Below are positions 1 through 64,000 of a stretch of DNA of 64,000 bases, one piece after another (the first letter of the stretch is position 1; every line of letters starts with the position of its first letter). The notes below the pieces were generated by a model that worked only from the letters and a program-made list of their open reading frames with translations, ran no database searches and was not told where the DNA came from. Location: NCBI RefSeq assembly GCF_029023725.1, contig NZ_CP119075.1:3157501-3221500 (forward strand), written 5' to 3'. Position numbers and translations under genes: made by a program. Origin of the DNA: Synoicihabitans lomoniglobus (GTDB taxonomy: Bacteria; Verrucomicrobiota; Verrucomicrobiia; Opitutales; Opitutaceae).

Positions 1-1818
1 TTCTTCAGCCAGCAGGCCGGTGAAGGTGTGTTTGCCGAGCAGGCGCTTGAACGTCGAAGGGTTGTCCGAACGAGCGAAGTCGTGCGTAAAGAACCCGGTG
101 GCCCGGAAGCCATCGCGCTCAGTCGCCGTGGAGTTATTGCCAGCGTCACCGCGACCACCGACGAAAACCCGACCGAGATTCGGATTCGGCGTGCCATCGG
201 CGTAAGGTTCGTTTTGACCATCGACCGCCGCACCCGCGACACCCGCCGGCGTGCCGTCGGAGTAAACCGACATCAGATCGACGAAGATGCCTTGATTACC
301 ACCGGCCAGCAGCGACAGCTGACCGTTGTCATAGCTCTCCTGGTTGACCACGAGTTCGAAGCCGAACTTGTCATTCATGAAAGTCTGCGCGAGCGAGACG
401 TTGAAGGCATTAAAGTTCTGCCATTCCTCCTTGTTCGGTCCATCGACCAAATTGTTGTAGAAATCAAAGACCGAGGCGTCGGTAAGGGAGAAGTCCTTGT
501 AAACACCGAACTGGGCGTAGGGGAGACCGGCTTTCACCGAGTAATCCGCATAGCCATTGACCCCCACCATACGGTGGAAGCCCAAGCTGAAGCTGTCATC
601 AATCGAACCGTCGGGGGCCCGACCACCCTCACCGGAATTGGCTCGGACTTCGGACTGCTGACCCAGAGCGGGATCGACGCTGCCGTTGCCATCGAAGTAA
701 ACGAAAGGGCTGCCGAATGCTCCACCAAAACCACCGACCCAAGGATTGAAGGCCGGGTTGGGTTGGCCGGCGTTCGGACCGCCGTTGATCGCGGGGCGTT
801 GCTGACCGTGGTTGGGACGACCCGTGTTGTCGTCCTGCACCTGCCACGCATTGAACGTTTCCTTGTTCAGGTAGTTATACGTGCGGGGTTCACCGTTCTG
901 CAGACCTTGGTAGGTGCCGGTATTAAACCACGGCGTGACGTAATCCAAGGGAGGCAGCGTGCGCGGACGGTTCGATTTGATGGAGCCGTCCTCAAAGTTC
1001 GCTTTGATGATCGTGCGAGCTGAACCGCGCTTAAGGAACTCCGGCTCAAAACGCACGGCGGCGAAGATACGCTCGGAATCCTGGAAGGCGGGATCCTGCT
1101 GATAGCGGGTGTCGTCCTTGACAGCGGACACACGCACGGCGAGTTGGTCCTCGAGCAGCACGCGGTTGAAATCAACCGAGGCGCGGGCGGAACCGTAACT
1201 GCCGACGCGGAAGGCAACTTCATTCGAGTTCTTGAACGAAGCCTGCTTGGTGCCGGAGTTGATGATACCGGCCGGGGAACCTTGACCGAACAAAATGGAG
1301 TTCGGGCCCCGTTGGAGATCGACGCGGTCAACCGAGTAGCCATCCCAAGGGATGTTGGTGGCGAAGTAATCGCGGGTATTGTCGGCCGCGGCGAGACCAC
1401 GAACACGGGTGTTCTGGTTCGGGTTGGTGAAACGAGCGGACTCGTCCAGCCGGGCACCATCGCCGAAGCCGGCGAAGTTACCGCCGAGGTTACCCACTTC
1501 CGTGCCGGTGGTGTATTGCAGCAGGGACTCATTGTCCGTGGCCGCAATGTCATCGAGGAATTGTTTGGTGACTACGGTAACAGCGTTACCGATGTCGCGG
1601 AGCTCAGTATTGAGACGATTGCCGGCGAGGGTGGTGGCGGCTGTGTAGCCTTGCTCCTCCTCGGCTGCTACCTCAAACGGAGACAAAACGATGACATCTT
1701 CGTCATCGATCTCAGAGGACCCAGTGGTTGTCTGGGCCCACGAAGAACTGGCCAGTGTGAAGGCCGCCACCGCCGCCATAGAGAATCTGGGCAGAGGGGT
1801 TTTCTTTATTTTATGCAT
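1..1818 (-). CDS. TonB-dependent receptor, N-terminal part
   Basis: Outer-membrane receptor for TonB-driven uptake, probably of an oligosaccharide. The frame opens at ATG 1818 and stays open to the window edge, so about 606 residues are visible and the C-terminal barrel is missing. Residues 1-30 form a signal peptide ending near SSSWAQ. They are followed by the Opitutaceae-type segment with LSPFEV and TLAGNRL, then a plug domain with RGPNSILFG. The substrate cannot be read from sequence. It is divergent from the LacI gene at 2296, which is a candidate regulator. The related receptors further right have no SusD partner, and none is seen here. Confidence 0.92.
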   Translation of the reverse strand, partial: MHKIKKTPLPRFSMAAVAAFTLASSSWAQTTTGSSEIDDEDVIVLSPFEVAAEEEQGYTAATTLAGNRLNTELRDIGNAVTVVTKQFLDDIAATDNESLLQYTTGTEVGNLGGNFAGFGDGARLDESARFTNPNQNTRVRGLAAADNTRDYFATNIPWDGYSVDRVDLQRGPNSILFGQGSPAGIINSGTKQASFKNSNEVAFRVGSYGSARASVDFNRVLLEDQLAVRVSAVKDDTRYQQDPAFQDSERIFAAVRFEPEFLKRGSARTIIKANFEDGSIKSNRPRTLPPLDYVTPWFNTGTYQGLQNGEPRTYNYLNKETFNAWQVQDDNTGRPNHGQQRPAINGGPNAGQPNPAFNPWVGGFGGAFGSPFVYFDGNGSVDPALGQQSEVRANSGEGGRAPDGSIDDSFSLGFHRMVGVNGYADYSVKAGLPYAQFGVYKDFSLTDASVFDFYNNLVDGPNKEEWQNFNAFNVSLAQTFMNDKFGFELVVNQESYDNGQLSLLAGGNQGIFVDLMSVYSDGTPAGVAGAAVDGQNEPYADGTPNPNLGRVFVGGRGDAGNNSTATERDGFRATGFFTHDFARSDNPSTFKRLLGKHTFTGLLAEE

Positions 1819-2021
1819 GGTGTTGGGTTGGTATTTCTTGCGAAAAGAACACTCCCGGTGAGAACACTTGCAGCCACGACGACACCACGGACGACGAGCA
1901 AGCCGACGGCCCGCGAAATGAGGTCATACTGAAGCATTCGGTGTAGGGGAACATCCGCTCTTGTTGGGGTAAGAGCCGGGGCTGAAAATTCACGCGCCTC
2001 ATCAAATTGCACCTCCCTAAT

Positions 2022-2039
2022 CACTCTGATTTGAGAGTG
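2022..2039. promoter_or_regulatory. Inverted repeat, possible operator
   Basis: CACTCT and AGAGTG form perfect 6-bp arms around a 6-bp centre (gatttg), between the divergent TonB receptor and LacI genes. The 6-bp spacing matches the palindromes upstream of the other receptors, but the arm sequence differs and the site lies about 200 bp from the receptor start rather than about 100. The rest of 1819-2295 holds no gene that I can support. Confidence 0.3.
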
Positions 2040-2074
2040 CAGCCCCTGATGCAAAGGAACTACCACTCTGGTCT

Positions 2075-2091
2075 TAGCCTAATTATGGCTA
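2075..2091. promoter_or_regulatory. Inverted repeat TAGCC-7-GGCTA
   Basis: Five-base arms TAGCC and GGCTA flank an AT-rich 7-bp centre in the divergent TonB-receptor/LacI intergenic region. It overlaps a short stretch, ACTCTGGTCTTAG (2065-2077), that recurs with one mismatch at 3397-3409 ahead of the second LacI gene. It is a possible operator or promoter element; there is no direct proof. Confidence 0.22.
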
Positions 2092-2295
2092 TTGGATAAT
2101 TGTCTGATTACCCACCGCACGAACGCTGACCGTGTGCCCCCACGCTCCCTCTGCTTTCGCCGCCATCTCGAGGTGGCGGATGCCTTCACCACGCCACGAC
2201 CATCCCGCTTGCCCAGCTTGTCGGTCCCTGACGGGCCGGATTCCGGGCTGCGATCCGCGCCCGCACCGCACTACCCTTCCTTGTAAAACGCAGTC

Positions 2296-3378
2296 ATGGC
2301 ATCGAAGAAACGCGTCACCATGGCCGATGTCGCCCGCGAAGCCGGCGTCCATCATACGACCGTGTCTCTGGCACTTCGACAGCATCCGAGTCTCCCGGCC
2401 GAAACCCAAAAACGTATCCAGATTCTGGCCGCACAAATGGGTTATCGAGTCGATCCGGCCCTGCGAGCCCTCAACCCTTACCGCCATCATTCCAGCCCCC
2501 CGGTGCAGACCCCTCGCATCGCGTTTGTCACCTCCGGTGCCACTCGCTTCGGCTGGCGTCATGTGCCCGCGCACAAACAATTTTACCGAGGGGCCGCCTC
2601 CCGCGCCAAGGAGTTGGGGTATCACTTGGTCCATCTCTGGCTCGATGCCCCGGAATTCGATCCCGCCGAACTGTCCAACTCTCTTTCTTCCAACGGCGTG
2701 CAGGGACTCTTGCTCAGCTCGCACGATTCACCCAACCATCGCGCACTCAGCATAGATTGGAGTCGATTGTGCGCCGTTCAAATCGAACATCTACCTGGTA
2801 TCGATTCCATCGGCCGGGTCACCAATGACCAGCCCGCCGCCATTGAGACGGCGGTGCGAAAAGCACTGCAGGCTGGCTACCACCGCGTGGGCCTCGTCCT
2901 GCCCCAATGGTGGAATCATCTCGTCGACTCCGCCTGGACCATAGGTTTCCTGGCCGCCCAACAAAAAATCCCCCCGGAGAACCGCGTCCCCCCCTTGCTC
3001 TACTCCGCGACATCCGAGGCACCCGGTCCTCAAGTTCCTCCCGTGCCGACGTCGCTTCTCGCCAAATGGCTGTCCCAGTATCGGGTGGATGCGGTCATGT
3101 CCCACGCTCCCGCCGTCGAACCAGCACTGGAAATCCTGAACTTAAAAGTCCCGCAGGATATTGCCCTGGCGGACGTGTTTCTCCGCGACGAAGACCGTGA
3201 CCGAATCGCAGGTGTTCGCCAGAACTGTGAGCACGTCGGTGCGCTCTCCGTCGACCGACTTCACCAACAATTACTCGATCCTTCCGGTTCACCGGCAGTC
3301 TCCGCCGTTCGCACATTGGTGGAAGGCACCTGGATTGATGGAAATTCCTTGCCACCGTCACAAGCTGGAGGCCCGTGA
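2296..3378 (+). CDS. LacI-family transcriptional regulator
   Basis: DNA-binding regulator of 360 residues, the usual size for LacI/GalR proteins. The N-terminal helix-turn-helix is clear at residues 8-60 (VTMADVAREAGV, then TVSLALRQHP and MGYRVDPAL). The rest is a periplasmic-binding-protein-like effector domain ending with the EGTWIDG motif seen in the other LacI copies here. It is transcribed away from the TonB receptor at 1-1818 and may control that receptor, the second LacI gene downstream, or both. Such regulators usually respond to a sugar imported by the neighbouring receptor; the ligand is unknown. Confidence 0.93.
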   Translation: MASKKRVTMADVAREAGVHHTTVSLALRQHPSLPAETQKRIQILAAQMGYRVDPALRALNPYRHHSSPPVQTPRIAFVTSGATRFGWRHVPAHKQFYRGAASRAKELGYHLVHLWLDAPEFDPAELSNSLSSNGVQGLLLSSHDSPNHRALSIDWSRLCAVQIEHLPGIDSIGRVTNDQPAAIETAVRKALQAGYHRVGLVLPQWWNHLVDSAWTIGFLAAQQKIPPENRVPPLLYSATSEAPGPQVPPVPTSLLAKWLSQYRVDAVMSHAPAVEPALEILNLKVPQDIALADVFLRDEDRDRIAGVRQNCEHVGALSVDRLHQQLLDPSGSPAVSAVRTLVEGTWIDGNSLPPSQAGGP

Positions 3379-3551
3379 TCTTACGATGATACTATAACTC
3401 TGGTCGTAGTTTCTCCTTCGCCAATGTCCTATTGCGGGTCGCCGGTGGGGAAACCTTTGATAGAGCCTCGTTCAGGCTTTCTCCCCGGGCAGATAGCCCC
3501 CGCCCCGAACTCGGTTTACCCCTCGTCGCCAGCCCCAACTTGCGTCGGACC

Positions 3552-4823
3552 ATGTCTCGCACCTCCCCTCCCGCCAACTCATCTGCGTCGCTGGAAAGCG
3601 CGGAATCTAGATCATCCTTGTTGCACCGACCGACCGGACGGCGCGTCACCCAAAAGGATATCGCCAAGATTGCGGGAGTTCACAACACCACGGTCTCATT
3701 GGCCCTGAGGCACGATGCCTCCATTCCCGCCGCCACACGCGAACGCATCACCCGCGTGGCCGCGCAATTGGGCTATCGCCCCGATCCTGCGATCAGTGCC
3801 TTGGTTTCCTATCGCCGCACCTTGGGCCACAGTCGCCGCAAACGTTCCATTGCCTACGTTACCTGTGGTCACACTGCAACCGCCTGGCGAGACTCGCCGG
3901 ATCAGGTCAGCTACTTCGAAGGTGCTCGGCAGGAGGCGAAAGAGCGGGACTACGAACTGGAGCATTTTTGGTTGGATGAACCCAACATGAGCCCAAAACG
4001 CCTCGCGGGGATCCTATTCCATCGCGGCATCAACGGGATGGTGCTGGCCCCCGGCTCCCACCATTTGAATCAGAACTTGGATTTCGGATCGCGAGTTCCG
4101 CATGTGGTGGTCCTCGGGTTGAATCACGTCGGCACGGACCTAAACTACGTCTCCAGCGATCGAATCGGAAATGTCCGCAAATCCGTGCGGGAGTCATTTC
4201 GCGCCGGCTACCAAAACCCGGCTCTGGTGTTATCCCCCGACACAAACGGCGAAACAAACCACGCCATGTGGGTCGGGTTCTTGGCCGAACAAGGCTACCA
4301 GCGGGATGACCCTCGCTCCCCGGTGTTTTACCCCGGCCAGGCGGATAACATGACTTCTCGCTCCCACGTCACGCCCGAGGCGGACGGAATCCAACGGAAA
4401 CTTGTCGCGTGGTTGCACGAGATCCAACCGGACGTGATCATCGGATCATGCACCTTTGTGGGTGACCTGCTGGAGGGCACCGGCATCGAGATTCCACGAC
4501 ATTTTGCCCTGGTTGATCCACACTTGGACCACCACCACCACGATGTTGCAGGCATCCGCCGTCATCCTTTCCGCGCCGGCGAAGTTGCGATCGAAATGCT
4601 CCATTCCCAGTTGCATGAAAATCGGTGCCCCACCACCACATCGCACACCACCACCCTGATTGAAGGAACGTGGATTCCCGGCGCCACATTACCGCGAAAA
4701 CGAAACCGGCACCGAGTTGCCCCATCCCCGACAACTCAAACAAAAACCCCTCGGCGGACCCCGACTGGAAAACCCATCGAGAAATCAGTCAATCGGGCGT
4801 CCGACGTGGCCCCACCAGCTTGA
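3552..4823 (+). CDS. LacI-family transcriptional regulator
   Basis: Second LacI/GalR-type regulator, about 423 residues from ATG 3552. The frame is open upstream to 3432, but that extension is low-complexity and unlike the family. The helix-turn-helix lies around residues 35-85 (VTQKDIAKIAGV, TVSLALRHDA, LGYRPDPAI). The effector domain ends at IEGTWIPGATLP, and a basic, proline/threonine-rich tail of about 45 residues follows, which is unusual for the family. It is followed after 57 bp by the FG-GAP gene on the same strand, so it may head that operon. Confidence 0.9.
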   Translation: MSRTSPPANSSASLESAESRSSLLHRPTGRRVTQKDIAKIAGVHNTTVSLALRHDASIPAATRERITRVAAQLGYRPDPAISALVSYRRTLGHSRRKRSIAYVTCGHTATAWRDSPDQVSYFEGARQEAKERDYELEHFWLDEPNMSPKRLAGILFHRGINGMVLAPGSHHLNQNLDFGSRVPHVVVLGLNHVGTDLNYVSSDRIGNVRKSVRESFRAGYQNPALVLSPDTNGETNHAMWVGFLAEQGYQRDDPRSPVFYPGQADNMTSRSHVTPEADGIQRKLVAWLHEIQPDVIIGSCTFVGDLLEGTGIEIPRHFALVDPHLDHHHHDVAGIRRHPFRAGEVAIEMLHSQLHENRCPTTTSHTTTLIEGTWIPGATLPRKRNRHRVAPSPTTQTKTPRRTPTGKPIEKSVNRASDVAPPA

Positions 4824-4880
4824 TGGCAGCCGCCACGACCGACCAAAGCCGGTCCGTCATCTGACTCACCCTCATCAGCC

Positions 4881-6179
4881 GTGCGCCGCCCTCGCACCCG
4901 CCTTACAGTTGCCATCGCGGCAGCATTACTTGCCGTCGCCATCATCGGTGGGCTCCGCTGGTGCACGAAAGCGACGAGCCCGGTGACAATTGCCCACTCA
5001 ATGCCTGCGCACATGCCCCCGCTTGACTACGACCCGATTCCCATCGGCGCACCAGCGACAAGTTTTGAGCGTCCCATGGTCACCCACCTGCAGGTCGCCG
5101 ATCTTGATCAGGACGGGTTGCCCGATATTGTCTATGCCGAAGCATCCACTCACACCGTGCGTTGGATTCGACAGGCGCCACACGGCAAATTCACCGAGGT
5201 GGTTCTCGCTGATTCCATCCTCGGTCCGGTGCACGTCTGGGTCGGCGACATCAACGCCGACGGTTTCCGGGACGTCGCGGTCGCGAGCATGGGGCAGATC
5301 TTTCCCACCAACGATCGCATCGGGGCCGTGGTGGTGTTGGAAAACCTCAACAATCGCGACTTCCGTCGTCGAACCCTGCTTGATCAAACCGCGCGCGTTA
5401 CCGATGTTCGGGGGGCCAATCTCTCCGGTCACTCTGATGGACGACTTGATCTCGTCGTCGCCCAGTTCGGCTACGCGCAGGGAGAAACGCGCTGGATGAA
5501 AAACGAAGGCGACTGGCACTTCACCGATCACATTGTCAATCGACTCTCCGGTGCAGTTCATGCCCCGGTCGCGGATTTCGATGGTGATCGTCGACTCGAT
5601 TTTGCCACGTTGATTTCACAGGAGTGGGAGGAGGTTCACTTGTTTCGCAACCTCGGCCAAAATCAGTATTTGGAAACCATCGTCTGGGGCTCGACCAACG
5701 AAGACTACGGTAGCAGTGGTCTCGAAGTGGCGGACGTGAATCGCGACGGCCGCCCTGATCTGATCTATACGAACGGCGACGGCTTTGACTACCCGATACC
5801 CGGAGGCCGCCCTTGGCACGGCATCCAATGGCTCGAGAATCAAGGCGACGGACGCTTCGCCTTCCGGCGCGTCGGCGAAATGACGGGCGCTTACAGCCCT
5901 CGCGCCGCCGACCTCGACAGCGACGGCGACATGGACTTGATCGCCGTCAGCTGTTTCGCCGATTGGTCGTCTCCCCGAGCCGTCTCGATGATGGCATGGA
6001 TCAACGAGGGCAACGAACGTTTTCACCCCGTGGTGCTCGCCCACTCCCCCACTCATCTGGTGACTGCCGATGTCGGTGATCTCGACGGTGACGGCGTGCC
6101 CGAAATCGTGACCGGTGGCATGTATGCGTTCCCGCCGTTTCCCGCGCCCCACAATGTAACGCTATGGCGACGACGTTGA
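4881..6179 (+). CDS. FG-GAP/VCBS repeat beta-propeller protein
   Basis: Secreted or membrane-anchored protein of 432 residues starting at GTG 4881. The N-terminus (basic RRPRTRLT, then an Ala/Val/Ile-rich helix) is a signal peptide or anchor. At least six DxDxDG-type calcium-binding loops are visible (DLDQDG, DINADG, DFDGDR, DVNRDG, DLDSDG, DLDGDG), spaced as in an integrin-like seven-bladed propeller. No catalytic motif is seen, so a role in binding or cell-surface assembly is inferred. Its last 16 bases overlap the start of the TPR gene, so the two are probably co-translated. Confidence 0.85.
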   Translation: MRRPRTRLTVAIAAALLAVAIIGGLRWCTKATSPVTIAHSMPAHMPPLDYDPIPIGAPATSFERPMVTHLQVADLDQDGLPDIVYAEASTHTVRWIRQAPHGKFTEVVLADSILGPVHVWVGDINADGFRDVAVASMGQIFPTNDRIGAVVVLENLNNRDFRRRTLLDQTARVTDVRGANLSGHSDGRLDLVVAQFGYAQGETRWMKNEGDWHFTDHIVNRLSGAVHAPVADFDGDRRLDFATLISQEWEEVHLFRNLGQNQYLETIVWGSTNEDYGSSGLEVADVNRDGRPDLIYTNGDGFDYPIPGGRPWHGIQWLENQGDGRFAFRRVGEMTGAYSPRAADLDSDGDMDLIAVSCFADWSSPRAVSMMAWINEGNERFHPVVLAHSPTHLVTADVGDLDGDGVPEIVTGGMYAFPPFPAPHNVTLWRRR

Positions 6180-7912
6180 AACACAGGGCGACTCTCACGG
6201 TCATTTTGGCCGTCGCACTGCTGGGTGGCATCGGTATGTGGACCGCCCGGCATCGGCTATCGCCCCGCCCTCCGGACGCCCTTCCACCCGTGCCCGAGAT
6301 GTCCGACTTCCCGGCGGAACTTGCGGAACGCGTCCGCGCCGCCCAACGCGCCGGTGCCACCGCCGAGCTGGGACGTCTGTATCATATTAATGGATTCAAT
6401 CATGCCGCCGCGACGTGTTGGAAAATTCTCCAGGCCAACGAGCCGCTCGAAGCTCGCTGGCCCTACTACCACGCCGACACTCTCGACGCGCTCGGCGACC
6501 AGGAAGCCATGACCTCGCTGGTGGTTCGCGCCCTCAAACTCGACCCCGCTTACGCGCCCGCCTGGCTTAAGCTCGGCAACATCCGATTCAAACAAGGACG
6601 TTTCGACGAGGCTGCCGCGGCGTATCAACAACGTCTTTTGCTTCTCCCGGGCGACCCCTACGCCCGCGTCGGACTCGCCCGGATCAGCGCGCAATCAGGC
6701 GACACCGCCACGGCCCGCCACCGCTTGGAATCCCTGGTGGTCGACGCGCCCACCTTCGCGCCCGCGCGCAATCTCTATGCGGAAGCCCTCGCTGCCGCCG
6801 GAGAGTCCAGCGCCGCCGCCCGCGAACGTTTGCGAGGCAGCCAGTCTCCTCGGTTTCGCGACGCGGACGATCCTTGGTTGGACGGTCTCATCACCGATTG
6901 TTACGACTACGACAAACTCTGTGTGCACGGCATGATGGATACCCTCACCCATCACGGCGATCGGGGGTTGGCCCTGTTTCACCGTGCCCGCCGCCTACGC
7001 CCTCACCAACTCACCGCCTACGAACTCATCGGCAACGTGCACCTGGACCAAGGCCACTCTGACAAGGCGATTGAAATCTACGAAGCGGGCCTCCGTCAGG
7101 CACCGCCCGATGCCGCGATTTCCGCGACCTATTTTGTCAGCCTCTCACGCGCTTACCTACACGCCGCCCGGACCGCGCAGGCCGTGCAAACCGCCCGCCG
7201 AGGTTTGACTCGATTGGGCGATACCGCCGCGCTTCACCGCGCCCTCGGCAACGCCCTGCGCGCGAACCACGAACCCGTCGCCGCGGTTGCTGCGCTGCAG
7301 GCTGCGGTCGACCATGATCCCGTCAACGCCGCCATCACCTACGACCTGGCTCGGGCGCATATCGATCTGGGCCAACTGGAGGACGCCGTCGCGGCATTGC
7401 ATAGTTCTCACCAGGCGAACCCGCAATACCCCGCCACTCTGGCCCTGCTCGGGCGCGTCGAAGCCGATTCCGGTCGATGGGAAAACGCCCTTCGCTACCT
7501 TCGTCCTCTCTTCGATGGTCAGCCGGATTTACCTGCTGCCCGCGAACAACTGAGCTTCGTCTACCTCCAAGCCGGGTTGACCTCGGAACAAGCAGGAAAT
7601 CTCGATACCGCGGAATCCCACTACCGCCACGGTATCGCCGTTGCTCCGAATCAACCCGCACCGTTGGCCCAACTCGGCATCTTACTGCTGCGCCAAAACC
7701 GCGGAGCGGAAGCGGTGCCTCCCTTGGAAAACTTTCACCGCCTCGCAAGCGACGACGCTCGAAGCCACCTACTTTTAGGCCAGGCCTACGCCGCAACCGA
7801 CAACAAAGTTCAAGCTCTCAAAGTTTTGGCCACAGGTGCCGAACAGGCTGAAATATCCGGCGATACGCGCACCGCTCGTCGCTGTCGAGAGATCGCCGCC
7901 CGCTTGAAATAG
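6164..7912 (+). CDS. Tetratricopeptide repeat protein
   Basis: Exported or inner-membrane-anchored protein of 582 residues with an N-terminal hydrophobic helix (about residues 8-24). Most of the rest is TPR repeats, recognised by spacings such as PAWLKLGNIRFKQGRFDEA and LARAHIDLGQLEDAVAALH. It probably acts as a scaffold for protein-protein contacts. It overlaps the end of the FG-GAP gene, so the two products likely work together at the cell envelope. No enzyme domain is visible. Confidence 0.88.
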   Translation: MATTLKHRATLTVILAVALLGGIGMWTARHRLSPRPPDALPPVPEMSDFPAELAERVRAAQRAGATAELGRLYHINGFNHAAATCWKILQANEPLEARWPYYHADTLDALGDQEAMTSLVVRALKLDPAYAPAWLKLGNIRFKQGRFDEAAAAYQQRLLLLPGDPYARVGLARISAQSGDTATARHRLESLVVDAPTFAPARNLYAEALAAAGESSAAARERLRGSQSPRFRDADDPWLDGLITDCYDYDKLCVHGMMDTLTHHGDRGLALFHRARRLRPHQLTAYELIGNVHLDQGHSDKAIEIYEAGLRQAPPDAAISATYFVSLSRAYLHAARTAQAVQTARRGLTRLGDTAALHRALGNALRANHEPVAAVAALQAAVDHDPVNAAITYDLARAHIDLGQLEDAVAALHSSHQANPQYPATLALLGRVEADSGRWENALRYLRPLFDGQPDLPAAREQLSFVYLQAGLTSEQAGNLDTAESHYRHGIAVAPNQPAPLAQLGILLLRQNRGAEAVPPLENFHRLASDDARSHLLLGQAYAATDNKVQALKVLATGAEQAEISGDTRTARRCREIAARLK

Positions 7913-8032
7913 AGGGGTAGATTCGACGGTTCAGTTACGTTGCCACACACACCGAACGGAGCGAGTTTTCACCCGCGCTTAGGGGAGAGCAAAGCACGAT
8001 CTGATTGCCAAACTCGCAATCCGCCGAAGAAA

Positions 8033-9016
8033 TTATTCCCGCGCGCCCACCGCCAGCACGATCGAGCCCAATCGCTCCTCGTTTTCCACGCGACGGTGCG
8101 CCTCCGGGGCTTCCACCAATGGAAACACCCGGTCCACGATCGGTCGAATCGACCCCGCTTCGATCATGATTTTGAGCACCCGTAATTCGTCCGGCGATTC
8201 ACTCGCGAAGCCAAAAAACGCTCGGCGTTGGGAAAACCAACGTGTCCCGATCGATCGCACCATGTCGGACACCCGCGGGTTACCCATGGCATAGCGTCCT
8301 TCGGGCTTGAGCACACCGATGCTCCGCTTGAAAGAACCGCCCGCGACCATGGAAAACACCACGTCGTAACGCTCCTCCGTTTTCCAAAACTCCTGTTGGG
8401 TATAGTCGATAAACACGTCCGCTCCGGCTTGGCGCACCACCTCGGCCTTGGCCGCTTTATCGACCGCGGTCACTTTGGCTCCGATTACTTTGGCAATTTG
8501 AATCGCGAAGAGACCGATACTCCCGCCCGCACCAATGATAAGAATACTTTCGTCGGCCATCAGCTCCACTTTGGTGAGAAAGTGCAACGCATTGAGCGCG
8601 CCCAACGGCACCGCGGCTGCCTCCGCAAAACTCAGATTTTTCGGCTTCTGCTCGATCGTGTAACGCTCGGGTAAACACAGCATTTCTCCGTAGGCGCCCA
8701 ACCGCAGCTGCGAGCAGCCAAACACCGCTTCCCCCACTTTGAAACGAGACGTGGTCGCGGACGTGGCGACGACTTCGCCCGCAAAATACGAACCGAGAAT
8801 CTGCCGTCGCGGTCGGCGGATCCCGAACGCGATGCGCAGCGGCAACCAGAACCACGCCACCGGAAAGCGAAAACTCCGCATTTCACAGTCCGCTTTCGTC
8901 ACTTCCACCGCGTGCACGCGAATAGTCACTTCGCCCGCTTTGGGCTGCGGAGGCTCCACTTCGGCCGCAACCAAAACACTGGGCGGGCCATATTGCTGAT
9001 AAATAACGGCTTTCAT
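8033..9016 (-). CDS. Zinc-independent alcohol dehydrogenase / quinone oxidoreductase family
   Basis: Medium-chain dehydrogenase/reductase of 327 residues. It has a GroES-like N-terminal domain (MKAVIYQQYG start) and a Rossmann domain with the nucleotide-binding motif GAGGSIG near residue 158. The cysteine cluster and catalytic zinc ligands of true alcohol dehydrogenases are absent, so it resembles the NADPH quinone oxidoreductase branch. It is the last gene of a leftward group with an AraC regulator, an NmrA-like reductase and a DUF1772 protein. That grouping suggests a stress- or aromatic-related reductase set; the substrate is unknown. Confidence 0.86.
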   Translation of the reverse strand: MKAVIYQQYGPPSVLVAAEVEPPQPKAGEVTIRVHAVEVTKADCEMRSFRFPVAWFWLPLRIAFGIRRPRRQILGSYFAGEVVATSATTSRFKVGEAVFGCSQLRLGAYGEMLCLPERYTIEQKPKNLSFAEAAAVPLGALNALHFLTKVELMADESILIIGAGGSIGLFAIQIAKVIGAKVTAVDKAAKAEVVRQAGADVFIDYTQQEFWKTEERYDVVFSMVAGGSFKRSIGVLKPEGRYAMGNPRVSDMVRSIGTRWFSQRRAFFGFASESPDELRVLKIMIEAGSIRPIVDRVFPLVEAPEAHRRVENEERLGSIVLAVGARE

Positions 9017-9098
9017 GGGATGAACCGGCTTAAACTAGGAGTAGTTTCCGCCTCACCTCCAGCGTTTCTCCACAAAATCGCGCGACTCCTCCCCCCGC

Positions 9099-9593
9099 TC
9101 AACATCGCATTAGCACGATGAGCAGCAGACTGAAGGCGAGCACCGCGAAAACCGTGCGAATCCCGTTCCACCGCACCCAGCGTGGTTCGAACGCCTGCCG
9201 CGCTTCTCGTAGCGCCGGCTCCGCCAGAACCGCGAGATCCCGCTGCTGCAGCGCGTTGTTCAACGGCACATTCACCGTCGCCGTCGGCCCTTGCACCCCG
9301 AGCAAATAGACGACCGCCGCCCCCACCAATAACATCCGATCGATGCCCTCCAAGCGCACGACCCCCCACCACACCGCCACCGCGAGCGCCAAAACACTGC
9401 CGACCCACACGAGCATGAAGACCGGTTGATTCTGCTGGATCACCCGATCCACGCTTTTAAACGCCTGGAGAAAATCGTGATCACCCAGAGTCCTGATCCC
9501 CGGCATCACCACCACGGCAAAGGCAAACAGGAAGCCCGCGACCAGGCCGCACCCTAGCGTGGCCAGACCGAGCATTATACGTAACATTTCCAT
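9099..9593 (-). CDS. DUF1772 (anthrone-oxygenase-like) membrane protein
   Basis: Integral membrane protein of about 164 residues with four hydrophobic segments, matching the DUF1772/anthrone oxygenase pattern (N-terminal LATLGCGLVAGFLFAFAVVV, central WWGVVRL, NVPLNN motif, C-terminal helix). ATG 9593 is preferred over an in-frame start 45 bases upstream because a GAAAGGTG ribosome-binding site precedes it. It lies just downstream of a small exported protein and the NmrA-like gene, probably in one operon. The catalytic role is uncertain; many members have no proven activity. Confidence 0.8.
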   Translation of the reverse strand: MEMLRIMLGLATLGCGLVAGFLFAFAVVVMPGIRTLGDHDFLQAFKSVDRVIQQNQPVFMLVWVGSVLALAVAVWWGVVRLEGIDRMLLVGAAVVYLLGVQGPTATVNVPLNNALQQRDLAVLAEPALREARQAFEPRWVRWNGIRTVFAVLAFSLLLIVLMRC

Positions 9594-9604
9594 GGATACA
9601 CCTT

Positions 9605-9832
9605 TCAATAAACCGCCGTCCCGGCCTCGGGAATCCACCCGTAGGGCGGACCGAGAATTAGCGAAGCCTCCGCGGTCCGCTCGGTCCGCCGGGTCTCAGC
9701 GGCAGCGGGCGGACTGACTTCGTCGGCGTCGGGGCAGGCCGAGGTTTGAGTCAGAAAAAACGTCCCCATTCCGATCGCAATCAAGAGCATGCTGGAGTGG
9801 ACCAACCGGTGACATGCTGAGGGCCGCTTCAT
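9605..9832 (-). CDS. Small exported or membrane-anchored protein
   Basis: Short gene of 75 residues whose ATG (9832-9830) overlaps the TGA of the NmrA-like gene in an ATGA arrangement, a sign of translational coupling and the main reason to believe it is real. Residues 14-33 form a hydrophobic segment (SSMLLIAIGMGTFFLTQTSA), followed by a short polar tail. No family is recognised. It may be a small envelope partner of the DUF1772 protein encoded next. Confidence 0.6.
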   Translation of the reverse strand: MKRPSACHRLVHSSMLLIAIGMGTFFLTQTSACPDADEVSPPAAAETRRTERTAEASLILGPPYGWIPEAGTAVY

Positions 9833-10686
9833 GCGGCCGTTCTCCAGCATCCGGTGCCCGCCACCTCCCGCGCATAGGCGGAAAACTCCCGGGGCGGGCG
9901 TCCCAACGCGCGTTGCACACCATCGGCGAGATAGGCGTTGCGACCGTCGAGCACCGTCGAAAGCAGATAATCGAGTATCCAGACGACGTCCGCCGGAGCC
10001 CCCGATTTTTTCACCTCGGCCATAAAGGCGTCATGGGGAATCTGCTCGAACGCGATTTCCCGGCCGGTGACAGCCGACAGCTCCGCGGCAATGTCCGCAA
10101 AGGTCATGAGCCGCGGCCCTGTTACTTCGTAAATCTCGCCGTCGTGCCCCGGCTCCGTCAGCGCCGCCACCGCGACGTCCGCGATGTCGTCGACGTCGAT
10201 GAAGGGCTCCGGGGTATCGCCCGCCGGCAACGTGATTCGCCCCGCGCGCACCATGTCGACAAACGCGCCTTCGGAAAAGTTTTGGTTGAACCAACTCGCC
10301 CGAACCACCGTCCAGCGCAGCCCGCTGTTTTGCACGATATTTTCGCAGGCCTGCGCCTCGGCTTCACCGCGACCGGACAGCAACACCACACGCGCGACCC
10401 CATGCTTTCTCGCCTGATCCACCAACGCTTGAATCGCGTCGGTCGCTCCCGGCACCGCGAGGTCCGGAGCGTAGGAAATGTATATCGCTTTCACGTCGCG
10501 GAGACAGGCGTCCCAACTTTGGCGGTTGTTCCAATCAAACGACGGGCTGGCTGCTCGCGAACCGAGCCGCATCGGCACGCCCCGGGCTTGCAGTTTGGCG
10601 GCGACGCGACGACCGGTCTTGCCGGTGCCGCCGAGAATGAGGGTGAGTTCCGACGTGAAGGCGGAAGCGTTTTGATCAGTATTCAT
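9829..10686 (-). CDS. NmrA-like NAD(P)-binding protein
   Basis: Atypical short-chain reductase of 285 residues. The N-terminal Rossmann motif is GGTGKTG (about residues 19-25), followed by the NmrA/QOR2-like core (VVLLSGRGEA, VVRASWFNQNFSEG, FIDVDDIADVAV). There is no SDR catalytic YxxxK motif. Proteins of this group are either redox sensors or NADPH-quinone reductases. It is the first structural gene after the AraC regulator on the same strand and is coupled by ATGA to the small gene that follows. Confidence 0.86.
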   Translation of the reverse strand: MNTDQNASAFTSELTLILGGTGKTGRRVAAKLQARGVPMRLGSRAASPSFDWNNRQSWDACLRDVKAIYISYAPDLAVPGATDAIQALVDQARKHGVARVVLLSGRGEAEAQACENIVQNSGLRWTVVRASWFNQNFSEGAFVDMVRAGRITLPAGDTPEPFIDVDDIADVAVAALTEPGHDGEIYEVTGPRLMTFADIAAELSAVTGREIAFEQIPHDAFMAEVKKSGAPADVVWILDYLLSTVLDGRNAYLADGVQRALGRPPREFSAYAREVAGTGCWRTAA

Positions 10687-10814
10687 GATGGATTCCTCGT
10701 AAGGGTTGAATGGAAAGCCTCTTTATACTGAACGGGGCCCTGGATTTCTTGACGCGTCACGCCATCCTGTTGACCGCGCGCGCCAAAACGCCCCCGGGGC
10801 CCCCTCGGAGCGGA

Positions 10815-11819
10815 TCAATCCGTAAAACGAATCCGGTAGGACCGCGGCGTCTGCCCCGCCCAGCGCTTGAACGCCCGGGAAAACGCGCTCTGTTCCGAAA
10901 ACCCCGTCATGAACGCAACCTCCGCCAGCGAATAGTCCGTTTGCGCCAGCAAGCGCTCCGCCAACTGCCGCCGCGACTCATCCACCAATGCGTTATAAGA
11001 GTGACCACTTTGCCGCAGCCGACGTTGCAGCGTGCGCCCACTCATGCCCAACCGCTGCGCCACGTGGTTGATCACTGGAATGCCTCCGCTCAACGCACGC
11101 GCGATCTGATCACGCACCCGCCGGTCCCATGTCTCCTCGTCCGCCAACTGGGAAACTTCCACCGCCAGGTGAGATTCAAAGAACCGGGAAATCCCGGCGT
11201 CGCCCAATACATTCGGGGTCGACAACGACGCAGCGGAAACCAACAGCGCATCGTATTCCGCCCCGAAATGCACCGGACAACCGAAATAGATTTCATGGTC
11301 GGCCACCGTCGCGGGGGCCGCATGTTGGAAAAAGACGGCGCGCGGATTGAACGGTGCGGACGCCACCTCCCGGCTGATCGAAACGATACTCGCCAGCGTG
11401 GCTTCATTGGACAGCCGCATGCCCAGGTGCCGTTCGCCGGCTCGATTGAGCCGCATGAGTGCGCCGCCCTCCGTCGATTCCAATTGATAAGTCGAAACGC
11501 TGGTGAGCACGCGGGCGTAGCGCTCCGCCCGGCCAAACGATTCCCGCAAATTCGTGGCCGATTTCCACGCCAACCCGAACGCACCGTAATCGTCGCATCG
11601 CATCGCCGCCCCCGCCCGCAAGGGCAACGTGGTGCCAGCCGTATCGTCACGCACCAGTTGCCGCAGAAACGCATAATAGTCCGTATCCGCGACCATCAGT
11701 TTGGGATCGGGCGGTGCATCGGGATCGATCCCTACGCCACGCAGCACCGCCCGCGGATCGAAGTCCCCCGAGGCCACGCCGAGCACCTTGCGGACGAACA
11801 ACGAGGTTATTTTCCCCAT
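10815..11819 (-). CDS. AraC-family transcriptional regulator
   Basis: Regulator of 334 residues. An N-terminal arabinose-binding-type domain (PF12625 class) spans about residues 15-210. The C-terminal AraC double helix-turn-helix spans residues 235-330 and includes VAQRLGMSGRTLQRRLRQSG and the family signature EVAFMTGFSEQSAFSRAFKRW. It lies 128 bp upstream of the NmrA-like gene on the same strand, so it probably regulates the leftward group 8033-10686. The effector is unknown. Confidence 0.92.
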   Translation of the reverse strand: MGKITSLFVRKVLGVASGDFDPRAVLRGVGIDPDAPPDPKLMVADTDYYAFLRQLVRDDTAGTTLPLRAGAAMRCDDYGAFGLAWKSATNLRESFGRAERYARVLTSVSTYQLESTEGGALMRLNRAGERHLGMRLSNEATLASIVSISREVASAPFNPRAVFFQHAAPATVADHEIYFGCPVHFGAEYDALLVSAASLSTPNVLGDAGISRFFESHLAVEVSQLADEETWDRRVRDQIARALSGGIPVINHVAQRLGMSGRTLQRRLRQSGHSYNALVDESRRQLAERLLAQTDYSLAEVAFMTGFSEQSAFSRAFKRWAGQTPRSYRIRFTD

Positions 11820-11928
11820 GACTCCGTTTCACTGTGTGTGGTGCATTTCAACCTATCCCGACTCAATCTCCACCACCGAAAACTTCCAGCCGATATCCCC
11901 CCACGCGGCCAGATCGGCCTTTCCGGAT

Positions 11929-12730
11929 TCAAATTTCCAACACCAACGGACAATGGTCCGACACCTCGGGATCACTAACCACCTGGAAATCCACCACCTG
12001 TTCCGGCGCATTGACCAACAGGTAATCGGCGAAGCGATCGGGTTTGGAGTAGAGCGAATTCCGGGTTCCGCCGGTGGTCCGCGTGGTAACGAGTTCCGTG
12101 AGACCCGCCTCGCCGAGAATTTCCAGTGTTTCACTGTCCGGTCGCACATTGAAATCCCCCCCCCGCCACCACGAGGTCGTCAGGCTGCGCCACGTGGCGC
12201 ACGATCGCCAAAAATCTCCGCGCCTGCGCCGCCCGCTCCGGTGTGTCCATCTTTCCCCGCAGATCACGCAGGCCGTGCATGTGCGCGACCACGACCGCCC
12301 GCCCCTGCTCGTGGTCAAACACCCGCACCGCGTGCGCGCTACGCGACCGGGGATGCTCGCCGTAACCATCAGGTGAATACACTTTGTGCACGAACCCCTG
12401 ATGCTGCGCCACCACGGGGAAAGCGTGACGCACAAACGTGGCCAGCCCCCATTGCGACGGCACCGCCCGCTCCCCTTCCCACAGGACTCCCTGAGCCGCC
12501 GGGCAAAATGTAGCGACGTGATCCGGCAACGCGTGCGCGATTTCCCGAAAAAGATTCGCCCGCTGCGGCAGCACGTGTTCCCCGTCGCGATACGTGAGGA
12601 CCTCCCGATCCGTGGACGGCGTGTGCACGACTTCCTGCAGACACAACACATCCGGCGCGCTGTGATTCAGATAAGACCGCAGTTCGGCAAAGCGCGCTCC
12701 TCCCCAGGCATTCAGGCATGTAATTTTCAT
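11929..12730 (-). pseudogene. Endonuclease/exonuclease/phosphatase family gene with frameshift
   Basis: An EEP-superfamily hydrolase read from ATG 12730. The first frame carries CLNAWGG and LCLQEV (metal-binding Asn and Glu). The conserved GDFNVRP and SDHCPL motifs are in the next frame. The break falls in a run of nine C on the + strand (12156-12164; nine G on the coding strand); eight would restore a continuous 266-residue protein with all motifs. It may be a sequencing error, a true mutation, or a phase-variable tract. Without repair the product ends soon after the G run and lacks the catalytic DxN and His. Confidence 0.82.
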
Positions 12731-12926
12731 CGCCACGGCTTTCGTGTTATCACGATCACGAGGCTCGTCCAACTCAACCGCACCGGACCGCAATCGATCT
12801 TCCTCCGGTCTCCCCTTGGTCAATCAGGATGAAGCACGGCGACGCTCGCCTCCCCCGGTTTTTTTCGCCATCAAACGTCGGTCGTTCGCGACCGTCCGCT
12901 TCACTCCACCCCATCCCATTCTACCT

Positions 12927-13874
12927 ATGCGACTCTCGATGATCGTCAATCCGTTCACCGACCGAAATCTCGCCCTGGCCGCCCAAGTGGGTGTGACCGA
13001 CGTGGTGATTCACTACCCCGGGCTCGATCTCGCCGCACTCAAGGCCATGCAAACGCGCATCGAATCCTTCGGCCTGCGCCTGACACATGTGGAGCGTAAA
13101 ATCCCGCACCTCAAATTCGTGCACGACTTGCCAGGTCGGGATCGGCAAATCGAAGATTTCAAGACCCTCATTCGCAACATGGCCGAGTGCGGCATGGAGG
13201 TGCTGTCCTACAACTGGATGCCCGACGAGGACTGGCAGCGCACCACCTGCGATTCCCCCGAACGAGGCGGCTCCAAATCCACCGCCTTTCGCCTCGCCGA
13301 CATCGACCACAACATCACCGATGCCGACGGCCTGCCTCCCGCCGCGACGCCCGCCCTCCAACTCTGGGACAACTTGGAATATTTTCTCAACGCCGTCGTG
13401 CCCGTTGCCGAAGACGCCAACATCAAGCTCGCCATCCACCCCGACGATCCCCCGCTCGCCGAGCTGCGCGGCCAACCTCGCATCATCATTTCCAACGCAG
13501 CCTTTCAGCGCGTCGTCGGCTTGGTCCCCAGTCCGGTCAATGGCGTCTGCTACTGCGTAGGATCCTACGCTCCCGCCGGCATCGATCTCATCGGTGGCAT
13601 CCGTCGGCTCGCCGACAAAATCTTCTTCTTCCACGCGCGCAACGTGCGCGGCCGAGCGGACGATTTTCAGGAAACGTGGCCCGACAACGGCGACATCCCG
13701 ATGCCTGCGATCATCCGCACGCTGCACGAGATTGGCTACACCGGCACGATTCGTCCCGACCACGCGCCTTCCATGGCCGGTGAACCCAACGACACCCCCG
13801 GCTACGAGATGCAGGGCCGCCTCTTCGCGGCCGGATACCTGCGCGGCCTGATCCAGGCCACGGCCTCTCATTGA
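12927..13874 (+). CDS. uxuA: Mannonate dehydratase
   Basis: Converts D-mannonate to 2-keto-3-deoxy-gluconate in hexuronate catabolism. The 315-residue protein begins at ATG 12927; the frame is open upstream, but that part is unrelated. Family motifs are visible: VLSYNWMP, AIHPDDPP near residue 172, NGVCYCVGSY, FFHARNV and IRPDHAP. It is shorter than E. coli UxuA (about 394 residues), as in the compact clade of this family. It is divergent from the EEP gene. It fits a genome region that degrades uronate-containing polysaccharides. Confidence 0.9.
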   Translation: MRLSMIVNPFTDRNLALAAQVGVTDVVIHYPGLDLAALKAMQTRIESFGLRLTHVERKIPHLKFVHDLPGRDRQIEDFKTLIRNMAECGMEVLSYNWMPDEDWQRTTCDSPERGGSKSTAFRLADIDHNITDADGLPPAATPALQLWDNLEYFLNAVVPVAEDANIKLAIHPDDPPLAELRGQPRIIISNAAFQRVVGLVPSPVNGVCYCVGSYAPAGIDLIGGIRRLADKIFFFHARNVRGRADDFQETWPDNGDIPMPAIIRTLHEIGYTGTIRPDHAPSMAGEPNDTPGYEMQGRLFAAGYLRGLIQATASH

Positions 13875-13949
13875 TCGATCCACTCGGGCCCCCTTCCCGT
13901 TTTCGAACCCAACGCTAGCCCACCCCGTCCGCTCATGTCGTAGGGTCTG

Positions 13950-13965
13950 TTGCCGGTATCGGCAA
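13950..13965. terminator. Short hairpin after uxuA
   Basis: TTGCCG and CGGCAA form a perfect 6-bp stem with a 4-base loop 75 bp after the uxuA stop, followed by ATTTCG. It could be a weak terminator. The rest of 13875-14148 shows only small imperfect repeats (for example CGTCC-atac-GGACG at 14077-14090) and no gene. Confidence 0.3.
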
Positions 13966-14148
13966 TTTCGTCTCGTCGTGGCAGATCGGTGCCTGGCCAC
14001 CGCTACTGATTGCGCCACCTCTCCCGGTGCCATGCGCCGCATGGATCGCGACCGAGGGCGATCTAGCCGTCCGGTTCGTCCATACGGACGTTCGACCCGT
14101 TCGGTTCGGACGACCGGAGCGCGTTTCCCAGGCGATAGTGGAGGAGAT

Positions 14149-15705
14149 ATGACCCGAATACTCATCCTGATCATCCTCTTGGTTTCTTCGCCCGCGGCCT
14201 TGTTGCTGCGAGCTGACATTTCGTCGCCCGAAGTGCGACATTCCTCCGCCGACCAGTCCGCGCCCTCCGCCTCCATTGCCGAGCTCGAATGGATGGTCGG
14301 CGCATGGGAAGGGCCCCTGGGCTCGGATGGGCAGGAGCACATCGTGCAACGTCCAGTCGGCGGCCAACTCCCGGGGTTCGTGCGAGGCTGGACCGCTGAC
14401 GGCGCGATTACATTTTATGAAATCAGCGCCTTCGCCGAAGCGGACGGATCGCTCGAATATCGGGTAAAACACTTCAGCGCCGACCTCGCTGGCTGGGAAC
14501 CGCAAACCGAATTCGTGCGCCATCGGCTCGTCGCCCGCGAAGGCAACGCGTGGTTCTTTGACGGCATCACCTTTGTGCGCACCGGCCCGGAAACGCACAC
14601 CGTGTATTTCGAAATTCCCGCCGGCGAACGGGCCGGTGAAATCATCACCGTGAATCAAACACGTCGACGCCCCCTCCTCGCCGCAGCCGCCGACGGTGCC
14701 GCTACCACCGGTGAAGTGGTCGCATTTGATTTCGTTTCAAAGGTGCTCGCCGACAACCGCATCGGGCTGAAGCCGGAGCGCACCGGTCGCGTCTACCTGC
14801 CGCCGTCCTATGCCTCCTCTCCCACGCGGCGCTATCCCGTCGTCTACTTCTGCCACAACACCTTCTGGAGCCCGGCGCAGGCCGTGGCCGACGGCAACCT
14901 GCAAGGCTTGATGGAACGCGCCTTCACCGCCGGCACCGTCGACGAATTTATCCTCGTGATTGCCGACTACACCGGACCGACCACCGGCAGCCTCTATGAG
15001 AATTCACCGACCAGCGGACGGTGGCTGGACTACACCATCGAGGAAGTCGTGCCCCGCATCGACGAAACCTACCGGACGCTGCGCCACCGGGACAGTCGGG
15101 CTGTGATCGGGGATTTTTGGGGTGGTCGCGGTGCGCTGGTGCTCGCGATGCATTTCCCGGAAACGTTTGGCTCCCTCTACGCCATGCATCCTGTGGCCAC
15201 CGGCAGTGGCAACCTGCCCATGGATCGGCTTGATATCAACTGGCCCGCGATTCACGCCGCCACCTCATGGAATGAGCTCGGCGACAGCGGCCGTGACCGC
15301 ATCTTCACCGCCATCAGCCAGGCATTTTTACCGAATGCCAACCGTCCGCCGTTCTATTGCGATTTCCCCATCGAAATCGCCGCCGATGGCTCCACCGCAC
15401 CGAACCCTCACCACACCCGTTTGATGTTAAAACGCTTTCTGGTGGACGGGCTCCTCGACGACCACGCCGACGCCCTGCGATCGCTGCGCGGAGTCGCGAT
15501 GGACTGGGGCCGTTTTGATCCGACCCAGGCCCATGTCATCGCCAATCGCCGGTTCAGCCGCATACTTTCCAGCCAAGGCATTCCCCACGAAGCCGAAGAA
15601 TACGCCGGCGGCATCTGGGACAAGACCTGGAGCCCCGACGGCCGTTTCATCACCCGTGTGCTCCCCCTCCTCGGCCAGCACCTGGTCTCAGCGGAGGAGC
15701 CATAA
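14149..15705 (+). CDS. DUF6265-like domain fused to an esterase-fold domain lacking catalytic residues
   Basis: Secreted protein of 518 residues. ATG 14149 is chosen because GGAGGAG lies just upstream and a signal peptide follows (TRILILIILLVSSPAALLL). Residues 44-160 (ELEWMVGAWEG onwards) resemble a DUF6265-type domain. Residues 185-510 have the esterase D/enterochelin esterase fold (RYPVVYFCHN, PRIDETYRTL). The nucleophile elbow reads GDFWGG where family members have GxSxGG, and the usual GGH near the C-terminus is GGIWD. It is therefore probably a non-hydrolytic relative, perhaps carbohydrate-binding. An active esterase is encoded downstream at 15932. Confidence 0.82.
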   Translation: MTRILILIILLVSSPAALLLRADISSPEVRHSSADQSAPSASIAELEWMVGAWEGPLGSDGQEHIVQRPVGGQLPGFVRGWTADGAITFYEISAFAEADGSLEYRVKHFSADLAGWEPQTEFVRHRLVAREGNAWFFDGITFVRTGPETHTVYFEIPAGERAGEIITVNQTRRRPLLAAAADGAATTGEVVAFDFVSKVLADNRIGLKPERTGRVYLPPSYASSPTRRYPVVYFCHNTFWSPAQAVADGNLQGLMERAFTAGTVDEFILVIADYTGPTTGSLYENSPTSGRWLDYTIEEVVPRIDETYRTLRHRDSRAVIGDFWGGRGALVLAMHFPETFGSLYAMHPVATGSGNLPMDRLDINWPAIHAATSWNELGDSGRDRIFTAISQAFLPNANRPPFYCDFPIEIAADGSTAPNPHHTRLMLKRFLVDGLLDDHADALRSLRGVAMDWGRFDPTQAHVIANRRFSRILSSQGIPHEAEEYAGGIWDKTWSPDGRFITRVLPLLGQHLVSAEEP

Positions 15706-15736
15706 CACGACGCTGAGCACCACCGAAATAAACGGG

Positions 15737-15776
15737 GCTGACCCTAAATCTCAAACCCCACGTTAAAAGGGTCAGC
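15737..15776. repeat. REP-like inverted repeat
   Basis: GCTGACCCT (15737-15745) and AGGGTCAGC (15768-15776) are perfect 9-bp inverted arms with a 22-base spacer, between the two esterase-fold genes. The GGGTCAG core also occurs in the 19-bp ends of the RAYT element at 18637-19681, so this may be a non-autonomous repeat linked to that transposase. It could also act as a terminator. Confidence 0.4.
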
Positions 15777-15931
15777 AACGGTCTTTCATGCGAGGGTGAA
15801 CCCACGCCAAATTCATTCGTATGAATTCCTTCCGATTCGCGCCGGAGGCCCCGTCCTAATCAAGATGAATGCGCCGCCTGTTGCGCTGGCGACGTCTTCC
15901 GCGTCGATTCCACCGCCCCAACCCCTACCCT

Positions 15932-16789
15932 ATGATTCCTCGCTTGATCCTCGCTTTTCTTGTCACGGCTTCGGCGTCGATCGCCGCGGAACCCACCGCT
16001 CCCCGCGCCCCGCGCAAACCGGTCGTCTGGAACAATCCCGACAAGGTGAAGAGCGACCTCGTCACCCATCACGAACTCGTCAGCGCCTCCATGGACCGCG
16101 TCGTTGGCTACACCCTTTACCTGCCCCCGGGCTACGCCGAGGACGGAAACACCACGCGCTATCCGGTCGTCTACTTCCTGCACGGCGCCGGGGGTAATGA
16201 GAGCGCCGACGGACCCGCGTTTGCCGGTTACATTCATCGCCAATCTGCCAAATACAATTTCCCTCCAGTCATCTGCGTTTTCCCCAACGGCGGCATGAGC
16301 GCGTATCGAAATCACCCCGACACTGGCATCAACGTCGAGACCATGATCATCGACGAGTTGTTGCCCCACATCGACGCCACTTATCGCACCTTGCCGCAAC
16401 GCGAGTCCCGCGGTCTCGCCGGCTATTCCATGGGCGGCGGTGGGGCCGTGCATCTCGCGCTTAAACACTCCGACCTCTTCAGCGTGGCCGCGTCCTGGGC
16501 AGGATCACAGGTCAACTTTCGCACCAAGGAGCTCTACGACGACATCACGATCGACATGCTTCGCGCCCAGGAACCGACCATCCGGTTGTTGATGATCACA
16601 GGCTACGACGATCAAGCGACCTACGATGCTCACGGTCCTTTCACCGCCCTACTTGATGCAGCCAAGTATCCCTACACCCTGCGCAAACTGCGCGGGGTGA
16701 ATCACAACCTCGGCCTCTACTACGTCCACACCGCCCGCGACTTGGTAACGTTTCTCCTCCAAGATATCGCTACCGCCGTCGTCGAATAA
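15932..16789 (+). CDS. Secreted esterase (esterase D / feruloyl esterase-like)
   Basis: Alpha/beta hydrolase of 285 residues with a signal peptide (residues 1-19, ending ASIAAE). The oxyanion region is YFLHGAGG, the nucleophile elbow is GYSMGG (Ser166), and a candidate catalytic His lies in GVNHNLG near residue 265. Family members remove ester groups such as acetyl or feruloyl from polysaccharides or hydrolyse similar esters; the substrate is not known here. ATG 15932 gives a clean signal peptide, while the upstream in-frame extension is arginine-rich and unlikely. Confidence 0.87.
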   Translation: MIPRLILAFLVTASASIAAEPTAPRAPRKPVVWNNPDKVKSDLVTHHELVSASMDRVVGYTLYLPPGYAEDGNTTRYPVVYFLHGAGGNESADGPAFAGYIHRQSAKYNFPPVICVFPNGGMSAYRNHPDTGINVETMIIDELLPHIDATYRTLPQRESRGLAGYSMGGGGAVHLALKHSDLFSVAASWAGSQVNFRTKELYDDITIDMLRAQEPTIRLLMITGYDDQATYDAHGPFTALLDAAKYPYTLRKLRGVNHNLGLYYVHTARDLVTFLLQDIATAVVE

Positions 16790-16841
16790 CGACGCCCTCG
16801 TGGCGCCGACCTCGCCACTCCTGCCGCCTTACCGCTGCCGT

Positions 16842-16958
16842 ATGGATAAACGCACCGCCCTCAAGACATTGAGCACGTCGAGTCTGGCCATGGCTTGCCG
16901 CGGCCTCGCGGGAACGGGCGTAGTCGGCCTGTTGGCCGCTGAGAGCCGCTCCATTTGA
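16842..16958 (+). other. Short ORF resembling a Tat-signal remnant
   Basis: A 38-codon frame beginning MDKRTALKTLSTSS and containing Ala/Gly-rich GTGVVGLLAAES resembles the start of a Tat-exported protein that ends early. It stops three bases before the start of the beta-helix gene (TGATTTATG). It may be a decayed gene start or a leader peptide coupled to the next gene. No other evidence supports it. Confidence 0.3.
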
Positions 16959-16961
16959 TTT

Positions 16962-18662
16962 ATGCTTCCCTTACCCCATTCCCGACCAGTGAGCCTCACG
17001 GGTGTGATCTCCCTGTTTTTAACCTGTTCGCTCAGCGCCGCGACTTTCTGGGTCTCGCCCGACGGAGACGACATGGCGGCGGGCACGCGCGACCATCCCT
17101 GGGCCACGCCCCAACACGCGGTCACCGCCGTGATGGCGGGAGACACCGTTTACTTTCGACATGGCACCTACGCGTTGGACGGTCCGATCCTGCCCCGTGT
17201 GTCGGGCACCGCCGAAGCGCCTATCACACTCGCCGGGTATCCCGGAGAATCCGCCATCTTCGATGGGTCAGGTTTTCACCACGCCGATGAGACCTACAAG
17301 AAAGGACTGCTTCATCTCGAAGGCGTGGTCCACTACGCCCTGAAAAATCTCCACGTGCGCAACAGCTGGCACGGCTTCGGAATCAAGGTCTCTGGCCATG
17401 CTTCGCATATCGACATCCTCGAGTGCACGTCTGCCGAAACCTTCGGACCGGGCATCGGTTTCTGGAATTCTGAATTCATCCGCGTGATGTATTGCGAAGT
17501 CACCGGGGCCAATACCAACCGTCGGCGGGTCTATGGTGATCCCACCACCCAAGCCGCCCATGAAGGCATCAGTAGCGGCGGATCCCGCCATTTCGAAATC
17601 GCATACAACCACGTGCACCACTGCGACAAGGAGGGTATCGACGTTAAGGAAGCGAGCGCCCACGGCACGGTGCATCACAACTACGTGCACCACCTGCCCC
17701 GCCAGGGCCTGTATGCTGACGCGTGGTTCGGCCTGTTGGAAAACGTCACCTTTCACCACAATGTCGTGCACGATTGTGAGTGGGGCGTGGCGATTAACAC
17801 CGAGGGCGTGGGGGCTGACCTGCGAGGCGTGGCCGTTCATCACAACCTGCTCCACGACAATCGCGGCTCCGGCATTCACTCTGGGTTGTGGGGAGTCAAC
17901 GGACCACGCAGCGATCTGCTCATCGCGCACAATACCCTCTACGCCAACGGCAGTGCGGGGCAATATTCCGGTCCCACCGGAAACATCGACATCCGTTCAC
18001 CGCAGAGCCAGCGAGTCCGTGTTTTCAACAATCTTTGCGTCGCCGGCGGCACGTTTGAACTCGGGGCGTTCGCCGATGCCGCTACACCCGCAGGTGCCGC
18101 GCTGCTCGCCGCACGAGAAGTGAGTTTTTCCCACAATTTCATCGGGCAGTTCGTTCCCATTTCTGCCACCGATGTCGCTGGTATCACTCCCCGACAACGG
18201 GAACGCTATCACCGCGCCTATGCGCTGGCCGGCGACAATCCCGTGTTTGGGCACGCCGAGTTACAGGATCCCGACCGCGGCAACTTCTGGCTCGGCGCCA
18301 CGTCAGCCGCGCGTCGCGCGGGTTTGATCGACCCGGAGTTTCACGGCCTCGGCCAAACAGAACCTCCCGATCTGGGGGCCTTTGACTTCGGTCAGGACTT
18401 GATCCCATTACCTGCACCCGCCATCGAACACATCCTCGATGACGTCTGGCGCGTGGTTCACCGCACGCAACCAGGACGCGCCACCATCCGCCAGCGCTCA
18501 GACGACCAAGGCGAGACCTGGACTTCCGCAGCCGTTCCAGCCGTCGGCCAAGGCATTCCCGATATCCACTACTTTCGCCACTCGGATAACGCCCCGTTCC
18601 CCCAGTTCCGCTACACCGTGGTAACGGATCCCGCTGAAAGGGTCAGGTTTAAACATTTGTAG
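16962..18662 (+). CDS. Right-handed parallel beta-helix protein, C-terminus altered by insertion
   Basis: Secreted protein of 566 residues with signal peptide (about residues 1-27) and an N-terminal WVSPDGDD...GTRDHPWATP segment typical of polysaccharide-binding beta-helix proteins. The central region has stacked HbH repeats rich in NHVHHCDKEGIDV-type turns (residues 115-340), as in pectate-lyase-like folds. No lyase catalytic set could be assigned. The last residues (ERVRFKHL) are read from the left end of the RAYT element, which begins at 18637, so the native C-terminus has been replaced or slightly extended. Confidence 0.82.
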   Translation: MLPLPHSRPVSLTGVISLFLTCSLSAATFWVSPDGDDMAAGTRDHPWATPQHAVTAVMAGDTVYFRHGTYALDGPILPRVSGTAEAPITLAGYPGESAIFDGSGFHHADETYKKGLLHLEGVVHYALKNLHVRNSWHGFGIKVSGHASHIDILECTSAETFGPGIGFWNSEFIRVMYCEVTGANTNRRRVYGDPTTQAAHEGISSGGSRHFEIAYNHVHHCDKEGIDVKEASAHGTVHHNYVHHLPRQGLYADAWFGLLENVTFHHNVVHDCEWGVAINTEGVGADLRGVAVHHNLLHDNRGSGIHSGLWGVNGPRSDLLIAHNTLYANGSAGQYSGPTGNIDIRSPQSQRVRVFNNLCVAGGTFELGAFADAATPAGAALLAAREVSFSHNFIGQFVPISATDVAGITPRQRERYHRAYALAGDNPVFGHAELQDPDRGNFWLGATSAARRAGLIDPEFHGLGQTEPPDLGAFDFGQDLIPLPAPAIEHILDDVWRVVHRTQPGRATIRQRSDDQGETWTSAAVPAVGQGIPDIHYFRHSDNAPFPQFRYTVVTDPAERVRFKHL

Positions 18663-19681
18663 TTTTAAGCAGTCGATAGACTGAATCGTCGATCTCTCCA
18701 CGCTTCATTCGACCCACATACGTGCTGACCGCTTCCGGTCGGCCCATGCTCAATGAGTCGCCCAACCACCGATTGTCGGCTTGCTCTCGTTCCTTCAAAA
18801 ATCGCGCGATCGCAACTTTCCAACCCGCACTCTTGGGGTCGTTGCGCACGTTCTCCTCATTCTTCCGCAATGCATTCAGGCAACGTGCCCGCATATCCTG
18901 TTGCCGCTGATTCCGAACTTCCCTGGCCCCGACGATGCCCCATGCCCGCGGGGAATCCGGCACATCGGGGGACTCAAGTAACGCCGCTTTAAAACGGTCA
19001 GTCCCCAGCGCCCATCCTTTGCTCATGTTAGTATAGGCTTTGGATTTTCCAGCGGGGCCGACGGCGACCTGCCATGTTAAATAGTCGAGGTAACACCGTC
19101 GACCCGTCGGCGTGTCCGCCAACTCACCCGCCTCCACCAACGCCGTTTCCAATACCATGAACTCGCGCCGCCGAGTGGGGCGCTGCAAATACCAATAGCT
19201 ACCGAACCTCAACCCCTCGAGCCCTTCAACGGTGCAAACACCGGCACGCACCGGATTGAGATGGATATAGTCGCATACCTGCCCCAACGCACCAGCTCGC
19301 TCGACCACCAAAGCCTTGTAGCGCCCCTGAAAGACGTGGCCGTGTTCGCTTCGCAGTTTGTTGAACCGATTGGCAAACGTCGCCTGCAGCCACTGCATGC
19401 CGGTAACGAGGTTTCCCTCCGGGGTTTCAAGGGCGAGATGGTAATGATTCCGCATCACAACAAACGCATGAAGCCGCCAACGGTAGGTTTCACACGCCTC
19501 AAACAAGCACGCCTCGAAAGCCAGCTTCGCCCCCTCTGTGCGAAAAATGTTGGTCCGGTAGTTCCCCCGGTTGATCACATGATAACACGCGCCGGGAAAT
19601 TCGAGTCGGTGTTTTCGAGGCATTGTCCGGATATCAAACTCAATACCTGCCTAAATTACAATTGTTTAAACCTGACCCTTT
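18637..19681 (-). mobile_element. RAYT-type transposable element with 19-bp inverted ends
   Basis: The element is bounded by a perfect 19-bp inverted repeat: AAAGGGTCAGGTTTAAACA at 18637-18655 and its complement at 19663-19681. It contains one transposase gene whose stop codon lies inside the left repeat. The left flank is the 3' part of the beta-helix gene and the right flank is a truncated FRG-domain gene, so the element joins two unrelated genes. This suggests a deletion or rearrangement rather than simple insertion. Confidence 0.75.
18649..19623 (-). CDS. REP-associated tyrosine transposase (Y1/IS200-like)
   Basis: Single-strand transposase of 324 residues. The N-terminal signature HRLEFPGACYHVINRGN is typical of the family. 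The HUH metal-binding motif is NHYHLALE (about residues 58-65). The candidate catalytic tyrosine lies in DYIHLNPVRAG (about residues 136-146). The C-terminal half is less conserved. RAYTs act on REP palindromes and usually have no long-range mobility. The stop codon falls in the element's terminal repeat. Confidence 0.9.
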   Translation of the reverse strand: MPRKHRLEFPGACYHVINRGNYRTNIFRTEGAKLAFEACLFEACETYRWRLHAFVVMRNHYHLALETPEGNLVTGMQWLQATFANRFNKLRSEHGHVFQGRYKALVVERAGALGQVCDYIHLNPVRAGVCTVEGLEGLRFGSYWYLQRPTRRREFMVLETALVEAGELADTPTGRRCYLDYLTWQVAVGPAGKSKAYTNMSKGWALGTDRFKAALLESPDVPDSPRAWGIVGAREVRNQRQQDMRARCLNALRKNEENVRNDPKSAGWKVAIARFLKEREQADNRWLGDSLSMGRPEAVSTYVGRMKRGEIDDSVYRLLKTTNV

Positions 19682-19975
19682 TTGCGCCCTCAGCAGCCGA
19701 GTAGGCATTCCGTGGTGCTGAGCCAGCATCAACCACTCCCATTCGTTCTTCGGCTCCGATCTGAGATGAGCTATCGCTCTTCTCTTAAAATCGGCAAACA
19801 TCGTCTTCTCAATACTAGTGAGTGGTAAAGCGCCCTCCTTCCACTCACGTGCGACACCGGGGATTAAGTCGTATTCGGGCCGGGAAACACCGCGATAGAG
19901 GAATGAAAGCGGTTGCTCCGCGTGCGCCAGAAATTCGGCGAGCGTCTTTGTTAGAAAGTCCGCTATAGGTGCCAT
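19682..19975 (-). pseudogene. FRG-domain protein truncated by the RAYT element (cassette D)
   Basis: The gene starts at ATG 19975, 11 bases after the start of its cassette (TTAGGC). About 97 native residues remain and include the FRG-domain motifs SFLYRGVSRPEYDLIP and LAQHHGMPTRLL. In intact FRG proteins the last motif continues with a DW.NP-type segment, but here the frame enters the RAYT end at 19681 and stops at 19640. FRG domains occur in proteins of unknown or defence-related function. The cassette's own attC has been lost. Confidence 0.8.
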
Positions 19976-19980
19976 GGTTA

Positions 19981-20041
19981 GCCTAACGACTCAGCTCAGA
20001 GGCGGCGACTTGTCGCCGTTCTCTGAAGCGGCTGGTTCTGC
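19981..20041 (-). other. attC site of cassette C
   Basis: A 61-bp imperfect palindrome on the - strand. It starts with R'' box GCAGAAC and ends with R' box GTTAGGC, the canonical GTTRRRY core. Inner arms CAGAG/CTCTG and CGGCGAC/GTCGCCG form a hairpin with a two-base loop, and CAGC/GCTG lie next to the core boxes. The R'' box is the exact complement of GTTCTGC at the start of the same cassette, as expected when a circular cassette inserts at an integron. Confidence 0.82.
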
Positions 20042-20436
20042 TCTGTTTTTTCGTCCTTTGGAATCAGTCGAGGTAAGAGCAGATGTGATCCGCTGAAAAG
20101 AACTGTTCCAGCGATTAAAACAAAGGTGGGGATTGCAAAGGGGCGTTCGTCCAGATTCTGCATCAAGATCAATAGGCTCATCCAGGCAACGAAGCACAGA
20201 ATCGTAACCGAAAGTCGTATCGCTCTCCGGCTCTGAAGAACGGAGGTCACACAACTGAGTAATGAAACAATGACGAACATCCAAAAACCTACGATGAAAG
20301 GCAATTGGCCGAACCATGTCGGCGGAAACCGACCGAGATGCCTAGCAATGGTAAGAGCTAGCCACCAGAGAACGTAAAACAACACGATTTGCCCGGCACT
20401 GACAGCACAAGCTAGTAGAACGCGTCGACCTCTCAC
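19996..20436 (-). CDS. Four-helix membrane protein, integron cassette C
   Basis: Gene of 146 residues starting at GTG 20436, two bases after the cassette core box GTTCTGC (20445-20439). The frame is open further upstream, but that part crosses the preceding attC. Four hydrophobic segments are predicted at about residues 6-30, 44-66, 74-93 and 101-122. No family is recognised. The last 13 or so residues (QPLQRTATSRRL) are encoded by the attC site itself. Cassette genes of unknown function with few transmembrane helices are common in integrons. Confidence 0.75.
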   Translation of the reverse strand: MRGRRVLLACAVSAGQIVLFYVLWWLALTIARHLGRFPPTWFGQLPFIVGFWMFVIVSLLSCVTSVLQSRRAIRLSVTILCFVAWMSLLILMQNLDERPFAIPTFVLIAGTVLFSGSHLLLPRLIPKDEKTEQNQPLQRTATSRRL

Positions 20437-20438
20437 TT

Positions 20439-20504
20439 GCAGAACGTCAGAGCTCAGCCGCGACTGCCAGCGGAGCTGGCGGTCGTTGGCTGCGGCGGTT
20501 TGAT
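20439..20504 (-). other. attC site upstream of cassette C
   Basis: Probable attC of a lost cassette, 66 bp, ending with core box GTTCTGC (20445-20439). A long hairpin occupies 20455-20492 with arms CAGCC/GGCTG, CGAC/GTCG and GCCAGC/GCTGGC separated by single unpaired bases. The best R'' candidate is ATCAAAC (20504-20498), but its cassette start (expected GTTTGAT) is not present because the IS91-like element begins next to it. GTTCTGC departs from the GTTRRRY consensus at one position. Confidence 0.6.
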
Positions 20505-20610
20505 GAACGAAGCCGCTGCGCGGCGCAGTGAGGAGTGAGGGGTATGACGTTCGGGACGCACGGCGGTTGACGATGTATTTTGGTCCGCCAATCGCAAGAC
20601 TGGCGGTGCT

Positions 20611-21555
20611 ATGTCCAAAAACAAATCCACCCGTAAAGGTCGCGACTTCCGTCGTGACGTCACCGAACAGTATCAATCGTTAGTGCGCTTCGATGAGATG
20701 CTCAAGCTGCGAAGCATGGCCTTCTCCACCCGCTCGGAGTATGTGCGCTACGTGCGCAAACTCGCGCAGCACGTGAAGCGCGATCCGGCCGAGTTGAACG
20801 AGGCGCAGCTTCGCGCCTACCTGCTGCACCTCAAGGAGGCGCACCACTACAGCGGCAGCACGATGCGCACCGCCGTGTGCGCCATGCGCAACTTCTACGG
20901 CAAGTTACTGGGCCACCCGTGGAAGCTGTTCGACCTGGTGCGCTCGCCCGATCGCAAAACCTTGCCCGCGGTGCTCACCCGCGCCGAGGTGGCGCGGTTG
21001 TTCGCGGCGATCACCGAACCTCGGTTTCGCACCATCCTGCGACTCATCTATGCGTGCGGGTTGCGTATCCGTGAAGCAACGACACTAGAGGTGACCGATA
21101 TCAAGCGTGAGCCGTGCCGACTGCATCTGCACCACACGAAGGGGCAAAAGGAGCGCTACGTGCCGCTGCCCGAATCGATGCTCGAGGAGTTGCGCGCCTA
21201 CTGGCGCACGCACCGGCATCCGAAGTGGGTGTTCCCTGGCACCGGTCGGGGCTGGCGCGAGGGGCCCGGTGCGCGCGAGCGCCTGGCTCTCGCGTCCGAA
21301 CCGATGGGCGTGGGTTCGATCCAAAACTGCCTGCGGTTGGTCGTGCCGGTGGCCAAACTGCCCAAGGGCACCCACCCGCACACGCTGCGTCATTCGTATG
21401 CGACGCACCTGCTCGAAGAGGGCGTGAGCATCCGCTTGATTGCGCAGTTCATGGGCCACTCCTCCATTGAAACGACCGCCATTTACACGCATCTGACCGC
21501 CGTCAATGAAGCCGCCGCTCGCGCGGCGGTGAGTCGTTTGCTCGACGGCATTTAG
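20611..21555 (+). CDS. Tyrosine recombinase accompanying IS91-like transposase
   Basis: Site-specific recombinase of 314 residues. The N-terminal SAM-like DNA-binding domain spans about residues 25-110. The catalytic domain carries the Arg of GLRIREA, HTLRHSYATHLLEEG (HxxR), LMGHSS-type FMGHSSIETTAIYTHL (His and catalytic Tyr) and the beta-strand Lys region TKGQKERYVPLP. It lacks the extra segment between motifs that marks integron integrases, so it is not IntI. Its close link to the IS91 transposase downstream matches known IS91-like modules that carry a phage-type integrase. Confidence 0.88.
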   Translation: MSKNKSTRKGRDFRRDVTEQYQSLVRFDEMLKLRSMAFSTRSEYVRYVRKLAQHVKRDPAELNEAQLRAYLLHLKEAHHYSGSTMRTAVCAMRNFYGKLLGHPWKLFDLVRSPDRKTLPAVLTRAEVARLFAAITEPRFRTILRLIYACGLRIREATTLEVTDIKREPCRLHLHHTKGQKERYVPLPESMLEELRAYWRTHRHPKWVFPGTGRGWREGPGARERLALASEPMGVGSIQNCLRLVVPVAKLPKGTHPHTLRHSYATHLLEEGVSIRLIAQFMGHSSIETTAIYTHLTAVNEAAARAAVSRLLDGI

Positions 21556-21563
21556 TTAAATCC

Positions 21564-22691
21564 GTGTCGGCCTTGGCCGAGTGGCTCGGGGCGCAAGCCC
21601 CGGGCTACGCGTGCACGCATGCCATCAGCCCGGCGCAGCGCCGGGCGTTGGCGGCGATCGCGCGGTGTCGGACGCCCGAGATGGGCGGCCGCGTGTATCG
21701 CTGTGCCCACTGCACAAAGCACGACTTCGCCTACCATAGCTGCCATCACCGCTCGTGTCCGCGGTGCGGCGGGGCCCGCACGGCGGCATGGACGCAGCGC
21801 CAGCGGGACCGCTTGCTGCCGGTGCCATATTTTATGGTGACCTTCACACTGCCCGCACCGCTGCGCGCGATCTTCGCGGCGGAGCCGAAGGTGATGATCG
21901 ACCTGCTCTTTGGCGAGTCGGCCCGCGCGCTGCAAACGATCGCATCGTTGCCCAAACACCTCGGAGCCGATCTCGGCATGACCGGCGTGTTGCACACGTG
22001 GGGACGCCAAATGCAGTTGCATCCGCACGTGCACTTCATCGTGCCGGGCGGTGGTTTGGCTGAAGATGGAACCGCATGGCGCCATACCCGCAAACCCGAG
22101 TGGCTCGTGCCGTCTGCGCCGGTCGCGGCGCGCTTCCGCCAAGGCATGGCGGCGGCGCTACGCGTTGCGTTGCCTGGAAGGCACGCGCAAGTGCCCGACT
22201 CGTGCTGGCGGCAACCGTGGGTGGTCGACATCCAGCACGTCGGCTCGGGCGAAGCGGCGATCAAATACCTCGCTCGCTACGTGCAGCGCACCGCCATCAG
22301 CGATGAACGTATCCGAACCATGGATGCGAAGACGGTTCGCTTTGGCTACCGCGACAGTGCGAGTGGTGAGCACAAGGAATGCACGTTGGATGCGGCTGAG
22401 TTCATGCGGCGATACTTGCAGCACGTCTTGCCGACCGGAGTCCACCGCGTGCGCCACTTCGGCTGGGAGCACCCGGCCGCGTGGCGACGCCGACGGGTGG
22501 TCGAGACCTTGCTCGCCGTGGAGATCGTTGTGCGCCCGAAGCAGGCTGAGGTGGACCCCGAAAATTGGACATGCGGGAAGATTAAATTCAAAAGGAGTCC
22601 AACATGTCGAAAAAACGACGTTCATTCAGTGCCGAGTTCAAGGCGAAGGTGGGGCTGGAAGCCCTCAAAGGAATCGAGCCGATCCATGTGA
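21564..22691 (+). CDS. IS91-family transposase, 3' end replaced by IS3 insertion
   Basis: Rolling-circle transposase starting at GTG 21564. The N-terminal zinc-binding region has CAHCTKHDFAYHSCHHRSC and PRCGG. The HUH motif is LHPHVHFIVPGGG. The two catalytic tyrosines are four residues apart in KYLARYVQRTAIS. Native sequence runs to 22546 (about 327 residues); the remaining codons are read from the left end of the IS3 element. Joining the flanks of the IS3 element would give a stop soon after (QAIG, then TGA), so the lost C-terminus may be very short. Confidence 0.87.
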   Translation: MSALAEWLGAQAPGYACTHAISPAQRRALAAIARCRTPEMGGRVYRCAHCTKHDFAYHSCHHRSCPRCGGARTAAWTQRQRDRLLPVPYFMVTFTLPAPLRAIFAAEPKVMIDLLFGESARALQTIASLPKHLGADLGMTGVLHTWGRQMQLHPHVHFIVPGGGLAEDGTAWRHTRKPEWLVPSAPVAARFRQGMAAALRVALPGRHAQVPDSCWRQPWVVDIQHVGSGEAAIKYLARYVQRTAISDERIRTMDAKTVRFGYRDSASGEHKECTLDAAEFMRRYLQHVLPTGVHRVRHFGWEHPAAWRRRRVVETLLAVEIVVRPKQAEVDPENWTCGKIKFKRSPTCRKNDVHSVPSSRRRWGWKPSKESSRSM

Positions 22692-22903
22692 TCGCGCAGC
22701 GCTACGAAGTGCATCCCGTGCAAGTGAGCCAGTGGAAGAAGGAGGTAACGCAGAAGCTGCCGGAAGTCTTCGCGAAGCCCTCGGTGCGGGTGCGGGATGA
22801 GATTGAACGCGATCGCAAGGAGAAGGATCTCTACGCGGAGATTGGCCAACTGAAGATGGAGCTCGATTGGCTCAAAAAAAAAGTTGGCCCGCTTGGGGAC
22901 TGA
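22604..22903 (+). CDS. IS3-family transposase OrfA
   Basis: DNA-binding protein of 99 residues with a helix-turn-helix at about residues 8-45 (FSAEFKAKVGLEAL, VHPVQVSQWKKEV) and a C-terminal leucine-zipper-like stretch (EIGQLKMELDWLKKK). A ribosome-binding site (AAAAGGAG) lies upstream of ATG 22604. It overlaps OrfB by 20 bases and contains a run of nine A (22874-22882) at the overlap. OrfB is in the +1 (equivalently -2) frame, so the usual -1 slip of IS3 elements would not join the two. Confidence 0.88.
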   Translation: MSKKRRSFSAEFKAKVGLEALKGIEPIHVIAQRYEVHPVQVSQWKKEVTQKLPEVFAKPSVRVRDEIERDRKEKDLYAEIGQLKMELDWLKKKVGPLGD

Positions 22904-23747
22904 GGAGCGCCGCCGCATGATCGAGACCGAACATCCAAAGTTGAGCGTGGCCCGACAGTGCAAGCTGATGGAGCTGCCTCGCTCGACTTTTTACCACCAC
23001 CCGAAGCCACCGCCGGAAGCGGATCTGGCGCTGATGCGTGTGATCGACGAGACCTACCTCGCGTTCCCTTTCTTCGGCAGCCGTCAGATGACCCGGTGGC
23101 TGCAACGCGAGGGGTATGAGGTGAACCGCAAGCGCGTGCGACGGCTGATGCGATTGATGGGACTGACGGCGATTTACCGCCGGCCGAGCCTGTCAAAGAA
23201 GGCCGCCGCCCATCCGATCTATCCGTATCTGCTGCGCGGCATGACGGTCGAACGATCCAACCGGGTGTGGGCGACCGACATCACCTACATCCCAGTGAGA
23301 GGTGGGTTCGTTTACCTGTGCGCGGTGATCGACTGGCACAGCCGGATGGTGCTCGCGTGGGAACTGTCGAACACGCTGGACGCGTCGTTTTGTGTGCGGA
23401 CGGTGGCGCGGGCGATGGCGAGCTACGGCACGCCGGAGATCTTCAACACCGACCAAGGCTGCCAGTTTACCAGCGCAGAGTTTACCCATCCGCTGCTGGC
23501 GGCCGGCGTGCGCCTGTCGATGGACGGCAAGGGCCGCTGCCTGGACAACGTCTTCATCGAGCGTCTATGGCGCAGCGTGAAATACGAAGAGGTCTACCTG
23601 CGCCGCTACGAGACGATGGTCGAGGCCCACGCGCACCTCGATGCCTACTTCCGGTTCTACAACGACCGACCCCCGCACTCCGCTCACGGAAGCCAAACCC
23701 CAGCCGAAGTCTACCACGCTAACACTCCCTCCGTCGCAGCCGCCTGA
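22884..23747 (+). CDS. IS3-family transposase OrfB (DDE)
   Basis: Catalytic part of the transposase, 287 residues from a TTG codon at 22884; a later start or frameshift fusion with OrfA is also possible. It has an HTH_21 region followed by an rve-type integrase core. The DDE triad is visible in WATDITYIP, FNTDQGCQFTS and IERLWRSVKYEEVYL. The frame appears intact to the stop, so the copy may be functional. Confidence 0.9.
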   Translation: MARLGTEERRRMIETEHPKLSVARQCKLMELPRSTFYHHPKPPPEADLALMRVIDETYLAFPFFGSRQMTRWLQREGYEVNRKRVRRLMRLMGLTAIYRRPSLSKKAAAHPIYPYLLRGMTVERSNRVWATDITYIPVRGGFVYLCAVIDWHSRMVLAWELSNTLDASFCVRTVARAMASYGTPEIFNTDQGCQFTSAEFTHPLLAAGVRLSMDGKGRCLDNVFIERLWRSVKYEEVYLRRYETMVEAHAHLDAYFRFYNDRPPHSAHGSQTPAEVYHANTPSVAAA

Positions 23748-23948
23748 CGGCGGCAATCAGAGCGGGGAGGAAGCTGAGCTTCCTCCCCTGCACCCCTCCA
23801 TTTACTTTTATCCTTGGTCAGCAAACCCAGAAACCATAACTAAAAATCCGCCCGGCCTGTCCAACCGATGGGGTCCACTTCACATCGGATGAAGATCATC
23901 GCGGGTGCCCGGGATCCCCCAACCCCACAAACCACTCCCATGAAACGG

Positions 23949-23975
23949 GCGGTGGATGGCTTCGCCCTCCACCGC
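23949..23975. repeat. Strong hairpin, probable IS91-like terminus
   Basis: GCGGTGGA-T-GGC and GCC-C-TCCACCGC pair around a TTC loop. It lies between the right end of IS3 copy 1 and the remnant of the lipoprotein cassette's attC. Ends of IS91-family elements contain hairpins, so this probably marks the origin or terminus of the IS91-like element. The surrounding 23883-24045 has no gene. Confidence 0.45.
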
Positions 23976-23998
23976 TGGTCCCCGCCAGGGTTCCTGCT

Positions 23999-24051
23999 AA
24001 ATAACGAGTTTTATCACTTGATACTACCTAAGGAAGATCGATTTGTTAGGT
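23999..24051 (-). other. attC site of cassette B (partial or degenerate)
   Basis: The R'' box ACCTAAC (24051-24045) is canonical and exactly complementary to GTTAGGT at the start of the same cassette. It overlaps the stop codon of the lipoprotein gene. The hairpin is weak and the R' box, GTTATTT at 24005-23999, does not fit the consensus, so the distal half may have been changed by the adjacent IS91-like insertion. Confidence 0.55.
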
Positions 24052-24501
24052 CCTGTTCTGTTCATCGTAAAGTGCCTGCATGTAAGCGGTGGGGTCGTCG
24101 ATGGAAGGGAAACCCTCACAGCGCACCTGGCCAGAAATCGAATCGACATAAATCGGTGTGCTCTCGTGTCCTCCACGGCCTACCCAAGTCGGAATCATCC
24201 AATCACGTCCTTCCTTCACGGGAAGCGCAATGTCACTGCACACGCCCTGCGTTTCGGAAAGGTAGAGCCGCGCCATCACCCACGCTTCGAATTGGTCTAT
24301 CCCGTCCGAAACTACGACCAGCTTCTCGACCTCTTCCTCTTCAACGACCCCCTTCAGGCGATACGCAAACTCCCAATACTGCTTTTCGTCTGGGGTCTCC
24401 GCATTCGCGATGTGATCACGATACTCGGAGTGGAACGGCGCTTCAGGCGCGCAACCAGTTCCGACAAGCGAAAGTGCTAAAACTGGAATTAGTGTTTTCA
24501 C
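24046..24501 (-). CDS. Small lipoprotein, integron cassette B
   Basis: Protein of 151 residues starting at GTG 24501, which overlaps the cassette core GTTAGGT (24506-24500). The N-terminus (MKTLIPVLALSLVGTGC) is a lipoprotein signal peptide with Cys17 as the likely lipidated residue. The mature part is acidic, with an EEEEVEKLVVVSDG stretch and no recognised domain. The stop codon lies in the attC R'' box. Start and end therefore both fit a one-gene cassette. Function is unknown. Confidence 0.8.
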   Translation of the reverse strand: MKTLIPVLALSLVGTGCAPEAPFHSEYRDHIANAETPDEKQYWEFAYRLKGVVEEEEVEKLVVVSDGIDQFEAWVMARLYLSETQGVCSDIALPVKEGRDWMIPTWVGRGGHESTPIYVDSISGQVRCEGFPSIDDPTAYMQALYDEQNRT

Positions 24502-24570
24502 CTAACGCCAAAGTGTGATCGGGCCTGAGATGGTGAGACACGGTCGTCTCTTATTTGGTGGGTTATGGGT

Positions 24571-25482
24571 TTAGTTGCGGGTTAGGCAATCGGGTTGTGC
24601 ATTGCCCCCCATGGGGGGCAAAATTTTTGCCTCCGCCTGCATCGGGCTCAGGTAGCCCAGAGAGGCGTGTTTGCGGTATCGGTTGTAGAAGACTTCGATG
24701 TAATTGAAGACGTTGGCGCGGACTTGGGCTTCGTTGGCAAAGACGTGGTCGCGCACGGCGGCAGTTTTGTAGCGACCAAAGAAGGACTCCATCGCGGCAT
24801 TGTCGTAGCAGTTGCCCTTGGCGCTCATGCTCGGGTGCATTTTCAGCTTGGCCAGCAGGCGTTGGTAGCGATCCGCGGCGTAGGTGCTGCCCCGGTCGCT
24901 GTGATGCACGATGCCGGCGCGGACTTTGCCGCGGGTTTGCACGGCGTTTTCCAACGCGGTGCAGACCAGGGCGGTGTCGTTGCGATCGGAGACGCTCCAG
25001 CCGACGATGCGTCGGGTGCATAGATCCATCACCGTCGCCAGATAACACCAGCTCTCGTCCGTGCGCAGATAGGTGGTGTCGGCCACCCAGATCTGATCGC
25101 GATGCTCCGGTTTCCCCAACTGCTTGAGTAAGTTGGGATGGTAGCCAAACAGATGCTCGCTGTCGGTGCCCATCGGCTTGAACCGGGCATGGGAGCGGCC
25201 GACCAACTCCAACTCGTGCATCAGGCGCAGGGTGCGATCACGGCCACAGTCCACGCCCTGCTCACGCAGATGTTGGTGGACCGGCCGGTAACCGTAGGGG
25301 CCGCAAGCCCGACGCACGACTTGCTCGATCACTGGCTTGATCGCTTCGTCCTGCTCTCGGCGGACCGAGGGTCTGGCCTCGATCCAGCGGTAGTATCCGC
25401 TGCGCGAGACGCCGAGCGCTTCGCCCATCTCGGCCACGTCATACCTGTGCTGATGTTTTCGCATGAACACGAAGCGGCTCAC
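24571..25482 (-). CDS. IS3-family transposase OrfB (DDE)
   Basis: Catalytic subunit of 303 residues starting at GTG 25482, which overlaps the TGA of OrfA (GTGA). An N-terminal HTH_21 domain (YGYRPVHQHLREQG) precedes the integrase core. The DDE residues lie in WVADTTYLRT, VHHSDRGSTYAA and NAAMESFFGRYKTA. The frame is complete, ending about 55 bp before the left inverted repeat. Confidence 0.92.
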   Translation of the reverse strand: MSRFVFMRKHQHRYDVAEMGEALGVSRSGYYRWIEARPSVRREQDEAIKPVIEQVVRRACGPYGYRPVHQHLREQGVDCGRDRTLRLMHELELVGRSHARFKPMGTDSEHLFGYHPNLLKQLGKPEHRDQIWVADTTYLRTDESWCYLATVMDLCTRRIVGWSVSDRNDTALVCTALENAVQTRGKVRAGIVHHSDRGSTYAADRYQRLLAKLKMHPSMSAKGNCYDNAAMESFFGRYKTAAVRDHVFANEAQVRANVFNYIEVFYNRYRKHASLGYLSPMQAEAKILPPMGGNAQPDCLTRN

Positions 25483-25772
25483 TCGTCCTTGGCGAAGTAG
25501 CTCACCGTTTTTTTTAGGATCTCATTGATCCGCTTTTCTTTCGCCAGTTGCTTGCGCAGCTGGTCGACCTCGGCGGCCAGCTGGGTCGGGCTCGACTTCG
25601 CGTGCGGCGGACTCGCCGCATCCATCTCGGCCAGTTGCTCGCGTTTCCAGCGGTATAGCAGACTCGGGTTCACATCCAACTTCCGGGAGACCTCCGGGGC
25701 ACTCAGCCCGTCCATGATCATCAGCCTGGCGGCTTCGCGCTTAAACTCGGCGCTGTGTCGGTTTCGTTTCAC
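25479..25772 (-). CDS. IS3-family transposase OrfA
   Basis: Protein of 97 residues with a transposase_8-type helix-turn-helix (HSAEFKREAARLMI, VNPSLLYRWKREQ) and a coiled C-terminal part (QLAAEVDQLRKQLAKEKRI). It overlaps OrfB by four bases. A run of eight A near the end of the gene could serve as a slippage site, but the GTGA coupling would already allow OrfB translation. Confidence 0.9.
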   Translation of the reverse strand: MKRNRHSAEFKREAARLMIMDGLSAPEVSRKLDVNPSLLYRWKREQLAEMDAASPPHAKSSPTQLAAEVDQLRKQLAKEKRINEILKKTVSYFAKDE

Positions 25773-25882
25773 TTTGGGTTTCTCTTTCTAAGAGATTCCC
25801 GTGTCCATTTTTCTCAGGCCCGATCAGTGTGGCGCGGCGCGATAGCGGCGTTGCCACCACTGTCTTGTTCGATCATTGGTGT

Positions 25883-26503
25883 TTAGTCCAATGAAGTTTC
25901 CGTGAGCGCTGATTTTCTCTCTTCGTCCATGATTTCAGCAGACTCGATCAATCCATGGTCTTCAGATTCTCGCAAAGCTTTCAATGGGTATCCGATTAAT
26001 TCCCGAACACCTGTGCGAATTTCTTCTTCAGGGACACCTACCTCCCTAAGAATAGCGATCTTGTCTCGAAGGTTTTTTATCTGAAGCTCTTCAATTTTCA
26101 GATTATTTTCTCTTTCTTCCTGTCCTTCTCTATATTTTTTATCTTTCCTCCTTTCGTGGCTGTCTTTAATCCATTCTCTGATTTGCTGCAGTGGATTTAA
26201 ACTTCCTAAAAACTCCCAGAACCCTGGAGATGAAAATGAAGCTGCGGTTAATTCAAGAGGCGCAGCCTCTTCAAGGGCTTCTGCAACCGATTTCTTGAAG
26301 TCAAAGTTATTACTGGCTTTCTCGCCGAAAATTGACCGTAGCAATCGTTCCTCTGGGGCGAGTTCCTCTGGAGCGTTTTTCGCCTTACCGACAACTCTTT
26401 CTAGAACATACAAACCAATATACAGATCGTTAATCGAATTGAGTAAGTTTGTGACGGCTGGAACCGAACCAGTTTTTTCTGCGAGGATACGTAGCTTTCT
26501 CAT
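25883..26503 (-). CDS. Hypothetical protein, integron cassette A
   Basis: Protein of 206 residues from ATG 26503, nine bases after the first cassette core box. It is the attI-proximal cassette. No family is recognised. Residues about 110-155 are highly charged and probably coiled coil (SHERRKDKKYREGQEEREN). There is no signal peptide or clear membrane segment. The gene is visibly richer in A and T than the surrounding chromosome, as expected for an acquired cassette. The stop codon lies 10 bases before the attC R'' box. Confidence 0.75.
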   Translation of the reverse strand: MRKLRILAEKTGSVPAVTNLLNSINDLYIGLYVLERVVGKAKNAPEELAPEERLLRSIFGEKASNNFDFKKSVAEALEEAAPLELTAASFSSPGFWEFLGSLNPLQQIREWIKDSHERRKDKKYREGQEERENNLKIEELQIKNLRDKIAILREVGVPEEEIRTGVRELIGYPLKALRESEDHGLIESAEIMDEERKSALTETSLD

Positions 26504-26511
26504 AATTTGTT

Positions 26512-26580
26512 ATCGAACGTTATATAGTCACAATAAATTGTGACCTAATGGGGGCAAAAGCACAATAAATTGGACATTGG
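26512..26580. promoter_or_regulatory. Probable attI and cassette promoter region
   Basis: The first cassette junction core GTTCGAT lies at 26518-26512 on the - strand. Next to it are a perfect palindrome GTCACAAT-AA-ATTGTGAC (26527-26544) and two direct copies of CACAATAAATTG (26529-26540, 26561-26572). Direct repeats beside the core are features of attI sites, where extra integrase molecules bind. A TATATA sequence (26526-26521 on the - strand) could be a -10 box for cassette transcription, but no strong -35 is evident. The intI start follows at 26610. Confidence 0.6.
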
Positions 26581-26609
26581 CTAGGATTTTTTGTTTTCTT
26601 CGCGCCATT

Positions 26610-27155
26610 ATGGCGCATCCAAAGAATGGTGATGGGAGGCCCAAAGGGGAGCGTCGGGAGCCTGAGGCGAGTCCTTGGGTTCGCCGATTGGTCGAGGCAC
26701 AGGCAGTTCATTTGACTGCGAAACAACTGGGGTGGTGGTCGTTTCATTTGGAAAGCTTTCTGCGATACTGTCGCAATCGTGGTGATCAGGTCGAGGCGCG
26801 AGTGCTCGCCCGCGATTTTTTCGATGCTTTGTCAGTTGAACAGTTTGGCGAAGGGACTGCGTATCGGGTGGATCAAACCAAACAGGCGCTGACGGTGTTT
26901 ATTCGCGGCATCGAAAACTGGCATTGGGAAAGGTCCGATGCTGGGGCGTGGATACCGCGTTTTCGCATCAAGCCGCCGGTGGATCACGACGCCTCGACCA
27001 TGGATGGTGCGACGGGGGCAGCGTCGACCTCAGGCGTTTCACCTGCAGCCGGATCGACGGGACCAGCGGTTTCGGTTTCCCGGCAAAACTGGCAGAACGC
27101 CCTGAGCACGGCACTCCGGGTGCGCCACTATGCCCTGCGGACGGAAAACACGTAT
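26610..27155 (+). pseudogene. intI: Integron integrase, truncated
   Basis: From ATG 26610 the frame runs with an N-terminal DNA-binding region (WVRRLVEAQAVHLTAKQLGW, then WWSFHLESFLRYC) and a linker of low complexity. It then enters the integrase signature WQNALSTALRVRHYALRTENTY, close to the start of known IntI core-binding domains. Native sequence ends near 27155; after that the frame passes through unrelated DNA to a stop at 27320. The catalytic domain with the Arg, HxxR and Tyr residues is absent. The call relies on this signature plus the divergent cassette array; the long N-terminal extension is unusual. Confidence 0.78.
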
Positions 27156-27732
27156 GGAAAGAAAATGGGGTCAGGCCTTGGGGCTTGGGGTTCGTCGGTG
27201 GCGGGTTCCTGCGCCTCGGCGAGGCGCAGGCGGAGGAGCAGTTGTTCCTTGGCGCCTGGCGCGAGTTGGTCGGATGCAGAAAAGGGATCGGGCCTTACGC
27301 GACAGCCCGTCACGGGTTGACCCGTCACGACCGGCTTGGTGATCGCGTGGGGGCGCGCCGTCGTTGGTTCGGGAGAATTGCTAGCAATTCCGTCCGATTC
27401 GTTTCGGAGGGATGGCGCGGGTTCAGCCGCAAGTAAGGTGGCCAAAGATGGAATCATTCCGCAGGCAATGAAATCTGAAGGAGAGGGTAGTCACTCGCGG
27501 CGGTGGCCAGACCAGCGGAGCAGGTGTCGTGACGACAGCGAGTTACACGCGATAGCGCGAGCTCGGAATTGGGCGAGGCGATCAAACAGCAGCAGTCGCG
27601 TGCGAACGCTCTGCCCTGCCCTGCGTTACTCCAGCCTGCGACCAGCGACGGTGACTTCACCCATAGGTCCACCATCCTCAATGCGACGACCCGAAGTCGG
27701 CCGAGCGGGGCTGCTGGTGGTTACCATCCGAA
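27156..27732. other. Non-coding stretch at the integron's right edge with REP-like hairpin
   Basis: No gene is supported here. The intI frame breaks next to GGGGTCAGGCCTTGGGG (from 27167), which shares GGGTCAGG with the RAYT element ends. A perfect palindrome follows at 27208-27230 (CCTGCGCCTCG-g-CGAGGCGCAGG), REP-like in form. The remainder up to the GH5 gene shows only short open frames without recognisable motifs and may be decayed insertion-sequence or integrase DNA. Confidence 0.5.
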
Positions 27733-29634
27733 TCAATGGGTGCCCGAGCGAAGTTCCGTTTGTCCCGCGACTCGGTGTTCGATTTCGATGCGGTCGAGTT
27801 CCATCGGCCCCGCCCATTTGAGCCGAATGCGGCGCGGTCCTGTTTCACCGCTCACTGGAGTAAGGGTCGCTTCGTAGCGCAGCAAAATACGGGTTTCTCT
27901 GGCCAATTGCTTCACCTTGGCCATCACACGTAGTCGCTCGGCCTTCCCGATGCGGAGAGCGATCGGAGCGAACTCACCCTGCGGCGCGGCGACACTCAAA
28001 TGCGGCTCCAAGATATCACCATCGTGAAACGCCCAGATACGCACCGCGGTCGCATCACCCGGGAACTCATACTCGATCTCTGCGCCGGCCTCTCCTTTGG
28101 CGCGGTAGAGGTATTCGCCGTAAAGTCCGTTGTGGTCATTGCGCAGTTCCAGACCGTCGGAGTGAGCGCGACAGGTTTCCAAATCGGCGAATTCGTCCAC
28201 CACGACTTGGGTGCGAAAACACACAGGACCCATTGCAGTCGAAGGCCGGGAGACGCCGGCGGTGTTTCGCGCTGAGATGCGATAATAATAGTCCCGTTGC
28301 GGCACGGCAGTGCGATCATGCCACAGCGGACGATACGCGACATTCGCGTCGGAGACATCCGTTGCAACGGTGACCCACGGACCCGTGGCCGACTCCGCGC
28401 GGGCGATGTCGTAGCCGGTGGCTCCCGCTGCGCCGCGCCAGGAAAACAGCGGCAAGTCTTCGACCGGCAACCACTGCGGCGCATCGGGCACGAGCACGGC
28501 AGGGGGTTCCGCGCCTGCCATGCGAAAGGCGTAGTCGCGCAGCGTCCAGAGCATCTTCTTTTCGTTGTAGGCGGAACCGCTGGCGTTACCCGCCCAGTGG
28601 AATGAAGACAAATTGTCGCGGGTGAAGATCTGGTGCCAGTAATACCCGCCAAAGCGGTGGTGCTGCGTCATGCTCCAGTTCAAGTGGCCGGCGGTGCCGT
28701 TTGCCAACGCTTCCTCGTAGAAGAGGCGCGTCGCCACGTCATCGCTCGTGCCGCCGTATTCGCCGATGATGAAGGGGCGCTGGCCTTTCGAGCGCGCGCG
28801 ATCCCCGCGACATTGCTTGACCCAATCACCGCCGTAGTAGTGCCGGGTGACGATATCCAAATCCTCGGGAGGATGCTCGGGAATACGGCTGTCGTTGCCC
28901 GCCATGACCAAGTGGTTCGGATCGATCGACTTGATAAACGTCGCCATCTCAGCCTCCCACGCGAGCGGGGCGCGTCGCAGTTCGTTGCCGAACTCCCATG
29001 CCAGAATGGCTTTGTCGTCGCGGTAGAACTGGCCGGTCACGGTGTTGCGACGATTGATGACGTAGGCGATCGTCGCTTGATAATCGGCCTTCAATTGCGG
29101 GTCGGTGAAGAACGCCTGACGTTCCTTCCCGCGCCAATCGGCATAGGTGCCGATACCGCCGAGGTAGTCGCCGGCCTCCGCCGTGAAAGGGAAGATGACA
29201 CGAACACCGTAGCGATTGGCCAAGGCCAGCAACCGATCGATCGTCTTAAACGCCTCCTCGTTGAACTTGCCCGGGCCTTGCACATACGCCCAGTCCATCC
29301 ACTCGTCCTTCGGTCCGCGCATCGGCAGGTTCCACAGCCGGAGCACGCGCGCGCCCATTTGATTAAGCGTTTTGAACCCGTCCTCCTGTTCCCACGCCGT
29401 GGGCAGAATCAATCGCTCGGGGATGCGCAAGGTGTAGTCATAGGGCACGGTCATGCCCGGCATATTGACGCCGCCAAAACGAAACTCGGCCGCGCCCTGC
29501 ATCAGCCGGTCTCCGTCGCGCGTGATGAAGTGCTCAAAAACACTGGGTCCGGATTCAGCCGGGAGCACGCGGGGAACGAAGGCGACCAGCGCCATCAGTA
29601 GGAAACAGTTTCGAGGCAGTCGCAGGGAAATCAT
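27733..29634 (-). CDS. GH5-like secreted glycoside hydrolase
   Basis: Protein of 633 residues from ATG 29634; the open frame upstream is unlikely coding. A signal peptide ends near RVLPAES. The TIM-barrel domain (about residues 30-380) resembles GH5 endo-mannanase-like enzymes, with acid/base Glu in AWEFGNELRR and nucleophile Glu in FIIGEYGG. A fibronectin-III-like segment (FSWRGAAGATGYDIARAES) and a C-terminal beta-sandwich follow. It is the last gene of the sulfatase/glycosidase operon, 80 bp after the previous gene. The exact GH family and substrate need a search. Confidence 0.82.
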   Translation of the reverse strand: MISLRLPRNCFLLMALVAFVPRVLPAESGPSVFEHFITRDGDRLMQGAAEFRFGGVNMPGMTVPYDYTLRIPERLILPTAWEQEDGFKTLNQMGARVLRLWNLPMRGPKDEWMDWAYVQGPGKFNEEAFKTIDRLLALANRYGVRVIFPFTAEAGDYLGGIGTYADWRGKERQAFFTDPQLKADYQATIAYVINRRNTVTGQFYRDDKAILAWEFGNELRRAPLAWEAEMATFIKSIDPNHLVMAGNDSRIPEHPPEDLDIVTRHYYGGDWVKQCRGDRARSKGQRPFIIGEYGGTSDDVATRLFYEEALANGTAGHLNWSMTQHHRFGGYYWHQIFTRDNLSSFHWAGNASGSAYNEKKMLWTLRDYAFRMAGAEPPAVLVPDAPQWLPVEDLPLFSWRGAAGATGYDIARAESATGPWVTVATDVSDANVAYRPLWHDRTAVPQRDYYYRISARNTAGVSRPSTAMGPVCFRTQVVVDEFADLETCRAHSDGLELRNDHNGLYGEYLYRAKGEAGAEIEYEFPGDATAVRIWAFHDGDILEPHLSVAAPQGEFAPIALRIGKAERLRVMAKVKQLARETRILLRYEATLTPVSGETGPRRIRLKWAGPMELDRIEIEHRVAGQTELRSGTH

Positions 29635-29714
29635 GGTCAGTCTAATCGGTAAATTACTGCGGTTGCAGGTGGTGAAAGAGATGGCGCGGGAACAGCCCCG
29701 CTCACGGCCTCGAT

Positions 29715-31115
29715 TCAGTATCCGGCCGGACGCCGTCCGGGGTTGAGGCGCGTGCCGTGTTCGCGATGCCAGTGGTCCGGCGTGATGTCGTCGTAAAATT
29801 GGTCGTCGGTATCGCGGATCCACTGATCCAGCGCGGCGCGCACTCGGTGGAGCGCGGCCGCGTGAGCGGGGTCGGCAATGAGGTCGTGAAGCGAGTGCGG
29901 ATCGGCGAGGTTGTCGTAAAGTTCCTCCGTGGCGCGCGGGGCGATAAACGCATCGCGCATGGCGGGCGACAGCTCGCCGGCGCGCTCCAGACGTTGCATC
30001 GCGCGAAACGTCGGGCTGCCGACGGCATCGGCGGGCGGCGTGGCGGGAAGGTCCGGTCGACTGTTGCGAATGTAGGTGTAGCGCGAGTCACTCACGGAGC
30101 GTTCGCGAGCCTGGTAATCGTGCCAGTTGTGCTCGGCGAAAGCGTAGTCCCGCACGTGGGCCGAGGCGTCGTGGAGCGTCGCGGCGAAACTGGTGCCTTG
30201 AAAGGAACTTTCCGGAGCCAGTCCCGCGAGATCGACCAAGGTCGGAGCGATATCAATCACACTCACGAGCTGAGACGTGCGGGCGCCGACGCGTCTCAAC
30301 CCGGCGGGCCAGCACACGATGAACGGCGTGCGAATCCCGGAATCGAGCAACCGGGTTTTGGCGCGAGGAAACGGTCGCCCGTTGTCCGAGATGACGATGA
30401 TGAACGTGTTGTCCAACACGCCCTGAGCTTCGAGTTCCGCGCAGGCGAGGCCCACGTAGTGATCGAACCGACTGATCTCATCGTAGTAGAGCGCGAGGTC
30501 GGCGCGGACTTCCGGCGTGTCCGGCAGATATGGCGGGACGATCACGGCTGCGGGGCGGTGAGGCTGCGGTATCGTGTTGGGCTCGTAGCCCCGATGGGGG
30601 TCGTAGGACGCGAGCCAGAAAAAGAACGGGCGATCGCGCGGACGATCCTGCAACGCCTCGACCCAGTTCTCGGCGCCGCTCGGACCCGATTTTTCCCAGA
30701 CGCGATCAAACTGGACTTTAGCGGCTTCGCCCAGATGCCATTTGCCGACGGCGGCGGTGTAGTAACCGGCGTGGCGTAGAAAAGTGGATACGAGCACCTG
30801 ATCGGCCGGGAGCGGCTGGTGCAGCTCGGGCGCACCGGTGTTGTGGGGGTATCGACCGGTGAGGATCGAGCAACGGCTGGGACTGCAGGAGCTGGTGGTC
30901 AGCAGTGCGCGATCAAAGACGAGTCCGTCGGCGGCGAGCCGATCCATGGTCGGCGTTTTCACGCTGGGATTGCCGTAGGGGCCGGAGTCGTCCCACCCAA
31001 GATCATCGGCCACGAATACTATGACGTTGGGCGGCGGAGCGGAGATCGCGAAGATCGCCAGACCGCAAAGTCCGCCCACGAATCCGACGGCCCGGAGAAT
31101 GAGGTGAGATCCCAT
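29715..31115 (-). CDS. Secreted sulfatase
   Basis: Type I sulfatase of 466 residues with a signal peptide (about residues 1-26). The formylglycine motif is CSPSRCSILTGR with Cys77 as the modified residue. Metal-binding residues are in VFVADDLGWDD and ISDNG, and GKWHLGE is conserved. It resembles N-sulfoglucosamine sulfohydrolase-type enzymes. The start is either ATG 31115 (TGATG overlap with the upstream gene) or GTG one codon earlier. It acts in the periplasm or outside the cell on a sulfated glycan; activity needs a formylglycine-generating enzyme encoded elsewhere. Confidence 0.92.
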   Translation of the reverse strand: MGSHLILRAVGFVGGLCGLAIFAISAPPPNVIVFVADDLGWDDSGPYGNPSVKTPTMDRLAADGLVFDRALLTTSSCSPSRCSILTGRYPHNTGAPELHQPLPADQVLVSTFLRHAGYYTAAVGKWHLGEAAKVQFDRVWEKSGPSGAENWVEALQDRPRDRPFFFWLASYDPHRGYEPNTIPQPHRPAAVIVPPYLPDTPEVRADLALYYDEISRFDHYVGLACAELEAQGVLDNTFIIVISDNGRPFPRAKTRLLDSGIRTPFIVCWPAGLRRVGARTSQLVSVIDIAPTLVDLAGLAPESSFQGTSFAATLHDASAHVRDYAFAEHNWHDYQARERSVSDSRYTYIRNSRPDLPATPPADAVGSPTFRAMQRLERAGELSPAMRDAFIAPRATEELYDNLADPHSLHDLIADPAHAAALHRVRAALDQWIRDTDDQFYDDITPDHWHREHGTRLNPGRRPAGY

Positions 31116-32536
31116 CACGGGTGTTGGCCGGGAGGACCGTAACCGGCCGCCGCATCATCGATCACAAACACCCAGTCGGGGCTGCCCTGCCCGGCCTGGA
31201 TGCGCCACTCCCACGGGCGCTTCATCGAGCCGGGGTTATCCATCTCTCCGGCCAGCCAGGATTCCCCGGTGCGTGGATCAAACCACCAGCAGCGCAAACG
31301 GTCGCCGGCCATGACTGCCGTATTCACCGTGAGGTTACGCATAATGGGATGATAGACCATGATCCAGGTGGCATCATTTTTGCCCGGCGTCCCGTCGCGG
31401 GTGGCCTGCAAGTGATCACTGTCGATGCCGACGTCGTCGATCAGGCTCTGATCGGGCAGGCGGGTGAGAAAAGGGCGCGATTCCATTAAAGCGCGCAGGT
31501 GCTGCAATTGACCGGAGCCGGGCGCGGCCATGGCCTCGCGCCATGAGAGGGCGGCCCCCAGGATCGGCTTCGTCTCGCCGGGGCGATGCATTTGCCAAAT
31601 GGAATTGTGCCCGTAGGTGTGGCCGAAAGATCCGGCAAACACCGACCAGTAGGCGGCCTTGCGCACATCGTAATCGGTGAACGGCGGGTTCGCTTCCGTG
31701 AAGGCGACTGGCAGGCCTTCGTAGTTCGGTTCGCCGTCGAGCGTGGGCTTGATCGGACTCCGAGCGTGATCTCGCGCCACCATCTCCCAATTGCGCTGAT
31801 TGTAACGCGCATGACCCGACTGGATCATATTAAAATCCAACCACGCCGCATCGTGCCAGTAGGTGGCCGACGTGCGCCCCCCGTTGACGTGATAGGTCAT
31901 CAAACCGGCCGGATCGCCCTCGTTCAGGCCCGCCACCATCGCCTCCCAGGTTTCCTCGTAGTCGGTAGGCACGCGATCGCCGCCCAACACCCAAATAATG
32001 TTACCCGCCGGGCCGTAACGTTCGCCCAAAAACCGACCGTAGACGCGGGCGTTTTCCACCGTGAACACATGCATATTGTCGAACAGCGGGTGTTTCCGAT
32101 CCTCCACATGCGCGCCCCACGTGGGCAGCAACGCGAGATAGATGCCACGCGCCGACGCCTCCCGCACGACATGATCGACCAGCGCGAAATACGCCTCGTT
32201 GGGCCGGGTGGGATCGAGGTCGTGGAACGGCAACTCCCCTTCCCGGTTCGCCACGGTGAGACCGTCCGCTTCGGCGAGTAGCACGGCTTGCACGACATTG
32301 AAACGCTTGCCCGCCCGGTCGTCGAGGTAGTCGGCGATTTCAGCGCGATCGAGACGGTGAAAGAGTTCCCACGCCGTGTCCCCGAGCCAGAAAAAGGAAT
32401 CACCCGCGGCGGTCGTCAAATAGCGACCATTGTCGCTGACCTGGAGTCGGGGCAATGCGGGGGCGGCCATGAGTGAAACGGACATTAGCAGCAGGTAGCC
32501 CCGGAGCAGTCCGCGGTTAAGGTTGCAGAATCGCAT
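31115..32536 (-). CDS. DUF4038 / GH140-like glycoside hydrolase
   Basis: Secreted protein of 473 residues from ATG 32536, which lies 20 bases inside the end of the preceding sulfatase gene. The N-terminal domain shows the DUF4038 signature (RYLTTAAGDSFFWLGDTAWE, then LDDRAGKRFNVVQAVLL), and the C-terminal part has the PF12904-like beta domain (NTAVMAGDRLRCWWFDPRTG). The family includes apiosidases acting on complex pectin, but other specificities exist. It lies between two sulfatases, so it probably acts on the same polysaccharide. Confidence 0.85.
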   Translation of the reverse strand: MRFCNLNRGLLRGYLLLMSVSLMAAPALPRLQVSDNGRYLTTAAGDSFFWLGDTAWELFHRLDRAEIADYLDDRAGKRFNVVQAVLLAEADGLTVANREGELPFHDLDPTRPNEAYFALVDHVVREASARGIYLALLPTWGAHVEDRKHPLFDNMHVFTVENARVYGRFLGERYGPAGNIIWVLGGDRVPTDYEETWEAMVAGLNEGDPAGLMTYHVNGGRTSATYWHDAAWLDFNMIQSGHARYNQRNWEMVARDHARSPIKPTLDGEPNYEGLPVAFTEANPPFTDYDVRKAAYWSVFAGSFGHTYGHNSIWQMHRPGETKPILGAALSWREAMAAPGSGQLQHLRALMESRPFLTRLPDQSLIDDVGIDSDHLQATRDGTPGKNDATWIMVYHPIMRNLTVNTAVMAGDRLRCWWFDPRTGESWLAGEMDNPGSMKRPWEWRIQAGQGSPDWVFVIDDAAAGYGPPGQHP

Positions 32537-33938
32537 AGGGTTTGAGGCGGACGGAGAGTTCGGCGATGACAGACGCGTAGGCGGGATCGGACGCCAGGTT
32601 GGTGATCTCGTCGGGATCGTTGGCGTGGTCGTAAAGTTCGAGTCCCGCTGCGCCGGCCATCCACTCCGTGTAACGCCAACGGCGATCGCGCAGCGAAAAG
32701 CCCTGCGCCTCGGGACCATGAAACACGATCGTCACGGCGGGTTTGTCCCAACTCGCGGTCGGGGTTTCCAACAACGGTCGCAGGCTGAGCCCGTCGAGCC
32801 CGTCCGGCACGCCGTGGCCGGTGTAATCGGCCAGCGTTGGATAGAGGTCGAGCAACTCCACCGGTTGCGTCACTACGGCACCGCGTTGGTCGATGCCCGC
32901 CCCCGCGATAATGAGCGGAGCGCGCACCGACCGTTCGAAGTTTTTGCGCTTATACCAGAGGCCCTTCTCGCCGAGAAAATACCCGTGATCCGACCACAGC
33001 ACGATGATCGTATTATCCATCAGGTCGCGCCCCTCCAACGCGTCGAGGATCTTGCCGACCTGTGCATCCACAAACGAAATACACGCGTAGTAGGCTTGCT
33101 TGCACTTGCGGGCCTCCTCCCACGTGACGCCATCCAAATAATACGGCCAATGCGGGGTGTCGCGCTGCACCGCCATCGCGGGAACGTCGTCCAAATCGCG
33201 GCGGGCCGTCTCCCAATCCGGCATGGTGATTTCCTCCAGCGGATACAGGTCGAAATACCGCTGCGGCGCGACGTAGGGACAGTGCGGATTGAAAAATCCC
33301 GCGGCGACGAAGAACGGTTCGTTTTGGTGGGCATCGATCATTGCGACCGCCTGTTTCGCGACCATGCCGTCAGTGTGTTCCTCATCGGCGCTGACGGGGT
33401 CCCACCACGCCATGGAAATACCGAGGCCGTTCTTGCGGCCGGTGCTGCCGCCCGGATAGCGAATGATGTTTTCCTCCTGCGTGCGATCGATGCCGGCGGG
33501 GTTGAAGCGTTCCATCCAACTCGCGGCGTCATCGTGTCCGTCGGTGCCGATGTCCGACGGGTTGCCATAGTGAAATATCTTGCCCACCCGACCGACGTAG
33601 TAATCCCGCTGCCGATAAAACTGTCCCAGCGTCACCACGTCGGGAACCTTCTCTCGCAGGTCATCCTTGAGCCGCACGAAACCGGTGGTCGTCGGCCGCA
33701 GACCACTCATGACGCTGGCGCGGCTCGGTCCGCAAAGGGGTTGCTGACAATAAGCGCGATCGAAGCGCACGCCCATGGCGGCGAGTCGGTCGATGTGAGG
33801 CGTCTTCACCTGCGGTGAGCCGTAGCAACCGATATCGGTGTTGAGGTCGTCGATGGAAATAAAAACGACGTTGGGCGGAGCGGCGATGCCAGCGATGGCA
33901 ACACCCAGCAGTCCGAGCCATGAAGTTCGGGGAATCAT
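32517..33938 (-). CDS. Secreted sulfatase, iduronate-2-sulfatase-like
   Basis: Type I sulfatase of 473 residues with a signal peptide (residues 1-20). The active-site motif is LCGPSRASVMSGLRP with Cys69 for formylglycine. The segments NVVFISIDDLNTDIGCYG and WSDHGYFLGEKGLWYKRKNFE are typical of iduronate-2-sulfatase-type members. Its ATG overlaps the TGA of the GH30-SGNH gene (ATGA), and its end overlaps the next gene, so it is firmly in the operon. The natural substrate is unknown. Confidence 0.93.
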   Translation of the reverse strand: MIPRTSWLGLLGVAIAGIAAPPNVVFISIDDLNTDIGCYGSPQVKTPHIDRLAAMGVRFDRAYCQQPLCGPSRASVMSGLRPTTTGFVRLKDDLREKVPDVVTLGQFYRQRDYYVGRVGKIFHYGNPSDIGTDGHDDAASWMERFNPAGIDRTQEENIIRYPGGSTGRKNGLGISMAWWDPVSADEEHTDGMVAKQAVAMIDAHQNEPFFVAAGFFNPHCPYVAPQRYFDLYPLEEITMPDWETARRDLDDVPAMAVQRDTPHWPYYLDGVTWEEARKCKQAYYACISFVDAQVGKILDALEGRDLMDNTIIVLWSDHGYFLGEKGLWYKRKNFERSVRAPLIIAGAGIDQRGAVVTQPVELLDLYPTLADYTGHGVPDGLDGLSLRPLLETPTASWDKPAVTIVFHGPEAQGFSLRDRRWRYTEWMAGAAGLELYDHANDPDEITNLASDPAYASVIAELSVRLKPYAILQP

Positions 33939-35977
33939 TTTAACAGCGGGGCCATGATCTCGCGCCAGATGGCGTAGCCGGCGGCATTCATGTGGAGCTG
34001 ATCATCGCGGTAGAGATCACGGGAGGGCAGCCCGTCTTCGCCGAGCATGGGCGTCCACACGTCGACGTAGGTGTGTCCCTCGCGTTCGCAATAGTGCCGG
34101 GCCATGGCGTTGAAGCGCACGTAGTCGGCCTGGACCGGCCAGCGATGGGGATTGGGCGCGGCACCGATGAGTGCGATCTGGGTGTCGGGCAAGGCCGCCC
34201 TGATCATGCCGCACAACGCGTCGAAATCGGCCATCACGCTTTCCGGCGATTCACCGGCATTCACGTCGTTGGTGCCCGAGTAGATGATGATCTGACGCGG
34301 ATTGCCGGCCGCGATCACTTCGTCGAAAAACCCAATGAGGTCCGAGACCTGAGACCCCCCGAAACCTCGATTGTAGACCGGATGGTTCGGAAAATCCTGC
34401 GCCAATGATTCCCACAGGCGGATACTGGAACTGCCGACGAAGAGGATGCCATTCTCCGGCACGGGATGGGCCGCCTCGCGTTCTACGATTTGTTTGATTT
34501 CACGATTCCACCGGGGCTTGCGGCGCGGCTCGACCCACTCCGGATCCCAGTCGGCCACTGCGGTCGTGATGGAACGGGCCGGAAGTTGCAGGCGCACCAT
34601 TTGTTGCACGGGTTCGACGTCGACCAGCGCGTGATCCAACTGCGCCGTGGTTTGCCAAGCCTGCCAAGTGGTGGGATGCGCGGACCGGCCCCAATTCAAC
34701 AGCACCTCGCGTGGCGCTTCGCCGGTATTGATCAGAATGCTCACCAATTCGCCCCGCCGATCGTGGACGTAGGAACTGACCAACAAATCATCAGCGGACG
34801 GATCGACCATGCCCACCCGGGTGGCTCCCGGGCGAATATGCCGCCAAAACTGCATTGCCGCGTAGGTCTTCTTGGTCGGCTGTCGATCAAGCATGAACGC
34901 GTGCGTGGGATGCCGACCGTCTCCTGTAAGTTGCCAGCCGGTGAACAGGCTCACGTTGGCCCGGGCGAGAGCGACGTGCAGGCGCGAGGCGAGGCCGCCC
35001 TCCATCACATCCGGCCACTCGTGACCGCCCGACGCACCTTCGGTAATCCAATAAGGTCGACCAAAATGCGCGACCAAGCGCTCGTAGGCGACCATGTTGA
35101 GGCGGGTATCGGCATTCACGCCATCGCTGTAGCCGTGAGTGGCAAACGCATCGAAATAGGGGGCCACCGCCGGGGCCATCAACGCATCCACATAGGGACG
35201 ATGCCGGTCCTCGTCGGCGTAGGTCGCGAGCGTCATGTCCTCCGGCCCGAAAAACAACGGCTGGCGCACCCGTTCCCGCGCAAACATCTCGCCGGTCACC
35301 CGCACCAATCGCGCGTATTCAGTGGGATCATACATGGTCGAGCCGTAGGGCTCGGTGAACACGAGCTCGTTCTGCAGACTGAGCGCGTAGAACGGAGTGC
35401 CTTGCGCCTCCATGTAACGGGCATACTCCACGATCCATTTGGCAAAGTGTTCGTAGCGATCGGCACGCAGCCGGTTGTCATGATCGAAGTCGCGATCGGG
35501 ATCGAACAGGTAGCCGGCGGCGGTGCCGTCGACCTTGCCGCTCACTTTCATCCACCCCGGGGGACTCCAGACCGCCCCGATGACCCGGACCTCCGGATTG
35601 GCCGCGGTGATCAAGCGGGCCCAGCCAACGTTCACCCCGCCGCGTCCATCGGCGTGCGTCCAATTGAAATTCTCGTGGGAAATCTCCCGCCAATCGGCCA
35701 CTGCCTCGGGCATCACATCGCCCTTGAGCTGCAGGCGAAAGATGCTCAGTCCGAGCTCATTGACGGCATAGTCGGCGAACGCGGGATCACGAAAGTAATC
35801 ATGATGGCGGGCGATCCAACCCGTGATGGAGGTGCCGAATCCCTCGATGGTCTGGAAACGGCGTTCGGGCTGAACCGTGACCAGCACGGGATCGGACGCG
35901 GCATGGAGCGCCCCCGCGGCCAGCCAGCCGCACAACCAGACCGAAAGGCGAGAGAATCGAGAAATATTCAACATCAT
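33935..35977 (-). CDS. GH30 glycosidase fused to an SGNH hydrolase
   Basis: Two-domain secreted enzyme of 680 residues. After a signal peptide (about residues 1-26), residues 35-475 form a GH30-type barrel with WSPPGWMK, acid/base Glu204 (SLQNELVF) and nucleophile Glu313 (WITEG), plus a beta-sandwich side domain. Residues 490-680 are an SGNH/GDSL hydrolase: Ser near 517 in FVGSSSIRLWE, GFGGSQ, SGTNDVN and DQLHMNAAGY. GH30 enzymes often cut xylan, and SGNH domains often remove acetyl groups, so combined debranching and cleavage is inferred. It lies 17 bp downstream of the first sulfatase. Confidence 0.88.
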   Translation of the reverse strand: MMLNISRFSRLSVWLCGWLAAGALHAASDPVLVTVQPERRFQTIEGFGTSITGWIARHHDYFRDPAFADYAVNELGLSIFRLQLKGDVMPEAVADWREISHENFNWTHADGRGGVNVGWARLITAANPEVRVIGAVWSPPGWMKVSGKVDGTAAGYLFDPDRDFDHDNRLRADRYEHFAKWIVEYARYMEAQGTPFYALSLQNELVFTEPYGSTMYDPTEYARLVRVTGEMFARERVRQPLFFGPEDMTLATYADEDRHRPYVDALMAPAVAPYFDAFATHGYSDGVNADTRLNMVAYERLVAHFGRPYWITEGASGGHEWPDVMEGGLASRLHVALARANVSLFTGWQLTGDGRHPTHAFMLDRQPTKKTYAAMQFWRHIRPGATRVGMVDPSADDLLVSSYVHDRRGELVSILINTGEAPREVLLNWGRSAHPTTWQAWQTTAQLDHALVDVEPVQQMVRLQLPARSITTAVADWDPEWVEPRRKPRWNREIKQIVEREAAHPVPENGILFVGSSSIRLWESLAQDFPNHPVYNRGFGGSQVSDLIGFFDEVIAAGNPRQIIIYSGTNDVNAGESPESVMADFDALCGMIRAALPDTQIALIGAAPNPHRWPVQADYVRFNAMARHYCEREGHTYVDVWTPMLGEDGLPSRDLYRDDQLHMNAAGYAIWREIMAPLLK

Positions 35978-35994
35978 GAGAGGGGTTCCGCGCA

Positions 35995-37866
35995 CTACTT
36001 GCCCACCACGCCGTGCAGGTGATCGAGCACCCCTTCGAGCACATTGCGGTAGCGACCGTCGGGCCATTGCCCGGACTCAAACGCATAGTCCGCAATGGCT
36101 GATTTCACGGGCGCCGGCACCGCGGACAAACCGTCGATCACGGCGAGGGCGGCGGCGGAGACAAAGCCGTCGTGGCGTCGGGGATCGCCGTGGGCGAGGA
36201 GCAACGCCATGCCCCGCTCCCGATCCTCGCCATGGCCAAAGTTCACGAGCGCGTCGGCCGCCACGATACGCACGAACGGAGACGGGTCGTCCAACGCCAT
36301 GCGCAGCGCCGGCAAACCCGCCGCCTCCTGCATGCGTAGTCCGAGGGCGGCCCAATAGCGCACCGCGCTGTCTTCATCGTGCAACCCCGCGCGCAGCGCC
36401 GAGAGCGACTCCGGAGCGGGCAAGGACGCCAACTCGGCCATGGCGAACACGCGGGCAAAGGGATAGACGCCGGGTTGACGGGCAAAGTCGTAAGGCGATT
36501 CGCCGGGGGCGCGAGTGAAGAGTTCCCCCTCCGGCAAGAAGCCCACGTCGAGGATCTCGCGGGCGTGAGCCTGTTGGGCCGCGCGCAACCGGGCCTTGAT
36601 GGCCTGATGGGCCGGCGAATCGGCGAGGTTGTTCACCTCGTCGGGATCGTTCCGCAAATCATAGAGCTCTTCGGGCGCGCGCGGCAGCCAGAAGGCGGCT
36701 TGCGTGGCGTTGAGTTCATCGGCGTCAAACATGGCCCGCCACACCGCGGTGGTCGGAGTCTTCATCTGGTAGTCGATATACTGCCCGGCGGGGAGATAAG
36801 GCAGGTAGTTGCGCAGGTAAACGTAACGTCCGTCGGTGATGGAGCGCACGAGGTCGTTGCGTTCATCCATCCGGCCGCGGAAACCATACAAATAATCCGC
36901 CGCGGGACCGATGTATTTACCGAGAAACGCGGTGCCTTGCATCGACGCGGGTGGTTTGACCCCGGCGAGACTGAGCACGGTGGGCGCGAGATCGATGAAG
37001 CCGACAAGTCGGTCCGACATGCCGCCGGGCACGTAGTCCTCGGGTCGGAGAGCTTGGAACTTCTCCGGCACGTAGACGACCATCGGCACCTGTTGTCCGG
37101 AATTACCCGGCCAGCGTTTGCTGCGCGGCATGCCCGATCCATGATCGCCGTAGTAGAATACGAGGGTATCCTCGGTGAGTCCGGCCTCGGCCAGCGCCTG
37201 CAGATGCTCGCCCGCAATGGCATCGGCTTGGCTGACCACGTCGTAATATTGGGCCCAATCACGCCGCACCTCGGGGGTGTCGGGATGGTAGGACGGCACC
37301 TTCACCGCCGCCGGGTCATGAATGGGCGTGTGGGGCCGCCGCCGGATACCGCTCTCGTGGGAGCGCGTGGCATTGAAGACGGCAAAAAACGGCTGACCCG
37401 CGGTCCGATTGCGCCAGTGGGCCTGCGGCGAGGAATCACTCCAGCCCTTGCCCGAGGCGGGCGCGGCCAGATTGTAGTCCTCCTTGCTGTTGTTGCTCGT
37501 GTAGTAACCGGCGGCCTGAAGCAGATCGGGATACATGTGCTGACCGTTTGGATACGGCAGCAGACTGCGCATGTGCTCCGAGCCGGTGGACGGCGGGTAA
37601 AGGCCGGAAATGATGGTGGTGCGGGCCGGCGCGCATACCGGCGCGTTGGACCACGCCATGCGATAGGTCAGGCCCTTGGCCGCGAGCGCGTCGACATGGG
37701 GCGTGGTGGCGAACTCATCGCCGTAGCAGCCCATGTGAGGACCATGATCCTCACTGGTGATCCAGAGGATGTTGGGACGAGGAGAAGACGATGATTGGGC
37801 CGGCATGGACGAAGCAACCGCGACGACGGCTGCGACGCCCAAAGCCCGGAGGAACGAAAGGGGCAT
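35995..37866 (-). CDS. Sulfatase with C-terminal HEAT-like repeats
   Basis: Secreted protein of 623 residues and the first gene of the operon. A signal peptide (residues 1-24) precedes the sulfatase domain with NILWITSEDHGPHMGCYG and the formylglycine motif VCAPARTTIISG (Cys78; Ala replaces the common Ser of CxPSR). From about residue 480 a HEAT-like repeat segment follows (SALRAGLHDEDSAVRYWAALGL, split over two helices). Such repeats may bind a partner protein. A palindrome similar to those ahead of three TonB receptors lies 103 bp upstream. Confidence 0.9.
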   Translation of the reverse strand: MPLSFLRALGVAAVVAVASSMPAQSSSSPRPNILWITSEDHGPHMGCYGDEFATTPHVDALAAKGLTYRMAWSNAPVCAPARTTIISGLYPPSTGSEHMRSLLPYPNGQHMYPDLLQAAGYYTSNNSKEDYNLAAPASGKGWSDSSPQAHWRNRTAGQPFFAVFNATRSHESGIRRRPHTPIHDPAAVKVPSYHPDTPEVRRDWAQYYDVVSQADAIAGEHLQALAEAGLTEDTLVFYYGDHGSGMPRSKRWPGNSGQQVPMVVYVPEKFQALRPEDYVPGGMSDRLVGFIDLAPTVLSLAGVKPPASMQGTAFLGKYIGPAADYLYGFRGRMDERNDLVRSITDGRYVYLRNYLPYLPAGQYIDYQMKTPTTAVWRAMFDADELNATQAAFWLPRAPEELYDLRNDPDEVNNLADSPAHQAIKARLRAAQQAHAREILDVGFLPEGELFTRAPGESPYDFARQPGVYPFARVFAMAELASLPAPESLSALRAGLHDEDSAVRYWAALGLRMQEAAGLPALRMALDDPSPFVRIVAADALVNFGHGEDRERGMALLLAHGDPRRHDGFVSAAALAVIDGLSAVPAPVKSAIADYAFESGQWPDGRYRNVLEGVLDHLHGVVGK

Positions 37867-37968
37867 CAGCGATTAAGGGGTAAGGGTGAAAGGCGCCCCG
37901 AAAGGAGCTGGAACGGAACAGCAGCGAAACGGTGTTTCATCGCCCGCCGGCAGCCGCAAGGGGATGAA

Positions 37969-37988
37969 GTGTCATCTTGTTGAAAACG
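37969..37988. promoter_or_regulatory. Candidate operator of the sulfatase operon
   Basis: TCATCTTGTTGAAAACG matches 17 bases of the palindrome at 42548-42571. The right half-site TGAAAACG is intact and the left half is degenerate (GTGTCA). It lies 103 bp upstream of the first sulfatase start and about 300 bp from the divergent DUF4886 gene. The rest of the 420-bp intergenic region 37867-38286 shows no gene. Confidence 0.5.
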
Positions 37989-38286
37989 AAACCGGAGGCG
38001 AGTGCTCATCGTCGAACGGGGTGGAATGGGCATCGACCGAGATGCAAAAATGGCAACCGGTGCGGAGACACAGTGCTGGGATAACGAGGTAACGGCGACG
38101 GGCATCGGTTCGAGCGAGAAGGAACCGATTTCACCGGCTCGCTCCAAACTTCGCAACGAAGACCATTCTCCATCCCGTTGAACCGGGTCCGCGTTCGGCA
38201 ATTCAGCAGGATGAGTTAGCGGTTGCGTTGCATCCTCGGGGCGCGCTCGACACCCTTGCGCTCCGTTCCACTCCCTACCCCTTGCC

Positions 38287-39276
38287 ATGTTGCATCTTCC
38301 CTGCTTCCGCCACCTCAGAGCTTTTCTGGTTTGTTCGTTCTCCTGCCTCCTCATTGCGACTACGGCAAAAGCCGAAACCGAGATCAGACTCCTCACCATC
38401 GGCAACAGTTTCGCGGAAAACGTGACGGAGTTTCTACCTCAACTCGCGGCTGCCCATGGGGTGAAACTCACGATCAGCCGAGCCAATCTGGGTGGCACCG
38501 GACTCAACCGCCACACCCGGCATCTCAAGATTGCGCAAACCGATCCTTCCGATCCCGAGGGGCGCCCGTATCGGAACCGCAGTCTGCCTGATCAACCCAA
38601 GCGCAGTCTGATTGAAATCCTCGAACCCGACACGTGGGACTACATCACGATCCAGCAGTTCAGCGGCGACAGTTACAAACCCGAGTCCTACGAACCTTAC
38701 GCAGGTGAACTCATCGCAGCCATCCGCCAGTATGCGCCGTCGGCCGAAATCCTGGTGCTGCAAACGTGGGCCTACCGCACCGATCATCCGTGGTTTCTGG
38801 ACCCCGCGCAACAGCGCCAACACGCGGCCGGAGAAACCCTCCTCACACAGGCCGTCATGTATGCCAGCATCGTCGACGCCTACGATCAAATCGCGACGCG
38901 CTACGGTCTGCGCCAACTACCCGTCGGCGATGCGTTTCACCTCGCCCGCCAACTGCCGGAGTGGAGTTACACCTTTCCCGATCCCCACTTCGACTATGAT
39001 CACCCCATCAAGGGCCAACGCCCCGATCAGCCAGGAAGTTTGATCGCAGGTTGGTATTGGGGCACCAATCGCGAGACCGGCGCCGACGAATTTCGACTCG
39101 ACGCCAAACACGCCAATACCGCCGGGCGCTACCTGGGGGCCCACGTTCTGCTCGAGGTCATGAGCGATCGCGCGGGGAACGCCCCCCTCTGGTGGCCTGA
39201 ATCGTTGACCGCCGCGCAAGCGGCCTCGCTCCAACGGGTCGCCCATGCCGCGGTCACGGCGCGTGAGACCCCTTGA
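38287..39276 (+). CDS. DUF4886 (SGNH-like) secreted protein
   Basis: Protein of 329 residues with a signal peptide ending near TTAKAE. The N-terminal block IRLLTIGNSFAENVTEFLPQ matches DUF4886, an SGNH-hydrolase relative with GNS in place of GDS. The C-terminal DAKHANTAGRYLGAHVLLE holds the likely catalytic Asp-x-x-His. It may act as a carbohydrate esterase. It is divergent from the sulfatase operon and shares its upstream region. Confidence 0.85.
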   Translation: MLHLPCFRHLRAFLVCSFSCLLIATTAKAETEIRLLTIGNSFAENVTEFLPQLAAAHGVKLTISRANLGGTGLNRHTRHLKIAQTDPSDPEGRPYRNRSLPDQPKRSLIEILEPDTWDYITIQQFSGDSYKPESYEPYAGELIAAIRQYAPSAEILVLQTWAYRTDHPWFLDPAQQRQHAAGETLLTQAVMYASIVDAYDQIATRYGLRQLPVGDAFHLARQLPEWSYTFPDPHFDYDHPIKGQRPDQPGSLIAGWYWGTNRETGADEFRLDAKHANTAGRYLGAHVLLEVMSDRAGNAPLWWPESLTAAQAASLQRVAHAAVTARETP

Positions 39277-39302
39277 ACCGATCACGCGCGGTGCCCATCT
39301 CG

Positions 39303-39437
39303 ACGCCATGGCGGTCGGCATGGTAAGCGCATGGTTGCGGTCAGGCATCGGGACGTAAGTCGGCTTTCGCCACCCGGAGCGAGTTCATCGAGATTGATCG
39401 TTTGGTCCGTGGTGAAAACAGGTGTTCGCCGCGGCGG
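39303..39437 (-). pseudogene. Fragment of a Gfo/Idh/MocA oxidoreductase gene
   Basis: The translated segment matches the C-terminal 45 residues of the intact oxidoreductase at 42684-44162: AANTCF, then NLDELAPG, then RKPTYVPMPDRNHALTMPTAMA against RKPSYAPMPGRDYPLTMPPAKA. At least two frame changes separate these pieces, one of them a missing base after the GAACTCGCTCCGGG stretch. No upstream part is present. It sits just downstream of the TonB receptor at 39504, suggesting an ancestral duplicate of the oxidoreductase-receptor module. Confidence 0.72.
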
Positions 39438-39503
39438 AAATCCCACGCACCACGCGCGGCATTGAACACCCGAAATCGGAACAATGATCGGACCCGCGTC
39501 TAC

Positions 39504-42446
39504 TCAGAAACTGAGGGTCGCCGTCAAACTGTAGCGACGCGGCACCGGTAGTTGCACGGTGTAGACGACGCCGTGGTAGAGCAGACCGAGGTCCTGATAA
39601 GTCTGCAACTGGGCGGCGGTGGGTTCGCCCCCGGCGACCGGTTGCGGGTCCTGCAGATCGAACAGGTTGTCGATATTGAGCTGGAGCTTCAGCCGCCGGT
39701 TGTAGTCGAGCTTGCGACTGTAGGAGATCATGGCGTTGGCCATAAGGTGGTCCGGCGAGTAGACCGCCGCCCCATCCGTTTGACTGCGGTAGGCGATGAG
39801 AGATTCGCCCCGATACTGCAGACCGAACCCGACCGCGAAGCCCGGCAACACCGCATCATCGTCGAAGGCGTAGCGACCAAAGAAATTGGCCGTGCGCTGA
39901 CGATCCGCGAACGGCGCACTGCCCTCCGGGGCGGTGATCACGGCCATGAGCTGGTCCAGCGCGGCAAGGGAACTGCCGATGGTCGAGCCGGCGGGCAAGG
40001 TGGTGGTTGCGACCGGAGTGCCGGCGTTCGCCGACCACTGGGCACGGTTGTCATCCAGGTAGCGCTGAGCCCAGGGGAAAAGGTTGTCGACGGTGGTGTC
40101 GGCGTCCTTGGCGTTAAAGGTCAGCGTGATCTGCCGGGTCGGGTTGGCGGTGAGCTCGAATTCGTAACCCTCGCTCTTGAGGTTGCGGGTGTCGCGGCCG
40201 CCCAGATCCACCGGCGTGCCCAGGGCGTCCCAGATCCCCTCGGACCAGGTGAAGAAGTTGCCGTCGATCGAACTGCCCTGATTGGTGTCGGCCGTTTCAT
40301 ACCAACCCAACGAAGCGCTCAGTTTGCCGTCGAAGAACCGCAGTTTGACGCCCATGTCCTCGCCTTCGCCCGAGCGATTGCCGATCGACGTGAGGTTGCC
40401 GATCGGGCCAATGACCTCGGCCACTCCGTTGTCCTGAAAGTTGTTCGCCCGATTGTAGTAGAGCGACAGCAGGTTGGGCACGACATGCACGACCACGCCG
40501 CGCGTGAAGGTATCGCCCGTCAGGTCACGCAATTTGCCGTTGCGGGTGAAGCCGCGGTAAGCGCCGGTGTTGGCCTCGATGTTCGGCGTGGAGTCGAACA
40601 AATCCTGATCGTCGGTGCGCCAGCCAAACAGGCCGACGACACGGTCTTCCCAGAAGTAGTTCTGCATCGCGAACATGGTGGTGAGCGTCTCGTTGCGCGA
40701 CCAGGTCCAGTTGGAGTTTTCCAGCGAGGCTTGCACGAAGCGGCCGGGCTGGTGGGCCAGTGGCTGCACGCCGACACTCTCCAACGCCCCGAACGGATCA
40801 TGGAGTCCGCGATCGGTGGGATTGGCGGCGAAAGGATCGTAGTAGTTGCCCCAGCGGATGGCGTTGACGTTGTTGAAGTAGTTCGGGTTGGCGCGGGTCT
40901 CGTGGATGTTCACGTAGCGGGAATTCTTGGCCGTGCGTTCGGAACCGACCTCGGTGATCAAGGCCGCGAGACGATGATGTCCCAGCACGCGAGCGAGCAG
41001 ACTCTCGCGATCGAGCATCGCTCGAAAATCGAGATGGTAGGCGGCGGTGGCGCGGAGTTCTTCGCGGTAGTTGGACGACCAAGCGTGACTGTTGTTACCA
41101 AAGCCGCCGTTGGTGATCATGACCGGCGAGCCGAAATTAGGATTCTGCTGCATGCCGGTCTGCACGCCGTGGGCATCAAAAACCGGCAGGTAGGCATTCA
41201 CGTCGTAGCGGAGCCGGAAGGACCCGAAGTTCATCGGTGCGACCACGGGGCGCTCTTCGTATTCGGTGGCATAGGCGAGTTCGAACGACAGGTCCTCGTT
41301 GATCTTCTGCTCAAGATAAATGCCGCCGGCGCGGGAGTCGGAACTGCTGCGCGCCCCGGCACCGAAGATGTTGGAGGTGCGGGGAACGACCGAATAGTCG
41401 AGCACGTTGGGCGGCGTGTTCAGCCCCGGGATGTTGGGCGTCGCACCGTTGGACCAACGAAAGTTCTGCGCGCCGGTTTGGTTGACGAACTGACCGGCCC
41501 AGAGCCCGTCCTCCATGAACACGATGCCACTGGTGATGGCGGAGCCCGTGCCGGAAGCGGTGCCGCCCCACGTGGTGGCGGTGTTGACGCCGGGACGGCC
41601 CGCGGTTTCCCAACCGATGACGCCATCGAACGGCGTCCACGGCCGGGCGCGGTTTTCCTCAATGTCCATCACCTCGCCTTCGATGCGAATGGTGGTCTTT
41701 TCAAACGGACGCCACGTGCCCGCCAGCGCGGCGCCTTTTTTCTGTTGAAACTCAAAGTCGCGATAACCTTCCGAGTCCTGCCACAGCAGGTTGGCGCGGA
41801 TCGCGAGACTGTCGGTCAGGCTGCGGTTGATATCGATCGAGGCCCGATGATCGGAGTAGCTCCCGACGCGCATCTGCACCGTGGTCAGGTTGCCGCCCAG
41901 GCGAGCGAACTTGGTCGACGAGTTGATGATGCCGGCCGGTGAGCCGATGCCGAACAACACCGAATTGGGGCCGCGCGAAAAATCGAGCCGCTCGGTATTG
42001 TAGAAGTCGATGTTGAGGTTCGTGCTCATGTAGTTGCGCGAACGCCCCGCGCCGGTGATGCCGCGCATGCGGGTCTGGTAGTTGTTCGACACGATGCCGT
42101 TTCCCGTCACGTCGTATTCGGTCACGGTATTGAGGGCGTATTCGAGGGCGGCGTTGACGGAGGTCGCGCCGATGTCATCGAGGAATTCCTTGGTGAACAC
42201 CGAGATGGGCGCGGCGATATCCTTGAGGTCGGTTTTGAGCCGACTCCCGGCGAGGGAACTGGTCGCGGCGTAGCCGACATCATCGTCGGACGTGACCACG
42301 AATTCGGAGAGTTCCACTACCGCGGAATTATCAGTCTCGGACGAAACGGAGGCGGACTGAGCCACCAACGAAAGTTGCGCGATAACCGCCAGACAGGGGG
42401 ATACAATCCACCACTGAGGACGCCGCGCGGGCGATTTGAGGGTCAT
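39504..42446 (-). CDS. TonB-dependent receptor
   Basis: Complete outer-membrane receptor of 980 residues. The signal peptide is followed by VVELSEFVVTSDDDVGYAA and SLAGSRL, the local N-terminal pattern. The plug has FTKEFLDDIGA and RGPNSVLFGIGSPAG. The barrel ends with the C-terminal phenylalanine typical of outer-membrane proteins (LTATLSF). It probably imports an oligosaccharide. A perfect 9-bp-arm palindrome lies 102 bp upstream of the start, and the Gfo/Idh oxidoreductase gene precedes it on the same strand. Confidence 0.95.
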   Translation of the reverse strand: MTLKSPARRPQWWIVSPCLAVIAQLSLVAQSASVSSETDNSAVVELSEFVVTSDDDVGYAATSSLAGSRLKTDLKDIAAPISVFTKEFLDDIGATSVNAALEYALNTVTEYDVTGNGIVSNNYQTRMRGITGAGRSRNYMSTNLNIDFYNTERLDFSRGPNSVLFGIGSPAGIINSSTKFARLGGNLTTVQMRVGSYSDHRASIDINRSLTDSLAIRANLLWQDSEGYRDFEFQQKKGAALAGTWRPFEKTTIRIEGEVMDIEENRARPWTPFDGVIGWETAGRPGVNTATTWGGTASGTGSAITSGIVFMEDGLWAGQFVNQTGAQNFRWSNGATPNIPGLNTPPNVLDYSVVPRTSNIFGAGARSSSDSRAGGIYLEQKINEDLSFELAYATEYEERPVVAPMNFGSFRLRYDVNAYLPVFDAHGVQTGMQQNPNFGSPVMITNGGFGNNSHAWSSNYREELRATAAYHLDFRAMLDRESLLARVLGHHRLAALITEVGSERTAKNSRYVNIHETRANPNYFNNVNAIRWGNYYDPFAANPTDRGLHDPFGALESVGVQPLAHQPGRFVQASLENSNWTWSRNETLTTMFAMQNYFWEDRVVGLFGWRTDDQDLFDSTPNIEANTGAYRGFTRNGKLRDLTGDTFTRGVVVHVVPNLLSLYYNRANNFQDNGVAEVIGPIGNLTSIGNRSGEGEDMGVKLRFFDGKLSASLGWYETADTNQGSSIDGNFFTWSEGIWDALGTPVDLGGRDTRNLKSEGYEFELTANPTRQITLTFNAKDADTTVDNLFPWAQRYLDDNRAQWSANAGTPVATTTLPAGSTIGSSLAALDQLMAVITAPEGSAPFADRQRTANFFGRYAFDDDAVLPGFAVGFGLQYRGESLIAYRSQTDGAAVYSPDHLMANAMISYSRKLDYNRRLKLQLNIDNLFDLQDPQPVAGGEPTAAQLQTYQDLGLLYHGVVYTVQLPVPRRYSLTATLSF

Positions 42447-42547
42447 GGGGTGAGGGGGGTGAAGGTCAGCGCTTTGAAGCGAAAATAATCGCGTTCCTCT
42501 GCGCTACCTTGAGCCCGTATCGGGAGTTTTGAATCCGCCAACGGCAT

Positions 42548-42571
42548 CCGTTTTCATCTTGTTGAAAACGG
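42548..42571. promoter_or_regulatory. Palindromic operator upstream of a TonB receptor
   Basis: CCGTTTTCA-TCTTGT-TGAAAACGG has perfect 9-bp arms and a 6-bp centre. It lies 102 bp upstream of the receptor start at 42446. Related sites with the same 6-bp spacing occur at 37969, 47104 and 51532, each about 100-115 bp ahead of a transport or sulfatase gene. This is consistent with binding by a LacI-type dimer. Confidence 0.6.
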
Positions 42572-42683
42572 CCAAAACTCCACGCCCCACCGGCAAATCG
42601 AGCGCGCTTGAATCACCGTGCCTTGGGGTAATTTCGGAAATACGAGGACGCCGCTGTCTCGTATTCCCCCCCCCTGACAGGAG

Positions 42684-44162
42684 TCAGGCCTTGGCGGGCG
42701 GCATGGTCAGCGGGTAATCGCGTCCGGGCATCGGGGCGTAGGATGGTTTCCGCCAGCCCGGGGCGAGTTCATCGAGATTTACCGACTGGCCCGTGGCAAA
42801 GCAGGTATTGGCCGCGGCGCCGACCAATACGGACGCCGCCCCGCCCCGCTCATCGGAGGCGCGCATCAGCGGATCGGTCGGGGCCGAGGGTAAAAACAGT
42901 TCGTCGAGCATGACCCGGTCGCCCCCGCCATGGCCGCCCTTGCCGGTGCGCGGCGTGAGGTCGGTGGCCGCGCCACGCAGGGGAATCAACCGCGTGGTCG
43001 TGCCGCCCTGCGCCACCCCACCCTGCACGCCGCCGTCGCCATTGACGTAAACGGTCTCCACGATCTTGTGCTCGATGCGGCCCTTGGTGCCGTTGAACGC
43101 GATGTGGTAACCTTCCCAGGAATTGAAGGCGTTGAGCGAGTAACTGAGCGTGACCTGGTTGTCGTAGCGCACGATGACGTTCATCGTATCTTCAATGTCG
43201 ATGCGCGGATTAAACACGCATTGATCGCGGAAGTAGCCGTCGTGGTGTTCCTGATCGAGATAGAGCGATTTAAGATTGGCATTGGCCGCCAGATCCATGT
43301 GGAAGGTGCACTTCGACGCCTCCGGGCACGTGTGACAGCGTTCGTGGTGAGACTCGAGACCGAGTCGTTTGGCCATGGCCGGCGTGTAGAATTCGCGCTT
43401 GCCCATGGCGGTCACTTCGACGGGGTTGGCCCCGAGCCACCAGTTGACGAGGTCGAAGTGGTGGGTGGCTTTGTGCACCATGAGTCCCCCGGAGTTTTTC
43501 TTCTCGCCGTGCCACCGGCGGAAATAATCCGCGCCGTGATGGGTGTTGAGCAGCCAGTTGAAATCGACCGACAGCAGGTCGCCGATTTCGCCGGCCATCA
43601 GCATTTCCTTCACCTGGGTGCGGGACGGCGAGTAGCGGTAGTTGAAACACACCCGCACCTTGCGCCCCGTGCGCTCCACCGCTTCCTGAATTCGCTGCAC
43701 CTTCGCGGCGGTCGTCGTCATGGGTTTCTCGGTGATCACGTCGCAGCCCGCCTCCATCGCCCGGATGATATACTCGTCGTGCGTCGCGTCCATCGTGGTC
43801 ACGATGACGAACTGCACGCGGTTTTCGCGGATCATACGTTCAAAATCGGCGGGCGCGTAACCGGTCGGAGCCTTCGCCCCGTAGCCGGCGGATTTGCTGC
43901 GGGCCAACTCGAGACGGCCGGGATTGATGTCGCACAATCCAACCAACGCGGCGTGATCACGGTAATCCTCTTGGATGGCGCGTTGATACATATTGGAGCG
44001 CGAACCCGTGCCCACCAGGGCGTAACGGCGACGGCCGTCCCCGGCCTGCGCAAAGACGTGGGGGGCGAGAGCCAAACCAGCTCCGGCAACGGCGGCGGAC
44101 TTTACAAAGGCACGGCGATTCGGTCGTGATTCACCGCAGGAATTCGAGGCAACAGTAGACAT
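42684..44162 (-). CDS. Gfo/Idh/MocA-family oxidoreductase, Tat-exported
   Basis: NAD(P)-dependent oxidoreductase of 492 residues. The N-terminus RRAFVKSAAVAGAGLALAPHVFA is split by a twin-arginine motif and hydrophobic core, so export by Tat is likely. The Rossmann domain has YALVGTGSRSN and the family motif TEKPMTT with its conserved Lys. The C-terminal domain has KATHHFDLVNWWLG. Members act on sugars or glycosides in the periplasm in this phylum. It lies between TonB receptors, and a decayed copy of its 3' end is at 39303-39437. Confidence 0.92.
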   Translation of the reverse strand: MSTVASNSCGESRPNRRAFVKSAAVAGAGLALAPHVFAQAGDGRRRYALVGTGSRSNMYQRAIQEDYRDHAALVGLCDINPGRLELARSKSAGYGAKAPTGYAPADFERMIRENRVQFVIVTTMDATHDEYIIRAMEAGCDVITEKPMTTTAAKVQRIQEAVERTGRKVRVCFNYRYSPSRTQVKEMLMAGEIGDLLSVDFNWLLNTHHGADYFRRWHGEKKNSGGLMVHKATHHFDLVNWWLGANPVEVTAMGKREFYTPAMAKRLGLESHHERCHTCPEASKCTFHMDLAANANLKSLYLDQEHHDGYFRDQCVFNPRIDIEDTMNVIVRYDNQVTLSYSLNAFNSWEGYHIAFNGTKGRIEHKIVETVYVNGDGGVQGGVAQGGTTTRLIPLRGAATDLTPRTGKGGHGGGDRVMLDELFLPSAPTDPLMRASDERGGAASVLVGAAANTCFATGQSVNLDELAPGWRKPSYAPMPGRDYPLTMPPAKA

Positions 44163-44234
44163 GGGGTATGGGGAGTATGGTGGGGTTGAGGGTAAACCCT
44201 ATCTGTAGGGACCATGCGGTGGAATCGCTAGACG

Positions 44235-44268
44235 AAAAAGCGGCCATTCTCCCCAAGAGAATGGCCGC
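44235..44268 (-). terminator. Rho-independent terminator
   Basis: A perfect 12-bp stem (GCGGCCATTCTC / GAGAATGGCCGC, 44240-44268) with a 5-base loop is followed on the - strand by five T. It lies 31 bases after the stop of the TonB receptor at 44299 and ends that transcript before the oxidoreductase gene. Confidence 0.85.
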
Positions 44269-44298
44269 CGTGCCCCACGGTTAGACCGATGGTTCGGA

Positions 44299-47004
44299 CT
44301 AAAAGCTGAAGGTATTGGTCAGGAAAAACTCCCGCGGACGACGGTAGTTGACCGTGCCCCCCTCCTGATCACCCAACGCGCCCACGGTTTCCGTCATGTC
44401 GTTCTGAAACAGGTTGGATATGTTGAGCTGCACTTTGTAGCGAACGCGGTCATCGAAGAGCTTGGTCGCATAGCCCAACTTGAGCGTGCCGCTGGTGTAT
44501 TCGTTTCCATAGTAGATGATCGGCGGTGCATCAACCGTGGCGCCGGCACTGTAGTCGATGAGGGGGGCGTCGCGATACTGCATCCCCGCGCCCACGGAGA
44601 ACCCATTGAGCAGACCTTCGGTGAAGCTGTAATTGGCAAACAAATTGGCCCGATACTCGCGTTGGCGCAGCGGCGAAATACCGTCGCGCCACCAGAAGGT
44701 ATTGGCGGAATAGATACGATCGAGACGGGTGCGAATATTGTTCAGTTCACTGTCGCCGAGCGCATTGCCCTCGAAGTCGAGACCCGAGTTGTAGGCCTGT
44801 TCGTAACGCGGCAGATTCTCATCCATCCAATCCCGGAAGAACTTGCCGTGATTGCTGATCTTCACCGTGCCACGGGAGACGTTGAACGAGACGCGCAGGT
44901 TCTTGGTGGGATTGGAGGTCAAATCCAGTTCCCAGCCATGGCCGGAGGAATCCTGACGGTCCTGGAATCCGCCTTGATTGCGGCCGGGTTCCAACGTGTT
45001 CCAGATGCTGCGAACCCCGCCAACAAACCAGCCGTGCATGTAGTGCAAGCCGCCGGCATCCGCGGTTTCGTAGTAGGCGATGGAGCCGTTTAACTTGTTC
45101 TCGAACAGGCGAAATTTCAGTCCTCCGTCCCAACTCTCGCCCGCCCGGGGGCCGAGGGGATCGTAGTTCACGTCCCGGCCGCCTTGCGTGTTGAAATTCT
45201 CCGAACTGTTGTAGAACCCAAACAGGCTCTGAGTCAGTCCGGCGACGATGCCATAGGAGGACGTGCGTTCGTCGGCCAGTTCCGCGAAATCGGACCAACC
45301 GGTGGAATTCAGGGTCTCCTCGTAGGCACCGACGCGCTCGGATTGCAGCGAGTTCTGATCGAGCGTGTCATTGCGCAAACCAAGAGTGATGTTGATCCGG
45401 TCGTCCCAGAATTTGGATACACTGGAAAGCTGCCAGTAGTTTTGTTCGGTCTGGTTGCCGTTCAGTGATTCGTCGCGAAAGTCGAACACGAGCGGATTGT
45501 TGGTCGGCAGCGGTGGGATTCCCGTGTTGGCACGACCGTCCCCGTAAGCGAGATACTTGCGGCGAATGACGGAGGTGTTCGATATCAACTCCCGTTCATT
45601 TTCGCTCAACCCCTGGTATTCGGAGTCGCGGCGGGATACCACCGCGGCCACCCGGTGACTGCCGAAGACATCTCCAAAATCCATCGCATACGAAGCGGAA
45701 GCCCGAAAGTCTTCCACCGTGCGTTCGCTGGACGACTCCGTGATCGTGCCTTCGACGTAGTAATAGCCGAGATTCGGATTCGCCGAACCGTCGGGCAATT
45801 GCGCGTTGGCATCGAGGTAGAGATTTTCGTTACGCGAGCGCCGGTAGTTGCGATCTTCACTTTGACGATTGAAGGCCAATTCGAAGAAAAGGTTCTCTCC
45901 CACCCGCTGTTCCAAAAAGACCGATACATTGTCGGCATCGATGTTGTTATAATCATCGGGACCAAACATATTGAGGGCCTTCGGCCGGATATCGACCGGC
46001 GTGCTGCCGCCGCCACCGCCAGACTGGTGCGACCCCGCCCAATTCATGAAGGTGCCCGTGCCGGCATCAAACGTCCATCGGTCGACGGAGGTGCTGACTT
46101 GAAAAATCCCCGTCGCCTCCGCCGGGGTCGCCGCGCCATACGTCTGCACCGGGACGCCGTTCCAGTTGCTGTATTTGTCCAACTGCGGAAAAGTCCGACC
46201 GATCACGCGATCGTAGGACATCTGCTCTCCATCGAGGCGCAACGTGGTCGAACTGGTGAGTTTGAACGTGGCGGCGAGGTGCACGCCTTTGCGGGTGCGA
46301 CCGGCATTGTTGATCCAGTCGCCGCGATCATCCCACACGGCATTGACGCGCACCGCAGCCCGTTCGTTGAGCGTTTGGGCCACATCGATCGTGGCGCGAT
46401 AGGCGTCGTTGCTGCCGACCATCAGGCTGATCGACTGGATGTCGGTGCCGATGCGGGCGCGCTTGGTGCCCACATTGACGATACCGCCGACACCGCCGGT
46501 GCCAAACAGGATGTTGTTGGGGCCCCGGGCGAGATCGAGGCGGTCGACGTTGTAGCTGTCCGAGGCGACACTCCAACGGAAGTAGTTGCGGGCTTGGGAG
46601 CCGGCCAGACCGCGAATGAACACGGCGTTGTCACTCGAGACATTGGCCTCGAAATTCGCCGATTCGGACTCCTGCAGCAACGGCGTGGTGTTCACCCCCC
46701 AGTCGAGTGCCTGCATGACGTCGGTGGCATTGATGTCGTCGAGAAACTCGCGCGTCATCACCGAGATCGGCGCCGGACTGGTGAGCAAGGGTTGATTGAG
46801 GCGGCTGCCGGCCAACGTATTGGCGGCGGTGTATCCGGAATCATCGGACGCATCGACGGTGAAGGGGGACAGCTCGATGACTTCAGAATTATCAATCGAG
46901 GACGTCGTGGTGGTTTGGGCCACCGCGGGAAGGGCAATCGCCGTCATCACGGCGGGAACAAGCATCCGCCAATAGCGGCGACTCAGGCACAGAATTGAGT
47001 TCAT
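44299..47004 (-). CDS. TonB-dependent receptor
   Basis: Complete receptor of 901 residues. Signal peptide to VAQT, then VIELSPFTVDASDDSGYTA and TLAGSRL. The plug contains MTREFLDDINATD and RGPNNILFGTGG, and the barrel ends in TNTFSF with a C-terminal Phe. It is preceded by a LacI gene broken by a stop codon (47165-48190) and by the inverted repeat at 47104-47119, and is followed by a strong terminator. The substrate is probably a carbohydrate. Confidence 0.95.
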   Translation of the reverse strand: MNSILCLSRRYWRMLVPAVMTAIALPAVAQTTTTSSIDNSEVIELSPFTVDASDDSGYTAANTLAGSRLNQPLLTSPAPISVMTREFLDDINATDVMQALDWGVNTTPLLQESESANFEANVSSDNAVFIRGLAGSQARNYFRWSVASDSYNVDRLDLARGPNNILFGTGGVGGIVNVGTKRARIGTDIQSISLMVGSNDAYRATIDVAQTLNERAAVRVNAVWDDRGDWINNAGRTRKGVHLAATFKLTSSTTLRLDGEQMSYDRVIGRTFPQLDKYSNWNGVPVQTYGAATPAEATGIFQVSTSVDRWTFDAGTGTFMNWAGSHQSGGGGGSTPVDIRPKALNMFGPDDYNNIDADNVSVFLEQRVGENLFFELAFNRQSEDRNYRRSRNENLYLDANAQLPDGSANPNLGYYYVEGTITESSSERTVEDFRASASYAMDFGDVFGSHRVAAVVSRRDSEYQGLSENERELISNTSVIRRKYLAYGDGRANTGIPPLPTNNPLVFDFRDESLNGNQTEQNYWQLSSVSKFWDDRINITLGLRNDTLDQNSLQSERVGAYEETLNSTGWSDFAELADERTSSYGIVAGLTQSLFGFYNSSENFNTQGGRDVNYDPLGPRAGESWDGGLKFRLFENKLNGSIAYYETADAGGLHYMHGWFVGGVRSIWNTLEPGRNQGGFQDRQDSSGHGWELDLTSNPTKNLRVSFNVSRGTVKISNHGKFFRDWMDENLPRYEQAYNSGLDFEGNALGDSELNNIRTRLDRIYSANTFWWRDGISPLRQREYRANLFANYSFTEGLLNGFSVGAGMQYRDAPLIDYSAGATVDAPPIIYYGNEYTSGTLKLGYATKLFDDRVRYKVQLNISNLFQNDMTETVGALGDQEGGTVNYRRPREFFLTNTFSF

Positions 47005-47103
47005 TGATGGGGTGTGGGTTAGGGGGTAGCAGAGTCGCGGAACACATTGATCCGGGACGGCTTTTTGCTACGAACCAACCCCGGCACCGCCAATGACCGA
47101 CCA

Positions 47104-47119
47104 CCTAATCCTGTTTAGG
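47104..47119. promoter_or_regulatory. Inverted repeat upstream of a TonB receptor
   Basis: CCTAA-TCCTGT-TTAGG has 5-bp arms and a 6-bp centre, 100 bp upstream of the receptor start at 47004. Centre and spacing resemble the palindrome at 42548, although the outer arm bases differ. Confidence 0.45.
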
Positions 47120-47164
47120 GACGGGGGTTAATTGTCCCCGGTTCCGCGCCTTGGCGTCGCGCGG

Positions 47165-48190
47165 TCAGCTCCGCTCCGGCAACGTCTCCCCTTCATGCCA
47201 CACGGGTTCGAGCAACAGTTTGCGCTGCAGCGCGGGCACCCCCCATTCGTTCTCATGGATCGCCGCCACCAAGGCGTCGACCCCCGTGGAGCCGATGTCA
47301 TTCACATGGCGCACGACCCCGGAAGCATTGACCGATTGATCGGCCAGGACCGCCAGCGATGCGAACGCGATATCCTCGGGCACTCGGCGACCCGATTGCT
47401 GGATCCAGTCCATCACGCGGGAGACAAATCCGATCACGACATCGGGGTTGTGGCGGTCCAGCCAGCGGAGAAATCCATCCCGATCCATGATGTCGGTCGT
47501 GAGCAAGGGAATCCGCTTTCGCGCGGGTATAAACTCCCGTTAAAAATCGATCGAGGCGCCGTAGCGGGTGGAGTCGTCCACCGCCCGCGGCGTGTGGGAA
47601 AGTATCGCGCCGCCGATGCGTTGATAACCGCGACGGTTCGTTTCGTGCCACGCCATGCGAGTGGCCGCAAACATGTCGGGTGCGACAATGTGAAAAGGCG
47701 TCGCCACCCAACCCAGATCAAGGCAAATCACGGTGAAGTTCGACAAGGGAAGATCCAGAATGCCCGGACCGTCGGTGTGGGCGAACTGCGGCACGAGCAG
47801 GCCGCGAATACCCCGGTTATGCAACACGCGGCTCAACGCCTTCATCGAAGGATAGTCGCCGATGTCGAACTCGTGCAACACGTAGCCCCGCGCCTCCGCC
47901 CGGGCCCGGGCCGCCGGCATGAAGCGACGGTGCATGAATGCGTTGTCCATCCGACTGTCGACGAGGTAGGCGAACGCCGCCCCGCTCCCCGTTTCGTGAC
48001 CGGCCCAGCGTTGCCGCGCCAGCGTGGCCAGCGCGGGGTCGGGACGGTAACCCATCTCCAGCCCCATCGCCCGCACGCGTTGGCGGGTGGCCAGCGCGAT
48101 GCCGGGATTGTCGCGCAGAGCCAGCGAAACCGTCGACTTGTGCATGCCGAGTCGGTCGGCGATGTCTTGCTGGGTAACACGGCGGTTCAT
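47165..48190 (-). pseudogene. LacI-family regulator with in-frame stop
   Basis: A 341-codon LacI gene close in sequence to the intact copy at 51593-52621. The helix-turn-helix (VTQQDIADRLGMHKSTVSLA) is intact. At 47542-47540 a TAA interrupts the frame where the paralogue has a glutamine (ASIDF-stop-REF against ASAASQHEF). Downstream codons stay in frame and match the paralogue to the end (LTTD, RRVPEDIAFASL, LQRKLLLEPVWHEG). A single CAA-to-TAA change explains it. The shortened product keeps DNA binding but loses about a third of the effector domain. Confidence 0.87.
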
Positions 48191-48254
48191 GGAAAGCAGC
48201 TGAAGGATGGGACTTTATCCGACATAAGGCGTAGGTCGATACACGTCTGGCAGC

Positions 48255-48292
48255 GAAAACAACAAAGCAGACCACCCTCACGGATGATCTGC
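48255..48292 (-). terminator. Probable rho-independent terminator
   Basis: On the - strand GCAGATCATCC pairs with GGTGGTCTGC around a 5-base loop (stem 48267-48292, one bulge), followed by a T-rich tract (TTTGTTGTTTT). It lies 37 bases after the stop of the TonB receptor at 48329. Confidence 0.6.
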
Positions 48293-48328
48293 TGCGCGCC
48301 GACCGAATCGGTCGAAACCTTTGCCGTT

Positions 48329-51300
48329 TTAGAACGAAAACTTTGCGCTGATGGAGTAGCTGCGCGGTGTCAGGTAGTAGTAGAACGGCTCCAACTCGGT
48401 GGTGAGTTCGTTGTAACGGGAGGCCAGAATCTGCTCGTCATCGTTGTCCAACAGGTTGTCGACGTTGAGCTGCAAACGCACCGGAATGTCGCGGAACGTG
48501 AACTCATAGGAGGCCAAAAGGTTGAACACCATGTAGGCACCACCCTTGAAGATCTCGGCCTGCGGGTTCGTCAACGTGGCCGGGTTGACGCCCATGATTT
48601 GGTCGCCGCGATAATTGGCGCCGCCGCCGATCGTCAAACCGTCCAGGAGACCTTCGTCGAAGGAGTAAGCGGTGAACAGATTGGCGTTGATCGGACGCAC
48701 ATTGGTCTCGGGCACGCCTTCGCCGGCGCGGACGAATGCGAGCAAGCGATCCAATCCATCCTGCAGGTCGCCGACGGTGTTGTTACCGAGGAAACCGGGA
48801 GAGCGGCCGGTGTCGTAGCTCAAACCACGCGCCGCCGTCCACTCCGCCCGATGCTTCTCCAGGTAGAGGCCCAGACGGCCGCCCAGGCTCGATACCGTGT
48901 TGTCGGATTTACTGACGTTGAGCGAGACGCGCCAGTTGTCGGTGGGGTTGGCGGTCAGCTCGAATTCAAATCCCTGGGACGCCTGACCACGGGTGTCGCT
49001 GCCACCGACGCGATGTCCGCTGGGATTGTCCGTATCGGCCGTGATGGTGTTTGGACCGCCGTTGGCGATCGTCGTCCAAATGGCATTGATGTAACTGGTC
49101 ACGTTGCCATCGAAACCGGTGGCCGCGTTGCTTTGTTCGACGTCGAAATAACCGAGGGAGGCGTAGATCTTGCCTTCCAGCAGATTGAACTTCAGGCCGT
49201 AATCGAAGCCGACACCCTTGAGGGCACCGATTTCCAATTGGGAACGGAGGTCGGCGTCTTCGAAGTATTGCGCACCGCCCTGCGTCTGGAAGTTGGTGGA
49301 CTTGTTGGCGTAGACACTGAGCCAGTCCACCATCGGCAGATGGTAAACGGCACCGATGGAGTAAGTGTCACCCTCTTCGTCCTGCGGGGTGCCGGCCGGA
49401 CCGAAATCCATGGCCTCACCATTGTCGTCCGACAGACGATTGCTGGAGTTGACGATGCTGACCTTGTCCCGGCGACCGCCGATGGTGGTCACCAGGCTGT
49501 TTTCGAAGAACCGGCTTTGGAAGGCGACCGCCAGGGAATCGATGGTCGTTTCCGACCAGCTCATGTTGCTGCGATACCAACCGTGCTCAAACGAACCGAG
49601 CTCCGGCGCGCCCCACAGCACACTATTGGGCAGCGGATTCTTGTAGGGATCGTGGATGCCTCGCTGAGCGAGATTGGGCGCGAAGTAGTCGATGTGGGCG
49701 TCGCGGCCGCCGAAGTTGTTGCCACTGTTGTAGTTTCTGTCCGGACGATTGAGGGAAACATTGGTTTCATTGAAGTTCTGGTTTTCCCCGTAAGTCGTGG
49801 AGGACTGGCCGAACGCCATGATCATGTGATCACCCGCGGCTCCCAGGTCGAGATGGTAACTGGCGCTCAAACGCAGGTCGTCCTGCTTCTCCTCGCGGAG
49901 CGCGTAATTGGCGTTGTAGGAAAAAATCGGCGTGCCGACCAAGGGATTCACGACCGTCTGACCGAAGTTAAGTTGGCCATTGCCTTGCCCGGTATCGGGG
50001 CCGCCCTCGGTGGCGTTGTAGCTGCCATCGGTGGTGAAGGTCGGCAACTCGCTGGTCACATCGAGCTTGTAGGACAAGCCGCTGAAACCGCCGATCGTGT
50101 TGCGCCGCCGATACACCTCGGTGGTTGAAGCGGCGAAGTTGAGGTTGAGGTTTTCCCCCACCTTCTGGTCGATGGAAACACTCGCCGTGCCGTAATCCGT
50201 ATCCTCGGTCGCACCCGGTCCCATGGGGTTGGCGGTGCGCGGCGCGAGACTTTCGTCCACAAACGCGGGCGTGTTGTAGCCGGGCAGATTGTTGTGAAAG
50301 GAAACGCGGTAATAACGACGACCTTCGTTGCGTTGACCCACTTGGATCCACTTGCCCGCCAGCGGTCCGGTTTCCATGAAGACCGTCGGGTTGCCGAGAT
50401 GGGCGGTGCGACGTTCGAAGGTGAAACCGGCGGGGATGGAGGGACTCAGACCGTTGTTGGGATTGCTCGCTCCACCACTGCGGGTCTGGGCATAGTTGGA
50501 ATCATCGGGCAACCAGGGGGACTCCGCCGTGCCGAAGGGAATGTAGTAGCTGCCTTGTCCTTCCCAGGTCGAAATCTGGTCCACCAGATTCCAGGATCGC
50601 ACGCGGTTTTGCAGCATGCTGCCGAACTCGGTCTTCACCTTGATCTTGGTGTTCTCGAATGGCTGGTAAGTCAGCGCAAATGCTCCGCGGTTGCCATCGT
50701 TCTGGGCGAAATCCTTCCAGCCGCCCATCTTCTGGTAAACGCCGTTCACCCGCAGCGCGAGTTTGTCATCCAGCAGGGACCGGTTGATGTCGATCGTCGC
50801 CCGGCGTTCGTTCCAGCTGCCATACTTCATCATCACATCGGTGAAGTCCCGGTTGGGAATGGCCGACTTGAACGTGGTATTAACGAGACCACCGGGACCG
50901 CCCACGCCGAACACGAGGGAATTGGGACCGCGGGCCACTTCCACCCGCTCCACATTGAAGGTATCGGAAGCGAGCCGCGTGGGAAAGTAGTCGCGGGTGA
51001 CCGTCGCCCGACGATAGCCGCGTATTTGAATATTGAATTCATTATCGCGAATGCCGTTACCGGTGGTGGCGCCCACGTCGGCGCTGCCGCCCCCGATGTC
51101 ATTGCCGGAATTCACGCCATACTCGATGGCATCGTTGATGTCGTTGGCGCCGATGTCGTTGAGGAATTCGGTCGTCATCACGGAGATGGCGGCGGGGGTG
51201 TCCAACAGGGAGGTCGCAAGACGACTGCCGGCCAGGGTTCCCGTGGCGATGTAGCCCTTGTCTTCCTGGGCGTTCACTTCGAAAGGGGTGAGTTCGACGA

Positions 51301-51418
51301 CGTCTTCACGGTCGCTCGGTAGGGAGGAACTGCTGGTCTGCGCCAGCAGTGAACCGGGTAGGCACAAAGCAAATACAACGCTTCGGGCACCCGGCTTTTT
51401 GAGCCAATAGGTGTTCAT
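48329..51418 (-). CDS. TonB-dependent receptor
   Basis: Complete receptor of 1029 residues and the largest of the four. Signal peptide ending near GSLLAQT, then VVELTPFEVNAQEDKGYIA and TLAGSRL. The plug has MTTEFLNDIGAND and RGPNSLVFGVGGPGG, and the barrel ends in ISAKFSF with a C-terminal Phe. A LacI regulator is encoded 174 bp upstream on the same strand, and a 16-bp palindrome lies in the gap. Confidence 0.95.
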   Translation of the reverse strand: MNTYWLKKPGARSVVFALCLPGSLLAQTSSSSLPSDREDVVELTPFEVNAQEDKGYIATGTLAGSRLATSLLDTPAAISVMTTEFLNDIGANDINDAIEYGVNSGNDIGGGSADVGATTGNGIRDNEFNIQIRGYRRATVTRDYFPTRLASDTFNVERVEVARGPNSLVFGVGGPGGLVNTTFKSAIPNRDFTDVMMKYGSWNERRATIDINRSLLDDKLALRVNGVYQKMGGWKDFAQNDGNRGAFALTYQPFENTKIKVKTEFGSMLQNRVRSWNLVDQISTWEGQGSYYIPFGTAESPWLPDDSNYAQTRSGGASNPNNGLSPSIPAGFTFERRTAHLGNPTVFMETGPLAGKWIQVGQRNEGRRYYRVSFHNNLPGYNTPAFVDESLAPRTANPMGPGATEDTDYGTASVSIDQKVGENLNLNFAASTTEVYRRRNTIGGFSGLSYKLDVTSELPTFTTDGSYNATEGGPDTGQGNGQLNFGQTVVNPLVGTPIFSYNANYALREEKQDDLRLSASYHLDLGAAGDHMIMAFGQSSTTYGENQNFNETNVSLNRPDRNYNSGNNFGGRDAHIDYFAPNLAQRGIHDPYKNPLPNSVLWGAPELGSFEHGWYRSNMSWSETTIDSLAVAFQSRFFENSLVTTIGGRRDKVSIVNSSNRLSDDNGEAMDFGPAGTPQDEEGDTYSIGAVYHLPMVDWLSVYANKSTNFQTQGGAQYFEDADLRSQLEIGALKGVGFDYGLKFNLLEGKIYASLGYFDVEQSNAATGFDGNVTSYINAIWTTIANGGPNTITADTDNPSGHRVGGSDTRGQASQGFEFELTANPTDNWRVSLNVSKSDNTVSSLGGRLGLYLEKHRAEWTAARGLSYDTGRSPGFLGNNTVGDLQDGLDRLLAFVRAGEGVPETNVRPINANLFTAYSFDEGLLDGLTIGGGANYRGDQIMGVNPATLTNPQAEIFKGGAYMVFNLLASYEFTFRDIPVRLQLNVDNLLDNDDEQILASRYNELTTELEPFYYYLTPRSYSISAKFSF

Positions 51419-51531
51419 TTTACTTGGGGTGTTATGTAGGGTGATGGGGTCAGGCCCGTCTAATGCAGGGCAAGGGCTTAACCTTGACCAATGTGGTGGT
51501 GAAAAATTCCCACCTGCTCAATTGGTTCACC

Positions 51532-51547
51532 TTTCATCCAGATGAAA
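51532..51547. promoter_or_regulatory. Palindromic operator upstream of a TonB receptor
   Basis: TTTCA-TCCAGA-TGAAA, extendable to TTTCATC-CA-GATGAAA, is a perfect 16-bp palindrome 114 bp upstream of the receptor start at 51418 and just downstream of the LacI stop at 51593. The half-site TGAAAA is shared with 42548 and 37969. Confidence 0.55.
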
Positions 51548-51592
51548 AACTGACGACTACGGCCAAGGTCACCGCGGTGGGCCCGCGCCGCG

Positions 51593-52621
51593 CTACACCT
51601 GCTTTGAAGGCAACGACGTGCCCTCATACCAAATCGGTTCGAGCGACAATTTTCGCTGCAAGGTCGGGATGCCCCATTCATGCTCATGCATGGCCGCAAT
51701 CAGCGCATCCACCCCGGTGATTCCGATGTTGTCCACCTGCCGCAGCACCCCGGAAACTTCCGGCGTTTGATCGGGAAACACCGAGAGCGACGCCACTGCG
51801 ACATCCTCGGGCACGCGTCGCCCGGTTTCTAGAATCCAGTCATACACCCGCGAAATGAACGCGATCACGACTTCGGGTTCATGGCGCTCGAACCATTTCA
51901 TAAAACCCGCGCGATCCGCGTGATCGGTGGTGAGCAAAGGTATCCGATCCTTCTTGGGAATAAACTCATGTTGCGAGGCGGCCGAGGCCCCGTAACGCGC
52001 GGCGTCGTCCACCGCCTGCGGGGTGTGCGAAAGAATGGCGCCCCCGATCCGTTTGTAGCCCCGGTTCACCACTTCGCGCCAAACCCGCCGGGTGTTTTCA
52101 AACATGTCCGGCGCCACGATGTGAAACGGCACGGACACCCATCCCAGATCGAGACAAACCACGGTGAAATTCGCCGCCGGCATTTCAAACAGACTGGGGC
52201 CGTTGGTATGCGCGAACTGCGGCACCAGCAGACCGCGGATGCCGCGATGATTGAGCACGCGACTGGCCGCCTTCATCGACGAATACTCCGCCAGATCAAA
52301 TTCGTGCAGGAGATAGCCGCGCCCTTCCGCCCGCGCCCGCGCCGGGTCCAGGAACCGTCGATGTTGGTCGGCGTTGGCCATGCGGCTGTCGATCAAGTAA
52401 GCCAGCGCCGCTCCGCTGCCCGTTTCGTGTCCCGCCCAACGCTGCCGCGCCAGATTGGAGAGTGCGGGATCGGGACGGTAACCCAGTTTGTCGGCCATGC
52501 CCTGCACCCGCTCAAGCGTGGCCTTGGCGATCCCGGGGTTGTTGCGCAGCGCCAATGACACGGTGGACTTATCCAGCCCTAGTTCTTTCGCAATGTCCTG
52601 CTGGGTAACGCGGCGCTTCAC
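51593..52621 (-). CDS. LacI-family transcriptional regulator
   Basis: Regulator of 342 residues. GTG 52621 is preferred to an upstream TTG at 52675 because the protein then begins KRRVTQQD, aligned with MNRRVTQQD of the paralogue at 48190. The helix-turn-helix is VTQQDIAKELGLDKSTVSLA with LGYRPDPAL. The effector domain has GVDALIAAMHEHEWG and ends near LEPIWYEG. It likely controls the adjacent TonB receptor and, by similarity of operators, perhaps the other receptors now that its paralogue is broken. The 292-bp gap to the divergent gene at 52914 shows no other gene. Confidence 0.92.
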   Translation of the reverse strand: MKRRVTQQDIAKELGLDKSTVSLALRNNPGIAKATLERVQGMADKLGYRPDPALSNLARQRWAGHETGSGAALAYLIDSRMANADQHRRFLDPARARAEGRGYLLHEFDLAEYSSMKAASRVLNHRGIRGLLVPQFAHTNGPSLFEMPAANFTVVCLDLGWVSVPFHIVAPDMFENTRRVWREVVNRGYKRIGGAILSHTPQAVDDAARYGASAASQHEFIPKKDRIPLLTTDHADRAGFMKWFERHEPEVVIAFISRVYDWILETGRRVPEDVAVASLSVFPDQTPEVSGVLRQVDNIGITGVDALIAAMHEHEWGIPTLQRKLSLEPIWYEGTSLPSKQV

Positions 52622-52913
52622 AGAAGTGGCGTTGAAGCGGCCCCGTTGCCCAAAGTCAAACTCCGGCCCGCCCAACCGGCATTCCCCGGTCTAAAATATC
52701 CCGAACCCGCCAGCCACCAGCCCCACGTATTTTCTCAATTTTCTCCGACTTCGCGCCGACCAACCAGGGCCATTACCTCGCTCCCTTCTCTGTTTACAGG
52801 GCGATTTACCGTCACGGTGAATTTTCTCAAAACCAATTCGCGTCATCTCATGGTTTTTGGCATCCCCAACGCGCTAGACTCGCCCCTCCCCTCTTTTCCT
52901 TACCCCACCCCTC

Positions 52914-55900
52914 ATGTCCGCATCTCTTCGACTGGTCGCCGGTCCTCTCCTCGCTTGTCTCGTTTCCTCCGCCGTGGCCACCGGCACGGCCCCGGTTCCG
53001 CTTTTCGACGGGCACAGCTTGACCGGATGGACCGGCAACCCCGCTATCTGGACCGTCGAGGCCGGCGCGATCACCGCCGAAATTCCCGCCGGCGAGCGCC
53101 TGGCCGCCAACGAATTTCTCTACGCCGAAACCGAAGTTGGCGATTTCGAGCTCTCGCTCCAGTTTCGCATCAGTGGCGCCCCATCCGCCAACTCCGGCAT
53201 TCAATACCGCGCGCAACGCGGGGCCGACGGCCACGCCGCAGGCTACCAGGCCGATCTTGATGACGGCGCCACCTGGCTGGGCCGCATTTACGACGAGCAT
53301 GGCCGCGCCCTGCTCGTCGAGCGCGGCACCCGCGTCTCCCTCGCGCCCGACGGTCGCCGCTGGGTGGATACGTTCGCCGAACTCGGCACCTACGCCGATC
53401 TCTACCGCCCCGGCGAATGGAACACCTACCGCATCACCGCCCGCGCCTCGCACGTCGAGGTCTGGATCAACGGACGACTCTGCGCCGCCCTCGATGATCA
53501 CCAGATCGGCGAAGCAGATCTTTCCGGCTTGCTGGCCTTTCAGATGCACAGCGGTCCCGGTCCGGCCAAGGTGCAGTTTCGCGACATCATGCTCGTTGAT
53601 CTCGGCCGCACGGCTACGCCTCCCACGCCCAAAACGGTCGCGGCCACCGACGCCGTGACGGCCGCCATCACGCCCACCGCCGACGACGGCCGGGTCCTCA
53701 ATCTGGACTTTGAGGCGGGCGACCTGAGCGACTGGACCGCCACCGGTGATGCCTGGGAGCGGCAACCCAACGGCGTGCGGCCGGCCAACACGGCGACCCG
53801 ACGCGCCGACGAAGGCGAAGTCATGCCCACGGGGCGATTCGCGATCAGTCCGCCCTGGCGCAACCCCAGCGTGGGCAGCGGCAGCCTCACCTCGGTGCCG
53901 TTCACCGTGCGCCACCGTTGGGCGAGTTACATCGTCGGCGGAGACCCCGATATCAACCGCAACCGCGTCGAACTCCTGCTGGCCGAGAACGGGGCCATTC
54001 TTCATTCCGCCGCCGCTGGCACGCCCGGGGGCGTGCACCGCGTGGTGGTTGATCTGGCGAGCGTGCTTAATCAACGGATACAGATTCGCCTCGTCGATTC
54101 CGCCCGCGGCCCGGGTGGTCATCTCACCTTCGACGCCTTCGGATTTCACGACCGCGATCCGTCCACCGTCGATGCCGGCGCCGCTCGCGAAGCGCGGTTG
54201 CACGAGAGCCCGGTCCTGTGGCACCTGCAGCCCAACCCCGCGCCGGCCACCGCCGTCGCCAACGTCGACGCGCAGCAAGTGGTGCGCGACATGAAACTGC
54301 AGCCCGGTTTCGCCGCCGAGCTCATCGCGGCCGAACCCGATGTGCACCAACCCATTGCCTTCGCCATCGGTCCGCGGGGTCGGCTGTGGGTGGCCGAGGC
54401 TTATTCCTACCCGAGCAAACGTGCCCCCGGCGAGGGTCGCGACCGCATTACGATTTTTGAGGACACCAACGGCGATGGTGCCTTCGATTCGCGCAAGGTG
54501 TTTGCCGAGGGCCTCAATTTGGTCAGCGGCCTGGAAGTCGGATTCGGCGGCGTCTGGGTCGGGGCTGCGCCAGAGCTGTTGTTCATCCCTGATCGCGACG
54601 GCGACGATCGTCCCGACTGCCCGCCCGAGGTATTGCTCGACGGCTGGGGATACCAGGACACGCACGAAACGCTCAATAGTTTCACGTGGGGCCCGGACGG
54701 CTGGCTCTACGGCCTGCAAGGAGTCTTCACCCAGTCCCATGTCGGCAAACCCGGCACGCCCGACGCGGATCGCATGACGCTGCGGGCCGGCGTCTGGCGC
54801 TACCACCCGGTGCGGCACGAGTTCGAAATGTTCGCCCACGGCGGTAGCAACCAGTGGGGCATCGACTTCAATGCCGTGGGCGACTTGTTCATCACCCATT
54901 GCCGCAGCTTCTGGGGCGGCGGCGGCACGACTTACGTTATTCGCAACGGCCACTATTGGAACCAGGCCAACGCGAACTACGCCGACTTCATCTCCAACCG
55001 TGCACCCGACTTTGCGCCCGACTTGCGCAACTACCTGCCGTCCTCCGCCCGCTACGACAGCGGCGAGGGCGGTGCGGGCAAACCCGGCACCGCCGCGGTC
55101 TACGGCGGACATTCCCACGTCGGCACCATGATCTATCTCGGGGACAACTGGCCCGAGATTTACCGGGACCATCTCTTCACGCACAACCTCCACGGTCACC
55201 AACTCAACCAACAGCACAACGTCCCCGACGGCTCCGGCTACGAAACGCTTCACGCCGGTTTCGATCTGATGTTTGCGCCCGACACCACGTTCATGGCGGT
55301 GGACCTGCAATACGGTCCCGATGGCGGCGTCTACGTAATCGACTGGTGCGACCACCAACATTGCCACTCGCCCCGCGAGGATATCTGGGAACGCCACAAC
55401 GGCCGCATCTATCGTATGACTTGGTCGGATACATGGCAACCCGCGCCGGTCGACCTCGGCGCCATGTCCGACCTGGAACTCGCCGGGTTACACACGCATC
55501 GCAACGCGTGGTTCACCCGCACCGCTCGTCGGTTGCTGCAGGAGCGCGCCGCCGCCCGCCCCCTCGATGCGGCCGCCCTGCAAAAGCTGCGCGATCAGGC
55601 CACCGGCGAAGGCAACGCGGAGTCTCATCTCCGTGCCTGGTTCACGCTGCACGCCACCGCCAATCTGACCGCCCGTGATTTGCAGACCATGGTGGCCGAC
55701 GATTCCGCCCATGTGCGCGCCCGCGCCGTGGCGTTCGCCACCGAACGTGCCTCCGCCCCCCTCCTCACCCGCACCGAGCTGCATGCCCTCGCCACCGAAG
55801 ATCCGTCACCCGTGGTGCGCCTCGCGATCGCGTCGGCGCTGCCGACGTTATCCGCCGACGATTCGTGGGCAATCGGTCGCCAACTCGCGAGCCACGCCAC

Positions 55901-57146
55901 GGATGCCGCCGACCGATTCCTCCCCCGCATGCTATGGTTCGGCCTCGCGCCGCAGGTGGAGTCGGATCTCCCCCGGGCCATCGATCTCGCCGCCACCACC
56001 GCCCTGCCCACGCTCACCGATTCCATTCAATGGTTCGCCGCCCGCACTCCGGCGGGTCGTGAAGCCTTGATCCAACAACTCCGGCACGCCACGCCGGCCG
56101 CCGCCGCTCGCGGTGTGCAAATTCTCGCCTTCGCCCTGCGCAGTGACACGGCCCTGCCCATGCCGGACGGCTGGGCCGAGCTCGTCGACACCCTCGCTGC
56201 CTCCGGCGTCGAGGCCCCCGAAACCCGCGAGCTGTCCGCCCTGTTCGGCGACCGCGCCGTGCTCGCCGCGGCGCGCCGCACGCTGGCGGACCAGGCCGCC
56301 GATCTGGACTCCCGCCGGGCGGCGCTGCATCTCCTCACCCGCGCCGACGATCAAGCGGCGCGACCGGTCTACATCTCGTTGCTGAACGACCCCGATTTTC
56401 GTCGCGACGCCGTGGAGCGTCTCGCTCGTTTTGGCGACCCCGCCGCCGCCCCCGCGATGATGCATGACTTCGATCAACTCGATGACGGCGACCGGGCCGC
56501 CGTGTTGGCCACCTTGACCGGTCGCCCCACCTATGCCCTCGCTCTGCTCCAAGCCATCGCGGCTGGCGAGTTCGATCGCGGTCATCTCACCGCGCTGCAT
56601 CTGCGACATCTGCGCAATCTGCAAAACGACGAGGTGGACGCCCTCTCCGCCCACATCTGGGTGGCCAACGGCAGCGCCACACCTGATGCCGCCGCGACCA
56701 TGGCTCGTCTCCGCGAGACTTACGAAGAGGCGCCGTTGTGGGCCTTCAACGAACGCCACGGGCAACAGCTGTTCACCCAACTTTGCGCCACCTGCCACCT
56801 CATCAACGGCGAAGGCGGTCACCTCGGCCCCGACCTCACCAGCTCCTGGCGCAATGGCGTCGACTATTTCCTCGAAAGTGTGGTCGATCCCAACGGCGTC
56901 GTCGGGGCCGACTTCCAACTCAACCTCATCACCAAAAAAGACGGCGCAGTCATTTCCGGCATGATCGAGCGCGAGACCGCCAACACCCTCGTCGTGCGCA
57001 CCATGACCGAGACGGTCAACGTCCCCCTCGGCGAGGTGGAGTCTCGTCAAGTTCTGCCCCAGTCGCTCATGCCGCCGGGTCTCTTCGAATCGTTGCCGGA
57101 GAAGGAATACATCGAACTGATGAAGTTTCTCCTCAGTCGCAAATAA
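52914..57146 (+). CDS. DUF1080 domain fused to PVC-type dehydrogenase, HEAT repeats and cytochrome c
   Basis: Very large secreted protein of 1410 residues. Order of parts: signal peptide (about 1-23); DUF1080/3-keto-disaccharide-hydrolase-like sandwich (about 28-235); a second beta-sandwich (about 260-415); PVC-type membrane-bound dehydrogenase propeller (about 460-840; FAAELIAAEPDVHQPIAFA, DGWGYQDTHETLNSF); HEAT-like repeats (about 860-1260); and a C-terminal cytochrome c segment with CATCH heme motif (Cys1291) and GPDL. The combination suggests binding and oxidation of a carbohydrate with electrons passed to heme. The true reaction is unknown. Confidence 0.88.
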   Translation: MSASLRLVAGPLLACLVSSAVATGTAPVPLFDGHSLTGWTGNPAIWTVEAGAITAEIPAGERLAANEFLYAETEVGDFELSLQFRISGAPSANSGIQYRAQRGADGHAAGYQADLDDGATWLGRIYDEHGRALLVERGTRVSLAPDGRRWVDTFAELGTYADLYRPGEWNTYRITARASHVEVWINGRLCAALDDHQIGEADLSGLLAFQMHSGPGPAKVQFRDIMLVDLGRTATPPTPKTVAATDAVTAAITPTADDGRVLNLDFEAGDLSDWTATGDAWERQPNGVRPANTATRRADEGEVMPTGRFAISPPWRNPSVGSGSLTSVPFTVRHRWASYIVGGDPDINRNRVELLLAENGAILHSAAAGTPGGVHRVVVDLASVLNQRIQIRLVDSARGPGGHLTFDAFGFHDRDPSTVDAGAAREARLHESPVLWHLQPNPAPATAVANVDAQQVVRDMKLQPGFAAELIAAEPDVHQPIAFAIGPRGRLWVAEAYSYPSKRAPGEGRDRITIFEDTNGDGAFDSRKVFAEGLNLVSGLEVGFGGVWVGAAPELLFIPDRDGDDRPDCPPEVLLDGWGYQDTHETLNSFTWGPDGWLYGLQGVFTQSHVGKPGTPDADRMTLRAGVWRYHPVRHEFEMFAHGGSNQWGIDFNAVGDLFITHCRSFWGGGGTTYVIRNGHYWNQANANYADFISNRAPDFAPDLRNYLPSSARYDSGEGGAGKPGTAAVYGGHSHVGTMIYLGDNWPEIYRDHLFTHNLHGHQLNQQHNVPDGSGYETLHAGFDLMFAPDTTFMAVDLQYGPDGGVYVIDWCDHQHCHSPREDIWERHNGRIYRMTWSDTWQPAPVDLGAMSDLELAGLHTHRNAWFTRTARRLLQERAAARPLDAAALQKLRDQATGEGNAESHLRAWFTLHATANLTARDLQTMVADDSAHVRARAVAFATERASAPLLTRTELHALATEDPSPVVRLAIASALPTLSADDSWAIGRQLASHATDAADRFLPRMLWFGLAPQVESDLPRAIDLAATTALPTLTDSIQWFAARTPAGREALIQQLRHATPAAAARGVQILAFALRSDTALPMPDGWAELVDTLAASGVEAPETRELSALFGDRAVLAAARRTLADQAADLDSRRAALHLLTRADDQAARPVYISLLNDPDFRRDAVERLARFGDPAAAPAMMHDFDQLDDGDRAAVLATLTGRPTYALALLQAIAAGEFDRGHLTALHLRHLRNLQNDEVDALSAHIWVANGSATPDAAATMARLRETYEEAPLWAFNERHGQQLFTQLCATCHLINGEGGHLGPDLTSSWRNGVDYFLESVVDPNGVVGADFQLNLITKKDGAVISGMIERETANTLVVRTMTETVNVPLGEVESRQVLPQSLMPPGLFESLPEKEYIELMKFLLSRK

Positions 57147-57200
57147 CGCCCGGGTCGGGATTGTCATCATGCCCGCGCGCTCATCCCTTGCTTCCTCGCG

Positions 57201-58343
57201 ATGACCGTCCGGACGTTTTGTTTTTGGACTCATCTCGGGCTCGGTCTGGCGACGGGAACCGTGGGCGCTTTGATGGCCGGCACCGCGATCGTCATGGCCC
57301 TCGCCGACTCCTATGTTGATTGGCGTGATCGCGAGGCGCGCGTGGTCACCGCCATCGCAAACACGACCCCGCGCGACCTCGAAACCCTCGCCGCGGGCGT
57401 GCGCGATGCGCATCCCGATGCTGCGATCACCCGCGTGGGGATCGAGCGCTCTCCGCGTCGCGCCATCGCGTTTTTCCATGGTGATCAAAAACTCACCTAC
57501 GCCAACCCCTACACGGGCGAACTCACCGCCAGCGACGCGGTGCCACTGCGTCGTCGCCTGCACAAGGACGTCGAGCAATGGCACCGCTTCCTCGGCTTGA
57601 ACGGATCGAAACGCGAGACCGGCCAGGCCGTCGCAAGTTGGATGAACGTAGCGTTGGTTCCCCTGTTGCTTTCCGGCCTCGTAATCTGGTGCCCGCGCCG
57701 TATCCGCTGGCGCACGGTGCGCGGGAGTGCCACCGCGATCAATCCACGGTCGGGTCGGAGTTGGCACTCCACACTCGGTTTTTGGAGTTCCGGACTCTTG
57801 TTGATCATGGTCGTCACGGCGATGACCCACTCGTTTCCCGGCGTGCGCGAACTGGCCTACCGTATCAATGGCGGGGCGACCGGACCCGCCGGACCTCACG
57901 ATCAAATATGGGCGCCGAAACTGCCTCCCGTGCCGAGGGCGCCCGGGGCCGCCGCGCTCTCTCTCGACGCTCTGCGTGACATCGCAGATCGCGATCATCC
58001 GCACTGGGCCCGGCTCGACCTATTTCCGTCCCCGTCCACTACCGCGAACGACCATTGGCCGCCCGCTCGGTTGTTAATCGCGGGCAGCGGATCGGGTCCG
58101 TCGTTTTTCCCCCTGGTGCAGCAGATCGACCCCTTCACCGGCGAAACCCTGCACGTGCATGACTGGGCCAATCTCAGCGGTGGCACCCGATTGTTGGCCT
58201 GGGCGCGATGGTTGCACAAAGGCGAAGCTTTCGGACGCCCGGGACAGTGGATCGCCGCCGTCGCGTGCCTGATCATGCTCGTCCTCATCGCCACCGGGTG
58301 GTGGCTCGCCCTACGTCGATTCCTCCCCCGAACCCAAATTTGA
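57201..58343 (+). CDS. PepSY-associated transmembrane protein
   Basis: Inner-membrane protein of 380 residues with the PepSY_TM layout: an N-terminal helix (about 8-32), a periplasmic PepSY-like region, helices near 145-165 and 190-212, a second soluble part, and a C-terminal helix near 350-373. Family members often act in heme or iron handling and siderophore reduction. It follows a heme-containing protein by 54 bp, so a role in electron transfer or metal supply is possible but unproven. Confidence 0.82.
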   Translation: MTVRTFCFWTHLGLGLATGTVGALMAGTAIVMALADSYVDWRDREARVVTAIANTTPRDLETLAAGVRDAHPDAAITRVGIERSPRRAIAFFHGDQKLTYANPYTGELTASDAVPLRRRLHKDVEQWHRFLGLNGSKRETGQAVASWMNVALVPLLLSGLVIWCPRRIRWRTVRGSATAINPRSGRSWHSTLGFWSSGLLLIMVVTAMTHSFPGVRELAYRINGGATGPAGPHDQIWAPKLPPVPRAPGAAALSLDALRDIADRDHPHWARLDLFPSPSTTANDHWPPARLLIAGSGSGPSFFPLVQQIDPFTGETLHVHDWANLSGGTRLLAWARWLHKGEAFGRPGQWIAAVACLIMLVLIATGWWLALRRFLPRTQI

Positions 58344-58404
58344 AACGATGGCCTGCCAACAGGATGAACCCCGGCGGCATCGGCAAACGCCCTCTGCTTC
58401 CCGC

Positions 58405-59442
58405 ATGAACCCGCTCAGCATGAACGTGCTCATCTATGACGGCCCCTGGCGCATGCGTCTCACCGCTTTGCCATCGCCCCGGCCCGCCGCCGACGAAGTG
58501 CTGCTCCGTGCCCTCGCGGTCGGTATCTGCGGGAGCGACGTTCACGGCTTCACCGGCGAGAGCGGTCGCCGTCAACCCGGCATGGTGATGGGACACGAGG
58601 CCGTCGGCGAAGTTGTCGAGCTCGGCACCGGCGTCGACACCCTCGCCGTCGGTGACCACGTCGCGGTGTTCAACATCGTCGGCTGCGGACACTGCCATCA
58701 TTGCACCGCTGCGCAGGAGCAACGTTGCCCCGACAAACGCGTCCTGGGCGTCAATGCCGGTCAATGGGGTGCCATGGCCGAGCAGTTCACGTTTCCCGCG
58801 TCCGGGCTTTTCAAAATCGCACCGTCTCTCGACCCGGCCATCGGTCTGCTCACCGAACCCATCGCGGTCGCCGAACACGCCATTTCCCATCTTTCCCTCC
58901 GGCCCGACGATGTCATCGCGATCGTGGGAGCGGGCACCATCGGCATCGGTCTCGCCATCGCTCTGCGCGCCCACGGGGTGAAGACGTGCTTCGCCCTGGA
59001 TCGCATTCCCGCCAAACTTGATCTCATCGCGGATTTCGGCGCCACGCCCATTAACATCGAAATGGAAAACGCCCATGCGGTGATTCGCGCCGCCACCCGT
59101 GGTCGCGGCGCGGACGGCGTCATCGAAGCGGTCGGCGCCTCGGCCACCGTGCGGACCGCCTACGACCTGTGCGCCCCCGGCGGCACTGTTGTGCTCATTG
59201 GCAACCTCGCCCGGGAATTCACGCTCCCACTACAAGGGGTGACCAGCAACGAAACCACGATCCGCGGCTCCTACGGTTTCACCAGACGCGACTTCGCCGC
59301 CGCCGTCGATTTGGTGGGCGATCCACTACTCCCGCTCGACCGGCTGATCTCCGGCTCCTGCAGCCTGGCCGAAACTCCGGACATCATGACGCGCATGGGT
59401 CGCGGCGAACTTAATCCGATCAAGATGGTCATCCGGCCATGA
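58405..59442 (+). CDS. Zinc-dependent sugar/polyol dehydrogenase
   Basis: Medium-chain dehydrogenase of about 345 residues from ATG 58405 (a second ATG five codons later is also possible). Catalytic zinc ligands lie in VGICGSDVHGF and GHEAVGEV. Four Cys bind structural zinc (CGHCHHC, then QRC). The Rossmann motif is GAGTIGIG. It resembles galactitol/idonate/threonine dehydrogenase-type enzymes and probably oxidises a sugar acid or polyol. The stop overlaps the SDR start (ATGA), so the two are translated together. Confidence 0.88.
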   Translation: MNPLSMNVLIYDGPWRMRLTALPSPRPAADEVLLRALAVGICGSDVHGFTGESGRRQPGMVMGHEAVGEVVELGTGVDTLAVGDHVAVFNIVGCGHCHHCTAAQEQRCPDKRVLGVNAGQWGAMAEQFTFPASGLFKIAPSLDPAIGLLTEPIAVAEHAISHLSLRPDDVIAIVGAGTIGIGLAIALRAHGVKTCFALDRIPAKLDLIADFGATPINIEMENAHAVIRAATRGRGADGVIEAVGASATVRTAYDLCAPGGTVVLIGNLAREFTLPLQGVTSNETTIRGSYGFTRRDFAAAVDLVGDPLLPLDRLISGSCSLAETPDIMTRMGRGELNPIKMVIRP

Positions 59443-60212
59443 GCGTATCCATTCCTCCCTTACCCTCGGCCACCGACTTCCGCGGACGCGTGGCCGTCGT
59501 CACCGGCGGCACCAACGGTCTTGGTCGCCACCTCGCCCAGACGCTCATCGACCTCGGCGCCCACGTTTTCTTCTGCGGACGGCAACGCGACACCGGCGCA
59601 GCGCTCGCCGCCGACTGGGGCGAGCACGCGCACTTCGTTGCCTGCGATCTCGCCGACGCCGCCGCCACGCGCGCGTTCATCGCCGGGGCCGGCGCTTGGT
59701 GCGGTTCCATCGATTATTTGGTCAACAACGCCGCCATCGATCCCGTCGTTTCATTCGAGGCATCCACCCTCGCGGACTTCGACCGCATCATCGCGATCAA
59801 TCTGCGGGCCGGTTTTGTCGCCACGCAAGCCGCGCTGCCCTTTCTGCGCGCGGGCCGCGGCAAAGCCATCGTCAATCTCGGCACGACCAACTGGATGCTG
59901 GGGCAACCGAATTACACGATGTATGCCGCCGCCAAGTCCGGACTCGTGGGGTTTACCCGTTCGCTCGCGCACGACGTCGGCGCGGACGCCATTCGAGTCA
60001 ACCTCGTCTCCCCCGGCTGGATCATGACCGAGCGCCAACTCGCCGAAAAAGTCACGCCCGTCGAACAAGCCCAACTTCGCTCGCAGTCCGCGCTCGGCCA
60101 ACTCCTCACCGCCCAACACGTCACCCCCGCCACGTTGTTTTTACTATCCACCGCCGCCGCCGGTATCACCGGCCAAAACCTCGTGGTCGACGGTGGCAAA
60201 CACCTGCACTAA
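59439..60212 (+). CDS. Short-chain dehydrogenase/reductase
   Basis: Classical SDR of 257 residues. Cofactor motif VVTGGTNGLG, structural NNAA, and active-site YTMYAAAKSG (YxxxK) with the catalytic Ser position occupied by LGTTN (Thr rather than Ser). The C-terminus ITGQNLVVDGGKH is typical. It is coupled by ATGA to the zinc dehydrogenase, which suggests consecutive oxidation and reduction steps on a sugar. The substrate is not assignable. Confidence 0.88.
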   Translation: MSVSIPPLPSATDFRGRVAVVTGGTNGLGRHLAQTLIDLGAHVFFCGRQRDTGAALAADWGEHAHFVACDLADAAATRAFIAGAGAWCGSIDYLVNNAAIDPVVSFEASTLADFDRIIAINLRAGFVATQAALPFLRAGRGKAIVNLGTTNWMLGQPNYTMYAAAKSGLVGFTRSLAHDVGADAIRVNLVSPGWIMTERQLAEKVTPVEQAQLRSQSALGQLLTAQHVTPATLFLLSTAAAGITGQNLVVDGGKHLH

Positions 60213-60303
60213 CGCACCCTCCAACGGGATGAATCACGACAACATCGGCAATCCCCCGGGGCGTTTCAATCTGGCAAGTCCCCGCCTCACTCCCTCTCCC
60301 TTG

Positions 60304-62319
60304 ATGCCCTCACTCTCGCCCCGACGCTGGGTTCAGATTGTCCCCTTCGTTCGTTTTTGGCTGCTGTTGGTCACCTTCGGCAGCGCCAAGTTATCGGCCG
60401 ACTCCACCGCTCCGGGCCTCTATTTCAACGCAGCCGAGTTGGTCGCCCTGCGCGAGAAGCTGACGCAGCCTCCCTTTGACGAACGCTTCCAACGCCTGCT
60501 CGCGATCGCGGAACAGTTTCTCGACGCCCCGTTGCCGTCGTTGACGGAACCGACGCGCTATCGCCCGCGCGACAGTCTCGGTATCACCCTCAACTGTTCG
60601 TTTGCCTATGCGATCACGGGCGATCGCCGTTTCGCCGACCGCGCTCGGCGGGAGGTCACTGCCTTGATGGAGCGCGACACGTGGATCACCGCCGGAGACT
60701 ACAACAAGGCCGCCGATCTCTCGACGTCCGAGTGCAGCGTGGCCGCCGCGATTTGCTACGATTGGTGCTATGACACCTTCACGCCCGACGAGCGCGCCGC
60801 TTATGTGGAGCGCGCCCTCACGCTGGGCACGCGCGAGTATCTCGCGAGTATCGAGGAACACGACGACTGGTGGGTGAATAACCCGGTCACCAATTGGAGC
60901 GGCGTGTGCCACGGCGGCGGTGGTTTGCTCGCCCTCGCACTCTACGACGAATCAGCCGAAGCCCGTCGCGCCTACGCCTACGCCCGTCGGCAAGTGCCAC
61001 GATTTTTGCGCGATGTGGTCGGCGTCGATGGCGGCGGCCATGAGGGTGTGATGTATACGCGCTACGGCATCGAGTTCGCTTTCTTTTTCGCCACCGCCGC
61101 CCACCACCGTTTTCCGGGCTCCGACCTCGACCGACTTTTCACGAACTTGAGCAATCGCCTCCCCGGCTACTGGGACGCCGCCATGCAGGCGCCCGACGAC
61201 CGCTTCGCCAACTTCAACAACATGAACGAGACCACCTATCACGGGCTCTATGCGCGGGATCACGCCAACGCGGAAGGTGGCCCGAGTTCCACCCTCAGCG
61301 CCTTGTTCGAGCGCATGGCCGCCGAACACGGTTCCGCGGGGACCGGCCGCGATTCGTCGGTCGATGCGCTGCTACTCTGGGGCGCCGACCACGGTGGCGG
61401 CGCGTTCTACACCAAGGGTCCCTCCCCGTTCTGGTATCTCTGGCGTCGCGCGGTGCCACCCGCCGCATCGCGTCCTCCCCTGCCCGACGCGATGTTGTTT
61501 CGCACCGCCGGCCACACGATCTGGCAAACCCCCGACACCTGGCTCGTCTACAACGGCGGCTGGACCTCCGACCGCAGTCATCGCAACCACGACCTGGGCA
61601 CGTTCATCTACGTGCACGATCGCGAACGATTTGTCGTCGATCCCGGCTATCGCAAGAGCGACACCGCCGAGCATTCCACCATCACCATTGACGAGCAAAA
61701 CCAACCCGCCGACGTGCGGGGCCGTTACCTCGCCTGGACCCGAACCGAAGATTTCAAGTATCTGCTCAGCGACCTCACGACCTGCTACGGGCCGGACCTG
61801 CGCAAATTCCATCGTCACCTGCTGATGTTTAACGATGGCACGCTCGTGATCGTCGATGACCTCAGTTCCAACGGTCGACCGCACTACGATTGGCGGCTCC
61901 AAACCCGATTCACTCCCACCATCGACGGCAACACGATCACCTTACCCGGCGAACATTCCATGCTGCATGTCGTCAGTGCCGTGCCCTCCGCCGCTGATAT
62001 TTCCATCGGCGAAAACTCCCTCAATTTCATTTCGATCAAACCGTCCGCGATCAGCCCCGGCGACACCCTCTTCGTGACCGTGCTGCAACCCGGCGCACCT
62101 GATTCCGCGCCGCCCACCGTTACCACTCATTCCACCGCCGATACCACGCGCATCTCCATCGCCAAACATCGCCAATCGACCACGGTTGATTTCGCCCGAT
62201 CTTCCTCCCTGGTGCTCACCCACGTGAACCACCATGCGGTCGCCCCCCCGATCGCACCGACCGAACGCACTTTCACCCGCCTGACGGCGCCACTCGACGC
62301 CACTCCCAAACCACGCTAG
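60304..62319 (+). CDS. Heparinase II/III-like polysaccharide lyase
   Basis: Secreted protein of 671 residues from ATG 60304, chosen because a signal peptide follows (about residues 1-32). The N-terminal alpha/alpha toroid has NNPVTNWSGVCHGGGGLL and GGGHEGVMYTRYGIEFAFF; the C-terminal heparinase II/III beta domain begins near DAMLFRTAGH and includes the catalytic-type SHRNHDLGTFIY. Members cleave uronate-containing polysaccharides by beta-elimination. It lies between SDR/dehydrogenase genes and a PVC-type heme protein, which fits stepwise breakdown of a uronic glycan. Confidence 0.86.
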   Translation: MPSLSPRRWVQIVPFVRFWLLLVTFGSAKLSADSTAPGLYFNAAELVALREKLTQPPFDERFQRLLAIAEQFLDAPLPSLTEPTRYRPRDSLGITLNCSFAYAITGDRRFADRARREVTALMERDTWITAGDYNKAADLSTSECSVAAAICYDWCYDTFTPDERAAYVERALTLGTREYLASIEEHDDWWVNNPVTNWSGVCHGGGGLLALALYDESAEARRAYAYARRQVPRFLRDVVGVDGGGHEGVMYTRYGIEFAFFFATAAHHRFPGSDLDRLFTNLSNRLPGYWDAAMQAPDDRFANFNNMNETTYHGLYARDHANAEGGPSSTLSALFERMAAEHGSAGTGRDSSVDALLLWGADHGGGAFYTKGPSPFWYLWRRAVPPAASRPPLPDAMLFRTAGHTIWQTPDTWLVYNGGWTSDRSHRNHDLGTFIYVHDRERFVVDPGYRKSDTAEHSTITIDEQNQPADVRGRYLAWTRTEDFKYLLSDLTTCYGPDLRKFHRHLLMFNDGTLVIVDDLSSNGRPHYDWRLQTRFTPTIDGNTITLPGEHSMLHVVSAVPSAADISIGENSLNFISIKPSAISPGDTLFVTVLQPGAPDSAPPTVTTHSTADTTRISIAKHRQSTTVDFARSSSLVLTHVNHHAVAPPIAPTERTFTRLTAPLDATPKPR

Positions 62320-62336
62320 CCCTCCCCTGCCCCGCC

Positions 62337-64000
62337 ATGCTCTTGCCCCGCCGGTTCGTCCTCCTCCTGCTCTGCTTTCTGTATCCATTTTACGGTTTCG
62401 CCCAGGACGGCTTCCCCGTCGCCGCCGGTTCCGGACTCCTCCCCGAGGATGCCGCTGCCGCCATGACCATGCCGGAAGGTTTCCAGGCCAAGCTCTTCGC
62501 CGGTGAACCCGACGTGCATCAACCAATCGCCTTCACCATTGACGAACGGGGCCGTCTCTGGGTCGTCGAAAACTATTCCTACCCCGACTGGTCGCCCTAC
62601 GGTCGTGATCGCATTCTCATCCTCGAGGACACCGACGGCGACGGCTCGTTCGACGAGAGCACCGTCTTTTTCGACCAGCTCAACTTTGCCACCGCCATCG
62701 CCGTCGGCCACGGCGGCGTGTGGGTCGGCACCGCCCCCTACTTGATCTTCATTCCCGACAAGAACCGCGACGATATTCCCGATGGTCCGCCGCAAGTCGT
62801 GCTCGACGGCTGGGGGCACCAGGACACCCACGAAACGCTCAACAGTTTTGTCTGGGGACCCGATGGCTGGCTTTACGGCAACCAAGGCATCTTCACCCAT
62901 TCCAACGTCGGCGCCCCCGGTGCCCGCGACGACGAACGCACTCCGCTCAACGCGTGCGTGTGGCGCTACCACCCGACCAAAAAGATCTTCGAGGTCTTCG
63001 CCGAAGGCATCAGCAATCAGTGGGGCCTCGACTTCAACGACACCGGCGACGCCTTCGTCACTGCCTGCGTCATTCCTCACCTCTATCACGTGATCCAAGC
63101 GGGCCACTACCAGCGTCAAGCGGGCCAGCACTTCAATCCCTACACCTACGGCGACCTGCAAAACATCGGCGACCATCTTCACTACGACAACGGCGTCAGC
63201 TGGGTGGATTCCCGCTTTGGCGCGGGTGGCACCGACGCCGCCGGCGGCGGTCACGCGCACGCGGGCACGCTCATCTACCTCGGCGACAATTTTCCCGCCG
63301 AATACCGCGGTTCGCTGCTTACTCACAACATCCTCGGCAACCGCATCAATCGCGACACGCTCGCCCCCGTCGGCTCCGGTTACATCGGCTCGCACGCGCC
63401 CGATTTCATGAAAGCCAATGACGGTTGGTTCCGCGGTCTGCGGCTCGAAACCGGTCCCGACGGATCGCTCTTCAACAGCGATTGGTATGACCCGCGCGCC
63501 TGCCACCAACAGCGACCGCACGACCGCACCAACGGCCGCATTTACAAGATTTCCTACGGCACCCCCGACCCCGTCCTGGTCGACCTCGCCGCCCTCAGCT
63601 CCGCCGAGCTCGTTGCGCTCCAACTTCACCCCAACGAGTGGCACGTGCGCCGGGCTCGCTTGATCCTCCAAGAACGCGGCCCCGATCCCGCCGTCCATGA
63701 CGCACTGCGGGAGATCATCCGCACCAACCCGGATGTCACCCGCCAACTCCGCGCCCTGTGGACCCTGCATGTCACGCGCGGTCTCAACAGCACCCTCGCC
63801 CTCGAGCTGCTGCGTTCCCCCGCCGCCTACGTGCGCGGCTGGACCGTTCAACTCATGACCGAGGATCGCAATCCCGCTCCCCGGGTGCGCGCCGCGTTCG
63901 TCGAGCTCGCCACGAACGACGCCTCGCCCATCGTGCGCCGATTCCTGGCCTCCGCCGCCCAACGCATCGCTCCGGCCGATCGCTGGGACATCGTGGCAGC
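62337..64000 (+). CDS. PVC-type dehydrogenase/heme-binding protein, C-terminus beyond window
   Basis: The frame begins at ATG 62337, 17 bases after the lyase stop, and is open to the window end (554 codons). The signal peptide (VLLLLCFLYPFYGFAQ) is followed by the PVC-type propeller: FQAKLFAGEPDVHQPIAFT, DGWGHQDTHETLNSFVWGPD (in pieces), YKISYG, and then the start of HEAT-like repeats (HVRRARLILQERG). It is a paralogue of the central part of the protein at 52914 but lacks the DUF1080 part. A C-terminal cytochrome c segment is expected downstream. Confidence 0.9.
   Translation, partial: MLLPRRFVLLLLCFLYPFYGFAQDGFPVAAGSGLLPEDAAAAMTMPEGFQAKLFAGEPDVHQPIAFTIDERGRLWVVENYSYPDWSPYGRDRILILEDTDGDGSFDESTVFFDQLNFATAIAVGHGGVWVGTAPYLIFIPDKNRDDIPDGPPQVVLDGWGHQDTHETLNSFVWGPDGWLYGNQGIFTHSNVGAPGARDDERTPLNACVWRYHPTKKIFEVFAEGISNQWGLDFNDTGDAFVTACVIPHLYHVIQAGHYQRQAGQHFNPYTYGDLQNIGDHLHYDNGVSWVDSRFGAGGTDAAGGGHAHAGTLIYLGDNFPAEYRGSLLTHNILGNRINRDTLAPVGSGYIGSHAPDFMKANDGWFRGLRLETGPDGSLFNSDWYDPRACHQQRPHDRTNGRIYKISYGTPDPVLVDLAALSSAELVALQLHPNEWHVRRARLILQERGPDPAVHDALREIIRTNPDVTRQLRALWTLHVTRGLNSTLALELLRSPAAYVRGWTVQLMTEDRNPAPRVRAAFVELATNDASPIVRRFLASAAQRIAPADRWDIVA

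Follow-up and report, generated by a model that had tools for sequence, protein, structure and literature searches.

The window analysed here, which is a 64-kb stretch of the Synoicihabitans lomoniglobus chromosome, contains a real integron remnant composed of an attI, the 5' part of an intI gene and four divergent gene cassettes, and inserted in it an IS91-family element with its own tyrosine recombinase (IS91+Int). Judged by sequence comparison, the group to which this element belongs occurs predominantly at attC sites of integrons, where its position and orientation are constant. Taken together, we think it quite probable that the locus is a truncated second integron copy broken by insertions and that IS91+Int elements target attC sites, with recombination of a circular intermediate at the R'' core as the proposed mechanism. 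The damaged integron is by itself ordinary; the IS91 guest is not.

The integron remnant and its intact counterpart

The intI fragment (26610-27161, plus strand) comprises 184 of 478 codons, corresponding to an N-terminal extension and the start of the IntI core, and has 98% amino acid identity to the intact copy at C1:22060-22611. The integrase signature which the initial annotation had noticed in a truncated plus strand gene, WQNALSTALRVRHYALRTENTY, is found in the ORF 26577-27320, with its ATG at 26610. This frame resembles an integron gene no further than about 27155-27161, beyond which it continues in unrelated REP-type sequence (GGGGTCAGGCCTTG); with the IntI-homologous frame stopping at codon 184 of 478, there is no functional intI at the locus. 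The fragment alone gave no Pfam or NCBIfam match, and Foldseek with a model of it found no relative. Its assignment to the IntI-type tyrosine recombinases comes via the intact homologue, a 478 amino acid protein encoded at C1:21175-22611 of the same 5.93-Mb chromosome, where an intact intI, attI and array occupy C1:21-33 kb. TIGR02249, the integron-integrase model, recognises this protein well above its cut-off (387 bits against 265), and the protein scores 255.8 bits with the structure of VchIntIA (2a3v) and 103 bits with XerA; the better match to a non-integron recombinase, envisaged beforehand as an objection, was not found. Near 5.632 Mb there is one more intI, likewise truncated, with a frame that passes into an IS3-type end ahead of the region of the catalytic tyrosine. 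Since an intact intI is still encoded on the same chromosome, its integrase may act in trans on the cassettes of the window.

As had been proposed from the arrangement of the genes, intI is divergent from the array and an attI/leader region (26513-26609, minus strand) lies between intI and the first cassette. This sequence is common to the intact integron, with the attI crossover G^TTCGAT at 26518/26517; the two copies agree up to ..TATATAACGTTCGA and their first cassettes differ thereafter.

No Rfam family matched the window at gathering thresholds, and we therefore built our own covariance model of attC sites (R1) from 19 aligned attCs of the intact array and related genomes, none of them from the window. 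Compensating changes in the stem of this alignment are well above those in shuffles and slid controls. Seeds came from an energy-based attC scanner, which missed several true sites including attC2 of the window because its R' pattern is strict, and whose p-values are secondary to R1. Covariance-model hits, whose absence would have spoken against an integron, were obtained at three sites of the window, all on the minus strand (E 9e-14, 3e-11 and 2e-5), with no further match at E<=1 over its 64 kb. Genome-wide, R1 finds 26 attCs at six places, on one strand within each place, and it also recovers the class 1 attCs of an E. coli plasmid, unseen in model building.

The one-gene units on the minus strand described in the initial annotation are the genes of four cassettes (25883-26503, 24046-24501, about 19996-20445 and 19640-19975). 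Cassette 1 (25867-26517, minus strand) carries the gene 25883-26503 for a 206 amino acid protein with no Pfam match; the 5' part of its attC1, from R'' to L', is at 25827-25873 on the minus strand (R1 match 25819-25873, 31 bits, E 2e-5) and the remainder at 24500-24515. Cassette 2 (24045-24505, minus strand) carries the gene 24046-24501, encoding 151 amino acids with a lipoprotein-like signal, and the remaining part of its attC2 (spacer, L'', L' and R') lies at 20439-20501 on the minus strand (R1 55 bits, E 3e-11, over 20439-20508). Cassette 3 (20035-20444, minus strand) has a small membrane-protein ORF ending at 19996 and an intact attC3 (19981-20041, minus strand; R1 65.5 bits, E 9e-14). Cassette 4 (19640-19986, minus strand; boundary GTTAGGC) carries the FRG-domain gene 19640-19975, whose 3' end is lost (PF08867, E 2e-16 over residues 25-95). 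The R'' box of a cassette should complement the 5' boundary because both belong to the same molecule in the mobile cassette. It is the exact complement of its own 5' boundary in all ten cassettes compared, three from the window (GTTCGAT/ATCGAAC, GTTAGGT/ACCTAAC and GTTCTGC/GCAGAAC for cassettes 1 to 3, respectively) and seven from the intact array, which is far beyond chance, as 0 of 200,000 permutations reach 10/10.

The locus is probably a second, truncated copy of the chromosomal integron of this bacterium; the first proposal, a sedentary integron in its own right with an integrase that had decayed where it stood, fits less well. A truncated local intI with attCs and cassettes beside it suits decay in place, but the attI and the 5' part of intI are 98.9% identical to the intact copy 3.16 Mb away over a shared stretch of 643 bp (26513-27155, where homology ends), whereas the homologue of a genome of the same genus (G007) is only 70% identical, which points to recent duplication. 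The frame of the fragment is also kept, with four base differences before the breakpoint, two silent and two changing an amino acid. Decay in place is thus unlikely. The duplicate may have been copied within the genome or acquired from a close relative, the 643 bp being common to both copies. What remains is a CALIN with an intI remnant and a dead local integrase, having at least two attC sites and no complete integrase adjoining. Of the sedentary integron said to have become a cassette cluster without integrase, the integron, the dead local intI and the cluster are thus retained, but the origin was probably partial duplication of an intact integron.

Insertions in the locus

Successive insertions would have turned the truncated second copy into a cassette cluster without local integrase. 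The elements breaking the integron are of REP, IS3, IS110 and IS91 type; mobile elements interrupt two of the three attC sites, and a REP-transposase unit truncates the array on its far side. Within the span 19682-27155, which the initial annotation had taken as integron throughout, the integron is accompanied by two IS3 copies, an IS110 end and the IS91+Int element, none of which is a cassette; several of the junctions noted there are transposon insertions.

IntI homology stops at a REP-type sequence beginning AATGGGGTCAGGCCTTG (27162-27330, plus strand, extent approximate), which truncates intI. The genome has 7 occurrences of its 14-mer motif at one mismatch at most, and 92 bp of it match a place near 1.301 Mb at 87%. 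At the other side, a REP-associated tyrosine transposase unit (18632-19686, minus strand; gene 18649-19623) with a 34-nt inverted repeat and the inverted ends GGGTCAGGTTTAAAC cuts the FRG cassette; the transposase matches NF047646 with E 4e-18, below the model cut-off. A motif similar to the ends of this unit, GGGGTCAGGCCTTG, stands where intI stops.

An IS3-family insertion sequence with terminal inverted repeats (24516-25826, minus strand; transpos_IS3, E 4e-92) splits attC1 with a 3-bp target duplication, GTG. A second IS3 copy (22547-23882, plus strand) has no target duplication and lies between the IS91 transposase and the IS110 end, connecting them in what appears to be an IS3-mediated deletion between IS3 copies.

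The attC2 site is interrupted twice: behind the spacer by an IS110 left end, and at the R'' core by the IS91 element. The IS110-family left-end remnant (23883-24039), between the attC2 spacer and L'', is 97-99% identical to three other copies, and in all four copies the end is joined to an attC spacer, within the attC. The end copies at 23, 32 and 5630 kb are adjoined by an IS110 transposase, assigned by PF01548 and PF02371 and at the IS110 family level only, as NF033542 gives 134.2 bits against a cut-off of 140. The 157-bp segment shared by these copies (GATCTTCC..) had been considered as the right end of IS91 until copy comparison showed it to be the IS110 end; Tn916-like coupling sequences, considered for the unequal side spacers, were dropped with it.

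The IS91+Int element (20502-22546, plus strand) starts with the ter end GATGAACGAAGCCGC at 20502 and has lost its right (ori) end. Its HUH (Y2) transposase (21564-22546, plus strand) is cut off at the 3' end by IS3 and belongs to the IS91 family (NF033538, 365 bits, cut-off 125, E 3e-109; Y2_Tnp, E 5e-52). Just upstream is the gene for a 314 amino acid IntI/Xer-like tyrosine recombinase (20611-21555, plus strand). The best model for the latter is TIGR02249, at 179.1 bits below the cut-off of 265 and hence short of an integron integrase, in a match which breaks into two stretches after profile position 180; compared with structures it is about equally close to the XerA-like 4a8e (98.7 bits) and to 2a3v (93.6 bits). 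Every IS91 transposase found in the genome has a recombinase adjoining. That some IS91 elements encode a tyrosine recombinase is long established; no role for it was found in the literature searched.

Insertion of IS91+Int elements at attC sites

Relatives were collected in the family, the phylum and a plasmid collection by similarity of the Int protein alone, not by integron context; copies within one array may share history and are not all independent events. In most readable cases an attC spacer runs directly into the left end, both in further genera and families of the phylum and in Salinivibrio, Photobacterium and E. coli, and most copies have entered the attC between the spacer and R''. 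An R1 match stands at the ter end of six of the seven copies in the S. lomoniglobus genome, in G075 (4/6 copies), G109, G308 and E. coli, with weak matches in G082, G151 and G231; two G075 copies show instead an IS110-like element immediately behind the spacer. A Vibrio-type attC adjoins the left end in Salinivibrio and in one Photobacterium plasmid, that of Salinivibrio being judged by structure (energy-based scanner p 0.003, secondary to R1). The Photobacterium damselae flank matches VCR-like repeats in 225 plasmid records, mostly of Vibrio, and among the matches listed most start at query base 6, which is the AAC of the element box. Left-end flanks of Photobacterium ganghwense, Photobacterium toruni and G309 are ambiguous, and G330 was judged by eye. 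Three elements are at sites unlike attC (S. lomoniglobus 4902.8 kb, G139 and Herpetosiphon pHAU01).

In the E. coli IncC plasmid RCS41_p the element lies in the aadA1 attC, between aadA1 and qacEdelta1. The insertion point is readable because the empty aadA1 attC is well known; it reads GTCTAAC followed by AATTCGTTCAAGCC. These two halves, GTCTAAC and AATTCGTTCAAGCC, abut the two ends of the element, and GTTCAAC is supplied by the element. The absence of a target duplication and a right end beside GTT(C), as expected of the IS91 family, are seen in the relatives and best in this site. A second near-complete copy of the RCS41_p element was not found in E. coli genomes or the plasmid collection.

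The left (ter) end reads GTTGAAC or GATGAAC, then (G/C/T)AAGCCGCT and a short hairpin. Lying directly against the attC spacer, it provides a replacement R'' box, GTTCAAC or GTTCATC, the latter being the new R'' of attC2 in the window. The ori end adjoins the resident R'', here written as on the opposite strand (GTTRRRY); by copy comparison the true right end of the IS91 element is ..CTCAGG, directly before GTTCGAC. The right end is composed of GCTTGTTCAAC, a stem-loop usually with unpaired bases and a short spacer, followed by the resident GTTRRRY, once GATCGGC. Its box is GTTCAWC or GTCCAAC (GTTCATC in S. lomoniglobus, GTCCAAC in most Photobacterium copies) and complements the left end in most copies; among the S. 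lomoniglobus copies with both ends, ter GTTGAAC and ori GTTCATC differ at one position in two of four. Although boxes and stem are present, R1 does not score right ends as attCs, and we therefore speak of an attC-like layout and not of an attC. Going by this layout, the right end may be an attC mimic. Position, orientation, resupply of the R'' box and recurrence over distant hosts are what comparison of the insertion sites shows.

A mechanism can be proposed in which the right end, laid out like an attC with an R''-like box, stem-loop, spacer and then GTTRRRY, would allow a circular intermediate of the element to enter the attC by recombination at its R'' core, IntI using the opposite side. 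The integron may tolerate its IS91 guest, because the resident attC would retain an R'' box. The site could be selected by either the HUH transposase or the tyrosine recombinase. In the fullest form of this proposal, IS91+Int elements would be self-propelled cassettes, with an attC-like right end, a complementary left boundary and their own recombinase and rolling-circle transposase, recombining at the resident R'' opposite IntI's side and regenerating a usable attC, from Verrucomicrobiota to class 1 integrons; we put this forward tentatively, and rather doubt that all of it will hold.

A serious competitor, though one we would not bet on, is that the HUH transposase alone selects the target by the attC hairpin as single-stranded DNA, with the recombinase confined to resolution or circularisation. 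Single strands and hairpins are the substrates of HUH enzymes, and right end and target both have a hairpin, a short spacer and GTT; yet the recombinase gene adjoins the transposase in annotated elements and its product is IntI/Xer-like. Capture of the elements by the host IntI, as simple gene cassettes, is a good deal harder to believe: the left GTTGAAC does complement the right-end box GTTCAAC and the right end is attC-like in layout, but the copies examined are inverted at R'', not array-oriented at R' or attI as insertion by IntI would give. Ordinary IS91 transposons, which insert beside GTTC/CTTG, could be thought to need only GTTC beside the right end and to strike attCs since these contain it, as most right ends abut GTT, but this is very improbable, since the 64-kb window has 559 GTTC sites on both strands and yet, of seven ter ends in the genome, six fall on one of its 26 attCs, some right ends stand beside GTTAGAC, GTTAAGT, GTTATGC or GATCGGC, which follow the attC R'' pattern and not GTTC, and point and orientation are identical in distant taxa.

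Relation to known systems

The association of an IS91 recombinase with an exact, repeated target, the attC R'' core, extends over distant bacteria and a class 1 resistance integron. If the proposed mechanism is true, integrons host a class of transposons which enters cassettes without destroying the attC, rolling-circle transposition would be a possible route for cassettes to be carried off, and the recognition, by an integrase-like enzyme, of the attC side unused by IntI would become open to study.

As in other integrons, the system has an intI divergent from the array, an attI, attCs with R''/L''/L'/R' boxes and bulged stems, and single-gene cassettes; it differs in that the intI of the window is a truncated duplicate with an intact intI elsewhere in the genome, and in that two of three attCs are split by elements. 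Group IIC-attC introns also target attC, usually opposite in orientation to the cassettes (PMC9229058), but these are retroelements and their proteins are unrelated to those of IS91+Int. Insertion sequences targeting attC, the IS1111-attC group, are mentioned in a passage of PMC12444791 citing Tetu and Holmes 2008. The IS110 end of the window resembles this group and the IS110 family in lying in an attC at a fixed position in 4/4 copies; IS91+Int elements differ from them in having an HUH transposase and a tyrosine recombinase and not a DEDD transposase, and in entering at R'' and not between spacer and L''.

The element is also like IS91-family members with an accessory tyrosine recombinase (ISShvi3 and similar), which have the same NF033538 Y2 HUH transposase with a recombinase gene upstream; ISShvi3 presumably carries this recombinase. 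For a general rule of attC targeting by IS91+Int elements no report was found in the literature searched, the sole precedent being ISShvi3, an IS91-like element of Shewanella reported once beside an attC, making a new cassette (PMC9229058). This case fits attC targeting by IS91+Int elements, and the present comparison adds where in the attC the insertion lies, its constant orientation, the renewal of the R'' box and the occurrence in distant taxa.

N-terminal extension of the integrase

The IntI of this genome carries about 110-160 extra N-terminal residues, encoded both at 26610-27070 in the truncated window copy and in the intact 478-aa copy (L004:11175-12611, a stretch of chromosome C1). 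Among 80 related IntIs such an extension is present in roughly half and absent in the other half. In this IntI it is predicted, with high confidence, to form a mostly helical domain, and a Foldseek search with a model of the window fragment returned no relative.

Insertions in the window and other integron loci

The FRG cassette (gene 19640-19975, minus strand) is truncated by a REP-associated tyrosine transposase unit (18632-19686), which is flanked by 34-nt inverted ends, directly adjoined by the ORF 16962-18662, and has many partial relatives elsewhere in the genome.

A second integron, with intI and attC, lies at C1:5628-5633 kb (stretch L027); its intI is interrupted by an IS3-type end ahead of the catalytic tyrosine region, and one attC holds an IS110 copy. 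A further attC cluster at C1:989-1009 kb (stretches L023 and L024), where the intI search of the genome reported no match, contains two IS91+Int elements (IS91-family, with their own tyrosine recombinase) in tandem.

IS91+Int in a class 1 integron

No near copy of the IS91+Int element of NZ_LT985243.1 was found in 20,395 E. coli records. That element (NZ_LT985243.1:8296-17165, stretch L174) is located in a class 1 integron of an E. coli IncC plasmid, with aadA1 on one side and qacEdelta1 on the other.
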